Shown: positions 1 to 64,000 of the stretch, piece after piece
Position numbering within the stretch: position 1 is the stretch's first letter
How the letters are laid out: each line of letters opens with the position of its first letter
Assembly (NCBI GenBank): GCA_004298675.1
Contig: SCRI01000058.1
Span: 1-64,000, forward strand
Length of the DNA: 64,000 bases
Direction: 5' to 3'
Source of the DNA: a bacterium
GTDB lineage: Bacteria > Vulcanimicrobiota > Vulcanimicrobiia > Vulcanimicrobiales > SCRA01
Notes under the pieces: model-generated
The model's database searches: none
What the model was told of the DNA's origin: nothing
What the model saw: only the letters and a program-made list of their open reading frames with translations
Program-made: the position numbers and the translations under genes

Positions 1-1128
1 TCTTGGCGCAACATCATCCCGCAATACAACTTGGACGGCGCGGTGACGGAGATCAACGCCGAGGCCTACTTCGCGCTCGAGGCCATCGCCAAGATGGCGG
101 CCGTGCTGGAACTGAGCGAGGATTGGCGCCGCTTCGCCGACGCCGCGTCGACGCTGCGCGAGAAGATGATGGCGCATCTCTTCAACGCCGATACCGGAGG
201 CTTCGTTCTCAACTACGATCAGGCGCAGAACTATCAGGACAATTTCACCGCCGACGAGGTCTTTCCGGTGCTCTTCGAAGTCGCCGGTGAGGTGCAGCGT
301 AAGGATATCCTGCAGCGGCTGCAAGAGAACGATTTCACGACGCCGGTGGGCCTGCGCACCATCTCGATCGCGGACTCCTGGTATTTTCCCTCGCACGGAT
401 TCGGCTTGTTGGGCGGTGTTTGGCCCGATCTCACGCTCTGGTTCGCCGTGGCCCTGGCGCGCAACGGCATGGTCGAGGAGGGCGCGGAGTGGCTGCGCCG
501 CGTCTACGCGGCCATGGAGCTGGGAAACCGTTCGAACACCGTGCCGGGGCAGTTCGCCGAATGGTTCGATGGCGGCTCGCTGACCAATCGCGGCATGTAT
601 CTCTCGCCCTGGACGGGTGCCAAGTACTTGTGGGCGGTGGCGGAGACGCTCTGTGGTTTGGACGGCTACCGCACCTCGGGACGGCTGCACATCGCGCCGC
701 TGGTACCGCAGTCGTGGAGCTGGGTGGCCGCGGGGCGCGTGCATCGCGGCGGGCGTCTGTGCAGCTACGTCGCCGATCTGCGTGAGCGCATGGTCTATTG
801 CGATGTGGAGGACGCCAGCGCCGAGCCGCCGCTGCGCGCCGTATACGCGGGGCGCGACGTCTCCGCCGACGTGGAGCTCACGCCCATCGACGTGGGGGCG
901 ATCGCCTTCGAAGCCGCGGGCGGTGAGCGCCTCTTTCTGCTCAACACGGCGGACGCGCCGCGCGACGTGGTGGTCTCCTTTCGCGGACGGCGTTTTCGCG
1001 AGCGCATGCAGGCGGGGGCGATGCGCCAGATCGTGATCGGCCAGCCCGCGCTTCTCCCGGCATCGGAGACGCCCCCAGGACGCGCGCGCCCGTCGAAGAA
1101 GCGTCCCCCCGATACATGCCCGAACTGA
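1..1128 (+). CDS. Six-hairpin glycosidase family protein, 3' part (gene begins before the window)
   Basis: The frame is open from base 1 (it reads SWRNIIPQYN before the first possible start, a TTG at 31), so the 5' end lies outside the window; 375 residues are visible. The alternation of helical segments with aromatic/acidic motifs (EINAEAYFALE near the start, then WYFPSHGFGLLGGVWPDL and AEWFDGGSLTNRGMYLSPWTGAKYLW) is what is expected of an (alpha/alpha)6 barrel of the glycogen-debranching/rhamnosidase/trehalase-like glycosidases, followed by a beta-rich tail. The exact substrate cannot be read from this fragment. It overlaps galT by 13 bases, which suggests a carbohydrate-use operon in which the glycosidase releases a sugar. 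Amylo-alpha-1,6-glucosidase is one possible name; confidence is good for the fold, low for specificity. Confidence 0.7.
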   Translation, partial: SWRNIIPQYNLDGAVTEINAEAYFALEAIAKMAAVLELSEDWRRFADAASTLREKMMAHLFNADTGGFVLNYDQAQNYQDNFTADEVFPVLFEVAGEVQRKDILQRLQENDFTTPVGLRTISIADSWYFPSHGFGLLGGVWPDLTLWFAVALARNGMVEEGAEWLRRVYAAMELGNRSNTVPGQFAEWFDGGSLTNRGMYLSPWTGAKYLWAVAETLCGLDGYRTSGRLHIAPLVPQSWSWVAAGRVHRGGRLCSYVADLRERMVYCDVEDASAEPPLRAVYAGRDVSADVELTPIDVGAIAFEAAGGERLFLLNTADAPRDVVVSFRGRRFRERMQAGAMRQIVIGQPALLPASETPPGRARPSKKRPPDTCPN

Positions 1129-2117
1129 GGAAAGACCCCATCACCTCGCGCTGGGTCATCATCGCGACCGAACGCGCCGCCCGGCCCTCGGACTACACGG
1201 TGGAGCGCGAGTTGCCACGCACGCAGCCGTGTCCGTTGTGCCCGGGTAACGAGTCGCTGACGCCGCCGGAGGTGCTGGCTTTTCGCGACCACACCTCCCC
1301 GGCCAACGCGCCGGGCTGGTGGGTGCGGTGCGTGCCCAACAAGTTTCCGGCCTTGGCTAACGGCAGCGCCGGGCGCTCCGGAGTCGGCATCTACGATGCG
1401 ATGAACGGGGTGGGGCGGCACGAAGTGATCGTCGAGTCGCCGGAGCACGAGGCCAACCTCGCGACGATGGCCGTGGAGCAGATCGAGGAGATCCTGTGGG
1501 CCTATCGCGATCGCCATCAGCGCTTGGCCGGTATCGAGAACCTGCGCCATGTCTTGATCTTCAAGAATCATGGCCGCGCCGCGGGCGCCACGCTGGAGCA
1601 TCCGCACTCGCAGCTGATCGCCACGCCGATCGTGCCGCGCGCGGTGGCAGAGAAGATCGAAGGCGCGAAAGCGTACTACGGCTTTCGCGAGCGTTGCGTC
1701 TGGTGCGACGTGGTGGCGCAGGATCGCGCCGACGGCGAACGGGTCGTGGCGGAAAACGAACGCTTCATCGCCCTGGCGCCGTTTGCTTCACGCTTCCCCT
1801 TCGAGACGTGGGTGATGCCGCGCCGCCACAACGCGTCGTTTGCCGCCATCGAGCGCGCGGAGATCGCCGAGCTGGCGGCGCTGCTGTCGCTGGTGATGCG
1901 GCGCATGCACGCCGTGCTCGCCGATCCGCCGTATAACTTCATCCTGCAGACGGCGCCGGTGGTGTTGGAGCGGGAGCGCGAGCCGTACTTCCACTGGCAC
2001 ATCGAGATCGTGCCGCGCCTGACGTCCATCGCGGGCTTCGAGTGGGGCAGCGGCATGTACATCAACCCCACCGTCCCCGAGGATGCGGCGAGGATTTTGC
2101 GTGAGACGAGCGCCTGA
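1116..2117 (+). CDS. galT: Galactose-1-phosphate uridylyltransferase
   Basis: The 333-residue product should exchange UMP between UDP-glucose and galactose-1-phosphate in the Leloir pathway, in the cytoplasm. It shows the GalT features: an N-terminal CPLC zinc pair (C39, C42), the catalytic HPH triad (H162-P163-H164 in EHPHSQ) preceded by NHGRAAGATL, and a C-terminal FHWHIEIVPR strand. Length is normal for bacterial GalT (about 330-350). The ATG lies 13 bases inside the end of the preceding glycosidase gene, so the two are probably translationally coupled. No galK or galE is visible here. Confidence 0.95.
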   Translation: MPELRKDPITSRWVIIATERAARPSDYTVERELPRTQPCPLCPGNESLTPPEVLAFRDHTSPANAPGWWVRCVPNKFPALANGSAGRSGVGIYDAMNGVGRHEVIVESPEHEANLATMAVEQIEEILWAYRDRHQRLAGIENLRHVLIFKNHGRAAGATLEHPHSQLIATPIVPRAVAEKIEGAKAYYGFRERCVWCDVVAQDRADGERVVAENERFIALAPFASRFPFETWVMPRRHNASFAAIERAEIAELAALLSLVMRRMHAVLADPPYNFILQTAPVVLEREREPYFHWHIEIVPRLTSIAGFEWGSGMYINPTVPEDAARILRETSA

Positions 2118-2541
2118 CCCGCGCCCGGGCTGGGCGCGTATGCTCCTGCTCGCGGCGGCGATCTTGCTGGCGAGCATCGAGGCCGGACGCCTGCTGGGAT
2201 TCCGCATCCTGGCCAAAGCCGTGGAGCAGACGCCGGTGGTGCCGGCGGTACGGTTCACGCCCTATCCGCAGAGCTCACTGGCGCCGTTCCAAGTCCGCAA
2301 TTGGAAAGCCGACACGATCGTGCGCGTCGCCCCCGACCCGCACTTTCCCGATCCACATGTGACGGCGCCGCCGCCCCCGCCGCCCGCGCCCAGGGCAGTT
2401 CCCTCCGCCGCGCCCGTACCTGCCGCACCCCGTCGCCCCACCCCGCCCTTGGAACCCACTTCAGGCGCTCCGGACGCCGCGGGCGGGGGACCTCCGGAGA
2501 CGCCGCCCACCCCTTACCGGAACCCCAACGCCGGCCCCTGA
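2101..2541 (+). CDS. Proline-rich single-pass membrane protein, unknown function
   Basis: A 146-residue product begins at GTG 2101, which overlaps galT by 17 bases; an ATG at 2140 is an alternative. It has one N-terminal hydrophobic segment (MLLLAAAILLASIEAGRLLG) that would act as a signal anchor, a short beta-like stretch, then a long tail dominated by Pro and Ala (runs of 7 prolines) with PT/TP pairs. Such tails usually cross the cell wall or periplasm. No family is recognised. The overlap with galT supports it being real; the low-complexity tail means that codon bias is weak evidence. Confidence 0.5.
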   Translation: MRRAPDPRPGWARMLLLAAAILLASIEAGRLLGFRILAKAVEQTPVVPAVRFTPYPQSSLAPFQVRNWKADTIVRVAPDPHFPDPHVTAPPPPPPAPRAVPSAAPVPAAPRRPTPPLEPTSGAPDAAGGGPPETPPTPYRNPNAGP

Positions 2542-2589
2542 ACCCGCGGAGAGCGGTCACGCGTCTCCAATGTCATCATTGTCTCTCCT

Positions 2590-2598
2590 TGCTACGAT
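2590..2598 (+). promoter_or_regulatory. Extended -10 promoter for pdxST
   Basis: TGCTACGAT reads as an extended -10 (TGn followed by TACGAT at 2593-2598). No good -35 is visible. It lies 43 bases before the pdxS start, leaving room for a short leader that contains the Shine-Dalgarno. Confidence 0.45.
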
Positions 2599-2640
2599 AG
2601 AGACGCTAGTGGGCCGAATCGCGGCCCCATGGAGGAAGAC

Positions 2641-3537
2641 GTGGCAGAGAAGGGTTCGACAGGCACCGTCAAGGTAAAGCGGGGCCTCGCGCAGATGCTC
2701 AAGGGCGGCGTCATCATGGACGTTACCACGGCGGAGCAGGCGGTCATTGCCCAGGAGGCCGGTGCCGTGGCGGTCATGGCGCTCGAGCGCATTCCCGCCG
2801 ACATCCGCGCCGCCGGCGGCGTGGCTCGCATGAGCGACCTCTCGATCGTTCAGAAGATCATGGATGCGGTCACCATCCCCGTGATGGCCAAGGTGCGCAT
2901 CGGCCACTTTGCCGAGGCGCAGGTATTGCAGCAAATCGGCGTCGACTTCATCGACGAGTCGGAAGTGCTCACACCCGCCGACGACAAGTATCACGTCGAC
3001 AAGCATGCCTTCACCGTGCCCTTCGTCTGTGGGGCGCGCGACTTGGGCGAGGCGCTGCGCCGCATCGCCGAAGGCGCGGCCATGATCCGCACCAAGGGCG
3101 AGGCCGGCTCCGGCAACATCGTGGAGGCCGTCAAGCACATGCGCACGGTGCGTGACGAGATCGCGATCGTGGCCGCCGTGCCCTCCGAGGAGCTGGTGGC
3201 GCGTGCCCGTGATTTGGGCGTGCCGCTCGAGTTGCTCAAGGAGGTAGCGCGCACGAGTAAGCTGCCCGTCGTGAATTTCTGCGCCGGCGGCGTCTCCACG
3301 CCCGCCGATGCCGCGCTCATGATGCAGTTGGGGGCCGAGGGCATCTTCGTCGGCAGCGGTATCTTCAAGTCCTCGAACCCCGCCAAGTTCGCCAAGGCCA
3401 TCGTCGAGGCCACCACCTATTTCAACGATCCCAAGGCCGTGGCGGAGGCTTGCCGCACGCTCGAGGGGACCGCGATGCCGGGTCTGGAGATCTCGAAGAT
3501 CCCGCCGGACGAGCTGCTCAACGTCCGCGGCGTCTAG
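2641..3537 (+). CDS. pdxS: Pyridoxal 5'-phosphate synthase, PdxS subunit
   Basis: PdxS builds PLP from ribose 5-phosphate, glyceraldehyde 3-phosphate and ammonia supplied by PdxT, as a dodecamer in the cytoplasm. The sequence is highly conserved: [16 protein letters not shown] with the Schiff-base lysine (K84), [11 protein letters not shown] with the second catalytic lysine (K152), and the glycine-rich phosphate site [12 protein letters not shown] chose GTG 2641 because GGAGGAAG (2631-2638) lies 5 bases before it and the product is then 298 residues, the usual family length; ATG 2629 would overlap that ribosome-binding site. pdxT follows 9 bases later. Confidence 0.97.
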
Positions 3538-3546
3538 AGGCGCGTG

Positions 3547-4143
3547 ATGGAGAAGACGGAGGTTGGCGTCCTCGCGCTGCAGGGCGACGTCATCGAGCAC
3601 TTGCAGGCGTTGCGCCGCGCGGGCTTGACGGGCGTGGAAGTCAAGACGCGCGAACAGCTCGAGCGCGTCGACGCGCTCATCATTCCCGGCGGCGAATCGA
3701 CGACCGTGGCCAAACTGCTCGATCGTTTCGCGCTGCGCGAGCCGCTGGCGGAGCGCGTTGCGGCGGGCATGCCGACGTGGGGCACCTGCATGGGCATGAT
3801 CGTCCTCTCCAAGGAGATCGTGGGCATGCCCGATCAGCCCACGCTGGGCGTGCTCGACGTGGCGGTGCGCCGCAACGCCTTCGGCCGCCAGGTGGAGAGC
3901 GCGGAGGTCCCGCTCGACGTGCCGGCACTGGGCGGGGCGCCGTTTCCCGGCGTCTTCATCCGCGCGCCGTGGGTTGAACGAGCCGGCGCCGGCGTCGAAG
4001 TGCTCTGCCGTCTCGAGGGCCAAGCCGTCATGGTGCGCCAAGGCAACATCCTCGGAACGTCGTTCCATCCCGAGCTGACGCGCGATACGCGCATCCATCG
4101 CTGGTTCGCCGGCTGGTGCGCGCGAGCCCGGAGCGCCGCCTGA
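3547..4143 (+). CDS. pdxT: Pyridoxal 5'-phosphate synthase glutaminase, PdxT subunit
   Basis: This class-I glutamine amidotransferase (198 residues from ATG 3547; a GTG lies one codon earlier) feeds ammonia to PdxS. The oxyanion motif PGGEST (48-52), the nucleophile in GTCMGM (C81) and the catalytic His and Glu in FHPEL (H174, E176) are all present. It is directly downstream of pdxS, as in most bacteria with the deoxyxylulose-independent pathway. Confidence 0.96.
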   Translation: MEKTEVGVLALQGDVIEHLQALRRAGLTGVEVKTREQLERVDALIIPGGESTTVAKLLDRFALREPLAERVAAGMPTWGTCMGMIVLSKEIVGMPDQPTLGVLDVAVRRNAFGRQVESAEVPLDVPALGGAPFPGVFIRAPWVERAGAGVEVLCRLEGQAVMVRQGNILGTSFHPELTRDTRIHRWFAGWCARARSAA

Positions 4144-4185
4144 AACGACCTCGCGGCAGGGACAAGGAGAGGCCTGCCCTGGGCG

Positions 4186-4194
4186 TGGTACAAT
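4186..4194 (+). promoter_or_regulatory. Extended -10 promoter upstream of the HNH gene
   Basis: TGGTACAAT fits the extended -10 consensus (TACAAT at 4189-4194). There is no clear -35. A start site about 7 bases downstream would give either a 140-base structured leader for the HNH gene or a nearly leaderless mRNA for the 48-codon frame that opens at 4205. Confidence 0.5.
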
Positions 4195-4204
4195 AATCGC
4201 TGTC

Positions 4205-4351
4205 ATGATGCTGCGTACGGTGGCCACGGTGACGTCCACCAGGCCGGCCCAGAGCCGGAGGGGTAGTATCACTACGCGTTCGCGGACTGTTTTCGAAGAG
4301 GCGAGCGTTTGCTCGCCTCTCTTCGTCTGGAAGAAGCGCCGCGATGGGTGA
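4205..4351 (+). CDS. Possible 48-residue leader peptide upstream of the HNH gene
   Basis: An open frame starts at ATG ATG (4205/4208), 10 bases after a strong -10 element, and ends at a TGA (4349-4351) that overlaps the HNH start by 8 bases. The product would be basic (MMLRTVATVTSTRP at the N-terminus, WKKRRDG at the C-terminus) and resembles no family I know. Its arrangement, promoter-proximal and overlapping the next start, is that of a coupled leader peptide. Base composition alone could also give a frame this long by chance in GC-rich DNA. Confidence 0.3.
   Translation: MMLRTVATVTSTRPAQSRRGSITTRSRTVFEEASVCSPLFVWKKRRDG
4297..4320 (+). promoter_or_regulatory. Perfect 10-bp hairpin in the HNH leader
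   Basis: AGAGGCGAGC, a 4-base GTTT loop, then GCTCGCCTCT. No T-run follows on either strand, so it is not a standard intrinsic terminator. It lies in the 5' leader, 24 bases before the HNH start and within the 48-codon frame. Confidence 0.5.
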
Positions 4352-4871
4352 GGTGCTGGTACTCAACTTCACCTACGAAGCGTTGAACATCACGTCGTTC
4401 CAACGCGCGGTGAAGCTCCTCTTCAGCGGCAAAGCGGAGATGGTGCACGGGCGTGAGCGTGCTATCCACTCGACCTCCATCACGCTGCGCATGCCCTCGA
4501 TCATCCGCATGCTCTACTACATCAGGCGCCCCATGCAGAAGGTGGCGTTGACGAAGAAGAACGTGCTCTTGCGGGACGACTACACCTGTCAGTACTGCGG
4601 TGTGCGCGGCGAGCGTTTGATGACCGTCGACCACGTGCTGCCCCGCAGTAAGGGTGGCCCCTCGACTTGGGAAAACCTCGTGGCCGCATGTGTACGCTGC
4701 AACAACCGCAAGAACAACCGCACGCCGGACGACGCCAACATGCAGCTCAAGCGGCGGCCGAAGCAGCCGCGCTACATCCCCTGGATCCGCATCAAGCGCA
4801 ATACGCTCCCCGGCGAATGGCACAAGTTCCTGTTCCTCTACAACGTTTCGGTTGAGGAGCGCATCGGCTAA
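4344..4871 (+). CDS. HNH endonuclease family protein
   Basis: The 175-residue protein has an N-terminal domain of about 75 residues (LNFTYEALNITSFQRAVKLL) seen in stand-alone bacterial HNH proteins, then a zinc-ribbon HNH core: CQYC (C82, C85), the catalytic DH pair in VDHVLPRSKGG (D96-H97), the central Asn in WENL (N111) and CVRC (C116, C119). It should bind and nick or cleave DNA using a metal ion. Families of this shape are widespread in non-mobile positions and probably act in DNA repair or processing, but the role is not established. There is no intron, intein or methylase beside it. Confidence 0.85.
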   Translation: MGEVLVLNFTYEALNITSFQRAVKLLFSGKAEMVHGRERAIHSTSITLRMPSIIRMLYYIRRPMQKVALTKKNVLLRDDYTCQYCGVRGERLMTVDHVLPRSKGGPSTWENLVAACVRCNNRKNNRTPDDANMQLKRRPKQPRYIPWIRIKRNTLPGEWHKFLFLYNVSVEERIG

Positions 4872-4889
4872 CAGGAACGGCGCCCGGCG

Positions 4890-5735
4890 CTAGCTCGCGG
4901 GCGCTTGCGGCCTGGGAATCTCGTTGCCCTGCAAATCGTAGTACGTCACGGACTCGCCGGGCGGCTGGGGGTTGGAGAAGATCAGCAGGCGTACGTCCTT
5001 GGCGCCCGTGTTGCGGATCGTGTGGAGGCGGCCGGGAGGGGCGTAGTAGACGCACCAGCGATCGAGCGCGGCCTCTGCGCCTTCGTCGAGCACGGTGACG
5101 TTGCCCGAGAGCACGAAGAAGAGTTCCTCGAGCACGGCGTGGCGATGATGGCTGGCGTTGTAGGCGCCTGGAGCCACGTCTTGCACGTCGACCTCGAAGC
5201 CGCGAACGCCCAACGCTTGGCCGAGCGGGCGCACGTAGCGCGGCCCCCACGGGTGCCCGGCGAAGCGCGTGTTCGCCTCGCGCACGTCGTCGATGCTGGC
5301 GATCAGCGTGTTGCGCTTGGGAGGCTCCGCCGGCGCCGCCGGTGCGGCCGGATACTCGCAGGCGTCATCCGTTTCGCGCGTGCCGAAGATCAGCGCGGAG
5401 AGCGGCAGTTCGCTCGTGTTGTGCAGCGTGTGCGAGATCCCGGGCGGCACGTAGATGCAGTCCCCCGCGCGCACGGGGTGACGCTCCTGGCCCAGCAGCA
5501 TATGGCCGCGGCCCGCCAGCACGGTGTAGAACTCCTGGCGCTGGCTGTGGCGGTGGTAGCGCGAGGTGAGTTGACCCGGCCATGCCGTATGCACCTCGGC
5601 GTCATAGGCCTGCGTTTCGAGCACCGCCGAGAGATCGCGCCAGCGGCCGTTGCCGGCCTTGTCCGCTCCTGGATCGGTACCGGCTTCGGGTACCTCCTCC
5701 AGGCGCAGCCAGTACTTTCTCGCCTCGTCGCCCAT
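4890..5735 (-). CDS. Bicupin protein (two tandem cupin domains)
   Basis: The 281-residue product contains two cupin folds. The first (about residues 50-105) has YHRHSQRQEFYTVLAGRG and VPPGISHTLHN; the second (about 165-260) has SHHRHAVLEELFFVLSGNV and APPGRLHTIRN. Both keep the His/Glu pattern that binds a divalent metal, so it may be a dioxygenase, isomerase or small-molecule-binding protein. I chose ATG 5735; the open frame continues upstream only because it runs antisense to the next gene. It is transcribed divergently from the decarboxylase at 5796. No specific reaction can be assigned. Confidence 0.8.
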   Translation of the reverse strand: MGDEARKYWLRLEEVPEAGTDPGADKAGNGRWRDLSAVLETQAYDAEVHTAWPGQLTSRYHRHSQRQEFYTVLAGRGHMLLGQERHPVRAGDCIYVPPGISHTLHNTSELPLSALIFGTRETDDACEYPAAPAAPAEPPKRNTLIASIDDVREANTRFAGHPWGPRYVRPLGQALGVRGFEVDVQDVAPGAYNASHHRHAVLEELFFVLSGNVTVLDEGAEAALDRWCVYYAPPGRLHTIRNTGAKDVRLLIFSNPQPPGESVTYYDLQGNEIPRPQAPAS

Positions 5736-5758
5736 GCCGCCAACTGTTCGCTTCTTGC

Positions 5759-5774
5759 AGGCGGGCACCCGCCT
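5759..5774. promoter_or_regulatory. Palindrome between the divergent bicupin and decarboxylase genes
   Basis: AGGCGGG-CA-CCCGCCT is a perfect dyad with 7-base arms in the 60-base divergent promoter region. It may be an operator shared by both genes, or simply a GC-rich hairpin. Confidence 0.35.
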
Positions 5775-5795
5775 CCGTCGAAACGCGGCCCCGCC

Positions 5796-7277
5796 GTGGA
5801 CCAAACCAAGACGCCGTATTTTCAAGTGCTGCTCGACTACGTCGACTCGGGCACCACGCCGTTCCATACGCCCGGTCACAAGCAGGGTTTGGGCATGCAC
5901 CGTCTGTTGCGCGAGTTCGTCGGCGACAACGTGCTGGCGATCGACCTCACACAGATTCTCGGGTTGGACGATCTGCTCGAGCCGCGCGATGCCATCGCCC
6001 AGGCCGAGGCGCTGGCGGCGGAGGCCTACGGCGCCGACCACTCGTTCTTCCTGATCAACGGCTCCACCAGCGGCAATCAGGCCATGATGATGGCCGCGCT
6101 CGGTCCCGGTGAGAAGATCGCCTTGCCGCGCAACGCCCACAAGAGTTGCGTGGGGGCGCTGGTGATGAGCGGCGCGATCCCGGTCTACATGAAGCCGGAA
6201 GTCGACGAGCGGCTGCACATGGATCACACCGTGACGCCGCAGACGGTGGAGCAGACGCTCGACGAGCACCCCGACATCAAGGCGGTCTTCGTCGTCAGCC
6301 CGACCTACTACGGCGCCACCGCGGATCTGCAAGCCATCGAGCGCTGCGTGCACGAGCGCGGCAAGCTGCTGCTGGTGGACGAGGCTTGGGGCCCGCATCT
6401 GCATTTTCATCCCGCGCTGCCGCCGTCGGCCACCGAGATCGGCGCGGATCTGGTCGTCAACTCGACGCACAAGATGCTGGCGGCGATGTCGCAAGCGTCG
6501 ATGCTCCATCAGATCGGCAAGCGCGTCGACACCGACCGCCTGCGCGCCGTGCTCAAGATGTTTCTCTCTACCTCGCCCAACCTGGTGCTGGTGGCCTCGC
6601 TGGACGTGGCGCGCATGCAGATGGCCACGGAGGGGCCGGCGCTGCTCTCGCGGACCATCGAGCTGGCTAACACCACGCGCGCGCGTCTCAACGAGATCAA
6701 AGACGTCTACTGCTTTGGCGACGAGCTGATCGGTCGTCCCGGCGTGGCGGGGTTCGATCCCACCAAGGTCACCGTCACCGTCAAGCAGTTGGGCTACACG
6801 GGCTATGAAGCCAATGAGATCCTGCGCTATCGCTACAACGTGCAGTGCGAGCTGGCCGATCTCTTCAACGTGTTGGCGCTCTTCACGATCGGCACTGATG
6901 CCGCGGCGGCCGAGAAGCTGATTCATGGCGTGCGCGAGCTGGCGCGCGAGGATCGGCCGGTCGACATCTTCTCGCCCTCCGGCGTGCTGGAGCGGCGCCT
7001 AAAGAGCGGCACCTACAACTTTCCGCCGATCCCGCCGATGGCGATGACGCCGCGCGAAGCCTTTCTCGCGCGCACCGAGAAGGTGCGCTTCCGGCAGTCC
7101 GCGGGGCGTATCTGCGCGGAGGTGATCACGCCGTATCCGCCGGGGATTCCGATCATTGCGCCGGGCGAGCGCATCAGCAAGGAAGTCATCGAGTATCTGG
7201 CGCTCGAGGTGAAAGCGGGCGTGCATATGCAGGGGCCCGCGGATCCGGAGTTGCGAACCGTCCGCGTCGTCGCGTAA
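5796..7277 (+). CDS. Orn/Lys/Arg decarboxylase family protein (PLP-dependent, short form)
   Basis: The product (493 residues from GTG 5796) belongs to the fold-type-I amino-acid decarboxylases used for polyamine synthesis or acid resistance. Family marks are TPFHTPGHKQG near the N-terminus, INGSTSGN binding the cofactor phosphate, DEAWGPHLHF (D195, H201) and STHK with the PLP lysine (K226). Length matches the short arginine decarboxylases (B. subtilis SpeA type) and lacks the N-terminal wing domain of the inducible enterobacterial enzymes. I reject upstream starts because they would run antisense through the bicupin gene. MTA phosphorylase 4 kb away would fit polyamine synthesis. Arginine is the most likely substrate, lysine or ornithine possible. 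Confidence 0.88.
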   Translation: MDQTKTPYFQVLLDYVDSGTTPFHTPGHKQGLGMHRLLREFVGDNVLAIDLTQILGLDDLLEPRDAIAQAEALAAEAYGADHSFFLINGSTSGNQAMMMAALGPGEKIALPRNAHKSCVGALVMSGAIPVYMKPEVDERLHMDHTVTPQTVEQTLDEHPDIKAVFVVSPTYYGATADLQAIERCVHERGKLLLVDEAWGPHLHFHPALPPSATEIGADLVVNSTHKMLAAMSQASMLHQIGKRVDTDRLRAVLKMFLSTSPNLVLVASLDVARMQMATEGPALLSRTIELANTTRARLNEIKDVYCFGDELIGRPGVAGFDPTKVTVTVKQLGYTGYEANEILRYRYNVQCELADLFNVLALFTIGTDAAAAEKLIHGVRELAREDRPVDIFSPSGVLERRLKSGTYNFPPIPPMAMTPREAFLARTEKVRFRQSAGRICAEVITPYPPGIPIIAPGERISKEVIEYLALEVKAGVHMQGPADPELRTVRVVA

Positions 7278-7449
7278 CGGGCGTTCCAGCCCGGCGGGCA
7301 GGCCGGATCTCCGCCGTCCGCGAAGAGGCGCGCATCCGGGCATCGGCCGCCGCGTTCCAAGCGGAGAGAGGAGGGATAGAGCAGGCGTGTAGATGGCAAC
7401 ACACGGCTTCCCGCTTCTCGCTCGCGTAGGAAACTGAGGTAGCGACACG

Positions 7450-9027
7450 TTGGCGGTGCAACCAGAGAGCATTTCCCCGTCATTGGAGCTCAGGCAGCTC
7501 CTCGATATCTTCCCTCTTCCGATCCGGCAGGCGCTGATTCGCCTCCATGACCTCGAGTCGATCATCGAGGTCGTCCTGGATCTCGGCCGGCTCCCCGAAG
7601 CGCGCTTCTCCGAAGACTTCGTGTATCTCTCGAACGAGAGCGTCACGAAAGAGGACCTGGAGCACGTCATCGGACGCCTCGGAGCCTTCGGCAAAGACAA
7701 CCGCGCCGGCATCGAGATGACGCTCCACCGCATCTCGGCGATGCGCAACCGCACCGGTACGATCGTCGGGCTCACCTGCCGCGTCGGCCGAGCCGTCTAT
7801 GGCACGATCGATCTCATCCTCGACGTCGTGCGCAGCGGCAAGTCGATCTGCCTGCTGGGCCGTCCAGGCGTGGGCAAGACCACGATGCTGCGTGAGATCG
7901 CGCGCGTGCTCTCCGAGGACCGGCGTCGCGTGGTGATCGTCGACACCTCCAACGAGATCGCCGGCGACGGCGACATTCCGCACCCCGGCATCGGCCACGC
8001 ACGCCGCATGCAGGTGGCGGAGCCCGCGCTTCAGCATGCCGTCATGATCGAGGCCGTCGAGAACCATATGCCGCAGGTCGTGGTGATCGACGAGATCGGC
8101 ACCGAGGCGGAGGCGATGGCCGCGCGCACGATCGCCGAACGTGGCGTGCAGTTGATCGGCACGGCGCACGGCCAGTCGCTGGAGAACCTGCTGATGAACC
8201 CCACGCTCTCGGATCTGGTGGGTGGCATCAGCGCGGTGACGCTCTCGGACGAGGAGGCGCGCCGCAGAGGCACGCGCAAGACGGTGCTCGAGCGCAAGGC
8301 TCCGCCCACGTTCGACGTGCTGATCGAGATTCAGGAGCGCGACCGGCTCGCGATCCACGCCAACGTGGCCGAAGTCGTCGACGCGCTGCTGCGGGGCTAC
8401 ATGCCGCAGCCGGAGGTGCGCCAGCGCAACGCCAGCGGCGCCGTCGAGGTCGTGCAGACGGCCGAGGTTCAGCCCGCCGCGCGCGACGGCCACGCCGCGC
8501 TGGAGCGCGAGCTGTGGGAGGAGGAGCGCGAAGAGGGCGAGCGCGAGCGGCCGAAGATGATCTTTCCCTACGGCGTCTCACGCAACAAGATCGAGCGTGC
8601 GATCCAGAACCTGCGCGTCGGCGCCGCCATCGCGCGCAAGTGGGACGATGCGGACGTGGTAATCACGCTGAAGTCGCTGGAGCGTAAGGAAACGTCGCGC
8701 CTGCGCGAGATCGCCTCGGAAAACGTGCCGATCTACTCGATCAAGACCAACACCACCGCGCAGATTCAGAACTGTCTGAAAGACCTCTTCAATCTCGGCA
8801 GCATCGACTCGGAAGAGATCGCGCTGCGTGAGGCGGAGGAGGCCATCTATCAGGTGCTGCTCAACGCACAGACGGTGGAGCTCTCGCCGCAGACCTCCTA
8901 TATCCGGCGCATGCAGCATCAGCTGGCGGAGAAGTACCGCTTGCAGTCCCGCAGTACCGGCGCCGAGCCCAACCGTCGCGTGCAGATCTTCCGCGGTGAG
9001 GGGTTGACGTCGTCCGTGCCAAACTAG
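7450..9027 (+). CDS. Ycf45-like AAA+ ATPase with R3H-type C-terminal domain
   Basis: The 525-residue protein starts at TTG 7450, 9 bases after GAGGT. It contains an ATPase core with Walker A GRPGVGKTT (about 137-145) and Walker B VVVIDEIG (about 211-217), resembling SpoIIIAA and the cyanobacterial/chloroplast Ycf45 family, then an acidic linker (REEGERERPKM, residues about 360-375) and a C-terminal region with a repeat of basic helices typical of an R3H/nucleic-acid-binding module. It probably binds single-stranded nucleic acid. The cellular role is not known. It is followed closely by tmk and holB, which suggests a link to DNA metabolism. Confidence 0.85.
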   Translation: MAVQPESISPSLELRQLLDIFPLPIRQALIRLHDLESIIEVVLDLGRLPEARFSEDFVYLSNESVTKEDLEHVIGRLGAFGKDNRAGIEMTLHRISAMRNRTGTIVGLTCRVGRAVYGTIDLILDVVRSGKSICLLGRPGVGKTTMLREIARVLSEDRRRVVIVDTSNEIAGDGDIPHPGIGHARRMQVAEPALQHAVMIEAVENHMPQVVVIDEIGTEAEAMAARTIAERGVQLIGTAHGQSLENLLMNPTLSDLVGGISAVTLSDEEARRRGTRKTVLERKAPPTFDVLIEIQERDRLAIHANVAEVVDALLRGYMPQPEVRQRNASGAVEVVQTAEVQPAARDGHAALERELWEEEREEGERERPKMIFPYGVSRNKIERAIQNLRVGAAIARKWDDADVVITLKSLERKETSRLREIASENVPIYSIKTNTTAQIQNCLKDLFNLGSIDSEEIALREAEEAIYQVLLNAQTVELSPQTSYIRRMQHQLAEKYRLQSRSTGAEPNRRVQIFRGEGLTSSVPN

Positions 9028-9034
9028 AACCGCT

Positions 9035-9664
9035 ATGTTCGTAACCGTCGAGGGCGTCGAGGGTGCCGGCAAGAGCACCCTCGTCGCGGCTTTGGCCGAG
9101 GCGCTGCGCGCGCGCGGCGCCGATCTGGTCGTGACCCGCGAACCCGGCGGCACGCCGCTGGGGGAGCGGGTGCGCGCGCTGGTCCTCGACCCCCGGGAGA
9201 GCATCGATCCGTTGGCGGAGGCGCTGCTGATGGCCGCATCGCGCGCGCAGCTGGTCGGCGCCGTGATCCGCCCCGCGCTGGAGCGCGGCGCCTTCGTGCT
9301 CTGCGATCGCTTCTGGGATGCCAGCGTCGCCTATCAGGGCTACGGTCGCGGTTTAGGCGCCGGGCCCGTGATCGAGCTCAACCGCGTCGCCACCCGCGAC
9401 CTCAGTCCCGATCTCACGCTGCTGCTGGATCTACCGCAGGAGGAGGCGTTGCGCCGGATGCGTTCGCGTAACGGCGAGCTGGACCGCGTGGAGTTGGAAT
9501 CCGTGGCCTTCCATCGCCGCGTGGCGGAGGGCTATGCGGACCTCGCCCAGCGTTTCGCCCAGCGTATCGTGATACTGGACGCGCGCCTGGCGCCGGAGGC
9601 GCTGGCGGCTCAGGCGCTCGCGGAGATCGATCGTCGCGGCGGCGCGAGAGGGGCCGCGCGATGA
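9035..9664 (+). CDS. tmk: Thymidylate kinase
   Basis: Phosphorylates dTMP to dTDP. The 209-residue product shows the P-loop EGVEGAGKST (6-15), the DR(Y/F/W) motif as CDRFWDASVAYQGYGRG, and a LID region that contains RMRSRNGELDRVE. The TREPGG motif that binds the substrate is present. The stop overlaps the holB ATG (ATGA), a common arrangement in bacteria. Confidence 0.95.
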   Translation: MFVTVEGVEGAGKSTLVAALAEALRARGADLVVTREPGGTPLGERVRALVLDPRESIDPLAEALLMAASRAQLVGAVIRPALERGAFVLCDRFWDASVAYQGYGRGLGAGPVIELNRVATRDLSPDLTLLLDLPQEEALRRMRSRNGELDRVELESVAFHRRVAEGYADLAQRFAQRIVILDARLAPEALAAQALAEIDRRGGARGAAR

Positions 9665-10659
9665 GCGCGGCGCCGGCACTCGTATTCGACGCCGTCGGAC
9701 AGCCCGGCCCGCGCGCGCTCTTCGAGCGTCTGCGGCCGGAGCGCTTGGCGCATGGCTATCTCTTTCACGGCCCGGCGGGCGTAGGGAAGAAAACGTTCGC
9801 GCAGTTGCTGGCTAAGTCACTGCTCTGCGAGGAGCCCAAGCAGGGCGTGCTCGGTTACTGCGGCCGTTGCCCGTCGTGCGTGCGGGTGGACGCGGGGACG
9901 CACCCCGATCTCTTCGTTTCTCTGGGCACGGTGAGGATGGGGACGGGCGACGCCGGCTTTCACGAGGAGGAGGAGCTGACCGCGCGCGATCTCGTGCGCC
10001 AGATGTCGCTGCGCTCCTACTCCGGCGGCTGGCGCATCGTGATTCTGGGTGACGTGGAGTTCGCTACACACGAGGCTGCCAACGCGCTCTTGAAGTTTCT
10101 CGAAGAGCCGCCGGCGCAGGTGTTGATGATCCTCACCACCGCCGCGCCTGGGCGCCTGCTCGACACGATCCGCTCGCGCATGATCGGGGTACGGTTCGAT
10201 CCGGTCGGCAGCGCGCAGATCGAGGCGTTCCTGCGTGCGCGGGGCGTGGACGCCGCACGCGCGCGTACGGCCGCCGGACTCGCGCAGGGCGATCTCGCGC
10301 GCGCACTCTCAGTCGTCGAGGGCGGTGCCTACGCGGATCTGCGGCAGCAAGCCGCGCAGTGGCTCGATGGTGCGCTGCGCGGGGCGGCGGTCGAGTCCGG
10401 CTGGGTAGCGCGTGACAACATCGACGCGGTGCTGCGCGAAGTCAAGCGCCTGCTGCGCGACTGGCTGGTGGTGCGGGTCTCCGGAGACGTGCGGCGCGCG
10501 CTCGTGGCCGACGAGGGCGAGCGCATCGCCGCGTGGCCGCGCCGCGATTGGGCGGGCATCAATGCCGCCATCGCCGCCGCCGGCGAGGCCCAAGGATTGG
10601 CGGCAACCAACGTGCCGCCGGGCTTCGTGATGGATTGGCTGCGCGTGCAGTTGTCTTAG
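9661..10659 (+). CDS. holB: DNA polymerase III delta' subunit
   Basis: A clamp-loader AAA+ protein of 332 residues. It has a P-loop (GPAGVGKKTFAQLL), the zinc module (CEEP...GYCGRCPSC, four cysteines), the sensor region HEAANALLKFLEEPP and the SRC-like segment (IRSRMIGVRF) expected of delta'. It is coupled to tmk by ATGA overlap. Its stop (TAG) overlaps by 4 bases the stop of the convergent membrane protein gene. Confidence 0.92.
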   Translation: MSAAPALVFDAVGQPGPRALFERLRPERLAHGYLFHGPAGVGKKTFAQLLAKSLLCEEPKQGVLGYCGRCPSCVRVDAGTHPDLFVSLGTVRMGTGDAGFHEEEELTARDLVRQMSLRSYSGGWRIVILGDVEFATHEAANALLKFLEEPPAQVLMILTTAAPGRLLDTIRSRMIGVRFDPVGSAQIEAFLRARGVDAARARTAAGLAQGDLARALSVVEGGAYADLRQQAAQWLDGALRGAAVESGWVARDNIDAVLREVKRLLRDWLVVRVSGDVRRALVADEGERIAAWPRRDWAGINAAIAAAGEAQGLAATNVPPGFVMDWLRVQLS

Positions 10660-11360
10660 TACTTGCGCCAGTACGAGTACGCGTTGTCGTCGTACACGCG
10701 TACGGTGACGACGGCGAGGTAACCGAAGACCACCGCCGTCACCACCGTCTCGAACGCGAACTCGGCCAGCGTACCGAACTGAGAGGCCCAGCCGAAGAGG
10801 AACTGCTGCGGCAGCACGAGCAGCGCGACCGAGACGGCGGTGAGCACGATCGCGGCGGGGGCGTTGGCGCGCACGCGATCGACCGATGCTCCCAGCGCGG
10901 CGAAGCCCGGCGTCCCGCCCACGGCCGCCGCCGGCAGCGTGTAGATGAAGAAATAGGCAGCCAGCGCCGTCAGCGCGAGCGCGCCGTAGAACGGGACCAG
11001 GAATCCGCCGATCATGGAGGCGATCCACAGCGCGAAGTTCAGACCCAGCGCCGCCATCGCGACCTCGCCCAACTTGCGCCGGGCGTCGTCCCACGCCACG
11101 TCGATACGGGCGCGTCCCATGCGCCACGCGTACGATGCCGCGATCATCGCCACGCCGAAGCCGAAGCATTCGATGATGAAGATCAGCAGCGAGGTGAGCC
11201 CGCCGCTGATCGAGCCGATGAGCCCGGTGGGGCCGCCCAGTAGCGCGTAGCTCAGCAGTTTGGCCGTGAGATCAGCCAGCAGCGGCGGCAAGATCACCAC
11301 CGGGTTGGTGATCAGCAACCCCAACGCTTTGCCGTAGCCGCCCAACTCCACGCCGCGCAT
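10656..11360 (-). CDS. Polytopic membrane protein, unknown function
   Basis: The 234-residue product has about five to six hydrophobic segments (for example IIECFGFGVAMIAASYAW, GLNFALWIASMIGGFLVPFYGALAL, IVLTAVSVALLVLPQQFLFG) and an amphipathic cytoplasmic loop (RMGRARIDVAWDDARRKLGE). No recognised family. It starts 5 bases after the mtnP stop, so it is probably the last gene of the DUF151-mtnP transcript. It ends tail-to-tail with holB. Confidence 0.75.
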   Translation of the reverse strand: MRGVELGGYGKALGLLITNPVVILPPLLADLTAKLLSYALLGGPTGLIGSISGGLTSLLIFIIECFGFGVAMIAASYAWRMGRARIDVAWDDARRKLGEVAMAALGLNFALWIASMIGGFLVPFYGALALTALAAYFFIYTLPAAAVGGTPGFAALGASVDRVRANAPAAIVLTAVSVALLVLPQQFLFGWASQFGTLAEFAFETVVTAVVFGYLAVVTVRVYDDNAYSYWRKY

Positions 11361-11365
11361 CGCCG

Positions 11366-12175
11366 TTAGTGTCCGATGCGCGCGCCTTGCAGCGCCGTTC
11401 CGCAGTTGCAGGTGCGCTGCGCGGGCATCCGTTCGATGATCTTGAGGATGGCGTCGCGCACGCGAGCGTTGTTCTTGTTGAAGATCTCGATCACGCCGGC
11501 GTGGGTCACCGGCTGGACGCCCGCCTCACCCTCGAGCCCGACGTCGTAGTCCGTGATGAGCGAGATGTTGACGTAGCACATCTCTAACTCGCGCGCGAGA
11601 TACGCCTCCGGATACTGCGTCATGTTGATGACCTGCCAGCCCGCGTCGGCGTACCAATGCGATTCGGCGCGGGTGGAGAAGCGCGGCCCTTGGATCGTGA
11701 CGACCGTGCCGCGCTCGTGCGTGGTCACGCCGACGTCCTTACAGGCCTGGATCGCCACGGGTCGCAGTTGCGGACAGTAGGGATCGGCAAACGAGACGTG
11801 CGTGGTGATGGGACCGTCGTAGAACGTGTCCTTGCGGGCGTTGGTGCGGTCGACGAGCTGGTCGGCTACCACGAAGTGCCCGGGGGCGCACGCGGCGTCG
11901 AGCGAGCCGGCCGCGCACGGACCGATGATGCGGGAGACGCCTAGCTCCTTCATCGCCCACAGGTTCGCGCGATAGTTGATCGCATGCGGCGGGTAGCGAT
12001 GATCCTTGCCGTGGCGCGGCAGAAACGCCACGCGCTTTCCGGCTACCTCGCCGATCGCGAAGGCGTCGCTGGGTGGGCCGTAGGGGGTCTCGATCACCAC
12101 CTCCTTGATATTGTCCAACAGCGAGTAGAAGCCGGATCCGCCGAAAACGCCGATCTCGGCATGCTCGTTCAGCAA
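11366..12175 (-). CDS. mtnP: S-methyl-5'-thioadenosine phosphorylase family
   Basis: This 269-residue protein should split methylthioadenosine (or a related purine nucleoside) with phosphate. The GGSGFY start, PRHG phosphate motif, HAINYRANLWAMKELGVSRI and NMTQYPEAYLARE segments are characteristic of MTAP/PNP trimers. A TTG start at 12175 follows AAGGAG by 6 bases. A CNC (CxC) pair at residues 256-258 resembles the C-terminal CxC disulfide known from thermophilic MTAPs such as that of Pyrococcus. It sits between the DUF151 nuclease and a membrane protein. Confidence 0.92.
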   Translation of the reverse strand: MLNEHAEIGVFGGSGFYSLLDNIKEVVIETPYGPPSDAFAIGEVAGKRVAFLPRHGKDHRYPPHAINYRANLWAMKELGVSRIIGPCAAGSLDAACAPGHFVVADQLVDRTNARKDTFYDGPITTHVSFADPYCPQLRPVAIQACKDVGVTTHERGTVVTIQGPRFSTRAESHWYADAGWQVINMTQYPEAYLARELEMCYVNISLITDYDVGLEGEAGVQPVTHAGVIEIFNKNNARVRDAILKIIERMPAQRTCNCGTALQGARIGH

Positions 12176-12205
12176 CAGTGTCTCCTTACGGTTGCGGGTG
12201 TGCGA

Positions 12206-12679
12206 TCAATCGCGAAAATCCGAGGGCTTGAGCTCTTCGATGAACTTCTTGAAGCGCTGCTTCTCCTCGGCTTCCGCCTTCTTGTCGTAGACGGTCTCTT
12301 CCAGAGCGATCTTGTCCGAGACGTAGATCGGCGCCCCCACACGCAGCGCCAGTGCGATGGCGTCGGACGGGCGCGCATCGATCTCCTCGGTCTCGCCGCC
12401 GGTCTCGATGACCAGCCGCGCGTAGAACGTGGACTCCTTGATGTCGTGGACCACCACTTGCACGAGCTTGGCCTCGAGCGTGTCGAGGATGTTCTTCATG
12501 AGATCGTGGGACAGCGGGCGCGGCGCCTGAGTGCCTTCGAGCGCGAGGGCGATGGCCGTGGCCTCGAAAGGACCGATGAGAATGGGCAGATAGCGCTTCC
12601 CCTCCAGATCTTTGAGGATGACGACGGGGTCGTGGGTGAGCAGATCGATGCCCAGCTTGTCGACTTTCATCTGCCGCAT
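12206..12679 (-). CDS. Bifunctional nuclease family protein (DUF151)
   Basis: A 157-residue protein with the DUF151 hallmarks: LPILIGPFEATAIALALEG, PLSHDLMKNIL and ARPSDAIALALRVGAPIYVSDK. Members have been reported to have DNase/RNase activity, but the physiological role in bacteria is unclear. The acidic/basic C-terminal tail (KKAEAEEKQRFKKFIEELK) is typical. It is the first gene of the minus-strand mtnP unit and is divergent from the MscS gene. Confidence 0.88.
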   Translation of the reverse strand: MRQMKVDKLGIDLLTHDPVVILKDLEGKRYLPILIGPFEATAIALALEGTQAPRPLSHDLMKNILDTLEAKLVQVVVHDIKESTFYARLVIETGGETEEIDARPSDAIALALRVGAPIYVSDKIALEETVYDKKAEAEEKQRFKKFIEELKPSDFRD

Positions 12680-12749
12680 GCAAGGCTTTTTCCCTCGGCT
12701 CGCGCGCTGATTCCTGGTTGGCGCGCTCGGCGTAGGGAAGCCTGCGCCC

Positions 12750-12766
12750 GCTCCCGAAGCGGGAGC
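12750..12766 (+). promoter_or_regulatory. Hairpin that covers the Shine-Dalgarno of the MscS gene
   Basis: GCTCCCG-AAG-CGGGAGC forms a perfect 7-bp stem. The right arm contains GGGAG (12761-12765), the ribosome-binding site located 7 bases before TTG 12773, so folding would hide it. Confidence 0.4.
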
Positions 12767-12772
12767 CTCGCC

Positions 12773-13519
12773 TTGCTAGCCGATCTCCTCCACGAACACT
12801 GGATCGTCGCCATCCTGTATGCCGTCGCGGCCCTCATCGTGGCTCGCTTCGGCGCGGCGCTCATCCGCCGCCTCTTCGCCCAGCGTCTCGCGGCGCGGCT
12901 AGTGCCGCGCGCCGCCACGATCGCCGCGGTGGCCTCCTCGCTCTGGTACTACGTCGTCGCGTTGAGCGGCCTCGCCGCCGTGCTCAACGTGTTCGGCATC
13001 GACTTGACCGCGCTCTTGGAGGCAGCGGGTATCGCCGGCATCGCGGTGGCGCTAGGGGCGCAAACGCTCATCCGCGATTGGCTCGCCGGCTTCTTCATCT
13101 TGGCGGAGAACCAGATGAGCGTCGACGACTACGTGGCCACGGCGGGCGTGGAGGGACTGGTGTTGTCGATCGGCTTGCGCGCCACCAAGCTGCGCGATGC
13201 ACGGGGCCGGCTGGTGATCGTTCCCAACGGGCAGATCGCCACGCTGACCAACTACACGCGCGGCAGCACGGCCAGCGTCGAGTTTGCGCTGCCGCTGAAG
13301 GACGTCGACTTGGAAGCGTTATGCGCCGACGTCCGCGCTTGCGTCGCCGCGCAGGGTTTGGGCGCAGCCGGCGTCACGCTCTCCAAAGTGGAAGGCGGCT
13401 ACGGCTGGCTCGCGACCCAGTTCTCCATGGCCGCGCCCACGCCGGATGCCGTCTCCGCCGTCCGTCTCACCCTCGTCGCCGCGCTGGCGCAGCGCGGCTG
13501 GAAACTGTATCCCACGTGA
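12773..13519 (+). CDS. Small mechanosensitive channel MscS-family protein
   Basis: The 248-residue inner-membrane protein has an N-terminal helix, a second helix, then the glycine/alanine-rich pore helix (AAGIAGIAVALGAQTLIRDWLAGFFILAENQ) and the MscS beta domain (VDDYVATAGVEGLVLSIGLRATKLRDARGRLVIVPNG). It should release solutes on hypo-osmotic shock. I chose TTG 12773 for its ribosome-binding site; longer starts would run antisense through mtnP and the DUF151 gene. The stop overlaps ychF by GTGA. Confidence 0.88.
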   Translation: MLADLLHEHWIVAILYAVAALIVARFGAALIRRLFAQRLAARLVPRAATIAAVASSLWYYVVALSGLAAVLNVFGIDLTALLEAAGIAGIAVALGAQTLIRDWLAGFFILAENQMSVDDYVATAGVEGLVLSIGLRATKLRDARGRLVIVPNGQIATLTNYTRGSTASVEFALPLKDVDLEALCADVRACVAAQGLGAAGVTLSKVEGGYGWLATQFSMAAPTPDAVSAVRLTLVAALAQRGWKLYPT

Positions 13520-14610
13520 GTCTCTCCTGCGGCATCGTCGGCCTTCCCAACGTCGGTAAGTCGACCATCTTCAACGCGCTGACGCGTTCGGCGGCGGCTG
13601 CCGCCGCCAACTATCCATTCTGCACCATCGATCCCAACGTCGGCATCGTGCCCGTTCCAGACCAGCGCCTCGACGTGCTGGCCAAGCTCTTCCATTCGCA
13701 GAAGATCGTGCCGGCCACCACCGAGTTCATCGACATCGCGGGCTTGGTGCGCGGCGCCAGCAAAGGCGAGGGCCTGGGCAACGCGTTCCTCAGCCACATC
13801 CGCAACTGCGATGCGATTGCGATGGTCGTGCGCTGCTTCGACGACGGTGACGTGATCCACGTGGAGGGCACGCCCGATCCCGCGCGCGACGTCGAGATCA
13901 TCGCGCTGGAGATGGCGCTGGCCGATCTCGGCACGCTCGAACGGCACCTGCCGAAGCTCGAGCGCATGGTGCGCGCGGATGCTAAGCTAGGGTCGCGGCT
14001 GGAGGCAGCCAAGCGTTTGCAGCAGGCGCTCGAGGAGGGGCGGCCGGCCCGGAGTCTCGACGCCGCGAGCAGCGAGCGCGAAGTGGCCCAAGAGATCGGC
14101 TTGCTGACCGCTAAGCCCCTGATGTACGTGGCCAACGTCGACGAGGGGCAGTTGGCGCAGCCGGGACCGATGGCGGACGCCGTGCGTGAGATCGCGCGGC
14201 GCGAACACTCGCAGATGGTGCTGCTCTCCGGCAAGATCGAGGCGGAGTTGGCCGGCTTGCCGCCCGAGGAGGCGCAGGCTTTTCTCGACGAGCTAGGAGC
14301 CCATGAGAGCGGCCTCGATCGCATGGCGGTGGCCGCGTACGACCTGCTGGGCTTGACGACGTTTCTCACAGCCGGCGAGAAGGAGACGCGCGCGTGGCCG
14401 ATCCGCAAGGGCACGAAGGCACCGCAGGCAGCGGGCGTCATCCACTCCGACATCGAGCGCGGCTTCATCCGCGCGGAGATCGCAGCGTACGACGATCTGG
14501 TGCGGCTGGGGAGCCTGGAGGCGGTCCGCTCCGCTGGACTCTTGCGCTCTGAAGGAAAAGATTACGTCATGCAGGAGGGCGACGTGGTGACCTTCCGCTT
14601 CAACGTCTAG
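13516..14610 (+). CDS. ychF: Ribosome-binding ATPase YchF/Obg-like
   Basis: A 364-residue P-loop protein: G1 GLPNVGKST, switch region PFCTIDPNVGIVPVPDQRLD, G3 DIAGLVRGASKGEGLGN, the altered G4-like motif NVDE that gives YchF its preference for ATP over GTP, and the C-terminal TGS-like domain (TFLTAGEKETRAWPIRKGTKAPQAAGVIHSD). It starts at GTG 13516 inside the stop of the MscS gene. Length is that of the family. Confidence 0.96.
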   Translation: MSLSCGIVGLPNVGKSTIFNALTRSAAAAAANYPFCTIDPNVGIVPVPDQRLDVLAKLFHSQKIVPATTEFIDIAGLVRGASKGEGLGNAFLSHIRNCDAIAMVVRCFDDGDVIHVEGTPDPARDVEIIALEMALADLGTLERHLPKLERMVRADAKLGSRLEAAKRLQQALEEGRPARSLDAASSEREVAQEIGLLTAKPLMYVANVDEGQLAQPGPMADAVREIARREHSQMVLLSGKIEAELAGLPPEEAQAFLDELGAHESGLDRMAVAAYDLLGLTTFLTAGEKETRAWPIRKGTKAPQAAGVIHSDIERGFIRAEIAAYDDLVRLGSLEAVRSAGLLRSEGKDYVMQEGDVVTFRFNV

Positions 14611-14698
14611 AGCCTCTCCCTCATACAGGGGCGGGCAGGCGTCCACGCGAACGGCTTTTCGTTTTGACCATGTCGAGGGAGGTTCGTCCGTTCCCATC

Positions 14699-15958
<1,260 letters not shown>

Positions 15959-15969
15959 CGCCGGCGCGG

Positions 15970-16006
15970 CCCGGGAGACCACGGTCATATCCGCGGTTCT
16001 CCCGGG
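15970..16006 (+). terminator. Hairpin after gdhA
   Basis: CCCGGGAGA (15970-15978) pairs with TCTCCCGGG (15998-16006); an inner CCACGG/CCGCGG pair (one mismatch) extends the stem around a TCATAT loop. There is no T-run, so termination would be weak or factor-assisted. Confidence 0.45.
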
Positions 16007-16036
16007 CGGCGTAGGATAGCCCGCGGAGGTAGAATC

Positions 16037-16459
16037 ATGACCGTACGTACGGCAGAGGCCGAGTGGCGCGGTGACGTCAAGGGCGGCAGCGGGAAACTTT
16101 CACTCGGCAGCGGCGCCTTCTCGGGCGCCTATTCATTTGGGTCGCGTTTCGAGAGCGCCGCAGGAACCAATCCTGAAGAACTAATCGGCGCGGCACACGC
16201 CGGCTGTTTCAGCATGGCGCTCTCGCTCATCCTCGGCAAGGCCGGCTTCACGCCGACGCAGATTCACACGCTGGCGAAGGTGACGATCGACATCGACACG
16301 CTCTCGATCACGTCGATCGCGCTCACCACGGTGGCCAGTGTGCCCGGCATCGACGAGGCGACGTTCCAGAAGTGCGCCAACGACGCCAAGGAAGGTTGCC
16401 CGGTTTCGAAGGCTCTAGCAGGGACGAAGATCTCGCTGGACGCGCAGCTGCTCGTTTAA
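16037..16459 (+). CDS. OsmC family peroxiredoxin
   Basis: The 140-residue protein has the two conserved cysteines of OsmC/Ohr thiol peroxidases (C57 in AAHAGCFSMALS and C121 in KEGCPVSKAL) and should reduce organic hydroperoxides in the cytoplasm. The HAGCFSMAL motif is nearer to OsmC than to Ohr. A GCGGAGGT ribosome-binding site precedes the ATG. OsmC-type enzymes may use lipoylated protein as electron donor, which is notable given that lipA converges on it. Confidence 0.9.
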   Translation: MTVRTAEAEWRGDVKGGSGKLSLGSGAFSGAYSFGSRFESAAGTNPEELIGAAHAGCFSMALSLILGKAGFTPTQIHTLAKVTIDIDTLSITSIALTTVASVPGIDEATFQKCANDAKEGCPVSKALAGTKISLDAQLLV

Positions 16460-17328
16460 GCGCTGTCCTGGACCTTGGGGAAGGCCTCCTCGGCGTGGTA
16501 CGACGAGCGTACGAGGGGGCCGGCCACAACCTGACGGAAGCCCTTCGAGAGGCCGAGTTTCTTGAGCCGCTGGAACTTCTCGGGCGGCACGAACTCGATC
16601 ACCGGCAGATGCTTCTTGGTGGGTTGCAGGTACTGGCCCATCGTAAAGATGTCGACGCCGATGGCCCGGGCCTCTTCCATCGTCTGCTCGATCTCGTCCT
16701 CGGTCTCGCCGAGGCCGAGCATGAGCGAGGTCTTGACGAAGTGCGCGAGGTTGGTCTCCTTGGCGTACTTGAGCACCTTGAGCGTCTGATCGAACGAGGC
16801 ACGGCGGTCGCGCACGCTGGGCGTGAGGCGGCGGCACGTCTCGAGGTTGTGCGCGAAGACGTCCATCCCGGAGTCCAAGACGATCTTGACTTGATCCAAG
16901 TTGCCGCGGAAGTCTCCGGTGAGGCACTCCACCTTGGTCTCGGGCATTCGCTGGTGAATCTGGCGCACCGTCTCCGCGAAGATCGCGGCGCCGCCGTCGT
17001 GCAGATCGTCGCGATCGACGGAGGTGAGCACGACGTACTTCCAGTTCAACTCGACGCAGGCTTCGGCCACGCGGCGCGGCTCGTCCCAATCGACCATCTT
17101 CTTGGGGTTGCCCGTCTTGACGGCGCAGAAACGGCAGCCGCGGGTGCAGGTGTCGCCGAGGATCATGATCGTCGCCGTACCGCGGCCCCAGCACTCGGCG
17201 ATGTTGGGGCAACGCGCCTCCTGGCACACGGTGTGGAGCTTGAGCTCCTTCACGTGATCGCGAAGGTTGTTGTAGGTGTCGCCCGTTGGGAGCTTGACTT
17301 TGAGCCAGTCCGGCTTTTGCGTGATCAC
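16456..17328 (-). CDS. lipA: Lipoyl synthase
   Basis: Radical-SAM enzyme that inserts two sulfurs into octanoyl groups on E2 and GcvH. It has the auxiliary cluster cysteines CQEARCPNIAEC (C35, C40, C46), the radical-SAM CTRGCRFC motif (C61, C65, C68) and the C-terminal RSSYHA serine ligand. 290 residues, GTG start. It overlaps the convergent osmC stop by 4 bases and lies downstream of lipB. Confidence 0.96.
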   Translation of the reverse strand: MITQKPDWLKVKLPTGDTYNNLRDHVKELKLHTVCQEARCPNIAECWGRGTATIMILGDTCTRGCRFCAVKTGNPKKMVDWDEPRRVAEACVELNWKYVVLTSVDRDDLHDGGAAIFAETVRQIHQRMPETKVECLTGDFRGNLDQVKIVLDSGMDVFAHNLETCRRLTPSVRDRRASFDQTLKVLKYAKETNLAHFVKTSLMLGLGETEDEIEQTMEEARAIGVDIFTMGQYLQPTKKHLPVIEFVPPEKFQRLKKLGLSKGFRQVVAGPLVRSSYHAEEAFPKVQDSA

Positions 17329-17377
17329 AACAGCAGTCAGTTCGCGGATGAGCGAGCGGCGCCTTGCGAGTCTGGTC

Positions 17378-18058
17378 TCAGGGGGGCGCGGAGCCGAGTT
17401 CCTGCGCCGGTGTTTCGATGAACGAGACGTTGAAGGCTCGCCCGAGCGCGGGTACCAGCGCTTGCTTGGCCTCCACTAGATCGACGGCACGCCCGGTCTC
17501 CCGGGAGATCGAGGTGACGCCGCGGTCCGGCAAGCCGCACGGATTGATGAGTTGCGGATAGGAGAGATCGGTGGCGACATTCAGCGCGATGCCGTGCAGC
17601 GAGACCATCTTTTGCACGGCCAAACCAATCGCGCAGATCTGTTCGTCGTGGACCCAAACGCCCGCGTGCTCGCTCCAACGTTCGCCGCTGACGCCGAAGC
17701 TCGCGAGCGCCTCGATCACCGCCCCCTCCAGGGAGCGCACCAGTGGCACGACCTCGCGGAAGCGCACCAGCTTGCGAATGGGGTAGACCACCAGTTGTCC
17801 GGGCCCGTGATAGGTGACGTCGCCGCCGCGCTCGATCTCGAAGACCTCCACGCCGTGGCGCTCGAGCAGCGGGCGCGGCAGCAGTAGATTGCTCTCGCGC
17901 GCATTGCGTCCAAGGGTGATCACTGGTTCGTGCTCGACCAGCAGCCACGTGTCTGGGATCGCGTCGGCGACACGAGCCGCGTGGAGACGGCGCTGTAAGT
18001 TCAGCACGGGCCCGTAACGCATGCGTCCGAGGTCGACGAGACGTGCGCGCTGCGGCAC
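17378..18058 (-). CDS. lipB: Octanoyl-[ACP]:protein N-octanoyltransferase with catalytic Lys replaced by Gln
   Basis: LipB moves octanoate from ACP to the lipoyl domains that LipA then sulfurates. RGGDVTYHGPGQLVVYP and INPCG with the catalytic Cys (C174) are present. The partner lysine (E. coli K135 in AKICSLG) falls on Gln here (Q140 in DEQICAIGLA), with the same 34-residue spacing to the Cys; a lysine is found 10 residues further (VQKMVSLHG). I chose GTG 18058 (226 residues) over ATG 18127 because the longer form would translate through a strong hairpin that separates it from lpdA, and the extra residues do not look like LipB. Confidence 0.9.
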   Translation of the reverse strand: MPQRARLVDLGRMRYGPVLNLQRRLHAARVADAIPDTWLLVEHEPVITLGRNARESNLLLPRPLLERHGVEVFEIERGGDVTYHGPGQLVVYPIRKLVRFREVVPLVRSLEGAVIEALASFGVSGERWSEHAGVWVHDEQICAIGLAVQKMVSLHGIALNVATDLSYPQLINPCGLPDRGVTSISRETGRAVDLVEAKQALVPALGRAFNVSFIETPAQELGSAPP

Positions 18059-18084
18059 GTCGTTTACCGGCCGCAGAACACGCG

Positions 18085-18117
18085 GAGAGCCCGCCGGGGT
18101 TCCCCGTGCGGGCTCTC
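18085..18117 (-). terminator. Strong hairpin between lpdA and lipB
   Basis: GAGAGCCCGC pairs with GCGGGCTCTC, and inside it CGGGG pairs with CCCCG around a TT turn with one bulged base, a stem of about 15 bp. It follows the lpdA stop by 20 bases in the minus-strand direction. T-richness downstream is poor. Confidence 0.55.
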
Positions 18118-18137
18118 GCTTGGGCATCGCGGTTCCT

Positions 18138-19580
18138 CTACCTGGCGGCGGCTGCCGTCGGCTTGGGGTTCATGATGTGGATGGCCTTGCCGTGCGCCGC
18201 CTCGGCGGCATCCATGATGCTCTCGGTGAGCGTGGGGTGCGGATGGATGGAGAGGCCGATATCCTCGAGCGTCGCCCCCATCTCCAGCGCAATCACGCCT
18301 TCGCCGATGAGCGACTCGGCTTGCGGGGCGATGATGTGCATCCCAAGCAGCACGTCCGTCTTCTTGTCGCCGATGAGCTTGATCATGCCGTCGCTCTCGT
18401 GCATCGAGCGCGCGCGTCCGCTGGCGGCCAGCGGAAACTTGCCGATGCGCAGCTCGTAACCTTGGGCCTTGGCCTCCTCTTCGGAGAGTCCCACGGTTGC
18501 GATCTCGGGATCGGTGTAGACGCAGTTCGGCACGGCCACGGGATCGTAGGCGACGCCGGGGAGTCCCGCGATGGCCTCAGCGGCAACCACGCCCTCTTTC
18601 ATGGCCTTGTGCGCCAGCAGCGGGCCGCCGGTGATGTCGCCGATCGCCCAGATCCCGGGGACGCTGGTGCGCCGCTGTGCGTCGACTTTGAGGAAGCCCT
18701 TCTCGTCGAGCGCGAGTCCGGTCTTCTCCAGGCCGAGGTTGTCGGTCACGGGGCGCCGCCCCACCGCCACCAGTACCTGATCGTACTCGCGGGTCTCGGG
18801 CTTGTTGGCCGTGCCCTCGCCGTTGATCGTCGCCTTGACCGTGGAGGCGCCCTTCTCGAGCTTCTCGACCTTGGTGTTGGTGAGCACGTCGATCTTCTGC
18901 TTCTTGAGGATGCGCGCCATGGTCTTGGAGATCTCGAGATCCGTGCCGGTGATCAGGTTGGGCATCATCTCGACGACCGTGACCTCGGTGCCCATGCGGT
19001 TGTAGACGGTCGCGAACTCGAGTCCGATCACGCCGCCGCCGATGACGAGCAGGCGCTTGGGAATGTTGGGGAGACGCACCGCGTCGTCGGAGTTGAGGAT
19101 GAGCTTGCCGTCGCGCGGCCACGCCTTCACGTCCACCGGCGCGCCGCCGGTGGCGATGACGACGTCCTTGGCCTTGTAGGTCTCGCTGCTCCCGTCTTTC
19201 TTGGTGACTTTGACCGTGTTCTTGTCGACGAAGCTGCCCTCGCCGATGGCCCACTGCACGCCGTTGCCCTTGAAGAGCGTCTCGACCCCCTTGACGTTTG
19301 CCGACACCACGTCCAGCGTGAACTTCTGTACGCCGGTCAAGTTGATGTTGACTTGCGGAATCTCGACGCCGATCTCCGCGCCTTGGCGGGCGTGGCGCGC
19401 GACCTCACTGACGTGCAGCAGCGCCTTGGTGGGGATGCAGCCCCAATTCAAGCAGACGCCGCCGACTGCGTCGCGATCGACGCAGACCACCTTTTTGCCG
19501 AGTTGACCCAGACGGATTGCCGCATGGTATCCGCCCGGCCCCGCGCCGATGACGACTGCGTCTACCTGCTGTTCAGCCAC
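18138..19580 (-). CDS. lpdA: Dihydrolipoyl dehydrogenase (E3)
   Basis: The 480-residue flavoprotein reoxidises dihydrolipoyl groups of the E2 below, passing electrons to NAD+. FAD-binding GAGPGGYHAA near the N-terminus, the redox disulfide in CLNWGC (C43, C48), the NAD-binding GGGVIGLEFA, FAD motif IWAIGD and the HPHPTLTE active-site histidine segment are all present. It is the fourth gene of a pdhA-pdhB-pdhC-lpdA unit. Confidence 0.96.
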   Translation of the reverse strand: MAEQQVDAVVIGAGPGGYHAAIRLGQLGKKVVCVDRDAVGGVCLNWGCIPTKALLHVSEVARHARQGAEIGVEIPQVNINLTGVQKFTLDVVSANVKGVETLFKGNGVQWAIGEGSFVDKNTVKVTKKDGSSETYKAKDVVIATGGAPVDVKAWPRDGKLILNSDDAVRLPNIPKRLLVIGGGVIGLEFATVYNRMGTEVTVVEMMPNLITGTDLEISKTMARILKKQKIDVLTNTKVEKLEKGASTVKATINGEGTANKPETREYDQVLVAVGRRPVTDNLGLEKTGLALDEKGFLKVDAQRRTSVPGIWAIGDITGGPLLAHKAMKEGVVAAEAIAGLPGVAYDPVAVPNCVYTDPEIATVGLSEEEAKAQGYELRIGKFPLAASGRARSMHESDGMIKLIGDKKTDVLLGMHIIAPQAESLIGEGVIALEMGATLEDIGLSIHPHPTLTESIMDAAEAAHGKAIHIMNPKPTAAAAR

Positions 19581-19668
19581 GATTCAAGCTCCTTCATGCA
19601 TTCGTTCGATGCTCAATGCCCCGCGGCGGTTTCGACGTCGCCGCGCGAGACCCCCCAGATCGCGTTCT

Positions 19669-21027
19669 CTAGCCTTCGATGAGCAGCATCTCGGGGTTCT
19701 CGAGCAGGCGGATGAGATCGCTGAGGAAGCGCACCGCGAGGGCTCCGTCCACCAGCCGATGATCGTACGAGAGCGAGAGATACATCATCTCGCGCGCTAC
19801 CACCGCCCCGTCGCGCACGACCGCGCGTGCCTTGATGGGATGGACGCCGAGGATGGCGACTTCGGGCTGATTGATCACCGGCGCCGTGAAGAGTCCGCCG
19901 ATCGAGCCCGAGTTGCTGATCGTGAAGGTTCCGTGCTCCATGTCCGCAGGCGTGAGCTTGCCGGCGCGCGCGGCCTCCGCCAAGCGCGCGATCTCGCTGG
20001 CGATGGCGAGCACCGAGCGGCGCTCGGCGCCGTGAACTACCGGTACCATCAGGCCCTGCTCGGTGTCGACGGCGACGCCGATGTTGTAGTCGCCGCGCAC
20101 GACGATCTCGTGCGCAGCCTCGTCGAGGCTGGCGTTGACGAAGGGGTGGAGTTTGAGCGCCGCCACCGTCGCTTTGGCGATGAACGCGAGATAGGTGAGC
20201 TTGACGCCCTGCGCCTCGGCGATCGGCTTGAAGCGTTTGCGCAGCTCCACCAGCGCCGTCAGATCGGCTTCGTCGACGTTGAGCGTGTGTGCCGAGACGT
20301 GCTTGGATTGCGGCATCCGCTGCGCGATGATGCGGCGCAGGCCCTTGAGCGGCTCGACGCGGTCGTTCGGGCCGCGCCAGATCGTGGCCGCAGCCGCGGG
20401 CGTGGGTGCAGCCTGAGCAGCGGCCGGCGCCGGCGCGGAGGCGCGGCCGCTGAGGAAGCGGTCGATGTCGGCACGGCGTATCCGCCCGGCCGGACCGGAG
20501 CCCTCCACAAACGCGAGGTCGACCCCCTTCTGGCGGGCATAGAGACGCACCGCCGGCGCGGCCAGGGCGCGTCCCTCACGGTGTACCGGCTGCGGCGCGA
20601 CGGCGCCGTCGGCGGGCAGCGTGGCGGGAACGTTCGGCGGCACGGCTACGGCCTGCACGGGCGGCGGGGCAACCGATGCGCCGGTGGGGACGGGCGCTGG
20701 CGCGGGGGCCGGCGCGGCCGTAGCCGCAGGGGTGGCGTTGCCGCCGTGAGCCGGCTTGAAGGCTGCTAGCGCCGCGTCGGCGTTCTCGCCCGGTTCGCCG
20801 AACACCGCCAGCGGCGCGCCGACGGGGAGCACCTGCCCCTCCTTCGCCAGCGTCCTGATCAGTGTTCCAGCGTGCGGAGCGGGAACCTCAACGGTCACCT
20901 TCTCCGTCATGATCTCGACGAACGGCTCGTCGCGCTCGACGCGCTCGCCCTCTTTCTTGATCCAGCGGAGAACCTCGCCTTCGACGACGCTCTCTGCCAG
21001 CTCCGGCATCTCGTAGACTTCAGCCAT
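19669..21027 (-). CDS. pdhC: 2-oxoacid dehydrogenase E2 (dihydrolipoyl acyltransferase)
   Basis: The 452-residue protein has one lipoyl domain (1-80, lipoyl lysine K43 in MTEKVTVE), an Ala/Pro-rich hinge, a peripheral subunit-binding domain (about 153-193, APAVRLYARQKGVDL), a second Ala/Pro linker, and the acyltransferase core ending in LSYDHRLVDGA with the catalytic His and Asp. It forms the core of a pyruvate or branched-chain 2-oxoacid complex with its neighbours. The sequence alone does not settle the substrate; complete linkage to E1/E3 and lipAB makes pyruvate the likely main one. Confidence 0.93.
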   Translation of the reverse strand: MAEVYEMPELAESVVEGEVLRWIKKEGERVERDEPFVEIMTEKVTVEVPAPHAGTLIRTLAKEGQVLPVGAPLAVFGEPGENADAALAAFKPAHGGNATPAATAAPAPAPAPVPTGASVAPPPVQAVAVPPNVPATLPADGAVAPQPVHREGRALAAPAVRLYARQKGVDLAFVEGSGPAGRIRRADIDRFLSGRASAPAPAAAQAAPTPAAAATIWRGPNDRVEPLKGLRRIIAQRMPQSKHVSAHTLNVDEADLTALVELRKRFKPIAEAQGVKLTYLAFIAKATVAALKLHPFVNASLDEAAHEIVVRGDYNIGVAVDTEQGLMVPVVHGAERRSVLAIASEIARLAEAARAGKLTPADMEHGTFTISNSGSIGGLFTAPVINQPEVAILGVHPIKARAVVRDGAVVAREMMYLSLSYDHRLVDGALAVRFLSDLIRLLENPEMLLIEG

Positions 21028-21035
21028 GGGTACTC

Positions 21036-22028
21036 CTAGAACTCGAGCGTCTTCTTCGTGGCCTTCACGATGCGGTCGGCATCGGGGAGGTAGTACTTCT
21101 CGAGATTGTATGGGATCGAGGTGTCGATGGAGGCGACGCGCATGATCGGCCCCTCTAAGTACTCGATCGCCTTCTCCGCGATGTACGCGCTGATCTCGTT
21201 GGCGAAGCTGCCGAGTTTGGGCGCCTCGACTACGACCACCGCGTGGCCGGTCTTCTTGACGCTTGCCAGGATCGTCTCGCCGTCGTAAGGCACCAGCGAC
21301 CGCAAGTCGATCACCTCGACGTTTTTACCCTCCGCGGCGAGCCGGTCGGCGGCCTCGAGCGCCACGTGCAGCATGGCCCCATAGGAGACCAACGTCGCGT
21401 CGGTGCCCTCGCGCACGACCTTGGCCTTACCGATCGGGACGGTGTAGGCGCCCTCGGGCACCTCGGTCTTCACGCCGCGATAGATGCGCTTGGGCTCGAG
21501 GAAGACTACAGGATCCTCATCGCGGATGGCCGAGATCAAGAGCCCCTTGGCGTCGTACGGGTTGGAGGGGATGACGACCTTGAGACCGGGGATGTGGGCG
21601 AAAAGCTCCTCCGGCGACTGCGAGTGGTAGACGCCGCCGCGTACGCCGCCGCCGTAGGGGCCACGGATGACCATCGGCACCTTGAACATGCCGGCCGAGC
21701 GGTAGCGGATCTTGGCGATCTCGCTGTAGAGCTGATCGTAGCCCGGAAAGAGGAAGTCGATGAACTGGATCTCGGCGACGGGGCGCAGGCCGTTCATCGC
21801 CATGCCCATCGCGCTGCCGAGAATGCCGGCTTCGGAGAGCGGTGTGTCGATCACACGATGGGGTCCGAACTCGGCGTAGAGCCCCTCCGTGCAGAGGAAG
21901 ACTCCGCCGCGCGGGCCGACGTCCTCACCGAGGATGCAGACCGTGGAGTCGAGCCGCATCTCTTCGAGCATCGCCTCGCGCACGGCCTGTACCATGGTCA
22001 GGGTTTTGGTTGCGGTTTGTATTGCCAT
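21036..22028 (-). CDS. pdhB: 2-oxoacid dehydrogenase E1 beta subunit
   Basis: 330 residues with the transketolase-like fold: GEDVGPRGGVFLCTEGL, DTPLSEAGILGSAMG with the glutamate that activates thiamine diphosphate, and RGPYGGGVRGGVYHSQSPEELFAHIPGLKVV. It pairs with E1 alpha encoded just upstream (18-base gap) and precedes E2 by 8 bases. Confidence 0.94.
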   Translation of the reverse strand: MAIQTATKTLTMVQAVREAMLEEMRLDSTVCILGEDVGPRGGVFLCTEGLYAEFGPHRVIDTPLSEAGILGSAMGMAMNGLRPVAEIQFIDFLFPGYDQLYSEIAKIRYRSAGMFKVPMVIRGPYGGGVRGGVYHSQSPEELFAHIPGLKVVIPSNPYDAKGLLISAIRDEDPVVFLEPKRIYRGVKTEVPEGAYTVPIGKAKVVREGTDATLVSYGAMLHVALEAADRLAAEGKNVEVIDLRSLVPYDGETILASVKKTGHAVVVVEAPKLGSFANEISAYIAEKAIEYLEGPIMRVASIDTSIPYNLEKYYLPDADRIVKATKKTLEF

Positions 22029-22046
22029 CGTTTTCTCTATCCGATC

Positions 22047-23141
22047 CTATGCGTGGCCGAAGATCTCGATCTTCTCGTCGATCTGGTGGGGCAGCAGCGT
22101 GGCGTAGGTGTGATCGAAGACGGTCTCGGGCGCGGGCACCGGTGAGGCCTCGGCCTCGGCTAGACCCACCTCCACCTCTTGCTTGATCTCGGCCTGCATC
22201 TTGGCCTCGGCGGCATCGTCCCAGAGTCCCTGCTTGGTGAGGTACTTGTGCATGCGCATGATCGGGTCACGCGTCTTGCGCCACAGCTCGATCTCTTCTT
22301 TCTTGCGGTAGCGGGAGTCGTCGTCGGCCGAGGAGTGCGGACCATACCGGTAGGTGAGGAACTCGATCAGCGTGGGGCCGCCGCCGCTGCGCGCCTTTTC
22401 GATGGCGAACCTCGAGACCTCGGCGCAGGCAATGACGTCGTTGCCGTCCACCAGGTAGCCGTCGAAGCCGAACGCGGCGGCCTTATCGGCGAAGGTGCGG
22501 CTCTTGGTCTGATGCTTCACGTCGATCGAGATAGCGTACTGGTTGTTCTGCAGCGCGAAGACGACCGGGGCGTTGAAGACGCCGGCAAAGTTGAGGGCCG
22601 CCAAGGTGTCGCCCTCCGAGGTGGCGCCGTCGCCCATGTAGCAGAGCGAGACTTGGCCGGTCTTGCGGATGGTGGCAGCCATCGCCACACCCACGGCCGC
22701 TGGAGTCTTGTTGCCCACGACGGAGGACGGCGTGACGATGTTCAGCGGCCCGTCACCGTAATGGCTGGGCATGTTGCGCCCCTTGCTGGGGTCGAGATCC
22801 TTGCCGAGGACGTGCGCCAGCAATTGGCCGGGCGTCATGCCCTTGGTGAGCGCGGCGCCCAATTCGCGGTGGGTGGTAAAGACCCAATCCTTCTGCGCCA
22901 GCGTGAAGGCGCTGCCGATCTGCGAGGCCTCTTGTCCGGCCGTCTGCGCGAGGAAGCCCGCGCGTCCCTGACGCACCATGATGTAGCCGCGGTCGTCGAT
23001 GGCGCGGCAGAGTACCATCAGACGGTAGAGCCTTTTGAGCTCGTCGTCTGTGAAAGTCGGCTTCATCTTCGCGACGGGATCACCGTCGTTGTTGATGTAG
23101 CCAATAGGCGAATCAGTGAACGGTTTGAATGGCGCGGCCAC
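22047..23141 (-). CDS. pdhA: 2-oxoacid dehydrogenase E1 alpha subunit
   Basis: The 364-residue subunit carries the thiamine-diphosphate motif GDG...NN (GDGATSEGD at about 170-178, QNNQYAIS at 198-205) and the phosphorylation-loop-like RYGPHSSADDDSRYR. GTG 23141 follows GGGAGG by 7 bases. First gene of the E1-E2-E3 cluster, transcribed away from mutY. The length and motifs are nearer to the heterotetrameric BCDH/PDH type than to homodimeric AceE. Confidence 0.94.
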   Translation of the reverse strand: MAAPFKPFTDSPIGYINNDGDPVAKMKPTFTDDELKRLYRLMVLCRAIDDRGYIMVRQGRAGFLAQTAGQEASQIGSAFTLAQKDWVFTTHRELGAALTKGMTPGQLLAHVLGKDLDPSKGRNMPSHYGDGPLNIVTPSSVVGNKTPAAVGVAMAATIRKTGQVSLCYMGDGATSEGDTLAALNFAGVFNAPVVFALQNNQYAISIDVKHQTKSRTFADKAAAFGFDGYLVDGNDVIACAEVSRFAIEKARSGGGPTLIEFLTYRYGPHSSADDDSRYRKKEEIELWRKTRDPIMRMHKYLTKQGLWDDAAEAKMQAEIKQEVEVGLAEAEASPVPAPETVFDHTYATLLPHQIDEKIEIFGHA

Positions 23142-23216
23142 GAGTAACCTCCCACGTGGTAGATGGCGGCCACTCTTTTGGCTCGATTCGGGAACCGTCC
23201 TGCCGCGCGAGGCGCC

Positions 23217-24158
23217 GTGAAAAGTACGCGCAGCAAGCGTAGGAGAACGCGCAACAAATCTTCATCGCTGGCAATCTCTGAAGTGCGCGGCCAACTGCTC
23301 GCATGGTACGGCTTGCACGGGCGCAGGCTGCCCTGGCGCGAGCGCGTCGATCCGTACCGCGTCCTGGTCAGCGAAATGATGCTCCAGCAGACGCAAGCCG
23401 AACGCGTGGTGCCAAAGTTCGAGGCCTTTCTCGAGCGTTTTCCGACGGCCGGCTCGCTGGCATCCTCCGCCGTCGCAGAGGTGGTGCGGCTATGGCAAGG
23501 GCTCGGCTACAATCGGCGCGCCGTGCGCCTGCATGCGATTGCGCGCGCCGTGGTCGAGCGCCACGGCGGTGAGATCCCGCGGGAGACCGGCGCGCTCTTG
23601 GCGTTGCCGGGTATCGGGCGCTATACGGCGGCGGCACTGCGCGCCTTTGCGTTCAACGCCGACGCTGCACCGCTCGACACCAACATACGGCGGGTGATTC
23701 ATCGCCTGGCCTTCGGGCTCGAGCATCCCCCGCGCGCCGGTGCGGCGGCTTTGGAGCGGGTGGCCTCCGAGCTGGTTGCGCCGGGCCGCGGGCGCGAGTG
23801 GAACTCCGCGTTGATGGACCTTGGCGCCACGGTCTGCACCGCGCGCGCGCCCAAGTGTCTGGTCTGCCCTCTGCGCGACTATTGCGCGGCGGCACCGATC
23901 GATCCGCTGGAGCTGCAAGCGGCCGCCAAGGCGCATGCCCCCGCGCGCGGCCCCCAAGCGCGCTTGAAGTTTGTGGAGACCACGCGTTACGCGCGTGGCA
24001 GGATCGTGGAGCATCTGCGCGGGCTTCCCCACGGCGCCGGCGCCAGCGTCGCGCAACTGGCCGATCTGCTGGGGCGCCCCGACGTCTCAGCGCTGGTGGC
24101 CGGCCTCGAGCGCGACGGACTCGCCGCCGTCGAGGGCGAGTGCGTGCGTCTGCCGTAA
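23217..24158 (+). CDS. mutY: A/G-specific adenine glycosylase with winged-helix-like C-terminus
   Basis: Removes adenine opposite 8-oxoguanine. The HhH-GPD core has SEMMLQQTQ (catalytic Glu), LPGIGRYTAAALRAFAFN and LDTNIRR (catalytic Asp), then the 4Fe-4S loop C-x6-C-x2-C-x5-C (TVCTARAPKCLVCPLRDYC). The about 85 residues after the cluster do not look like the MutT-type 8-oxoG reader of E. coli MutY but like a small winged-helix segment (ARGRIVEHLRGL...LVAGLERDGLAAVEGECVRLP), as in actinobacterial MutY. I prefer GTG 23217 (GAGG just upstream, leaves room for a divergent pdhA promoter) over ATG 23163. Confidence 0.9.
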   Translation: MKSTRSKRRRTRNKSSSLAISEVRGQLLAWYGLHGRRLPWRERVDPYRVLVSEMMLQQTQAERVVPKFEAFLERFPTAGSLASSAVAEVVRLWQGLGYNRRAVRLHAIARAVVERHGGEIPRETGALLALPGIGRYTAAALRAFAFNADAAPLDTNIRRVIHRLAFGLEHPPRAGAAALERVASELVAPGRGREWNSALMDLGATVCTARAPKCLVCPLRDYCAAAPIDPLELQAAAKAHAPARGPQARLKFVETTRYARGRIVEHLRGLPHGAGASVAQLADLLGRPDVSALVAGLERDGLAAVEGECVRLP

Positions 24159-24165
24159 CGTCGCT

Positions 24166-24744
24166 TCAGGCGTCGAGCCAGCGAACTTTCTGGCTCAGTG
24201 GGGCGCGCGCGGCGGCGACCGGCTCGGTGGCGGCGTAGCCCAGGTAGACGAAGGCCGCTAAGCGTTCTCCGGGAGCCACGCCCAGGGCCGCCAGGATCTC
24301 CGGCTGGCGTGCCAGGCGCCCCGTGCGCCAGTAACCGCTGAGGCCTTCGGCGTGGGCCGCCAGCAGCATGTTCTGCGTGGCCGCGGCCGCGGAGGCGTAG
24401 TTTTCGTCGCTGTCGATGGCGCTTTGGCCGCCCTCGGCGATCACCGCGATCACGAACGGGGCCCGCGCGAACTTCGTACGCTCCTTGGCCCGCACGCGTT
24501 CGTGGATGGCCTGCGGGAAGGTCGAGACGTCGACGGTCTGCGCCGCGATCTCGCCCAGGCGCAGGCGGCCTTCACCGCAGATGACGACGAAGCGCCAGGG
24601 CTCCTGACACTTGTGAAACGGGGCCCAGGTGGCCGCCTCGAGGATGCGCTCGATGGCCGCACGCGGCGGTGCCTCGGCGCGCATCTTGCCGGCGCTGCGC
24701 CGGGCGCGGATGGCCTGGTGGATCTGCGCCGCGTACGCCGTCAC
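24166..24744 (-). CDS. Nitroreductase family flavoprotein
   Basis: A 192-residue FMN-dependent oxidoreductase of the NfsB/HBN family: IHQAIRARRSAGKM at the N-terminus contacts FMN, ILEAATWAPFHKCQEPWRFVVI and NMLLAAHAEGLSGYWRTG follow, and the C-terminal GYA...R strand closes the fold. It starts at GTG 24744, which shares bases with the stop of the molybdopterin gene (GTGA). Substrate unknown. The pair could be a small redox operon. Confidence 0.85.
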   Translation of the reverse strand: MTAYAAQIHQAIRARRSAGKMRAEAPPRAAIERILEAATWAPFHKCQEPWRFVVICGEGRLRLGEIAAQTVDVSTFPQAIHERVRAKERTKFARAPFVIAVIAEGGQSAIDSDENYASAAAATQNMLLAAHAEGLSGYWRTGRLARQPEILAALGVAPGERLAAFVYLGYAATEPVAAARAPLSQKVRWLDA

Positions 24745-25337
24745 GCCATCCACGCCGGGAGGTCCGAGTAACGTTCTTCCTTCCATGGGTCGCCGTCGTT
24801 GTGGTAGCCGCGTACTTCCCAGAACCCGGGCCGGTCGCGGTCGAGGAACTCGATGCCCGTCAGCCACTTCGCGCTCTTCCAAAAATAACGCTTGGGAACC
24901 AGCATCCGTACCGGCCCGCCGTGAATCGGCTCGATCGGCTTGCCGTCGTACTCGTATGCGATCAGCACGTCGTCGTCGAGCAGCACGTCCAGTGGGAGGT
25001 TGGTGGTGTAGTCGTTCTCGGCATGTTGTAGCACGTGCGTGACATCGGGCAGCATCCGCGCCCGTTCGGCTAGCGTGCGCAAGAGCACGCCGCGCCAATG
25101 CGTGGCTTTCTTGGTCCAGCGTGTCACGCAGTGGATGTCACCCGCCCAGGGCGTGGACGGGAGGGCGCGCAGCTCCTCCCAGCCGAGCTCGAACGGCCGC
25201 TCGCAGCGGCCGAAGACGCGTAGGCGCCAAGTTGCGAGGTCGACGGCGGGGACGTCGCCCACGTGGAGGATCGGAAAGCCGTCGGTCACCGTCTGTCCGG
25301 GAGGTACGGTGGGATCGCCGGCACGGAAGAACGGCAT
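24741..25337 (-). CDS. Cytoplasmic molybdopterin-dependent oxidoreductase (sulfite oxidase/YedY-like)
   Basis: The 198-residue protein is the sulfite-oxidase-type Moco domain alone: GDIHCVTRWTKKATHWRGV with the molybdenum-ligating Cys, VLIAYEYDGKPIEPIHGGPVRMLVPKRYFWKSAKWLTGIEFLDRDRPGFWEVRGYHNDGDPW. It has no signal peptide, unlike periplasmic MsrP/YedY, so it should act in the cytoplasm. ATG 25337 follows AAGGAG by 7 bases. Substrate unknown; coupled to a nitroreductase. Confidence 0.88.
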   Translation of the reverse strand: MPFFRAGDPTVPPGQTVTDGFPILHVGDVPAVDLATWRLRVFGRCERPFELGWEELRALPSTPWAGDIHCVTRWTKKATHWRGVLLRTLAERARMLPDVTHVLQHAENDYTTNLPLDVLLDDDVLIAYEYDGKPIEPIHGGPVRMLVPKRYFWKSAKWLTGIEFLDRDRPGFWEVRGYHNDGDPWKEERYSDLPAWMA

Positions 25338-25414
25338 CGTGGTACTCCTTCGCCCAGCCGCATCCCAACCATTCCCGCCAGGTGCTGGAGCGTGGAGAGC
25401 CAAGGCAAGCGCCG

Positions 25415-26098
25415 ATGGAGAAGCTACCGTACCCCAGCAAAAAAGTCACGCGCGCGACGGCGAAGCAGATGCTGGCCCGGCTCGAGCAGATGTATCCCGA
25501 CGCGCGCACCGCCCTGGAGTTCCACAACCCCTTCGAACTGCTGGTGGCCGTCGTGCTCAGCGCACAGTGCACCGACGCGCGCGTCAACCTGACCACGCCC
25601 GCGCTTTTCGCGCGTTACCCCAACGCGCAGGCGCTAGCGGCGGCTAGTCTGACCGACGTCGAGGAGATCATCAAGTCGTGCGGCTTCTACCGCGCCAAGG
25701 CACGCAACATCGTAGCCGCGGCCCAAGGTATGGTGGAGCATCACGGGGGCGAGGTGCCAGCCGAGCGCGAGGCGCTCGAAGCGCTGCCGGGCGTGGGGCG
25801 TAAGACGGCTAGCGTCGTGCTGGCGGTAGCCTTCGGCCAGGCGGCCTTCGCGGTCGACACGCACGTCTTCCGCGTCGCGCACCGTCTGGGCATCACGTTG
25901 GGCAAGACGCCGGAGGACGTGGAGCACGACGTGACGGCTCTGCTGCCGCGCGAGAAGTGGGGCCACGCGCACCACTGGCTGATTCTGCACGGCCGCAAGA
26001 TCTGCAAGGCACCAATCCCGCTCTGCGGCATCTGCCCGTTGGCCGACGTCTGCCCTACCGCGCCGCTCGTGCTGAAAAAGAAACGGGCCGGTCGCTGA
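25415..26098 (+). CDS. nth: Endonuclease III
   Basis: Base-excision repair glycosylase/AP lyase for oxidised pyrimidines, 227 residues. LSAQCTDARVN, LPGVGRKTASVVL with the catalytic Lys, VDTHVFRVAHRLG with the catalytic Asp, and the 4Fe-4S loop C-x6-C-x2-C-x5-C (CKAPIPLCGICPLADVC) are all in place. ATG 25415 is chosen because the open frame upstream runs antisense to the molybdopterin gene. The stop lies in the loop of a terminator hairpin. Confidence 0.95.
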   Translation: MEKLPYPSKKVTRATAKQMLARLEQMYPDARTALEFHNPFELLVAVVLSAQCTDARVNLTTPALFARYPNAQALAAASLTDVEEIIKSCGFYRAKARNIVAAAQGMVEHHGGEVPAEREALEALPGVGRKTASVVLAVAFGQAAFAVDTHVFRVAHRLGITLGKTPEDVEHDVTALLPREKWGHAHHWLILHGRKICKAPIPLCGICPLADVCPTAPLVLKKKRAGR

Positions 26099-26107
26099 CC
26101 GGCCCGT
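26075..26107 (-). terminator. Intrinsic terminator of the Lys/Thr/Ala repeat gene
   Basis: ACGGGCCGGTC-GCT-GACCGGCCCGT gives an 11-bp stem with a 3-base loop (26083-26107). Read on the minus strand it is followed by TTTCTTTTT (complement of 26075-26083), a textbook intrinsic terminator. On the plus strand the same hairpin overlaps the nth stop without a T-run. Confidence 0.8.
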
Positions 26108-26126
26108 AACGTGGAGCAGTTGGGAG

Positions 26127-26369
26127 CTACTTCGTGGTCTTGCTCTTGGCAGCGGTCGCCTTGGTGCTCTTGGTCGCCTTCGTAGCCTTGGTCGCCTTCG
26201 TGGCCTTCGCAGCCTTCGTCGACTTGGTGGATTTCGCGGCCGTGGTGGTCTTGGCGGTCTTGGTGGCGGCGACGGTGGTCGTGGCGGCCGTGGACGACGT
26301 GCTCGCGGCGAACGCGACGCCCGTCGAGAGGAACGTAGCCGCTACGAGCGCGGCAAACAACTTCTTCAT
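26127..26369 (-). CDS. Small exported Lys/Thr/Ala-rich repeat protein
   Basis: 80 residues. A signal peptide (MKKLFAALVAATFLSTGVAFA, cleavage after AFA) precedes a highly basic mature part made of TKA/TKS triplets, resembling histone-H1-like or AlgP-like tails, but exported. I chose ATG 26369 because the signal peptide begins there; GGAGG lies upstream. Such a polycation might bind the envelope polymers or extracellular DNA. Function not known; it has its own strong terminator and so is expressed as a single gene. Confidence 0.75.
   Translation of the reverse strand: MKKLFAALVAATFLSTGVAFAASTSSTAATTTVAATKTAKTTTAAKSTKSTKAAKATKATKATKATKSTKATAAKSKTTK
26161..26241. repeat. Nine tandem 9-bp units encoding TKA/TKS triplets
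   Basis: Units of the form TTSGTSGCC (S = C or G) repeat without gaps on the plus strand, each encoding a Lys-Thr-Ala-type triplet on the minus strand. The units differ at wobble positions, as expected of an old or selected repeat. Confidence 0.75.
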
Positions 26370-26529
26370 GGTAGAGGTATCCTCCAGGAGAACGGTATGA
26401 TGTGCCGGCGAGCCGCCGATAAAAGGGGCTTCCCGGTGGCGGCCGATTCGACGCGCCCGGGGGGCTCCCTCTCCTTGGTGCTCTAACGGCCGGAACATAA
26501 ACGCAACCGGGGTCTGGCCGAGTTCCTCC

Positions 26530-27717
26530 TCAGACCTTGGGCTTCCACTTGCCCACGAGGTTGCGGGCGATCACCAGGCGCTGGATCTGTTGGGTGCCTT
26601 CGTAGATCTGCGTGATCTTGGCGTCGCGCATCATCCGCTCCACGGGGTAATCGGTGCAGTAGCCGTAGCCGCCCAACAGTTGCACGGCGTCGGTGGTCAC
26701 GCTCATGGCCACGTCGCCGCACTTGAGCTTGGCCATCGCCGACCAGTACGTGATGTCGGCGGCGCCTTCGTCGCACTTGCGCGCGGCTTCGTACAACATC
26801 AAACGCGCGCACTCCACCTCGGTGCGCATGTCGGCCAGCATGAATTGCAGGCCCTGCTGCTGCGAGATCGGCTTGCCGAACGCCATGCGCTCCTTCGTGT
26901 AGTTGGTGGCGAAGGTCAGCGCGCCTTCGGCGATGCCCAACGCCTGCGCCGCGACACCGGGGCGCGACTTGTCGAGCACCTTCATCGCGATCTTGAAGCC
27001 TTCGCCCTCGGCCCCGATGCGGTGCGAGTCGGGAACGAAACAGTCCTCCAGGACCAGCTCCACGGTGGGCGAGCCTTTGATACCCATCTTGTGCTCGCGT
27101 TTGCCGACCTTGAAGCCCGGAAACTGTTTCTCCACTAAGAACGCGGTGATACCGTTGGGGCCTTTGGAAGGGTCGGTGACGGCGAAGAAGGCGATGGAGT
27201 CGGCGACGTTACCGTGCGTGATGAAGATTTTCGTGCCGTTGAGTTTGTAACCGCCCTCCACGCGCTCGGCACGCATGTGCATCGAGCCCGCGGCGTCGGA
27301 TCCGCTGCCCGGCTCGGTGAGCGCGTAGGCGGCGATCCACTCACCCGACGCGAACTTCGGCAGCCACTGCTTCTTCTGGTCCTCGCTGCCGCCGATCATG
27401 ACCGGGAGCATGCCCAACTCCTGCACGGCGACGATGAGTGAGCTGGCAGCGCAGGCCTTCGCGATCTCCTCCACGACTTTGACGTAGGTGAGGAAGCTGC
27501 CGCCCAGACCACCGTACTCGGAGGGAATCGGGATGCCGAGGAGATCGTTCTCGGCAAACACGGTTTTGATGTCGGTGGGATACTCGGCGTTCTGGTCGAT
27601 CTCGGCCGCGCGAGGAGCAACCTTCTCGGCGACGATCTTCCGGACGATGTCGAGCATCATCGCCTCCTCGTCGCTCTGTGGCTCGAGCAGCGAGGTTGGC
27701 GCTGGGGCGGTGGTCAT
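26530..27717 (-). CDS. Acyl-CoA dehydrogenase
   Basis: The 395-residue flavoenzyme catalyses alpha,beta-dehydrogenation of acyl-CoA. AYALTEPGSGSDAAGSMHMRAE (FAD/substrate binding), KIFITHGNVAD, and the C-terminal QLLGGYGYCTDYPVERMMRDAKITQIYEGTQQIQR with the catalytic Glu in IYEGT identify a short/medium-chain ACAD of the butyryl-CoA type. ATG 27717 gives a normal length. It is transcribed divergently from scoAB; both would serve fatty-acid or ketone-body breakdown. Confidence 0.93.
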   Translation of the reverse strand: MTTAPAPTSLLEPQSDEEAMMLDIVRKIVAEKVAPRAAEIDQNAEYPTDIKTVFAENDLLGIPIPSEYGGLGGSFLTYVKVVEEIAKACAASSLIVAVQELGMLPVMIGGSEDQKKQWLPKFASGEWIAAYALTEPGSGSDAAGSMHMRAERVEGGYKLNGTKIFITHGNVADSIAFFAVTDPSKGPNGITAFLVEKQFPGFKVGKREHKMGIKGSPTVELVLEDCFVPDSHRIGAEGEGFKIAMKVLDKSRPGVAAQALGIAEGALTFATNYTKERMAFGKPISQQQGLQFMLADMRTEVECARLMLYEAARKCDEGAADITYWSAMAKLKCGDVAMSVTTDAVQLLGGYGYCTDYPVERMMRDAKITQIYEGTQQIQRLVIARNLVGKWKPKV

Positions 27718-27809
27718 GGTTCGCGTTCTCCGTGGAGTGAAAAATCTGCGCGTAAGCGGGTCAGCGTTCGCGGAGGGCTCCAGACGCCCCTTGCACAAAT
27801 CCCCCGCCC

Positions 27810-28502
27810 ATGAAGAAAGTGGTGGATAGCGCCGACGAAGCGGTCAAGGACCTCTTCGATGGAGCCACGATCGCCGTGGGCGGCTTCGGTCTGTGCGGCA
27901 TTCCGCAGGACGTGATACAAGCCGTGGTGCGCAAGGGCACCAAGAACCACACGGTCGTCTCGAACAACGCCGGCGTGGACGGTTGGGGCATCGGCATGAT
28001 GCTGGAGGCCGGCCAGGTGCAGAAGATGGTCTCGAGTTACGTCGGTGAGAACAAGTATTTCGAGAAGCTGGTTCTGGAAGGCAAGCTCGAGCTCGAGTTC
28101 AATCCGCAGGGGACGTTGGCCGAGCGTTTGCGCGCCGGCGGCGCGGGCGTGACGGCCTTCTTTACGCCGACTGGCTACGGCACGGTGATCGCCGAGGGTA
28201 AAGAGACGCGCGAGTTCGACGGGCGCATGTACGTCATGGAGCGCGGCATCACGACCGACTTCGCCTTCGTCCACGCCTGGAAGGGCGACCGTTTCGGTAA
28301 TCTGGTCTACCGCAAGACCGCGCGTAATTTCAACCCGATGGTCGCCACCGCGGGGAGAGTGACGATCGCCGAGGTGGAGGAGCTGGTGGAGCCGGGTGCG
28401 CTGGACCCCGATCTCGTCCATACGCCCAGCGTATTCGTCAACCGCATCATCGTCAGCAAGGCCGAGAAGCGCATCGAGCGCCTCACGACGCGTCAGGCGT
28501 AG
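27810..28502 (+). CDS. scoA: 3-oxoacid CoA-transferase subunit A
   Basis: 230 residues. [59 protein letters not shown] and [24 protein letters not shown] are the conserved subunit A blocks. With ScoB it moves CoA from succinyl-CoA to acetoacetate or related 3-oxoacids. Confidence 0.94.
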
Positions 28503-28512
28503 GAGAAGAGCA

Positions 28513-29169
28513 TTGGTAGACAAGCGTGAGCTGATCGTGCGCCGGGCCGCCAAGGAGTTGCGCGACGGCTTCTACGTGAACCTTGGCATCGGCATGCCGA
28601 CGATGGTGGCCAACTACGTTCCCACCGGCATGGAGGTCATCTTCCAGAGCGAGAACGGCATGCTGGGAATTGGACCCTATCCGGTCGAGGGACAGGCCGA
28701 TCCCGATTTGATCAACGCCGGCAAGGAGACCGTCACCGAGATCAAAGGCACGGCGTTCTTCTCGAGCTCCGATTCATTCGGCATGATCCGCGGCGGTCAC
28801 ATCGATCTCTCGATCCTGGGGGCGATGGAGGTTGCGGAAAACGGCGATCTCGCCAACTGGATGATCCCCGGCAAGATGATCAAAGGTATGGGCGGCGCGA
28901 TGGACTTGGTGGCCGGCGCCAAGAAGCTCATCGTGACGATGGAGCACACGGCCAAAGGCAGCGCGCCCAAGATCCTCAAGCGCTGCACGCTGCCGCTCAC
29001 GGGCACCGGCGTCGTGGACGTGGTGATCACGGAGATGGGCTTCTTCGAAGTGACGCCGCAGGGAATGGTGATCAAGGAGATCGCACCCGGCCTCACCTTC
29101 GATGCGGTGCAGGCGGCTACTCAGGCCCAACTCATCAAGGCGCCGGATCTCAAAGAGATGGCGGCGTAG
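28513..29169 (+). CDS. scoB: 3-oxoacid CoA-transferase subunit B
   Basis: 218 residues from TTG 28513, with AGGAG seven bases upstream. The catalytic glutamate lies in [12 protein letters not shown] (E47); VNLGIGMPT and [14 protein letters not shown] are the other conserved blocks. It follows scoA by 10 bases. Together with the divergent acyl-CoA dehydrogenase this is a short-chain acyl/ketoacid catabolic locus. Confidence 0.94.
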
Positions 29170-29182
29170 CAGCAGGGAACTC

Positions 29183-30025
29183 ATGGCACGAACCATCGAT
29201 CTAGGCGCCGCGCAGGCTCGCGCCGCACGGCTTCTGGAACTCCATCATCAACCGCAGCCGTTGGTGCTGGCCAACGTCTGGGACGCCGCCAGCGCGCGGC
29301 TGGTCGAGGCCGCCGGCTTTCCCGCGGCCGCAACGACCAGTTCCGGCATCGCGAACAGCATGGGCTATCCCGACGGTGAGTTCATCGGACGCGACGAGAT
29401 GCTCGCGGTCGTAGAGCGCATCGCGGCTGCCGTGGCGATTCCGGTGACGGCAGACGTGGAGGCGGGCTACGGGCCCGGCGCGCAGGACGTCGCGGAGACG
29501 GTGCGCCGGACCATCGCCGCCGGCGCGGTGGGCATCAACCTCGAGGATAGCCGGCAGCACGAACTGCTGCCGTTGGACGAGGCCCGCGCACGCGTCGCTG
29601 CGGCGCGCGCGGCGGCGGATGCCGAGGGCGTGCATCTCGTGATCAACGCGCGCGTCGACGCGTTTCTCGACCCTGAAAGCGTGGAAGCGGCGCTCGAAGA
29701 CGCGGTGCGTCGCGCCAACGCCTACCGTGCGGCCGGTGCCGACTCGCTGTTCGTGCCGTTCGTGAGCGACGCGGCCCTCATCGGCAGCCTGGCGCGGGCG
29801 ATCGATGGACCGCTCAATATCCTTGCCGGGCCGGCGACCCCCGCCTTGCCGGAACTCGCGCGTTTGGGGGTGGCGCGGGTGAGCGTGGGCGGCGCGCTGG
29901 CGCGCGCGACTCTGACCGTCGTGCGCCGGGTCGCCGCGGAACTGCAAGGCCCTGGTACGTTTACCTTCGCCGCGGGAATCATTAGCCACGCGGAGATGAA
30001 CGACTTGCTCCGCTCGACGAAGTAG
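29183..30025 (+). CDS. Isocitrate lyase/PEP mutase superfamily protein
   Basis: The 280-residue TIM-barrel protein has LANVWDAASARLVEAAGFPAAATTSSGIA, TADVEAGYG (metal-binding Asp/Glu) and GINLEDS. The catalytic KKCGH loop of true isocitrate lyases is not seen, so a carboxyphosphonoenolpyruvate mutase-like, 2-methylisocitrate lyase-like or oxaloacetate-decarboxylase-like activity is more likely. It is 13 bases after scoB, so it may act on a product of the same pathway. The exact substrate is open. Confidence 0.85.
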   Translation: MARTIDLGAAQARAARLLELHHQPQPLVLANVWDAASARLVEAAGFPAAATTSSGIANSMGYPDGEFIGRDEMLAVVERIAAAVAIPVTADVEAGYGPGAQDVAETVRRTIAAGAVGINLEDSRQHELLPLDEARARVAAARAAADAEGVHLVINARVDAFLDPESVEAALEDAVRRANAYRAAGADSLFVPFVSDAALIGSLARAIDGPLNILAGPATPALPELARLGVARVSVGGALARATLTVVRRVAAELQGPGTFTFAAGIISHAEMNDLLRSTK

Positions 30026-30042
30026 AAACACGAGGGTTAGAG

Positions 30043-30315
30043 ATGCCGCGTTTCATGATCGAGCGAACCTTTCCCAATGGCCTGGAAGTACCGATGACGG
30101 CGGAAGGTGCGAATGCGTGCCGCACCGTCGCCGACAAGAACGGCAATCTGGGCGTGACGTGGGTACACTCGTACGTCTCGAACGACAAGTGCAAGACGTT
30201 CTGCGTGTACGACGGGCCCAACGAGGCGGCGATACGTGAGGCCGCGGAATCGAACAGCCTGCCGATCGATGCGATCACCGAGGTACGGATCCTCGATCCC
30301 TACTTTTATCACTGA
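30043..30315 (+). CDS. DUF4242 (SCO4226-like) small protein
   Basis: 90 residues. PRFMIERTFPNGL, VADKNGNLGVTWVHSYVSNDKCKTFCVYDGPNEAAIREAAESNSLPIDAITEVRILDP match the DUF4242 ferredoxin-like fold, whose member SCO4226 binds nickel. The YVSNDKCKTFCVYDGP region carries the likely metal or redox residues. It is the last gene of the scoAB group and ends 5 bases from the convergent ABC transporter stop. Confidence 0.8.
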   Translation: MPRFMIERTFPNGLEVPMTAEGANACRTVADKNGNLGVTWVHSYVSNDKCKTFCVYDGPNEAAIREAAESNSLPIDAITEVRILDPYFYH

Positions 30316-30320
30316 CCGCG

Positions 30321-32144
30321 CTACTCCGCGGCCGTGACCTCCGGCTCGTGGAACTGCTCGTGATAGAGCAGGGCGTAGAGGCCGTTGCGCGCCAAGAGCT
30401 CGCCGTGGCTGCCCGACTCGACGATGCGCCCGCGCTCGACGACGAAGATGACGTCGGCGCTCAGGATCGTCGAGAGCCGGTGCGCAATCACGAGACTCGT
30501 GCGCCCGCGCATGAGCGGCTCCAACGCCTCCTGAATCAACTTCTCGGAAGCCGAGTCGAGCGAGCTCGTAGCTTCGTCGAGGATCAGGATGCGCGGGTCT
30601 TTCAGCAGCACGCGCGCGATCGCCAGCCGCTGGCGCTCGCCGCCCGAGAGCTTGTGCCCGCGCTCGCCCACCACGGTTTGGAAGCGCTCCGGCAGGTGCT
30701 CGATCAGATCGTAGATATTGGCGGCGCGGCAAGCCTCGATCAATTCCGCCTCGGTGGCGTCGGGCTTACCGTAGCGGAGATTCTCCGCGATGGTGGCGTG
30801 GAAGAGGTACGTCTCCTGCGAAACGATGCCGATGTTGCGGCGCAAGGAGTCTAGGCGCACGTCGCGCAGGTCGTGACCGTCGACGGTGATGCGCCCTGTC
30901 TGCGGATCGTAGAAGCGTGGAACCAGTTGCATGATGGTGGTCTTGCCCGCGCCGCTCGGCCCGACGAAGGCCGCCAGTTGTCCCGGCTGCACGTGGAACG
31001 AGACGTGTTCGAGCGCGGCGCGGTCGGCGGTGTAATGGAATTCGACGTCTTCGAAGGCGATCTCGCCGCGCACGGTCCCCAACTCGACGGCGTCGGTGCG
31101 CTGCGGCGCCTCCGGCTCCATGTCGAGATATTGGAAGATGCGCTCGAAGACGGCCAGTGCGCTCACCAACTGCACCTGCACGCCCACCAAGGCGGAGGCC
31201 GGGCCGTAGAGCCGGCTGAGATAGGCGACGAAGGCGACGATCGTCCCAACCTGAAGTCCACGCTCGATGGCTAGCCAGCCGCCACCGTACCACACGATCG
31301 CAGGGCCCACCACGATCATCGCGCCCACCAGCGCCACGAACCAGCGGCCGACCATGGCCAGGCGAATCTCCAAGCCCATCAACTCCGTGCCGGCGTCGTG
31401 GAAGCGCTTGGCCTCCTGGCGCTCGCGCACGAACGACTTGATCAGCGTGATCCCCGAGAGCGAGAGCGTCTCCTGCATCAAGCTCTCGATGCGGTCGCGC
31501 TGCTCGCGCGTACGCTTGCGGATGGCATACATCGCCCGGCCCACCGGCCGCAGCGGGAAGACCATCAACGGCACCACCGCTAGCGCGATCAACGCGAGGC
31601 GCCAATCGAGTACAAAAATCGCCACCAGCGTCGTTAGGATGATCGTGACGTTGGTGACGATCGTGACCAGAGTTCCCGTCACCACGTTGTCGACGGCGTC
31701 GACGTCGCTGGAGACGCGATTCATGATCTCGCCGGTCTTGGTCGACGTGAAGAAGGCCAGCGACATCGTGTGGAGATGTTGGACGAGGCTGTCGCGCATG
31801 TCGCGCATAATGCCTTCGCCGACGTAGGCGTTCAGGTACCCCTGCCAGGCGCCGATGGCGCTGCCCGCCACGGCCGAGACGATCATCCCGCCGACGTCGA
31901 AGGCCAGCCCGTGCAGATCCTTGCCGGCGATGGCGCCGTCGATGATCCACTTGGTGAAGAGCGGCGGCAGCTGACCCAAGGTACTGGTGACGAGGATGCA
32001 GCCAAGCACCAGCGCCTCTTGGCGCCAATACGGCACGAAGAAACGTGCGATGCGCCGTAGATCGACCCGCGGGGCCTTGGACCCCTTGGGTTCGAACTGC
32101 GATGACCACATCAGGTGCATGGGGGTTGAGCCGCCGCCGAGCAT
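30321..32144 (-). CDS. ABC exporter, fused permease-ATPase (MsbA/MdlB type)
   Basis: The 607-residue half-transporter should homodimerise. Six transmembrane helices occupy about 35-325; the nucleotide-binding domain has Walker A GPSGAGKTT, Q-loop VSQETYLF, signature LSGGERQRLA, Walker B ILILDEATSSLD and the switch His in IAHRLST. The substrate (lipid, peptide or drug) cannot be read from sequence. AGGAGG lies only one base before ATG 32144, so an internal ATG (MHLMWSS, 24 bases in) remains possible. It stands alone. Confidence 0.92.
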   Translation of the reverse strand: MLGGGSTPMHLMWSSQFEPKGSKAPRVDLRRIARFFVPYWRQEALVLGCILVTSTLGQLPPLFTKWIIDGAIAGKDLHGLAFDVGGMIVSAVAGSAIGAWQGYLNAYVGEGIMRDMRDSLVQHLHTMSLAFFTSTKTGEIMNRVSSDVDAVDNVVTGTLVTIVTNVTIILTTLVAIFVLDWRLALIALAVVPLMVFPLRPVGRAMYAIRKRTREQRDRIESLMQETLSLSGITLIKSFVRERQEAKRFHDAGTELMGLEIRLAMVGRWFVALVGAMIVVGPAIVWYGGGWLAIERGLQVGTIVAFVAYLSRLYGPASALVGVQVQLVSALAVFERIFQYLDMEPEAPQRTDAVELGTVRGEIAFEDVEFHYTADRAALEHVSFHVQPGQLAAFVGPSGAGKTTIMQLVPRFYDPQTGRITVDGHDLRDVRLDSLRRNIGIVSQETYLFHATIAENLRYGKPDATEAELIEACRAANIYDLIEHLPERFQTVVGERGHKLSGGERQRLAIARVLLKDPRILILDEATSSLDSASEKLIQEALEPLMRGRTSLVIAHRLSTILSADVIFVVERGRIVESGSHGELLARNGLYALLYHEQFHEPEVTAAE

Positions 32145-32183
32145 ACCTCCTAGACTCCCGCACCGCGCGTGGAGTTTCCCGCG

Positions 32184-32540
32184 CTACGTCTTTCCGTTCT
32201 GCGTGACCAAATAGGCGGCGATGGGCTCGAGCTGGCTCTCTTCCAGCGGGGCCCCGTAGATGTTCTTCATCTTCGTGACTTCAGCCAGCCACTGCGCCTT
32301 GGAGAGCGGCGGTTGCGTGTAGATGTAGTCCGAGGAGTGGCAGGTCTGGCAGTTGGCGCGCGCGAGGCCGGCGCCCGGACCGTCCTTGAAGAGTTGACGT
32401 TCCGGAGGGAGGGTGACCGAGACGGTGACGTCAGGGTTGGGGGGCGCGGCCCCGGCGGCGGAGTCCGAGGCGAATCCCAAAAGCGCCGCAATTGCGATCA
32501 GTGCGCTTGCAGCCGCACCGGGAAGCGAGCGATTCCTCAC
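32184..32540 (-). CDS. Exported monoheme cytochrome c (SorB-like)
   Basis: 118 residues from GTG 32540 (GGAGG 8 bases upstream). A signal peptide (residues 1-28) precedes a small class-I cytochrome c domain with heme motif CQTCH (C64, C67, H68) and a distal Met candidate (M91 in EVTKMKNIYG). It lies 11 bases downstream of the exported molybdoenzyme, the SorA-SorB order, so it should take electrons from sulfite oxidation. Confidence 0.87.
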   Translation of the reverse strand: MRNRSLPGAAASALIAIAALLGFASDSAAGAAPPNPDVTVSVTLPPERQLFKDGPGAGLARANCQTCHSSDYIYTQPPLSKAQWLAEVTKMKNIYGAPLEESQLEPIAAYLVTQNGKT

Positions 32541-32551
32541 CGGCGTCCCTC

Positions 32552-33754
32552 CTAGCTCGTGTGCACCGAGAGGCTCTCGATGTTGTTGCGTAGATAACCG
32601 CCTGGCGTCCAGCACGTCGCGCTGGTCTGGACGGAACCGTCGTGCGCCGTTGCCCGGCACGCCAGGCGGTAGCTCTGACCCGCCTGGGCATCCAGCGGCG
32701 AGCTCCATTGCCGGAAACTATATTGGCCGTAGTCTCCGCCGAGCGCGGCTTGCGTCCACGTAGCGCCGCCATCGGCCGAGAAGTCGACGCGCGCGATGCC
32801 GCTCCCGCCGTCGAACGCGATGCCTTGAACGCGCCTGCTCCCGGGTGAGATCTGGTCGCCGTCGGCCAAGCTCGTGATGAAAGAGCGCACGCGCATCTTG
32901 GTAATCGGGACAGTGGGGGTGGTCTGCCCCGGCTTGATGCAGCCGTCGCCGGCGGCGGGAATGCGATAGGCGGTCTTCATCCAGAAGTTCTGGTCGACTG
33001 CGTCGATGACTTCGACGTCATCGAGCATCTTCACCCAGTACGTGGCGAAGTAACCCGGAACCACTAGGCGCACGGGAAAGCCGTTGAGCAGCGGCAGCGG
33101 GCCGTCGTTCATCGCGTAAGCGATCAGCACGTCCGGTGACGTGGCAACGTCCATATCGAGCGACTTGATGAAGTCGGGCGTCGTCTGCAGCACGGGCCGC
33201 TCGAGGCCGTTGAAGCGCACTTGGACGGCGCCGGCTTTGACGCCGGCGCGCGCGAGCACGTCGCGCAGGCGTGCGCCGCGCCAGCGCGCGTTCCCCATGG
33301 CACCGTTGGCCCATTGGCCGCCCGGAACGCGAGGATCGAAGAAGCCGCGGCTGTTACCCGAGCACTGACAGACCGCGGGAATCTCTACCGGCTGGAAATC
33401 GCGGCGCAGTTGATCGACGCTGAGCTCGAGTGTACGGTTGACGAGACCGTGAACCTTGACACGGAAGGCACGGCCGTCAACGGAGGTGGGAATACCCGCA
33501 AGATGCCAGCGTACGAAGAAGGCGTCGTTGGGCGTGAAGACGCCCTCGTCGAAGACCTTGAAAGGCGTCTCCAACTGCGGCGGGCGCGAGGTCAAGAGAA
33601 TCAGCGGCCGCTTCTGCGGAAAAGTAGCGAGGGGACGGCTGCCGTTGACGAAGGGCTGGGTGATCGTCTCCTGAGCAAGCGCGTTGCTACCTGCCCCGAG
33701 CGCGGCCAGCCCGCTCGCGGCGGCGCCTCCGATCAAGAAAGAACTGCGGCGCAT
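32552..33754 (-). CDS. Exported sulfite oxidase/dehydrogenase molybdoenzyme (SorA-like)
   Basis: 400 residues. A twin-arginine-type leader (MRRSSFLIGGAAASGLAAL, RRSSFL) fits export of a folded Moco protein. The Moco domain holds the Mo-ligating Cys in VCQCSGNSRGFF (C131), GGQWANGAMGNARWRGARLRDVL, and the C-terminal Mo-co dimerisation domain begins near residue 280 (KMRVRSFITSL, GIAFDGGSGIARVDFSADGG). It probably oxidises sulfite to sulfate in the periplasm or outside the membrane, passing electrons to the cytochrome encoded next. Confidence 0.9.
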   Translation of the reverse strand: MRRSSFLIGGAAASGLAALGAGSNALAQETITQPFVNGSRPLATFPQKRPLILLTSRPPQLETPFKVFDEGVFTPNDAFFVRWHLAGIPTSVDGRAFRVKVHGLVNRTLELSVDQLRRDFQPVEIPAVCQCSGNSRGFFDPRVPGGQWANGAMGNARWRGARLRDVLARAGVKAGAVQVRFNGLERPVLQTTPDFIKSLDMDVATSPDVLIAYAMNDGPLPLLNGFPVRLVVPGYFATYWVKMLDDVEVIDAVDQNFWMKTAYRIPAAGDGCIKPGQTTPTVPITKMRVRSFITSLADGDQISPGSRRVQGIAFDGGSGIARVDFSADGGATWTQAALGGDYGQYSFRQWSSPLDAQAGQSYRLACRATAHDGSVQTSATCWTPGGYLRNNIESLSVHTS

Positions 33755-33840
33755 CGGCCTGCCTCTTCCGGCGATGGGACGGAATGTTGGTCCCCTGATA
33801 CCCCGCCGCCCCAGCCGGCAAACGAGCGCTCGCGCGCCGT

Positions 33841-34839
33841 CTAGCGTTTGCCGTCGCGCAGCGCCGCCAGCTCTTTGAACAACTCGAGCTCGCGCTTGGA
33901 GAGATCCGTGGGTAGCTTGCCAACCACGCGCACGAACTCGTCTCCGAACTTGCCGTCGCGTTTTGGCATGCCTTTGCCACCCAGCCGCATGCGCGCTCCG
34001 CTCTGCGTGCCTGCGGGGATCGTCATCGTAACTTCGCCCGTCATCGTCGGCACGTGCACCTCCGCGCCGAGCACGAGATCGTAGAACGAGACTGGAAGCT
34101 CCACCGCAAGGTCATCACCGGAACGTTCGAACTGCGGGTCGGGCAGCAGATGCACGATCAGGTAGAGATCGCCGGCGGCGCCGCCGCCGCTGCCTGCACC
34201 GCCCTGCCCGGTCAGGCGAATGCGCTGGCCGTCCTTGACGCCGCGCGGTATGGCCACCTCGAATTTCTTCATGGTGATCGTGCGCCCGGTGCCGTGGCAG
34301 TTGGCGCAGAGGTGCCCGCGCTCGGTGCCGGTGCCCGAACACTTCGTGCAGACGTCCTCAACTTGCAACGAGACAGTCTTCTTACCGCCGCCGTAGGCTT
34401 CGTGGAGGGTCAGCTCGATGCTGCTCTCCAAGTCCTGCCCCTTGCGCGGAGAGGAGAAGCCGCCCGAACGGCGGCGCCCCCCGCCCATGCGGCCGAAGAA
34501 CTCCTCAAAGAAATCCGAGAAGCCCGAGCCGCCGCCGGAGAAATCGAAGTTGTCGAAGTGGGTGCCGGCCTGTTGACGATAGTGCCGCTGCGCCTCCGCC
34601 TGTGCGGCCGCGTTCTGCCAGTCGCTGCCGAGCGCGTCGTACTTGTGGCGCTTGTCGGCGTCGCCCAGCACCTCGTACGCCTCTTGGATCTCTTTGAACT
34701 TCTCTTCGGCCTCGGCGCGGTTGGAGGGATTGACGTCGGGATGCCACTTACGCGCCAAGCGGCGGTAGGCCGATTTGATATCCTTCGCCGGGGCGCCCTT
34801 GGGAACGCCCAGGATCTGGTAGTAATCCTTGTAGTTCAT
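33841..34839 (-). CDS. dnaJ: DnaJ-family co-chaperone with half-size zinc finger
   Basis: The 332-residue protein has a J domain with HPD (H33-P34-D35), a Gly/Phe-rich linker (about 95-130), and CTDI/CTDII, but only two CxxCxGxG repeats (C164, C167, C178, C181) instead of the four of canonical DnaJ, giving one zinc site at most. It stimulates DnaK ATPase. Its ATG overlaps the grpE stop (ATGA), in a dnaK-grpE-dnaJ order. Intermediate between DnaJ and CbpA types. Confidence 0.92.
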
Positions 34840-35360
34840 CCCTGCGGCGGCTTGGCTACGATGACTTTAGCTTCACGTAGGAGGTCGTCGCCGATCAGAT
34901 AGGCCTTCTGCACGACCTCGACGATGCTGTTCTCCTCGGCTCCCGGGCTCTGGGCGGTGCCGATCGCCTCCGCGACGCGCGGGTCGAATGGCTTCCCGGT
35001 GAGGTCGAGCGCTTTGACACCCTCTTGCGCTAAGACGCTCTCGAAGCCACGCAACGTCTGCGTGACCCCGGCGTGCAGAGCCTCGACGTTGTCGGTCACC
35101 TTGAGCGCGCGTTCGAGGTTGTCGACGATCGGCAAGAGCCGGTCGAGAAAGGCCTTCTTGCCGTGCATCGCGATCTCCGTGAACTGGCGCTCGATGCGCT
35201 TCTTGTAGTTCTCGAGATCGGCAACGGCATAGAGATATTTCTGATAGTTTTCGTCGGCTTTGGACTTGGCCGCGGCCAATTCGGCGGCGAGGCCGGGCTC
35301 CTCCACAGCCGCAGGCTGGGCCGTGGTATCGTTCATCTCAGACATGGTATGTTGCGGCAT
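34836..35360 (-). CDS. grpE: Nucleotide exchange factor GrpE
   Basis: 174 residues from ATG 35360 (ATGs at 35345 and 35336 are also possible). A long coiled-coil helix (about 20-75, [23 protein letters not shown]) leads to the beta-wing domain ([52 protein letters not shown]), as in other GrpE. It exchanges ADP on DnaK. Confidence 0.94.
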
Positions 35361-35429
35361 GCCTCATCGGTAGCGTGGGTGCGGCGGAGCGGCGGCGGTG
35401 AGTTGCCGCCGCCGCTCTCGTCCCGGACG

Positions 35430-37280
35430 TTACTTTGCTTCCTTGAACTCGGCGTCGATCACGTCCTCGGAGTTTTCGTGCGCGGCGCCGTCACTCTGCG
35501 CCCCCGCCGTTGCCCCTGCCGCCGCGCCGTCGCCGGCGGTGGTTCCGCCCGTGCGCTGATAGAGAACCTGCGCCATCTTGTAGCTGGCCTCTTGCAGCTT
35601 CTCGACCGCCTTTTTGACCTCGTCGGCCGTGCCGTTCTTGGCGACGCCCTTCAGCTCGGTCAGTGCGTCTTCCGTGGCCTTGCGGTCCTCGCCGGCGAGC
35701 TTCTCGCCGACTTCTTTCAGCGATTTTTCCGTGGAGTAGATGAGGCTATCCGCCTGATTGCGGATCTCGATCTCCTCGCGCCGCTTGCGGTCTTCGGCCG
35801 CGAAGCGCTCCGAGTCCTTGACCATGCGCTCGACTTCCTCTTTGTTGAGGTTGGTCGAGGCCGTGATCTGGATCTTCTGCTCCTTACCGGTGCCGAGATC
35901 CTTAGCGGCGACGTGCACGATGCCGTTGGCATCGATGTCGAACGTCACCTCGATCTGCGGCACGCCGCGCGGAGCCGGCGGGATGCCTTCGAGACGGAAG
36001 CGTCCCATGGTCTTGTTGTCGACCGCCATCTCGCGTTCGCCCTGCAGCACGTGGATGTCCACCGACGTCTGCCCATCCTCGGCCGTGGTGAAGACCTGCG
36101 TCTTGCGCGTCGGGATGGTGGTGTTACGCTCGATCAGCTTGGTCATCACGCCGCCCAGCGTCTCGAGTCCGAGCGAGAGCGGAGTGACGTCCAGCAGCAC
36201 GACGTCGCGCACCTCACCGGCGAGCACGCCGCCCTGGATCGCGGCGCCCACTGCGACGACTTCGTCGGGGTTGACGCCCTGATGCGGGTCCTTCCCCGTC
36301 AGCCGCTTGACTAGCTCTTGGATGACGGGCATGCGCGTGGAGCCGCCCACGAGCACGATCTCGTCGATCTGCCCGACGTCGAGCTTCGCGTCGGAGAGCG
36401 CCTGCCGGAAGGGGCCGACGCAGCGATCGGTGAGGTCGCTGGTGAGCTCCTCGAACTTGGCACGCGCCAGCGTGACGTCGAGATGCTTGGGACCATTTTG
36501 ATCGGCGGTAATGAACGGCAGGTTGATGTTGGTCGTCACCATCGACGAGAGCTCGATCTTCGCCTTTTCAGCCGCCTCGGTTAGACGCTGCATGGCCTGG
36601 CGATCGCCGCTGAGGTCGAGGCCCTGTTCTTTGCGGAACTCCGCGACGAGGAACTCGACGATGCGGTGATCGTAGTCGTCGCCGCCGAGGTGCGTGTCAC
36701 CCGAGGTCGACTTGACTTCGAAGACGCCGTCGCCCACTTCCAGCACGGAGACGTCGAAGGTGCCGCCGCCGAGATCCCAGACCAGGATCGTCTCGTTGCT
36801 CTTCTTGTCCAGACCGTATGCGAGCGCCGCCGCCGTGGGCTCGTTGATGATGCGCAGCACTTCGACGCCGGCGATGCGCCCGGCATCCTTCGTGGCCTGA
36901 CGCTGGGCATCGTTGAAGTACGCCGGCACCGTGATCACGGCTTGCGTCACGCGCTCGCCCAAGTAGGTTGAGGCGTCGTTGACCAGCTTCTGGAGAACCA
37001 TGGCCGAGATCTCTTGCGGCGTGTAGTCCTTGCCGTCGATCTTGACCTTGAAATCCGTGCCCATGTGCCGCTTGATCGAGCTGATCGTGCGGTCGGGATT
37101 GGTGATCGCCTGACGCTTCGCCAACTGACCCACGAGACGCTCGCCGGTTTTGGTGAAGGCGACGACGGACGGCGTGAGCCTACTGCCCTCGCTGTTGGTG
37201 ATCACCGTCGGCTGTGTGCCTTCCATAACGGCGACCACGGAGTTGGTGGTACCGAGGTCGATACCGACCACCTTGGCCAT
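35430..37280 (-). CDS. dnaK: Chaperone DnaK (Hsp70)
   Basis: 616 residues. The [16 protein letters not shown] phosphate loop, [33 protein letters not shown] and GGSTRMP motifs mark the ATPase domain; the substrate-binding domain begins near residue 390 ([14 protein letters not shown]) and the C-terminus ends in a Gly/Ala-rich tail with [17 protein letters not shown] lies 9 bases before the ATG. No CIRCE palindrome was found upstream. Confidence 0.97.
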
Positions 37281-37417
37281 GAAGTGAACCCTCCTCGGCG
37301 ATTGCCCGTCCGTGCACCATCTCCGGGCGCTTGCGCGCCGCTGAAGCCTTGCGGCTTACCGTACCGGCTAATCGTCCCTCGTAAAATATCTCTCTAGTAA
37401 GCCGCGGTCTCCGAGAA

Positions 37418-37441
37418 GGGCCGACCCCATTGGACCGGCCC
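37418..37441 (-). terminator. Hairpin between htrA and dnaK
   Basis: GGGCCG (37418-37423) pairs with CGGCCC (37436-37441), read on the minus strand after htrA and followed by TTCTC. The 199-base gap (37281-37479) also holds an AT-rich patch (about 37382-37398) that may contain the dnaK promoter; no clear -35/-10 pair is visible. Confidence 0.4.
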
Positions 37442-37479
37442 CTCGTGAAGACTGGCTTCCTTTTCGTAATACCCGTTTT

Positions 37480-38667
37480 TTACTGGTTTGGATTCATTCC
37501 CGCCGGTGCCTGTCCAACCTTGACGTTAGCCAGGACCTTGTTGCCGTAGCGCCAGAGCACCATCGAGATGGTCTTGCCGGGCGCGGTACCCTGGATGATC
37601 TCCTGGAGCTGTTTGGTGGTGCCGACGCGCTTGCCGCCAACCTCCTGGATGACGTCACCGGGTTCCAAACCCGCCTGGTCGGCCGGGGAGCCGTTCAGGA
37701 CCGCGTTGACCACCACGCCCGCCGGGCCGCGGTAGTTGAGCTGCGAGCGGACCTGGTCGCTCAAATCGCTCATGTAGATGCCGATGAAGCCGCCCGCGGT
37801 TGCTCCTTCAGAGGCGACGCCGGGGTGGTGCACCATGTCAGCCGCAGCCGTCTTGACGACGTTGACGGGGATCGCGAAGCCGATGCCCTGGGCGCCGGCG
37901 GAGGGGCTGGCGACGATCTGATTGACCCCGATGACGTCACCGCTCATGTCGAGCAGCGGGCCACCGGAGTTGCCCGGGTTGATAGGGGCCGACGTCTGCA
38001 GCAGGCCCTTGAACGTGCGCGGCTGCAGGCCCGGCTGCTCCGGTGAGACCGTCTCCTCGCGATTGAAGCCCGAGACCACGCCCACCGTGACGGACTGCTG
38101 CAGTTCCAGCGGTTCGCCGATCGCGATCGCCCATTGGCCCCGGCTCAGCTTCGAGCTGTCGCCCAACGGTAGGGCCGGGGGCAGATCTTTCGGGTTCTGG
38201 ACCTTGACCAGGGCGAGGTCGATCTTGGGATTGTCGGAGTAGATCGTCGCCTTCTCGCGGCGATTGTTGGCGAAGACGACCGTGATCGCGGAGGCCCCGT
38301 GCACAACGTGCGAGTTGGTGAGAATCAGGCCGGCGGACTGGTCGTAGACGAAGCCCGAGCCTGAGGCCAGTGCGCGGTAGTTCTGGACCGGCGGCCCCAT
38401 GCCGAAGAGCTCGTTGAACGGATTGACGACTTGCCCGTTGATGACGACCTGCAGGGCGACGACGGACGGCTCGGCGCGCCGGACGGCGGCTACGATGCGG
38501 TCTTGGTCGGAAGCGCCGCTCTGCAGCGGCGCCGCGGAGGCTACGCCGGCGGTGGTGGCGGCTTGGATCTGCGTGATATGGGAGCTGGCGTAGACCAGCA
38601 TCGCCAGACTCCCGATCAGCGCGCCCACCAGCGCGAAGATCGCCGAGGAGTAGCGTGATTGCGTCAT
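37480..38667 (-). CDS. HtrA/DegP-like membrane-anchored serine protease
   Basis: The 395-residue protease has an N-terminal membrane anchor (residues 8-29), a trypsin-like domain with catalytic triad H120 (TNSHVV), D150 (KIDLALV) and S234 (PGNSGGPL), and one PDZ domain (about 290-385, GVVVNAVLNGSPADQAGLEPGDVI). One PDZ and the anchor make it DegS/HtrA-like quality control outside the membrane. It is upstream of dnaK-grpE-dnaJ, and its promoter suggests leaderless translation. Confidence 0.93.
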   Translation of the reverse strand: MTQSRYSSAIFALVGALIGSLAMLVYASSHITQIQAATTAGVASAAPLQSGASDQDRIVAAVRRAEPSVVALQVVINGQVVNPFNELFGMGPPVQNYRALASGSGFVYDQSAGLILTNSHVVHGASAITVVFANNRREKATIYSDNPKIDLALVKVQNPKDLPPALPLGDSSKLSRGQWAIAIGEPLELQQSVTVGVVSGFNREETVSPEQPGLQPRTFKGLLQTSAPINPGNSGGPLLDMSGDVIGVNQIVASPSAGAQGIGFAIPVNVVKTAAADMVHHPGVASEGATAGGFIGIYMSDLSDQVRSQLNYRGPAGVVVNAVLNGSPADQAGLEPGDVIQEVGGKRVGTTKQLQEIIQGTAPGKTISMVLWRYGNKVLANVKVGQAPAGMNPNQ

Positions 38668-38673
38668 GTCACT

Positions 38674-38679
38674 ATTCTA
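38674..38679 (-). promoter_or_regulatory. -10 element of htrA, 6 bases from the start codon
   Basis: TAGAAT on the minus strand ends 6 bases before the htrA ATG, and no Shine-Dalgarno fits between them. Transcription would begin at or next to the A of the ATG. Confidence 0.45.
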
Positions 38680-38719
38680 CACGCGCAGCAGGACCGCGGA
38701 CCCGCGTTTCAGCGTTCCT

Positions 38720-39031
38720 TTAGGGAAGATTTAGCACCCGGTCGCTCTGTTGCGCTCCTCGTTGAGCTTCGCGGGCTTGAATGCGGGCCTCCACGCTCCG
38801 GCGCAGGCGGGTCAGCTCCTCCTCACGCAGGAGCAGCAGGCGGACCTTGAGCAGTTCGGCCTCGGCCCGGCGGGCGCGGGGCGAGAGTAATCCCTCGCCC
38901 TGGGCCCCTGGAAGGCAAGAGGGGCGGGCGGCCTCGGATGTGGTATGCTTGCCGGTGGCCTGGCCGGCGATGGCCGCCCCGGTCACCGTCAGGAGCGCCG
39001 CCAGCGCCGTTACGGTCATGGCGCCTCTCAT
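38720..39031 (-). CDS. Small exported protein with C-terminal coiled coil, unknown function
   Basis: 103 residues from ATG 39031, chosen because AGGAGG lies 6 bases upstream, one of the best ribosome-binding sites in the window. A signal peptide (MTVTALAALLTVTGAAIAG) is followed by a short linker with one Cys and a charged helix (AEAELLKVRLLLLREEELTRLRRSVEARIQAREAQRG). No family recognised. Its start lies only 28 bases from that of RNase J on the other strand. Confidence 0.6.
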   Translation of the reverse strand: MRGAMTVTALAALLTVTGAAIAGQATGKHTTSEAARPSCLPGAQGEGLLSPRARRAEAELLKVRLLLLREEELTRLRRSVEARIQAREAQRGAQQSDRVLNLP

Positions 39032-39059
39032 CGATCGGAATCCTCCTCGCCGGCATCTC

Positions 39060-40832
39060 ATGCCGGCATTCGTCAATCACGCCCAGGAAAGCAACGTCAA
39101 GATCTTGAGTACCAACGGAGCGCTCACACCACCCGACGGCAAGCCGCTCGCCGACACACGCATCGTCCCCGAGGCCCCGGCCGAGCCGTACCTGCGCATC
39201 GTCCCGCTGGGCGGCTGCTCGGAGATCGGCCGCAACATGACGGTGATCGAGACCAACGACGACATCGTCGTAGTCGATTGCGGCCTGATGTTCCCCGACG
39301 AAGAGATGTTCGGGGTCGACATCGTCATCAGCGATTTCAGTTACCTGCGCGAGCGCGAGGAGAAGCTGCGCGGGCTGCTGGTGACGCACGGCCATGAGGA
39401 CCACATCGGCGGGATCCCGTACTTCCTGCGCGAGTTTCCGCAGGTGCCGGTGATCGGCACCGCGCTTTCGCTGGCGCTCGTGAAGGCGAAGTTCCGCGAG
39501 CACAAGGTCGGCGACGTCGAGTTGCGGGTCGTGGCTCCGAGCGAAGTCGTGACGCTGGGCGGCATTCGCGCCGAGTTCGTGCACATGACGCACAGCCTCG
39601 CCGGCGCATGTTCGCTTGCCATCTCCACCCCGCTGGGCTTGGTGTTCCACACCGGCGATTTCAAGTTCGATCAGACGCCGCTGGATGGCCGGCCCGCGGA
39701 TTTCGCGGCCATCGCGCGCTACGGCTCGCAAGGCGTGCTCTGCCTGCTCTCCGATTCCACCAACGCCGAGCGGCCCGGGCATACACCATCGGAGCGCACC
39801 GTCAGCGAGGCCTTCAGCAACATTTTCGCACGCGCTCGCGGGCGCATCATCGTGGCCTCGTTCGCCTCCAACGTTCCGCGTATCCAGCAGGTTGCCGATC
39901 ACGCGCTGCGCTTCGGCCGCAGGATGGCCTTCCTGGGGCGCTCGCTGCAGAACGTCGTGCACTTCGCCACCGAGTTGGGTTACCTGCGCCTCTCGCAAGA
40001 CCGCATCATCCGCATCGAGGACGTCGACTCGTACCCGCCGGAGGAGGTCGTGATCATGACGACGGGCTCGCAGGGCGAGCCGATGTCGGCGCTGACGCGC
40101 ATGAGCCTGCGCGAGCATCCCAAGGCGAAGATCGTCCCCGGCGACACCGTGGTGATCTCGGCTACGCCGATCCCCGGCAACGAGAAGAGCGTCTCGAAGA
40201 CGATCAACAATCTCTACCGCTTGGGCGCGCACGTCTTCCACGGCGCCGGCGCTCACGTCAGCGGTCACGGCTCGCAAGAGGAGCTGCTGCTGATGCTCAA
40301 CCTCGTGCGCCCCAAGTATTTCATCCCGGTACACGGTGAGTATCGCATGCTGGTGAGCCACGCGCGCTTGGCCGAGCGCGCCGGCGTGGCTGCGGGGAAC
40401 GCCTTCGTGGTGGAGAACGGCGATGTGGTGGAGTTCACGGCAGGCGAGGCCGGGAAAGTCGGGAAGACGTACGGCGGCAACGTGCTGGTCGATGGGTCCG
40501 GCGTGGGCGACGTCGGTGCCGCCGTACTGCGCGATCGCCGGCTGCTCTCCAGCGACGGTATCGTGATGATCGTCGTCTCGATCGACGCCGAAGATTCGCG
40601 CGTGGTGGCCGGTCCCGACGTCATGACCAAGGGCGTCTTCTACGTGCCCGAATCCGATGAGTTGCTCGAGGACTTGCATGCCGCCGCCGATGAGGCGCTG
40701 GCAACCTGCAGCGTGGACGGGATGGGCGATGCGCAGAGCGTGCGCGAGCGGCTGCGTGAGTCGATCTCGCGGCTGGTCTACGAGCGTACGCGGCGCCGCC
40801 CGGTAGTCGTGCCGGTCGTGATGGAAGTGTAA
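39060..40832 (+). CDS. rnj: Ribonuclease J
   Basis: A 590-residue metallo-beta-lactamase/beta-CASP RNase with 5' exonuclease and endonuclease activity. After a 45-residue N-terminal extension the core runs LRIVPLGGCSEIGRNMTVIE, the zinc motif HGHEDHIGG (H110, H112, D114, H115), then GDFKFDQTP and the beta-CASP domain (SDSTNAERPGHTPSE, ASFASNVPRIQQ, VHGEYRMLVSHA). The start is uncertain: ATG 39060, TTG 39105 or ATG 39018. It matters for mRNA decay in bacteria that lack RNase E. Confidence 0.94.
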   Translation: MPAFVNHAQESNVKILSTNGALTPPDGKPLADTRIVPEAPAEPYLRIVPLGGCSEIGRNMTVIETNDDIVVVDCGLMFPDEEMFGVDIVISDFSYLREREEKLRGLLVTHGHEDHIGGIPYFLREFPQVPVIGTALSLALVKAKFREHKVGDVELRVVAPSEVVTLGGIRAEFVHMTHSLAGACSLAISTPLGLVFHTGDFKFDQTPLDGRPADFAAIARYGSQGVLCLLSDSTNAERPGHTPSERTVSEAFSNIFARARGRIIVASFASNVPRIQQVADHALRFGRRMAFLGRSLQNVVHFATELGYLRLSQDRIIRIEDVDSYPPEEVVIMTTGSQGEPMSALTRMSLREHPKAKIVPGDTVVISATPIPGNEKSVSKTINNLYRLGAHVFHGAGAHVSGHGSQEELLLMLNLVRPKYFIPVHGEYRMLVSHARLAERAGVAAGNAFVVENGDVVEFTAGEAGKVGKTYGGNVLVDGSGVGDVGAAVLRDRRLLSSDGIVMIVVSIDAEDSRVVAGPDVMTKGVFYVPESDELLEDLHAAADEALATCSVDGMGDAQSVRERLRESISRLVYERTRRRPVVVPVVMEV

Positions 40833-41717
40833 GTGGCGGCTAGCGCCACACTGCCGCAAGCAATCGACGAGCCCGTCGCGCGCGGCTTCGCCTACGACGT
40901 CTGGCGCCGTTTGCGCGCCAATCCGGTGGCGCTTACCGGCGCGGCCGTAGTCGTGCTGCTGCTGCTGGCCGCGATCTTCGCGCCGCAGCTGGCCCACCAG
41001 GATCCGCTGGCGCAGAACCTATCCCTGGGAGCTTCGGCGCCGTCGGGGCAGCATCTCATGGGTACGGACAAGTTAGGGCGCGATCTCTTCGCGCGCATCG
41101 TCTACGGGTCGCGCATCTCGATCCGCATCGGTTTCGTGGCCGTGGGCATCGCCATCACGGCCGGCACGCTGATCGGCACCGTTGCCGGTTACGCCGGGGG
41201 CGCGCTCGACGCGGCGCTGATGGGGCTGATGGACGTGATGCTCGCGTTTCCCTCCATCATTCTCGCCATCGGCATCACCACGGTGCTGGGGCCCAGCGTC
41301 ACCAACCTGATGATCGCCATCGGCGTGGTCTACGTGCCGCAGTATGCGCGGCTGGCGCGCTCGAGCGTGCTGCAGGTGAAGGAGATGGAGTTCGTGGAGG
41401 CCGCGCGGGCGCTGGGGGCGCGCAGCATCCGGCTGATCTGGCGGCATATCGTCCCGAATATTCTCACGCCTCTGTTGGTACAGGCCACGCTCGGCATCGC
41501 TACCGCGGAACTGGAGGCCGCCGGTCTCTCGTACCTCGGCTTGGGCGCACGCCCACCCGCACCCGAGTGGGGCGCGATGCTGAACGACGCACGCGACTAC
41601 TGGCTGAATGCACCCTGGGCGCTGATCTTTCCCGGCGTGGCGATCACCGTGACGGTGCTGGCGTTCAATCTCTTCGGCGACGGCTTGCGCGACGCACTCG
41701 ATCCGAAGATGAAGTAG
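40833..41717 (+). CDS. ABC transporter permease, DppC/OppC family (orphan)
   Basis: 294 residues beginning at GTG 40833, directly after the RNase J stop. OppC_N segment (YDVWRRLRANPVALTGAAVV), the MGTDKLGRDLFARIVYGSRIS motif, five to six helices and the EAA loop (EAARALGARSIRLIWRHIVPN) identify the C-type inner-membrane subunit of dipeptide/oligopeptide or nickel importers. The usual partner permease, solute-binding protein and ATPases are not here, so it must use partners encoded elsewhere. Confidence 0.9.
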   Translation: MAASATLPQAIDEPVARGFAYDVWRRLRANPVALTGAAVVVLLLLAAIFAPQLAHQDPLAQNLSLGASAPSGQHLMGTDKLGRDLFARIVYGSRISIRIGFVAVGIAITAGTLIGTVAGYAGGALDAALMGLMDVMLAFPSIILAIGITTVLGPSVTNLMIAIGVVYVPQYARLARSSVLQVKEMEFVEAARALGARSIRLIWRHIVPNILTPLLVQATLGIATAELEAAGLSYLGLGARPPAPEWGAMLNDARDYWLNAPWALIFPGVAITVTVLAFNLFGDGLRDALDPKMK

Positions 41718-41746
41718 ATGGCGCAGCCGTGCTGGAAGAGTGCGGC

Positions 41747-42742
41747 ATGGCTACGACAGCGAGTTTCTCCGGTTCCGTCGGCAACACGCCGCTTATCGAG
41801 CTGACGCGCCTCTCGCGCGCACTGCGGCGGACGATTCTCGGCAAAGCGGAATTCCTCAATCCCGGCGGCTCGGTCAAGGATCGCGCGGCCGCCTCCATCG
41901 TCGATGACGCCGAACGGCGTGGCACGCTGGTGCCCGGCGGGACGATCGTCGAAGGCACTGCCGGTAATACCGGCATCGCGCTTGCGCTCGCGGCCAACGA
42001 ACGCGGCTACCGCTGCATCATCGTCATCCCGGACGACCAAGCCCCCGAGAAGATCGATCTGCTGCGGACCTTCGGCGCCGACGTGCGCGTGGTTCCGGCC
42101 GTGGCCTTCACCAACCCCGAGAACTACTATCACGTCGCGCGAGGCATCGCCGAGCAGACGCCGGGAGCGATCTGGGCCGACCAGTTCGAGAACCTCGCCA
42201 ATCGCCGCGCGCACGAAGAGAGCACCGGCCCGGAGATCTGGGAGCAATGCGGTGGACGCTTGGACGCCTTCATCGCTGCGGCTGGAACCGGCGGGACCCT
42301 CGCTGGGGTCGCGTCCGCGCTCAAAGCGAGAGACAAACGCGTGCTGACGGTGCTGTGCGATCCCATGGGGTCGGCGCTCTACTCCCACGTCACGAACGGA
42401 ACGCTCGAGGTCGAGGGGGACTCGGTGATCGAGGGCATCGGCATCAAGCGCATCACGCAGAACTTCGCGGGGGCATCGATCGATCGGGCGCTGCGCGTCG
42501 AGGACCGTGAAGCGGTGGAGATGGCGCATTGGCTGCTGCGCCACGAGGGGCTCTTCCTGGGCGGTTCGGCGGCGCTCAACGTCGTCGGAGCGGCGCGCTT
42601 GGCGCTCACGCTCCCCGCAGGCGCGCGCGTCGCAACCATCTTGTGCGATGGCGGCCAGCGCTACCAGTCGCGCCTTTACGACGAAGCCTGGCTGCGCGAG
42701 AACGACCTCGAGCTCTCCGGCGGAGCGCTGGAGTTCCTGTAG
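41747..42742 (+). CDS. Cysteine synthase family (PLP-dependent)
   Basis: 331 residues. GNTPLIELTRL, the PLP lysine in NPGGSVKDRAA (K44), the substrate loop EGTAGNTGIALA and the phosphate loop GTGGTLAG identify the O-acetylserine sulfhydrylase/cystathionine beta-synthase family. ATG 41747 is supported by GGAAGAG six bases upstream; GTG 41729 is possible. CysK is the likely role, but the EGTAGNTG loop (instead of EPTSGNTG) resembles PLP enzymes of the CBS/CysM group too. Confidence 0.88.
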   Translation: MATTASFSGSVGNTPLIELTRLSRALRRTILGKAEFLNPGGSVKDRAAASIVDDAERRGTLVPGGTIVEGTAGNTGIALALAANERGYRCIIVIPDDQAPEKIDLLRTFGADVRVVPAVAFTNPENYYHVARGIAEQTPGAIWADQFENLANRRAHEESTGPEIWEQCGGRLDAFIAAAGTGGTLAGVASALKARDKRVLTVLCDPMGSALYSHVTNGTLEVEGDSVIEGIGIKRITQNFAGASIDRALRVEDREAVEMAHWLLRHEGLFLGGSAALNVVGAARLALTLPAGARVATILCDGGQRYQSRLYDEAWLRENDLELSGGALEFL

Positions 42743-42751
42743 AGGCGCGGC

Positions 42752-43330
42752 TTGAGAAAAATCATCGACGTCGAGACCACGCTCTCGACAGAGCGTTTAC
42801 TCCTGGAGCCGGTGCGCGAGCGCCATGCGCGCGAGCTGTTCCCCTCCCTACAGGACGAGCGCATCTTCACCTACATGCCGGAGGATCCGCCGGGTACACC
42901 GGAGGCGCTGGCGGTACGCTACCGCTTGTGGGAGCGGCGGCAATCGCCGAGGGGCAACGAGCGTTGGCTCAACTGGGTGCTGCGCTTGGCGTCGAGCGGC
43001 GAGGCGGTTGGGCTGATGCAGGCTACCGTCCCCGCGGGGGCGCCGACGCTGGTGGCCTACCTGCTCTTTCCCCCGCACTGGGGCCGCGGCTACGCGAAGG
43101 AGGCTTTGGCGCGCGTGCTCCGGCTGCTCTTCGAGGACTACGGCGTGGCGCGCGCCGCCGCGCTGATCGATACGCGCAACGCACGCTCCATCGCGCTCGT
43201 GCGCAGGCTGGGATTCCAGCTCGTGCACACCGTCCGGCAGGCCGCGTTCTCGACCGGCGCGCTCAGCGACGAACACCGCTTTGAGATCGAGCGCGGCGCG
43301 TGGCTGCGCGCCGTCAGCACTCCGGGTTAG
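42752..43330 (+). CDS. GNAT acetyltransferase (RimJ/RimL type)
   Basis: 192 residues, TTG start. TERLLLEPVRERHARELFPSL is the typical N-terminus, and LFPPHWGRGYAKEAL with DTRNARSIALVRRLGFQ carries the acetyl-CoA-binding motifs. It should acetylate a protein N-terminus or a small amine; the substrate is unknown. Its stop overlaps the stop of the convergent M23 peptidase by 4 bases. Confidence 0.87.
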   Translation: MRKIIDVETTLSTERLLLEPVRERHARELFPSLQDERIFTYMPEDPPGTPEALAVRYRLWERRQSPRGNERWLNWVLRLASSGEAVGLMQATVPAGAPTLVAYLLFPPHWGRGYAKEALARVLRLLFEDYGVARAAALIDTRNARSIALVRRLGFQLVHTVRQAAFSTGALSDEHRFEIERGAWLRAVSTPG

Positions 43331-44163
43331 GCGTTGAGATAGTCCCCGGTCACGGGCGCCACGCGTCTGCCGGCGGCGTCGCGGAAGACCAGCGGTACCC
43401 CCTTCCCTTTGCCTACGGCGGCCTTGCGCTGGAGATGCACGTGCACGTGCGGCATCGTGGATCGGCCGCTGTTGCCGCAGGCCGCGATTGGGTCGCCCGC
43501 GTGCACGCGCTGTCCGGACTTCACCGTGATGCTGCCCGGCTTGAGATGGGCGAGCACGAGATAGGCGCCGCCGACCTCGATGACCACATGATTGCCGAAC
43601 GGATGCTGCGTCGCCTCATGCGCGAAGCGGGGTGGGATGCCATCGGGCTGGCCGTCGGCGACGCGCGCGATCGTGCCGTCGACGGGGGCGAGGACGGTCT
43701 TGCCATAGGCCAGGTAGCCTGCAGTGGTGCGCGCCCACGGCAGCCCCGGCCACCCCATCAGGTTAGGCACGTAGAAATCGTAGGCATATTCTTGCGGCGG
43801 CGTCTCGACGTGATGGTTGAGTTCCTTGAGCGTTCCGCCCGCGGCGCAGCGCCAGCGCCCGGTAAAGGGCGGGGCGATCTCGACGGCGTCGCCGGTGGCG
43901 CCGGCGGAGCGCGCACGCATCACGTAATAGAGCGGCCAGAGCGAGATTACGATGCAGCCGGCCAGGAAGCCGGCATTGACGGTTACCGGCGAGTAGCCTT
44001 TGAAGGACGCGATCATCGCGCCGATGACGACCGCGAACATCGCGAAGAGCATGCGCGGCCCCAGCACCGCCGTGCGATAGGGCACGATGGCGATGGAGGC
44101 CGCGACGACGCCCACCAGCGGGATCAGTGGGCTCGAGACGACGAGTGCGCCGAAGCCGCTCAC
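43327..44163 (-). CDS. Membrane-anchored M23 (LytM) metallopeptidase
   Basis: 278 residues. The N-terminal 85 residues contain two to three hydrophobic helices; the C-terminal half is an M23 domain with APVDGTIARVADG, FGNHVVIEVGGAYLVLAHLKPGSITVKSGQRVHAGDPIAACGNSGRST and the zinc motif HVHVH. It probably cuts peptidoglycan cross-bridges or is a regulator of amidases. It starts at GTG overlapping the stop of the isocitrate dehydrogenase-like gene. Confidence 0.87.
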   Translation of the reverse strand: MSGFGALVVSSPLIPLVGVVAASIAIVPYRTAVLGPRMLFAMFAVVIGAMIASFKGYSPVTVNAGFLAGCIVISLWPLYYVMRARSAGATGDAVEIAPPFTGRWRCAAGGTLKELNHHVETPPQEYAYDFYVPNLMGWPGLPWARTTAGYLAYGKTVLAPVDGTIARVADGQPDGIPPRFAHEATQHPFGNHVVIEVGGAYLVLAHLKPGSITVKSGQRVHAGDPIAACGNSGRSTMPHVHVHLQRKAAVGKGKGVPLVFRDAAGRRVAPVTGDYLNA

Positions 44164-45239
44164 GCGAGTGAGGACCAGACTTCGAGCTTGTTCTTGATCT
44201 TGCCGATCACGGCATCCGTGAACTCGGTGGTGGAGGAGTGTCCGCCGAGGTCGCTGGTGGCGAGGCCGTCGGCCACTACTTCGAGTGTCGACTCGTAGAT
44301 GGCGCGCGAGGCCTTCTCAGAGCCCGGCGCTTGGACGTACGAGAGCAGCGCCGCTACTGCGAGAATCATCGCCATCGGGTTGGCAACGTTCTTGCCGAAG
44401 AGGCGCGGTGCCGTGCCGTGCGGGGCCTCCGCCATCACCACGTGCGGTTTGAGTTGGCCGTCGAAGGAGAAGAGCAGCGATTCGGCGCCGGCGATCGAGC
44501 CGAAGAGCTGCATCACCAGGTCCGAGAGACAGTCGCCGTCGCGGTTGAGTGAGGGGATCGCCAGCGAGTCACCCGAGGAGGAGATCAGCAGCGCGTACGT
44601 CGCGTCGATCAGTTGCGGCTCGTACTTGATGTCCGGGTAGCGGGCGGCCGCGGCGTCCATCTCCTCTTTCAGCAGACCTTCGTAGACGGGCGAGACGGTG
44701 TACTTGGGGCCGCCGAAGACGCGCGCTCCTGTGCGCCGCGCGTGGGAGAAGGCGAACTCGGAGACCAAGCGGCAGACGCGGCGCGAGATCGTTTCGGTGC
44801 GGTGCGCGACCTCGTCGAGCCCCTCGCCCTCGCGCCACTCCTTGGCACCGTAGGCATCGCCCACGGCCATGCGGACGACGGAGATCGGCGCGTGGATGCC
44901 GGCCACAGGGCGGACACCGGGAATGCGTCGTCCGGTTCGCAGGATCACCGTGCCTTCGATCTCCCGGCGCAGGATGGCGTTGGGCGAGCCGACGTCGTTC
45001 TTGGCTTCGGGGGTGATCGTCGCCGCCTTGAGCCCGTAGCCATGGGTCTTCATCGCCACCGCAGCCTCGTGCACGATGCCGTTCTGCGTCGCGCGGCGGG
45101 TGGCGAGCGAGAGATCGAAGCGCTTCAACTCCACGTCCACGCCCGTGACGCCGGGATCGAGGATACGCAGCGACTCCTCCAGCAGCTCTTGCCCGGTTTC
45201 ATCGCCTTCGAGAACGACGATCGTCGGCTTGGTTGACAT
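44160..45239 (-). CDS. Isocitrate/isopropylmalate-family dehydrogenase, probably isocitrate dehydrogenase
   Basis: 359 residues from ATG 45239. The beta-decarboxylating dehydrogenase marks are GDETGQELLEESL, KNDVGSPNAILRREIEGTVI, RMAVGDAYGAKE, the metal-binding segment NRDGDCLSDLVMQLFGSIAG and the coenzyme loop EAPHGTAPRLFGKNVANP. The SPN-x-ILR substrate motif fits isocitrate better than isopropylmalate. The coenzyme was not deduced. It is 48 bases downstream of the S1/P1-like gene. Confidence 0.85.
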   Translation of the reverse strand: MSTKPTIVVLEGDETGQELLEESLRILDPGVTGVDVELKRFDLSLATRRATQNGIVHEAAVAMKTHGYGLKAATITPEAKNDVGSPNAILRREIEGTVILRTGRRIPGVRPVAGIHAPISVVRMAVGDAYGAKEWREGEGLDEVAHRTETISRRVCRLVSEFAFSHARRTGARVFGGPKYTVSPVYEGLLKEEMDAAAARYPDIKYEPQLIDATYALLISSSGDSLAIPSLNRDGDCLSDLVMQLFGSIAGAESLLFSFDGQLKPHVVMAEAPHGTAPRLFGKNVANPMAMILAVAALLSYVQAPGSEKASRAIYESTLEVVADGLATSDLGGHSSTTEFTDAVIGKIKNKLEVWSSLA

Positions 45240-45287
45240 CGTTGAACGTAGACCTTTCTCTCTCATGTGAAGTAACGCTGCACCTCG

Positions 45288-46205
45288 CTAGAGGCGCAGC
45301 GCGCGCGCCGCGTGCGACTCGAGGCTGCGCACGGGAACCGCTGGGTATCCGACCGAGTCGTCCTCGCTGCGTACCCACGCCGTATAGACGAGATCGTCGA
45401 GAAACGAAGCGCCCCGCGCGAGCTCGGCCGCTGCCAGCGGCCCCGCGTCGGCGCCGAAACGGCCGCGGTGATAGCGCGCGTAGACCTGCCGATAGGCGGC
45501 GTTGGTTGTCCGCAGGTAGGCTTCGATGGCGGGCAGCACGTCGGCGGGCAGAAGCCGGGCCGGGCGCAACTCGCGCTCGACGTCTTGCCGCGTGACGTAG
45601 CGCTCGACCACGCCCTCCTCGAACTTCGGGTGTGCGCCGCCGTCGTTGTAGTGTACGCTGACGTGGAGCGGTTGCGAGCCGTCCCCCACGAAGTGGCTGA
45701 ACTCGCCCAGATCCTGCAGCGTGATGCGCTCGCGCAGCGCCACGCGCTCGCCGCGCCCCAGCGCGCGGTAGGCGCGGTAGAGCGCGAAGTCCTTGGTCAG
45801 GCGTTCGTAGCCCTCGAGGATCGCGTATGGAAGGAAGCCCACGCGGTAGGGATCGACGCCGGCGTGCTCGAGTGCCGCCACGTACTCCGGACGCGTGGGC
45901 GGCAGAGCGGCCAGCGCGATTCCGCCCACGCTGCCGTCGTCGGCGAGGTCGAGGTAATGGTCGGGCGAGGTCTGCGCCGTCAGCGCCTCGTCGTCGTGCC
46001 CCTTGATGAGGTCGGGCTCGGTTGCCAGGATCGCGATCGTTTGCGCCGCCTGAGCGCCGTGCAAGAACGCCGGCACCTGCGCGGAAAAGTGCGCGGCGGC
46101 GATGCCCGAGATCAGCTCGTGGCCGCGCGCGCCCCATGCCGTGGCCACGCCGCCGCAGAGCGCGACGAAGATCGCCGAGGCGTAGAGTACGCGAAATCGG
46201 AGCAT
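45288..46205 (-). CDS. Exported S1/P1 nuclease / zinc phospholipase C-like protein
   Basis: 305 residues with a signal peptide (VLYASAIFVALCGGVATAWG) after which the mature N-terminus begins with Trp-Gly (WGARGHELIS), as in P1 nuclease where the N-terminal Trp binds zinc. SPDHYLDL and LGEFSHFVGDGSQPLHVSVHYNDGG supply the zinc-binding His and Asp residues. It probably cleaves single-stranded nucleic acid or a phosphodiester outside the cell for phosphate. It is the first gene of a minus-strand trio. Confidence 0.82.
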   Translation of the reverse strand: MLRFRVLYASAIFVALCGGVATAWGARGHELISGIAAAHFSAQVPAFLHGAQAAQTIAILATEPDLIKGHDDEALTAQTSPDHYLDLADDGSVGGIALAALPPTRPEYVAALEHAGVDPYRVGFLPYAILEGYERLTKDFALYRAYRALGRGERVALRERITLQDLGEFSHFVGDGSQPLHVSVHYNDGGAHPKFEEGVVERYVTRQDVERELRPARLLPADVLPAIEAYLRTTNAAYRQVYARYHRGRFGADAGPLAAAELARGASFLDDLVYTAWVRSEDDSVGYPAVPVRSLESHAARALRL

Positions 46206-46316
46206 GGCGCCCCCCGTGTTCGCGGTGCGTGCGCGGCGTTCCGCCCGCTCATCGCTGGCGGCGACGCCCGCTATCGGTGAGGAGTATCGCGGCTGCTACG
46301 CGAAGCCACGTTCCAC

Positions 46317-48449
46317 ATGGCGCGCGTCAAGCGGAGAGCGACGGCATCTCGTCTCAACTTCGAGCTCGTCGGCATCGCACTCTTGGGCGCGGCGGCCCTG
46401 CTCACCATCACGGTGGTCACACCGCAGCATGCCGGCGCCCTGGGTAGTTGGGTCGGCCGGGGTATCGCCGCCCTCTTCGGACGGGCGGCCGGAGGCTTTC
46501 CGGGGCTGATCGCCATCCTCGCGGGGATCATCTTCCTGGAAATCAGCGTTCCGCAGATGATCCGGACGCTGTGGGCCGCCGCATGCGCACTCTATCTGTT
46601 GACCTTAGCCGCCTTGGGGCCGGAGGGCGGCAGCATCGGCGCCGGGCTCTCGAATGCGCTCTCCGCGGTCGTCGGGGACGCCGGGCGTACCGTGGTGATC
46701 GTGCTGGCCGCGCTGAGCGTGCTGGTGTGGATCACCGGTGTCTCGCTCAAGCGGGTGCTCGGGCTCGTGGCCGGCTGGTGCGTCGCGCTGGTGCGTCTGG
46801 CCGCGCGCGTCCGGCCGCGGCTGCCGCGCTTGCCTGAGCGTGCCGCGCGGCGGCAGATGCCCAAGCAGGCGCCGCCGCTGCCCGCTGCGGCGGCGGCCGT
46901 GGAGGAGGAGGCCGACGACGAGGTGGCGCCGCTGCCCGTGGCGCCGCCGCCGGTGCCGCGCGCCGCGCCGCTGGTGGCCGGGCACGAGCTCGATCCGCTG
47001 GACGACGGTCGCCCGCGCGTCTATCGCCTGCCCGATCTCGCGCTCTTCGATCGCCCTGACGTGCGCGTGGCCGACGACACGAATCGCGCTCATCTGTTGG
47101 AAGACACGCTGTCGTCGTTCGGCGTGGGGGCGAAGGTCGTGCACATCGAGCGCGGCCCCTCCATCACGCGCTACGAGCTCAAGCCCGATCGCGGCGTGAA
47201 GATCTCGCGCATCTCCGCGCTGGCCGACGACTTGGCGCTGGCCCTGGCGGCGCCGTCCGTGCGTATCGAAGCACCCATCCCCGGCAAGAGCGCCGTGGGC
47301 ATCGAGGTTCCCAACGCCAACGTCTCCATCGTGGCCATTCGCGAGATCCTCGAAGCCCTGCCGCACCGTGGCCAGATTCCGCCGCTACCGATGGCGCTGG
47401 GTAAGGACATCACCGGGCGCCCGATCTACGGCGACCTCGGCAAGATGCCGCACCTGCTGGTGGCGGGCGCCACGGGCTCGGGCAAGTCGGTCTGCCTCAA
47501 CGGTATCATCGCCTCGCTGCTGGTCAGCGCCACGCCCGACCAGGTGCAGATGCTCTTCGTCGATCCCAAGCGCGTCGAGCTCACCGTCTACAACGGCATC
47601 CCGCATCTGATCAAGGACGTGATCACCGATGCGCGCATGGCTGCCGGCGCGCTCTTCGAGATCACCAAGGAGATGGATCAGCGCTACGAGCGCTTCGCCA
47701 AAGCCGGGGTGCGTAAGATCGAGGAGTACAACGCCAAGTATCCCGGCGAGCGCCTGCCCTATGTGGTGGTGGTGATCGACGAGCTGGCGGACCTGATGCT
47801 GGTGGCGCCGGCGAAAGTGGAGACGACGATCTGCCGTCTGGCGCAGTTGGCGCGCGCCACCGGCATCCACTTGGTGGTGGCCACGCAGCGCCCGTCGGTG
47901 GACGTGATCACCGGCATCATCAAAGCCAATATTCCCAGCCGCATCGCGTTCGCGGTGAGCTCGCAAGTCGACTCGCGCACGATCCTGGACATGGCGGGGG
48001 CGGAACGCCTGCTGGGGCGCGGCGACATGCTCTATCTGCCCATCGATGCCCCCAAACCCATCCGCTGCCAGGGTGCGCTGGTGACCAACAACGAGGTGGC
48101 GCGGCTGGTGGAGTTCTGGGCGCAGCAGGCGCGTCCGGAGAACCTGCTCGACGTGGAGGTCACGCCGCTCGACGACGCCGACGAGAAGAACGGCGGCAAG
48201 CAGGTGGATCCGCTCTGCTACGATGCGGCGAAGTTCATCATCGAGACGCAGTACGCATCGACGGCGCAACTGCAGTCGCAGTTCTCCATCGGCCACCCGC
48301 GCGCCGTGCGCCTGATGCGGCAACTCGAAGAGTTCAAGGTGGTAGGCCCCCACGAAGGCACCAAGCCGCGCAAGATCCAGATCGGCCTGGGCGAGCTGGA
48401 GCAACTGCGACCGCTCCTGGAGCCGAGGCCCGAGCAGACGCTGCTCTGA
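46317..48449 (+). CDS. ftsK: DNA translocase FtsK/SpoIIIE
   Basis: 710 residues. Four hydrophobic helices fill residues 15-165, then a basic, Pro/Ala-rich linker, the alpha/beta motor domain with Walker A GATGSGKS (384-391) and Walker B VVVIDELADLM, the RPSVDVITGIIKANIPSRIAFAV block and a C-terminal winged-helix gamma domain (ASTAQLQSQFSIGHPRAVRLMRQLEE). It pumps DNA at the division septum and activates dimer resolution. Short linker, like SpoIIIE. Confidence 0.96.
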   Translation: MARVKRRATASRLNFELVGIALLGAAALLTITVVTPQHAGALGSWVGRGIAALFGRAAGGFPGLIAILAGIIFLEISVPQMIRTLWAAACALYLLTLAALGPEGGSIGAGLSNALSAVVGDAGRTVVIVLAALSVLVWITGVSLKRVLGLVAGWCVALVRLAARVRPRLPRLPERAARRQMPKQAPPLPAAAAAVEEEADDEVAPLPVAPPPVPRAAPLVAGHELDPLDDGRPRVYRLPDLALFDRPDVRVADDTNRAHLLEDTLSSFGVGAKVVHIERGPSITRYELKPDRGVKISRISALADDLALALAAPSVRIEAPIPGKSAVGIEVPNANVSIVAIREILEALPHRGQIPPLPMALGKDITGRPIYGDLGKMPHLLVAGATGSGKSVCLNGIIASLLVSATPDQVQMLFVDPKRVELTVYNGIPHLIKDVITDARMAAGALFEITKEMDQRYERFAKAGVRKIEEYNAKYPGERLPYVVVVIDELADLMLVAPAKVETTICRLAQLARATGIHLVVATQRPSVDVITGIIKANIPSRIAFAVSSQVDSRTILDMAGAERLLGRGDMLYLPIDAPKPIRCQGALVTNNEVARLVEFWAQQARPENLLDVEVTPLDDADEKNGGKQVDPLCYDAAKFIIETQYASTAQLQSQFSIGHPRAVRLMRQLEEFKVVGPHEGTKPRKIQIGLGELEQLRPLLEPRPEQTLL

Positions 48450-48464
48450 GAAGTCGGGCCTAAG

Positions 48465-48487
48465 AATCGTCCGGCGTATGGACGATT
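48465..48487. promoter_or_regulatory. Operator site 1: AATCGTCC-N7-GGACGATT
   Basis: A perfect 8-base inverted repeat with a 7-base spacer, 16 bases after the ftsK stop. Sites at 48547 and 48569 share the same half-site and spacing. Confidence 0.6.
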
Positions 48488-48509
48488 TTAGACTGCTCGG
48501 TGGTCTAAA
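48487..48509. promoter_or_regulatory. Inverted repeat TTTAGAC-N9-GTCTAAA next to operator 1
   Basis: A perfect 7-base dyad that abuts site 1. The joined sequence GGACGATTTTAGAC (48480-48493) is nearly the reverse complement of GACTAAAATCGTCC (48562-48575), with 13 of 14 bases matching, so the whole leader could also fold back on itself. Confidence 0.45.
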
Positions 48510-48540
48510 TTAGGCAAAGTCGGCCGATTGACACGGGTAC

Positions 48541-48570
48541 TTGAAAATCGTCCACTAAATGGACTAAAAT
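48541..48570 (+). promoter_or_regulatory. Promoter TTGAAA-N18-TAAAAT of the DUF4143 ATPase
   Basis: -35 TTGAAA at 48541-48546 and -10 TAAAAT at 48565-48570. The -10 ends 7 bases before ATG 48578, so the mRNA should be leaderless. A perfect TTGACA at 48528-48533 has no -10 at normal spacing. The promoter is covered by operator sites 2 and 3. Confidence 0.55.
48547..48567. promoter_or_regulatory. Operator site 2: ATCGTCC-N7-GGACTAA
   Basis: The left half-site matches sites 1 and 3; the right one keeps GGAC and then diverges. The inner GTCCA-N5-TGGAC is perfect. It lies between the -35 and -10. Confidence 0.5.
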
Positions 48571-48589
48571 CGTCCATATGACGGACGAT
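48569..48589. promoter_or_regulatory. Operator site 3: ATCGTCC-N7-GGACGAT, containing the start codon
   Basis: A perfect 7-base inverted repeat with a 7-base spacer. The spacer contains the ATG of the DUF4143 gene (48578-48580). Its centre is 22 bases, about two helix turns, from that of site 2. Confidence 0.6.
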
Positions 48590-49840
48590 CTCCAAACCCA
48601 CGTTCCGAGACGACTCGAAGCCCTCGTGCACGAAGGGCTGCGGGCCAGCCGCGTAGTTGCCGTCTGCGGCGCGCGGCAAGTCGGAAAATCGTCCCTCGCT
48701 AGACACTTCGCGAATGAGAGCCGGCCGTATGTGACCCTCGACGACCTCGGGGTGCTCGACCGCGCCACGCGCGACCCGCAAGGCCTTATTGCAGGCTTAC
48801 CGACGCACGCCATCCTCGACGAGGTCCAGAGGGCCCCGAAGCTCCTCCTGGCGATCAAGTCTATCGTCGACCAGCACGAGACGAGAGGCCGGTTTTTACT
48901 CACCGGGTCCTCGAATCTCCTCACCCTTCCGAGCATTTCGGAGTCCCTCGCCGGGCGCATGTTCGTCTACGAGCTCTATCCGCTTGCTGAGGCCGAGATC
49001 GCTCGCACCGACGGTAATATGATCGACGCACTCTTCGATTCGAGAACGCGCTGGCCAAACCGCCCGTTCGATCGCCGTGACTTCGTCGCGCGCCTCGTTC
49101 GAGGCGGGTATCCAGAGGCAGTCCGCGCGGAGAACGACCGCGTTCGTGCAATGTGGTTCGAGAGCTACTTGTTGACGATGTTGCAGCGTGACATTCGCGA
49201 GCTCGCGCGAATCGAAGACACCGTCGCTATGGGGCGCCTCTTGGGTACGATTGCGATGCGTTCCGGCCGCATCCTCAATGCCACGAATCTGGCCTCCGAA
49301 GCGGAAATCACCAAGACGACGCTTCTTCGCTATCTAGCGCTCTTAGAGCAGACCTACCTCGTGTACCGCGTTAGCGCGTGGGCGGGGGACCCTGCGCGGC
49401 GCCTGAGTAAGGCACCGAAAATCCTCGCGAACGACACTGGACTCGCCGCACATCAGTTAGGGGCTGGCGCCACGCGACTTCTCGAAGATCCAAATCTCCT
49501 CGGCGGGCTGACGGAAACTTTCGTGGGGAACGAACTACGCAAGCATGCGTCTTGGAGCGACCTGCGGCCCACGCTCTTGCACTATCGTTCGCATGAGGGT
49601 GCTGAGGTCGACTTCATCCTGGAAACCCGCTCGGGGGAGCGTGTCGCCGTCGAAGTAAAGGCAGCAGGTACAGTTGGCGGCAGCGACTTCCGTGGGTTGC
49701 TGAAACTTGCCGACGATCCAAAGATGCGCGTTCGCCGAGGCGTGCTCTTCTACGCGGGCTCAACGGTCATTCCCGCGCGGGAGAACGTTCACGCGGTTCC
49801 GATCTCACTCTTTTGGACGAGCCTCGCCCATCTTCGCTAG
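48578..49840 (+). CDS. AAA ATPase with DUF4143 and PD-(D/E)xK-like C-terminus
   Basis: 420 residues. The AAA_14 domain has Walker A GARQVGKSSLAR, Walker B AILDEVQRAPKLL and the sensor FLLTGSSNLL. DUF4143 follows (YLLTMLQRDIRELARIEDT, LRYLALLEQTYLVYRVSAW, KILANDTGLAAHQLGA) and the C-terminal EVDFILETRSGERVAVEVKA has the D...ExK pattern of a restriction-endonuclease-like fold. Such ATPases are common in genomic islands; their function is not settled. Codons here are visibly less GC-biased than in ftsK before it, a sign of transfer. The start codon is embedded in an operator, which suggests tight autoregulation. Confidence 0.9.
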   Translation: MTDDLQTHVPRRLEALVHEGLRASRVVAVCGARQVGKSSLARHFANESRPYVTLDDLGVLDRATRDPQGLIAGLPTHAILDEVQRAPKLLLAIKSIVDQHETRGRFLLTGSSNLLTLPSISESLAGRMFVYELYPLAEAEIARTDGNMIDALFDSRTRWPNRPFDRRDFVARLVRGGYPEAVRAENDRVRAMWFESYLLTMLQRDIRELARIEDTVAMGRLLGTIAMRSGRILNATNLASEAEITKTTLLRYLALLEQTYLVYRVSAWAGDPARRLSKAPKILANDTGLAAHQLGAGATRLLEDPNLLGGLTETFVGNELRKHASWSDLRPTLLHYRSHEGAEVDFILETRSGERVAVEVKAAGTVGGSDFRGLLKLADDPKMRVRRGVLFYAGSTVIPARENVHAVPISLFWTSLAHLR

Positions 49841-49995
49841 ATCGAGGCCGTTGGTACGCTCGCAAGGGGCCGCCCGCGCAAGCGTCTCTACATATCAAAA
49901 GAGTGCACAGGAGCCGTAGTGGCCTGCGGAGAGGGGGGCGCGTGGGGCAGTTAGTTTTTCCGGGCGGATGACAGCCGCGGGCGACAGTTCCCGAG

Positions 49996-50046
49996 CGGGC
50001 TCTTTTCCAAGCGAGTGCTCGCTTGCATAGTGCGTCTTGGAGCCCG
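49996..50046. repeat. Nested inverted repeat (cruciform-like)
   Basis: Outer arms CGGGCTC (49996-50002) and GAGCCCG (50040-50046) enclose a tight inner stem CAAGCGAG-TG-CTCGCTTG (50008-50025). It could be a terminator-like barrier for the upstream transcript or a recognition structure. Confidence 0.5.
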
Positions 50047-50078
50047 AGCTGTTCCGATACACCGGTCGTAAAAAGGAC

Positions 50079-50107
50079 TTGACGTCCTTAGGACCTCTTG
50101 CTAGAGT
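50079..50107 (+). promoter_or_regulatory. Sigma-70-type promoter of the AIPR-like gene, with overlapping dyad
   Basis: TTGACG (50079-50084), a 17-base spacer and TAGAGT (50102-50107). The dyad AAGGAC-N5-GTCCTT (50073-50089) surrounds the -35, and AGGAC repeats directly after it, so a repressor could block the -35. Confidence 0.6.
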
Positions 50108-50186
50108 CTCAGGTAATCCCCCGGATGCATCGCCATCGAGGGGGCAGTTGAAACCGCCGCATCGCCGGCGAGAAAGAACACTAACA

Positions 50187-51443
50187 ATGGAACCGACTTC
50201 TGTAACGCTTCCATTTCTGTCAGCACGTAAGCTGCATGACCCCTTTAACAAGGAGGTCATTACTTACGAGTTTCGCGTCGATACGCGCGAAATTCCTGAT
50301 CTTCCGATTGATGCAAATGCCCGGCCGTCTGACGCCGCGAAAAAGCGGCGCGTCTATAAATCCGTCCGCAACGCAGCCCTCGATGGTAAGCTTGAGCTCG
50401 ACGAAGACTGCACGCCCGGCCTCTTCGGCTACAAACACTTGGGCGTCAATGTCATCGCGGATTCGGTGGAAGAGTTTGATAACCGTACCGCGGTCCTGCA
50501 CTTTAAGAACGGCCAGGGCGTCATGAACGGTGGTCACGGTTTGGCGATCCTTAGAGAATTACAAGAGAGCCCGGGCGTTCAAGAGATGCCGCCAAACTTC
50601 ATTAAAATTTCGGTCGTCGTTGGCTTGAACGACGCCGTCATTCCGGAGGTTGCCGGCGCCAATAACACATCGGTTCAGGTCAAGGCGTCGTCGTTACTCG
50701 AACTCAAAGGCGCTTTTAAGCCGTTGAAAGACGCGCTTGCCCATACCCGCATGGCGAAGGCGGTCCAGTGGCGAGAAGGCGAGGAAGGTATAAAGGTCGA
50801 GGACATTGTCGCAGTGATGACGTGCTTCCGCAGCGACGTGTACCCGGTAGCGGATCGACGTCGAACCCCGCACAATGCCTACGCATACAAGACCGGTTTG
50901 ATCGATGAGTTTCGTAAGGATCTGGAAGGCTATCACGCCCTCGCCCCACGTCTCCCTGAAATCCTTGAGTTTCAAGACTTCATCCGCGTTCAGCCGAAAA
51001 AAGTCTATAACGACGCTGGCGGGCGCTTTGGCGGGCTCAAGTTCGTTGACTCGATCTTCACCGATGCAAACGGTGAGAAGCGCAAGGCTTCGTTGCTTCC
51101 CTTCGAGATGCCGTTTACCGGCGAGAAAGCCAACCATCGACTGAACGTCGCTGCGGTATACCCGATTCTCGCAGCGTTCCGCATTCTCATTCAGAGAAAG
51201 ATCGATCCTGAAAAGGGCGATTCATTCGAATGGGTCATGCCGTTCGACGAAATCAAGCGGCTCTGGGAAGAAATCTCCGTCGAAGTGATGGATACGACAA
51301 AGAACGCTTGCCAAGAGGCTAACTACGTTCTCAACGCACTTGGAAAGTCCAGACCACACTGGGAAAACGTTCAGCGTATCGTTGAACTTGCCGTGATGCG
51401 CCGCGAACTCGATGCCACGCGGGCAGCTATCGGGCGCAAATAG
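50187..51443 (+). CDS. AIPR-like protein (abortive infection phage resistance family)
   Basis: 418 residues. The pattern of AIPR proteins is recognisable: FGYKHLGVNVIADSV (AIPR: FxYxNxGIxIIA), GQGVMNGGHGLAILREL (AIPR: VNGxQTxxAL), an IKISVVVGLNDAVIPEVAGANNTSVQVKASSLLELKGAF block (AIPR: I..A.NxQ..V...sL), then a helical C-terminal half. The usual NGxQT is NGGH here, which also recalls the DGQHR motif of DndB/DGQHR proteins. AIPR members are tied to phage defence and restriction islands, but the mechanism is not known. It has its own promoter and an intrinsic terminator. Codon use is less GC-biased than the neighbouring core genes. Confidence 0.65.
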   Translation: MEPTSVTLPFLSARKLHDPFNKEVITYEFRVDTREIPDLPIDANARPSDAAKKRRVYKSVRNAALDGKLELDEDCTPGLFGYKHLGVNVIADSVEEFDNRTAVLHFKNGQGVMNGGHGLAILRELQESPGVQEMPPNFIKISVVVGLNDAVIPEVAGANNTSVQVKASSLLELKGAFKPLKDALAHTRMAKAVQWREGEEGIKVEDIVAVMTCFRSDVYPVADRRRTPHNAYAYKTGLIDEFRKDLEGYHALAPRLPEILEFQDFIRVQPKKVYNDAGGRFGGLKFVDSIFTDANGEKRKASLLPFEMPFTGEKANHRLNVAAVYPILAAFRILIQRKIDPEKGDSFEWVMPFDEIKRLWEEISVEVMDTTKNACQEANYVLNALGKSRPHWENVQRIVELAVMRRELDATRAAIGRK

Positions 51444-51465
51444 CGAGAAAGATTGCATCACGCGG

Positions 51466-51497
51466 GGGCTGGTTACAATGACCAGCCCTTTCTTTTT
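51466..51497 (+). terminator. Intrinsic terminator of the AIPR-like gene
   Basis: GGGCTGGT-TACAATG-ACCAGCCC followed by TTTCTTTTT. Confidence 0.85.
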
Positions 51498-51639
51498 GCC
51501 ATGAATCGATGAAGCGGCTCGTTGCCGTGGCGCCAGGCTTGCAATGCCGGTCGCGGCGCGCGAGAATCTCTTGGTGGCGCGCTTGGGGTTCTCCAGGAAC
51601 GGGCGAAAGAGGGGTCGATCGGGCAGGGCGGGAGCGGCG

Positions 51640-53757
51640 GTGGCGGGCAGCGAATCCCGGCGGGTCAACCTGGAGGAACACGTGACGGCTTTCCTTGACC
51701 CCGCGCTGCGCGCGATCGAAGCCAAGCTCGACGAAGGTATCCCGCTCTCGCTCGAAGACGGACTGACGCTCTTCAAGACGCCGGACCTGCACGGGCTCGG
51801 GCGCCTGGCCACGAACGAGAAACGCAAGAAGAGCGGACAGCGCGTCTTTTACGTCCACAACCGCTACATGAACACGACCAATGTCTGCTATGCGGGCTGC
51901 AAGTTCTGCTCGTTCGCGGTGGGCGAACGCAGCGAACACAAGGTCCGTATGACCAAGGAGCAGATTCTGGCGAAGGCCGTCGAGACCGGCGTGAACTTCA
52001 ACCAGATCCACATCGTGGGCGGTCACGACCCCAAGCAGCTGTCACTGGACTTCTGGGTTCCGCTGATCCAGGAGTTCAAGCAGCGTCTGCCCCACGCTCA
52101 GCTCTCGTTCTTCACCGCTGCCGAGATCGAGTACATGGCCCAGCGCCATCGCCTTTCGCGCGAAGAGACGGTGAAGACGCTGGCCCAGGCCGGGCTCGAC
52201 AACGTCAACGGCGGCGGTGCGGAGGTCTTCAGCCAACGCTTCCGTGAGATCGTCTGTCCGGGCAAGATCGATGCCGCGGGCTGGCTCGAGGTGCACGAGC
52301 ATCTCCATCGCCACGGCGTCTCCTCGAACGCGACGATGCTTTACGGGACCATCGAGACGCTGGCGGAGCGCGTCGAGCACTTGATTGCGCTGCGCGAGTC
52401 GCAGCAACGCTCCCCGGGTTACAACGCCTTCATCCCGTTGGCGTTCCATCCCGACGGCAACGAATTGGACTACTGCGGCTGGACGACCGGCGTGCAGGAT
52501 CTGCGCATGTTCGCCGTGGCGCGCTTGATGCTCAACAACTTCGATCATATCAAGGCCTACTGGATGATCCAGGGGCTGAAGGTGTGCCAATTGGCGCTGC
52601 ACTTCGGCGCCGACGACATGGACGGCACCCACGGTGAGTCCGACGAGGAGCGCATCTACCACTCCGCCGGCACGCAGTCGGGGCAGTACGTCGACGCCAA
52701 GGTCTTCCGTACATTGATCGAGGAGGCCGGCTACGAGCCGGTCCGCCGCAACTCGACCTACGACGAATTCCCGATCGGCTGGGAGCCGCCCAAGGAGTAC
52801 GCGGTGGACACCAAAGGGCGGCGTATCGAGAGTGAGCCGGCGCCGCAGTGGTGGGGCAACGGCACCTACCCGGTGGGCAAGGCGCTGGAGGCGGCGCGCG
52901 CCGCGCTGGCGCAGAAGCCGCGCGCGCTGCGCAGCGGGCGCATCTCGTACACCAACGACCTGCCCGTATACACCGCCTTCGACCGCGGCGACGTGGTCTA
53001 TCCCGGACGCTTGGAGTCCGCCGTCCCCGCGGATCTCAATCGCAAGCTGCTCGCCGGTGAGCTGGAGCTTTCGCCGGTGAGTTCGTTCTTCTATGCGCAG
53101 CACCACGAGGAGCTGGTGTTGCTGCCGGACATCTGCATCGGCGCGCGCACGCAGGTGCTCTCGGTGGTGCTGCTCTCCGACGTTCCGCCGGCGCTCTTGA
53201 GCGGGCGTGCGGTGCACGTCACCACGGAGAGCGCCTCCGGACGGGCATTGTTGGAGCTGCTGCTGCGCCGCCGCTACGGCGTGGAGCCCGTCTTCGTCGA
53301 GCACGGCGATCCGCTGAGCGCGTTCCTCAACGCAGAGGGGCCGGCGCTGGTCATCGGTGACCGCGCCATCGACGCGCGCGAGCAGGCGCGTGCATCCGAC
53401 GTCTACGACCTGGGCACGCTCTGGAACGAGTGGACAGGCGAGGAGATGGTGTACGCCGTCTGGGCCGCCAGCCGCGCCGCGGTGGAGAGCCGGCGCAACG
53501 ACGTCGCCGCCTGCGTCGACGCGTTGCGCAAATCGCTAGCGTGGGGGCTGACGCACAAGGACGACGTCATCGCTGCCGCCGAGAGGCAGAAGCCGCGCGG
53601 TCCAGGCTTCTATCAAGTCTACTACGACACGCTCGTGTTCAACTTTGACGAGCGCGCGCAGCGCGGGCTGGCGCGCTTCTACGACGAATTGGGTGCGGCG
53701 GGAATGCTGGATGCCGTGCCCTTCGTCAAGCCGGAGGATCTCCGTGTCACTCGCTAG
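51640..53757 (+). CDS. mqnE/mqnA: Fused MqnE-MqnA: aminofutalosine synthase joined to chorismate dehydratase
   Basis: A single 705-residue frame. Residues about 10-400 are MqnE: radical-SAM motif NVCYAGCKFC (C83, C87, C90), NQIHIVGGHDPKQ, NGGGAEVFS, NAFIPLAFHPDGNEL. Residues about 428-700 are MqnA, a periplasmic-binding-protein-like fold: LRSGRISYTNDLPVYTAFDRG, GELELSPVSSFFYAQHHEELVLLPDICIGA, HVTTESASGRALLELLL, WNEWTGEEMVYAVWA. MqnA makes 3-[(1-carboxyvinyl)oxy]benzoate from chorismate, and MqnE adds it to SAM to form aminofutalosine, so the fusion joins consecutive steps of menaquinone synthesis. I chose GTG 51640 (GGAG five bases upstream); ATG 51544 would add a basic, non-conserved 32 residues. 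Confidence 0.9.
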   Translation: MAGSESRRVNLEEHVTAFLDPALRAIEAKLDEGIPLSLEDGLTLFKTPDLHGLGRLATNEKRKKSGQRVFYVHNRYMNTTNVCYAGCKFCSFAVGERSEHKVRMTKEQILAKAVETGVNFNQIHIVGGHDPKQLSLDFWVPLIQEFKQRLPHAQLSFFTAAEIEYMAQRHRLSREETVKTLAQAGLDNVNGGGAEVFSQRFREIVCPGKIDAAGWLEVHEHLHRHGVSSNATMLYGTIETLAERVEHLIALRESQQRSPGYNAFIPLAFHPDGNELDYCGWTTGVQDLRMFAVARLMLNNFDHIKAYWMIQGLKVCQLALHFGADDMDGTHGESDEERIYHSAGTQSGQYVDAKVFRTLIEEAGYEPVRRNSTYDEFPIGWEPPKEYAVDTKGRRIESEPAPQWWGNGTYPVGKALEAARAALAQKPRALRSGRISYTNDLPVYTAFDRGDVVYPGRLESAVPADLNRKLLAGELELSPVSSFFYAQHHEELVLLPDICIGARTQVLSVVLLSDVPPALLSGRAVHVTTESASGRALLELLLRRRYGVEPVFVEHGDPLSAFLNAEGPALVIGDRAIDAREQARASDVYDLGTLWNEWTGEEMVYAVWAASRAAVESRRNDVAACVDALRKSLAWGLTHKDDVIAAAERQKPRGPGFYQVYYDTLVFNFDERAQRGLARFYDELGAAGMLDAVPFVKPEDLRVTR

Positions 53758-54835
53758 TCTACTCGATCGGGCCGCCACCGGCGGCCGCCTCACCTACGAC
53801 GAGGGCGTGCGCCTCTATCTGGAGGCTCCGCTCAACGAGCTGGGAGCCGCGGCGCACTACCGGCGCTTGCAGATGCACCCCGGCAGCGACGTCACGTACG
53901 TCATCGACACCACCATCAACTACACCAACATCTGCAACGTCCACTGCACCTTCTGCGCCTTCTTCCGCCACGAGGGTTCGACGGAAGGCTACACGATGTC
54001 GCACGACGAGGTGCTGGAGCACGTGCGCTTCGCGGCCGATCAGGGCGCGACGCAGATCATGATCCAAGGTGGCGTCAACCCCGCGATCAGGCTGGAGTGG
54101 TTCACCGAGCTCTTTCGCAAAGTGTCCGCGCAGTTCCCCAGCGTCGACATCCACTCGCTCTCCGTCTCCGAGATCCTGGGCCTGGCCAAAGTGGAGGAGA
54201 AGAGCGTCGAAGAGATCCTGATCGCGCTCAAGGAGTCGGGGATGAAATCGCTGCCCGGCGCCGGTGCCGAGATCTTGGTCGACCGCGTGCGCAAACGCAT
54301 CAGCGCGCGCAAGGTGGGCCCGGAGGGTTGGGTCGACGTGATGCGCAAGGCGCAGCGTCTGGGGATGCCAACGACGGCGACGATGATGTTCGGCAGCGTG
54401 GAGACCAAGGAGGAACGCATTCAGCACCTGGAGGTCATCCGCGCGTTGCAGGACGAGAATCCGGGCGGGTTCACGGCCTTCATCCCCTGGTATTACGTGC
54501 CGTACAACACGTATCTGCGGGGCGAGGAGGCCAGCGGCTACGAGTACCTGCGCGTGCTTGCGATCTCGCGTCTCTACCTCGACAATCTCGCACACCTGCA
54601 GGCGTCCTGGCTGACACCTGGGCTGAAGATGGGGCAGATCGCCCTGTTCTACGGCTGCGACGACATGGGCGGCACGATTCTGGAAGAGCAGGTCGTGAAG
54701 CTGGCGGGGGCCACGAATGAGGCCAAGCGCGCCGATCTCGAGCGGGCCATCCGCGATGCCGGCTTCAACCCGGTCATCCGCGACACGTATTGGAACGTGC
54801 GCAACGACGTAGCGCTGGCAACCGCCACGGCGTAG
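53744..54835 (+). CDS. mqnC: Cyclic dehypoxanthinyl futalosine synthase
   Basis: A 363-residue radical-SAM enzyme that cyclises dehypoxanthine futalosine in the menaquinone pathway. C64-x3-C68-x2-C71 (CNVHCTFC), FFRHEGSTEGYTMS, QIMIQGGVNP, SLPGAGAEILVDRVR and FIPWYYVPYNT are conserved. GTG 53744 lies 14 bases inside the end of the fused gene and follows GGAGG by 7 bases, so the two are coupled. The nucleosidase (MqnB or MTAN) and MqnD are not in this window. Confidence 0.93.
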   Translation: MSLASLLDRAATGGRLTYDEGVRLYLEAPLNELGAAAHYRRLQMHPGSDVTYVIDTTINYTNICNVHCTFCAFFRHEGSTEGYTMSHDEVLEHVRFAADQGATQIMIQGGVNPAIRLEWFTELFRKVSAQFPSVDIHSLSVSEILGLAKVEEKSVEEILIALKESGMKSLPGAGAEILVDRVRKRISARKVGPEGWVDVMRKAQRLGMPTTATMMFGSVETKEERIQHLEVIRALQDENPGGFTAFIPWYYVPYNTYLRGEEASGYEYLRVLAISRLYLDNLAHLQASWLTPGLKMGQIALFYGCDDMGGTILEEQVVKLAGATNEAKRADLERAIRDAGFNPVIRDTYWNVRNDVALATATA

Positions 54836-54871
54836 CGGCCGCTCGGGCGGCCTTCACGCAGTAAGAGCGAA

Positions 54872-54911
54872 CCATCGAGGCATCCATTCCGTAGGGAGGG
54901 TGCCTCGATGG
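54872..54911. terminator. Inverted repeat between convergent mqnC and MscS genes
   Basis: CCATCGAGGCA (54872-54882) and TGCCTCGATGG (54901-54911) form an 11-bp stem with an 18-base loop, but no T-run. A bidirectional terminator is likely in this 157-base convergent gap. Confidence 0.55.
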
Positions 54912-54992
54912 CTGTCTATGCGATCCTCAGCCGCTTCGCTCCGCGACCGAGACGCTCTCCTGCACGCCCCGGGACGATTTCCTGAAGTCGCT

Positions 54993-56042
54993 CTAGGCGC
55001 GGCGCGAGCCGCCATTTCGCGCTGGCTCCGGCGCGGCGTGAAAAGGGTACACCCACTCATCGCCCTCGCCGTGCAGGTGGCGGTGAAGACGTTTGATGAG
55101 TTCGTGCTTGACCGGACCGTGGCTGTCGAACGAGCGGGCGCCGATCGTCACGGTGGTGATGATGCCGGCATCCTCGAAGGCCTGGAAGCGGACCGTTGGA
55201 TGGGCGGAGGGGTCGGCTTCGGGCAGCTCTGCGACGATTGCCTGCGCGATCTCGAGCGTCGAGCGCTCCACTAACTCGAGATCGTTCTCATACGCGACCT
55301 TGAAGGTGACCTCGAAGCTGTAGGGGCGCGAGGGCTGATCGTAGTTCGTGAAGATCGTCTGGGCGACTTTGTTGTTGGGGACGACGACGATCGAGTTCGA
55401 GCGGTCACGCACGAGCGTGTTGCGCCACGTGATGTCGACGACGGTGCCGCTCTCTCCCGATTGCAGACGGATGGAATCCCCCGGGCGCAGCCGCCGCGAC
55501 ACGATGATATGGATACCGGCGAAGAAGTTGGCCAGCGTATCTTGCAGGGCCAGCGCCACCGCCAAACCTCCCACGCCTAGCGCCGTGAGGAGCGGCGTGA
55601 CCGAGATGCCGATGGATTGCAGCGCGACGAGCAGACCCAGCGCGGCGATCAGAACCGCGGTGAGATTATTGAAGAGCGTGAGTGACTGCCGGCTGTGGCC
55701 GATGGTGGAGACCCAGTGCTCCACGAACGCCACCGCCACGCGCACCGCCACCAGCGTCGTCGAGAGGATGGAGATGAACAGAATGGCGCGGTGCAGGTAG
55801 AGGTCGGTGCGCGGCGGGAGGGCGGTGAAGAGCAGCGCGACGTCGATTCCGGCGGCTAGTGCCCAGAGCGCCAGCACGCCGCGCATCGTGGAGAGCACGA
55901 AGCGGTAGGCCGCGGGATGGCGGCCGCCGGCCCGCGCGATCAAGCGCGGCAGGGCGATGAGCTCCGCGATTAGGCCTGCCGCGACCGCGAGAGCGATGAT
56001 ACCCCAGGGCAGCCAGTAGCGCACGTCGATGATCGAGACCAT
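54993..56042 (-). CDS. Mechanosensitive channel MscS-family protein (second copy)
   Basis: 349 residues: about four N-terminal helices, the pore helix with Gly/Ala packing (LTALGVGGLAVALALQDTLANFFAGI) and the cytoplasmic beta domain (RPGDSIRLQSGESGTVVDITWRNTLVRDRSNSIVVVPNN). Larger than the copy at 12773. It is divergent from a LysR-type regulator 60 bases away, which may control it. Confidence 0.9.
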   Translation of the reverse strand: MVSIIDVRYWLPWGIIALAVAAGLIAELIALPRLIARAGGRHPAAYRFVLSTMRGVLALWALAAGIDVALLFTALPPRTDLYLHRAILFISILSTTLVAVRVAVAFVEHWVSTIGHSRQSLTLFNNLTAVLIAALGLLVALQSIGISVTPLLTALGVGGLAVALALQDTLANFFAGIHIIVSRRLRPGDSIRLQSGESGTVVDITWRNTLVRDRSNSIVVVPNNKVAQTIFTNYDQPSRPYSFEVTFKVAYENDLELVERSTLEIAQAIVAELPEADPSAHPTVRFQAFEDAGIITTVTIGARSFDSHGPVKHELIKRLHRHLHGEGDEWVYPFHAAPEPARNGGSRRA

Positions 56043-56102
56043 ACCAGAGGCGATTCCCGCTTACGCAGGGGTTGAATCCCGCCGCGCGATACTTGTGATG
56101 CC

Positions 56103-57014
56103 GTGGAACTACGCCAGTTGCGCTATTTTCGCGCCGTCTGCGAAGCCGGCGGCTTCGCCAAGGCCGCCCTGGCGCTGGAGGCGAGTCAGTCCAATCTCAG
56201 CGCGCAAGTTGCAGCGCTAGAGCGCGAGCTGGGAGCACAACTCTTGCGTCGCGTGACGCACGGCGTCGAGCCCACACCCGCAGGCGCCATCTTGTTGGAG
56301 ACGGCGCGCGCCGTCGAGGATCGCTTGCAGGCGGCGGCGCGTGAAGTGGAGGCGCTGGCTAGCGGGCGCAGCGGCACCGCACGCATCGGGCTGATCGGAA
56401 CGCTCGTGGCGCTGGTCACCAAGGCCTTTCTCGAGCGCATGTCCAGTGCCCACCCGGGAGTTGCGCTCACGCTGACCGAGGGCGCGACCACCACGCTCGA
56501 GCGCGACCTCGCCGTCGGGCATTTGGACGTGGCGCTGATCAACCTCCCGGTTTCGCTGCGCAGCGTGCGCACCAAGGCGCTCTTCGTCGAGGAGTTGGTG
56601 GCGGTACTCCCTGCCGACCGCGCCGGGCGCGGAGAGTTGCGGCTGGCAGAGTTAGCCGAGCGTCCATGGCTGTTGCCGGGCAGCGAGAACGCGCTGCGCG
56701 GGGTGATCGAGGCTGCCTGCGAACGCGCGGGTTTCCGTCCGCGCGTGGTCTACGAGTACGAGACGATCCGTTTGGTCGAGGAGGCGATGCACGCGGTGCG
56801 CGGCGTAACGCTGCTACCGGCGGCGGGAGTGGTGGACCGGCTGCCGGCGGGCTTCGCCGTGCGGCGCGTCGCCGACGCCCCCTCACGCGTCGTGGGTTTA
56901 GGATGGTTCGCCGAGCGGCCCGTGGAGCCGCCCGCGGCGGAGGCGATGGCGGTGCTCGAAGACGTCGTGCGCCGCGGTGTAGGGCAGCGTCGCCCCGGTC
57001 TGCGCCTGCTCTGA
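56103..57014 (+). CDS. LysR-type transcriptional regulator
   Basis: 303 residues from GTG 56103. The N-terminal winged helix-turn-helix (MELRQLRYFRAVCEAGGFAKAALALEASQSNLSAQVAALERELGAQLL) is followed by the periplasmic-binding-protein-like effector domain (about 90-295). LysR proteins usually act on a divergent gene, here mscS. A GATTC-N17-GAATC dyad (56052-56078) in the shared promoter could be its site. Effector unknown. Confidence 0.9.
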   Translation: MELRQLRYFRAVCEAGGFAKAALALEASQSNLSAQVAALERELGAQLLRRVTHGVEPTPAGAILLETARAVEDRLQAAAREVEALASGRSGTARIGLIGTLVALVTKAFLERMSSAHPGVALTLTEGATTTLERDLAVGHLDVALINLPVSLRSVRTKALFVEELVAVLPADRAGRGELRLAELAERPWLLPGSENALRGVIEAACERAGFRPRVVYEYETIRLVEEAMHAVRGVTLLPAAGVVDRLPAGFAVRRVADAPSRVVGLGWFAERPVEPPAAEAMAVLEDVVRRGVGQRRPGLRLL

Positions 57015-57024
57015 CCCGTCCTGA

Positions 57025-58101
57025 TTACAGCGCGCGCGCAATCGTGGCGGCGCCGACGACCTCCTCGCCGTCCTCCGCGTACAGCGCGACCAACTGCCCC
57101 GGCGTCACCGCTCGCTGCGGCTCGTCGAAACGCAGCTGGAGCCGGTCCCCCTCCAAGTACGCATGCGCCGGAGCCATGCGGGCGCGATAGCGCGGCATCG
57201 CCAGCACGCGCGCAGGGAGCGGGCGCAGGAGATTGACGTCCTCGCCCTCCAGCCCGCCGGAGGCCAACTCGTCGCGGCGCCCCACCACGACCTTGTTCGT
57301 GACCGGTTCGATCTTGGTGACGTACCAGGGGCCGTCGCCCCCTGCGTTGGCGGGTAGGCCGCGCCGCTGGCCGACGGTGAACGAAGCGATCCCGTCATGC
57401 TGCCCCAGAGTCTTCCCGTTGGAGGAGACGATCTCGCCGGGGTGCTCGGCCTCGGGCCGGATCCTGCGAACCACGTCGCGGTAGTCGCCCCCCTCGACGA
57501 AGCAGATATCCTGTGACTCCGGCTTGTCGAAAACGGGCATCGAGAACTGTGCCGCAAGCTCGCGCGTGCGTGCTTTCACCTGCCCCCCAAGCGGCAGGAG
57601 CAGCGCGGCGAGCTGCTCGCGGTTGAGCTGAGCCAAGGCATAGGATTGGTCCTTGGCGCGGTCGGTGGCGCGGTAGAGGTGCGGCCCGTCGGCCTCCTGG
57701 ACCAGGCGCGCGTAGTGGCCGGTTGCCACGTAGCGCGCGCCGAGGTGCTTGGCGTAGCGCCACAGCGTCCCGAGCTTCAAATTGTTGTTACAGAGGACGC
57801 AGGGGTTGGGCGTGCGCCCGCGCAGGTACTCTTCGGCGAAGCGGTCCATGACTTCGCGCCGGAACGCATCTTCGAAGTTCACCACGTAGTGCTTGATCCC
57901 GATGGCGGCCGCCGAGCGGCGCGCGTCGTCGAAGTCGGCGATTCCGCAGCAACTCTTGGCCCGCCGCTCCGTGCGCGTGGGTTCGTACAGGCGCATGGTG
58001 ACTCCGATCACCTCGTAGCCGGCTTCCGCCAGCATCGCCGCCGCGACGGCAGAGTCGACGCCGCCGCTCATCGCAGCGACGACGCGTTCGCGCTTGGACA
58101 T
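57025..58101 (-). CDS. mnmA: tRNA-specific 2-thiouridylase MnmA
   Basis: 358 residues. The PP-loop SGGVDS (12-17) activates U34 with ATP, and the catalytic cysteines C101 (NPCVLCN) and C200 (SQDICF) carry the persulfide. ATGHYAR and FTVGQRRGLP are conserved too. It makes the s2U34 of tRNA Lys, Glu and Gln. ATG 58101 is chosen; longer forms add non-conserved residues. It ends 10 bases from lysR. Confidence 0.95.
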   Translation of the reverse strand: MSKRERVVAAMSGGVDSAVAAAMLAEAGYEVIGVTMRLYEPTRTERRAKSCCGIADFDDARRSAAAIGIKHYVVNFEDAFRREVMDRFAEEYLRGRTPNPCVLCNNNLKLGTLWRYAKHLGARYVATGHYARLVQEADGPHLYRATDRAKDQSYALAQLNREQLAALLLPLGGQVKARTRELAAQFSMPVFDKPESQDICFVEGGDYRDVVRRIRPEAEHPGEIVSSNGKTLGQHDGIASFTVGQRRGLPANAGGDGPWYVTKIEPVTNKVVVGRRDELASGGLEGEDVNLLRPLPARVLAMPRYRARMAPAHAYLEGDRLQLRFDEPQRAVTPGQLVALYAEDGEEVVGAATIARAL

Positions 58102-58169
58102 GACAGGATTCTCGCTTCTTGCCGCTAAAACGGTCGTCAACTTTCGGGGCCGGGAAAGGACACGCGCCG

Positions 58170-58961
58170 TTGCCATCACTCGGGGAGCAATTTCGCGCCG
58201 CCCGCGAGGCGCGAGGCGTCACGCTCTCGGAGGCCGCCGAGCGTATCCATATCCGATCGGTTTACTTGCAGGCCATCGAGGAAGAAGATTGGCCCTCGAT
58301 CGGAGCCGCAGTCTATGTGCGCGGTTTTCTGCGCACGTACGCGCGCTTCCTCGGGCTCGATCCCGAGGGCGCCGTGGCCCAGTTCAACGACCTCACGGGC
58401 ATCACGCCGCACGCGGCGGCGCTGGCGCTCGCCGAAGAAGAGGAGGCGTCGAGGCGGCTCGGCCGCGCGGGCCCCTCGGTCTGGGTTTGGCTCGCGGGGG
58501 TCGTGGCGATAGCGCTGCTGGCGATCGTCGGCTACAGTTTCTGGCAGCTCGAGGCTCCGTCGGCCGCCGGCCGAGCGGCGCCACTGGCCGCCGCCACGTC
58601 TGTGCCGCCGGCCACTGCGGTGCCGCCGGCCACCGCGGTGCCGGATGCCGCGCTCACTGCGGCTCCCAGTGCCGCGCCCGCCGTTTCTCCCGTCGCATCT
58701 CCACCGGCGCCGCTTGCCTCCGGCGCGGAGCGGGTGACGCTGACCTGGACTGCACCCGCGTGGGTGCGGGTGATCGTCAACTCGAAGCAGGTGAGTGAGG
58801 GGACGTTCCCCGCAGGAACCGTCCGCACGTATCAGGGCGCTCGCGTGAACTTGCGAGTGGGTAACGCGGGCGGAGTGACGGTGAACGAGAACGGCCGCGA
58901 TCTCGGGAGCCTGGGCCCGAGTGGTAACGTGGTCGACCGCACCTTCGCCGCCTCCAACTAA
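58170..58961 (+). CDS. RodZ-like membrane protein: HTH, transmembrane helix, DUF4115
   Basis: 263 residues from TTG 58170 (AAAGGA nine bases upstream). The N-terminus is a RodZ-type helix-turn-helix (LGEQFRAAREARGVTLSEAAERIHIRSVYLQAIEEEDW...GFLRTYARFLGLDP), then one transmembrane helix (VWVWLAGVVAIALLAIVGYSF), a Pro/Ala/Thr-rich stretch with repeated PPATAV, and a C-terminal DUF4115 beta domain (ERVTLTWTAPAWVRVIVNSKQVSEG). RodZ links MreB to the wall synthesis machinery. mreB is not in this window. Confidence 0.85.
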   Translation: MPSLGEQFRAAREARGVTLSEAAERIHIRSVYLQAIEEEDWPSIGAAVYVRGFLRTYARFLGLDPEGAVAQFNDLTGITPHAAALALAEEEEASRRLGRAGPSVWVWLAGVVAIALLAIVGYSFWQLEAPSAAGRAAPLAAATSVPPATAVPPATAVPDAALTAAPSAAPAVSPVASPPAPLASGAERVTLTWTAPAWVRVIVNSKQVSEGTFPAGTVRTYQGARVNLRVGNAGGVTVNENGRDLGSLGPSGNVVDRTFAASN

Positions 58962-59002
58962 ATCTCTGCGGAAATTCGCGGCCTTTTCAGGCACAGGGAG
59001 CC

Positions 59003-59491
59003 ATGGCTGAGTATTCGTTTGACATCGTGTCGAAGATCGACGAGCAAGAGCTCGAGAACGCGATCAATCAGGTGCATAAGGAGATCGCCAACCGCTTCGA
59101 TTTCAAGAACTCCAAAAGCTCGGTTGAGCGTAAGGGCACGCAGATCACCATCGTGGCCGATGATGAACTGAAGCTGAAGAACGTCGTCGACATCGTGCAG
59201 AGCAAAGCCGTCAAACGCGGCATCTCGCTCAAGGCCTTCGACTACGGCAAGGCTGAGCCGGCCAGCGGGGGCACCCTGCGCCAGGTCATCACCGTCAAGC
59301 AAGGCATCCCCAAGGAGAAGGCCAAACCGCTCGTCGACAAGATCAAAGGCGCCAAGCTCAAGGTCAACGCGCAGATCCAAGACGAGCAGATTCGCGTCAC
59401 CGGCAAGGACAAGGACGAGTTGCAGAAGGTCATCGTGATGATGAAGGCGCTCGATTACGAGCTCCCGCTGCAGTTCGTCAATTACCGCTAG
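59003..59491 (+). CDS. yajQ: YajQ family nucleotide-binding protein
   Basis: 162 residues, a near-perfect family member: YSFDIVSKIDEQELENAINQ, RFDFKNSKSSVE, VKQGIPKEKAKPLVDKIKGAKLKVNAQIQDEQIRVTGKDKDELQ and the terminal LPLQFVNYR. Members bind RNA or c-di-GMP in some bacteria. Follows the RodZ-like gene by 41 bases with its own ribosome-binding site. Confidence 0.93.
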   Translation: MAEYSFDIVSKIDEQELENAINQVHKEIANRFDFKNSKSSVERKGTQITIVADDELKLKNVVDIVQSKAVKRGISLKAFDYGKAEPASGGTLRQVITVKQGIPKEKAKPLVDKIKGAKLKVNAQIQDEQIRVTGKDKDELQKVIVMMKALDYELPLQFVNYR

Positions 59492-59495
59492 CACC

Positions 59496-59519
59496 GCCCG
59501 CGACGGCTTGGGCGCGGGC
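59496..59519 (+). terminator. Hairpin after yajQ
   Basis: GCCCGCG-N10-CGCGGGC, followed by TCTT. It separates yajQ from the next promoter. Confidence 0.45.
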
Positions 59520-59521
59520 TC

Positions 59522-59551
59522 TTGCGGCCGCCGGTCACTTTGCGGTATAAA
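59522..59551 (+). promoter_or_regulatory. Promoter of the membrane protein/regulator/uppS operon
   Basis: -35 TTGCGG (59522-59527) and -10 TATAAA (59546-59551), spacer 18. The -10 ends 9 bases before ATG 59561, so the transcript is probably leaderless. Confidence 0.55.
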
Positions 59552-59556
59552 GTGAC
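59534..59556. promoter_or_regulatory. Operator GTCACTTT-N7-AAAGTGAC
   Basis: A perfect 8-base inverted repeat with a 7-base spacer. It covers the -10 element. The nearby winged-helix regulator (60169-60552) is the obvious candidate to bind it. Confidence 0.65.
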
Positions 59557-59560
59557 AGAC

Positions 59561-60172
59561 ATGGAGATCGCACGCGCGCTCTCAGACCTCGAGGAGGTCC
59601 GCGAACGTCTCGCCGGTTGCCAGCGCTTTCACGGCTACTCCGGCCGTGCCGCCGCCATCAGCGGCTGGGTTGCGTTGGCGGCTGGTGGCGTACAGCGCCT
59701 GCTGGCTCCGCACCCCTCTGCGCCCGCCGAGCTGCGCCTGTATCTGGCCATTTGGCTGGGTTGCCTCGCCATCGGCCTGGCGGTCAACTACGGTGCGCTT
59801 GCCGTCTGGTACTGGCGTATCGCGGACGATCGCGAACGCAGGCAGACCCGTACGGTGGGGGCGACCATCCTGCCGGCTATCAGCCTTTCGGCGATGCTGA
59901 CGCTGGCGTTGCTGGACGTGCATGCGGAGGCGCTGCTTCCCGGCTCGTGGTTTGCAGCCTACGGCACCGGCCTCTTCGCTTCACGCGCCATGGTCCCACG
60001 CGGCATGACGGCGGTTGCCTGCGTCTATATGCTGGCGGGCGCTGCGTTGCTGCTGCTGCCCAACCATGCGCTGGCGCTCTCTTGGTGGGTCATGCCCTTC
60101 GGCTTCGGTTTGGGGATGCTTTGGATCGGCTGGCTGCTCGCGCACGAGCACGCGCGGGAGCACGCCGCGTGA
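59561..60172 (+). CDS. Integral membrane protein paired with a winged-helix regulator
   Basis: 203 residues. An N-terminal cytoplasmic amphipathic helix (EIARALSDLEEVRERLAGCQRFHGYSGRAA) precedes about six transmembrane segments in three helical pairs (AISGWVALAAGGVQRLLA, LAIWLGCLAIGLAVNYGALAVWYW, ILPAISLSAMLTLALLDV and so on). Related proteins occur directly upstream of small winged-helix regulators. ATG 59561 is preferred; GTG 59552 would need a start too near the -10. Function unknown, possibly sensing or anti-regulator. Confidence 0.75.
   Translation: MEIARALSDLEEVRERLAGCQRFHGYSGRAAAISGWVALAAGGVQRLLAPHPSAPAELRLYLAIWLGCLAIGLAVNYGALAVWYWRIADDRERRQTRTVGATILPAISLSAMLTLALLDVHAEALLPGSWFAAYGTGLFASRAMVPRGMTAVACVYMLAGAALLLLPNHALALSWWVMPFGFGLGMLWIGWLLAHEHAREHAA

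Positions 60173-64000: not shown

Follow-up and report, generated by a model that had tools for sequence, protein, structure and literature searches.

The locus raises the question of whether two consecutive enzymes of menaquinone biosynthesis, MqnE and MqnA, are encoded by a single gene in this bacterium and, if so, how the joined gene arose and what is gained by it. The window analysed is a 64,000-nucleotide stretch of DNA. A preliminary description placed in it, at positions 51640–53757, one uninterrupted open reading frame holding a full MqnE followed by a full MqnA. The ORF list, the NCBIfam and Pfam models and matches to PDB structures all bear this out. The open frame extends from 51544 to 53757 on the forward strand, encodes 737 amino acids counted from the first ATG, and has no internal stop codons. 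The start at 51640, on the other hand, is probably 14 codons too early. Translation likely begins at GTG 51682, which gives a 691-amino-acid product (51682–53757), because strong similarity to two sibling species begins near this codon and its Shine-Dalgarno sequence and the DNA upstream diverges. The Shine-Dalgarno sequence, GGAGG at 51672–51676, lies 5 nt before the GTG. Both are kept in the two sibling species, so that the GGAGG is conserved in three species, but the DNA further 5′ is not.

The C-terminal half (52930–53688) carries the chorismate dehydratase domain. The Pfam model VitK2_biosynth (PF02621) matches residues 463–715 of the 737-amino-acid reading with 198.9 bits against a cut-off of 26. 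Streptomyces MqnA structures 7ahr and 2nxo match this half over most of their length in a PDB sequence search. The E values for MqnA structures are 1e-31 to 1e-14, compared with 2e-7 for the MqnD structure 2czl, and the half is thus closer to MqnA. Foldseek also returns MqnA (7an9 and 2nxo). The possibility, raised in advance, that this half might fail to match MqnA is therefore set aside.

The N-terminal half (51715–52767) is matched by the MqnE model TIGR03700 at residues 58–408 of the 737-amino-acid reading and at model positions 1–350 of 351. The score of 380.6 bits falls 54 bits short of the cut-off of 434.55, yet it is the highest of all models. Three unfused MqnE proteins of the same phylum score 400–421 bits against TIGR03700 and also miss the cut-off, by 13–35 bits; the shortfall accordingly looks like divergence of the phylum. 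Radical_SAM (PF04055) and CofH_C (PF19288) domains are found at residues 109–280 and 291–408 of the same reading. The radical SAM motif CX3CX2C is present as CYAGCKFC, with Cys69, Cys73 and Cys76 encoded from 51886. Evidence beyond the TIGR03700 score favours assignment of this half as MqnE. A score below the equivalog cut-off might be expected if the half were some other CofH/MqnC-like radical SAM enzyme, but this is scarcely credible. The MqnE model leads all other models by 80 bits, and the nearest solved structure is MqnE both by sequence (Pedobacter heparinus 6xi9, matched over most of its length) and by fold (6xig, the top Foldseek match). In addition, a distinct MqnC passes its own cut-off, and the gene context also fits MqnE.

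Between the two domains is a linker of 43 amino acids, the YAVDTKGRRIESEPAPQWWGNGTYPVGKALEAARAALAQKPRA region (52798–52926). The fusion is present in four of the four available genomes of this Eremiobacterota/Vulcanimicrobiota family, which represent one genus. The most distant member shows 84% identity across the aligned C-terminal 493 residues. The linker is equal in length in all four and 79–88% identical to that of the present genome. Its dN/dS values, mostly 0.10–0.26, are near those of both flanking domains. Together these properties indicate that the junction is translated and constrained. No homologue of the linker was found in unfused relatives. In trees of each half, the fused sequences form one clade nested in the phylum, with support of 100 and 99–100, and the fusion looks like a single event that has been vertically inherited. 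As read from the four family genomes, with a single frame and a linker under coding selection, the gene fusion is genuine.

Two other accounts of the junction have to be weighed. An assembly or sequencing error could conceal a stop or start between two ordinary genes. The host assembly is a draft of 87 contigs, and in some relatives a single stop lies between the mqnE and mqnA frames. However, the missed stop that the preliminary description allowed for is excluded by the three sibling genomes, draft metagenome bins, two of them (G002 and G003) from a single sampling project. These share the same open junction and a linker of the same length, with substitutions under purifying selection. Furthermore, mqnA's own start codon is gone: the linker contains no ATG, and neither of the in-frame GTG codons in it, two in number, is kept as GTG across the siblings. 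Such an error is extremely improbable. The two GTGs, at 52804 and 52873 in the present genome, also bear on whether a separate MqnA is made alongside the fusion, by internal initiation or by proteolysis. This is highly unlikely, given that one sibling reads GTC at 52804 and two read GTT at 52873, that no evident Shine-Dalgarno sequence lies within 22 nt upstream of 52873, and that no internal start codon is conserved among the four family genomes.

The gene context is that of the futalosine pathway. The fusion is followed by mqnC (53744–54835, forward strand), encoding cyclic dehypoxanthinyl futalosine synthase (TIGR03699, 453.5 bits, above cut-off). The GTG start of mqnC overlaps the 3′ end of the fusion by 14 nt, and mqnC has its own GGAGG at 53733–53737. 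On the 5′ side (48578–51443) are genes unrelated to menaquinone, encoding an AAA_14/DUF4143 ATPase and an AIPR-domain, abortive-infection-like protein. Elsewhere in the host genome, on contig C49, is the futalosine hydrolase gene mqnB (TIGR03664, above cut-off). A second PF02621 protein is encoded directly after mqnB and is best read as MqnD. Thus mqnA, E, B, C and D are all present, and MenD, the men-route gene searched for, gave no match above cut-off in the host genome. The genome search found one mqnE and one mqnA; therefore, if the pathway runs, the fusion must supply both steps. Vulcanimicrobium, a cultivated member of the Eremiobacterota, produces menaquinone (PMC9758169).

At the other Eremiobacterota loci read, the fusion is absent. 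There mqnE and mqnA sit side by side as separate genes, with mqnC after them, and in about a dozen cases the first two share a frame but with a stop. Most of the class-level and phylum-level relatives read have the order mqnE-mqnA-mqnC, and it recurs in several other phyla. The two genes are separate in many other phyla as well, in keeping with the expectation that they are usually separate. At seven loci (L117, L119, L120, L121, L123, L124 and L097) the same-frame genes are parted by one stop, TAG, TAA or TGA, and these loci are therefore one mutation from fusion. One Eremiobacterota genome has ∼1.6 kb between mqnE and mqnA (L060:5131–6724), which are adjacent in its relatives.

The rarity of the fusion, left unjudged in the preliminary description, can be bounded. 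Outside the phylum, the survey covered 80 genomes of the Desulfosporosinus phylum that hold a relative of the query, ∼50 genomes scattered over the domain, and three further phyla in which 120, 180 and 55 genomes have an MqnA match. The result for the 180-genome phylum applies to the matches listed, about 30 of the 180 being outside the list. Among the matches listed, these ∼480 match-bearing genomes yielded no further MqnE-MqnA fusion. Open frames of 640–950 amino acids in the Desulfosporosinus, G470, G649 and G690 phyla and in some Eremiobacterota were considered as further fusions and rejected; on six-frame reading, E and A proved to be divided by an in-frame stop or to lie in differing frames, or the long frame was a domain-free upstream one of high GC content. 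A tblastn search of plasmids gave separate genes only, in the matches inspected. No published MqnE-MqnA fusion was found in the open-licence literature. Since the genome samples are not exhaustive and the 180-match phylum was seen among the matches listed, the data support calling the fusion rare, but not unique.

Two other arrangements were seen during the survey. Streptomyces plasmid NZ_CP120998.1 (L132:416–4083) has mqnE, a ferredoxin gene, mqnA and mqnC in a row, and this ferredoxin might supply the radical SAM enzyme with electrons. In another phylum, mqnA and mqnC share one stop-free open frame (L234:1800–4101, G1206 contig 18). This is possibly an MqnA-MqnC fusion, or merely a missing stop ahead of mqnC's own ATG; in the other genomes read from this group the two genes are in different frames or separated.

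It is very probable that the locus encodes a bifunctional protein, MqnE at the N-terminus and MqnA at the C-terminus, which was fused once in the family ancestor and whose likely benefit is 1:1 co-expression and proximity. Dehydration of chorismate to 3-[(1-carboxyvinyl)oxy]benzoate would fall to the MqnA half; the MqnE half would convert this product, with the SAM-derived adenosyl group, to aminofutalosine. MqnC, MqnB and MqnD would then finish the early route to menaquinone. Both activities, and the presence of a single polypeptide in the cell, we infer from the family assignments. The fusion would have arisen from the widespread, ancestral order mqnE-mqnA-mqnC when the mqnE stop and the mqnA start were lost and the 43-amino-acid linker was gained. 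The simplest account is that a stop was lost once, in the ancestor, within a tight operon. The domain order (E then A) mirrors gene order and not pathway order (A then E), which is what stop-codon loss would be expected to give.

What the fusion provides is a separate question. The joining of the second and first steps of the futalosine route stands, and is conserved in the family; the proposal that the joining channels the intermediate is not supported. AlphaFold predicts two confident domains and a low-confidence linker with one helix (pLDDT below 50 at 377–413), at a pTM of 0.57, and Foldseek finds the MqnE and MqnA folds separately in the model. With a linker predicted to be disordered and such a pTM, domain orientation is undefined and the model predicts neither a fixed interface nor a tunnel. 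Two enzymes that fold independently and are merely tethered to each other would fit it. The intermediate was also said to be unstable, but isolated 3-[(1-carboxyvinyl)oxy]benzoate has served as MqnE substrate in vitro, and instability is thus not a compelling driver. True channelling, in which the intermediate would cross a defined interface between the MqnA and MqnE sites, would suit consecutive pathway steps in one chain and a linker conserved within the family. It is nevertheless unlikely: no domain packing is defined in the model, the intermediate can be handled free, and the unfused state is so widespread that covalent linkage is not needed. Slightly less likely again is that the conserved linker, QWWGNG.YPVG.ALE.ARA, helps dock MqnA on the radical SAM domain for direct transfer of the intermediate. 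Fixed stoichiometry and proximity are more economical than channelling, and the benefit is likely obligatory 1:1 co-expression with closeness of the two enzymes, not a dedicated tunnel.

The known counterparts of each part are separate proteins. Pedobacter heparinus MqnE shares the radical SAM fold and CX3CX2C motif and aligns over nearly the whole enzyme, but is a stand-alone 419-residue chain, whereas here the chain runs on into MqnA. Streptomyces coelicolor MqnA (SCO4506; 2nxo, 7ahr), a near whole-length match in fold and sequence with a TM of about 0.9 of the target, also stands alone, whereas here MqnA is C-terminal to MqnE. The bifunctional FO synthase CofGH (FbiC) is a fusion of pathway enzymes that includes a radical SAM protein of the CofH/MqnE family. 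The likeness is by analogy of working only. CofGH has two radical SAM domains and serves F420; its second domain and its product differ. The mqnEAC operon named for Pelotomaculum and relatives (PMC4746308) has the same three genes, order and enzymes, but its genes are separate, and here the first two are one open reading frame with a linker.

The known biochemistry is unchanged by the fusion. It directly supports a functional linkage of MqnE and MqnA, and it is a natural single-polypeptide form of the first two steps of a pathway of antibiotic interest, a ready-made construct for the study of MqnA-MqnE coupling. Some genomes with the conserved mqnE-A-C order are a single stop codon short of the same state. 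In modest terms, the fusion in this soil bacterium is a lineage-specific joining of known menaquinone (vitamin K2) enzymes within a gene order that is otherwise unremarkable and is widely conserved.
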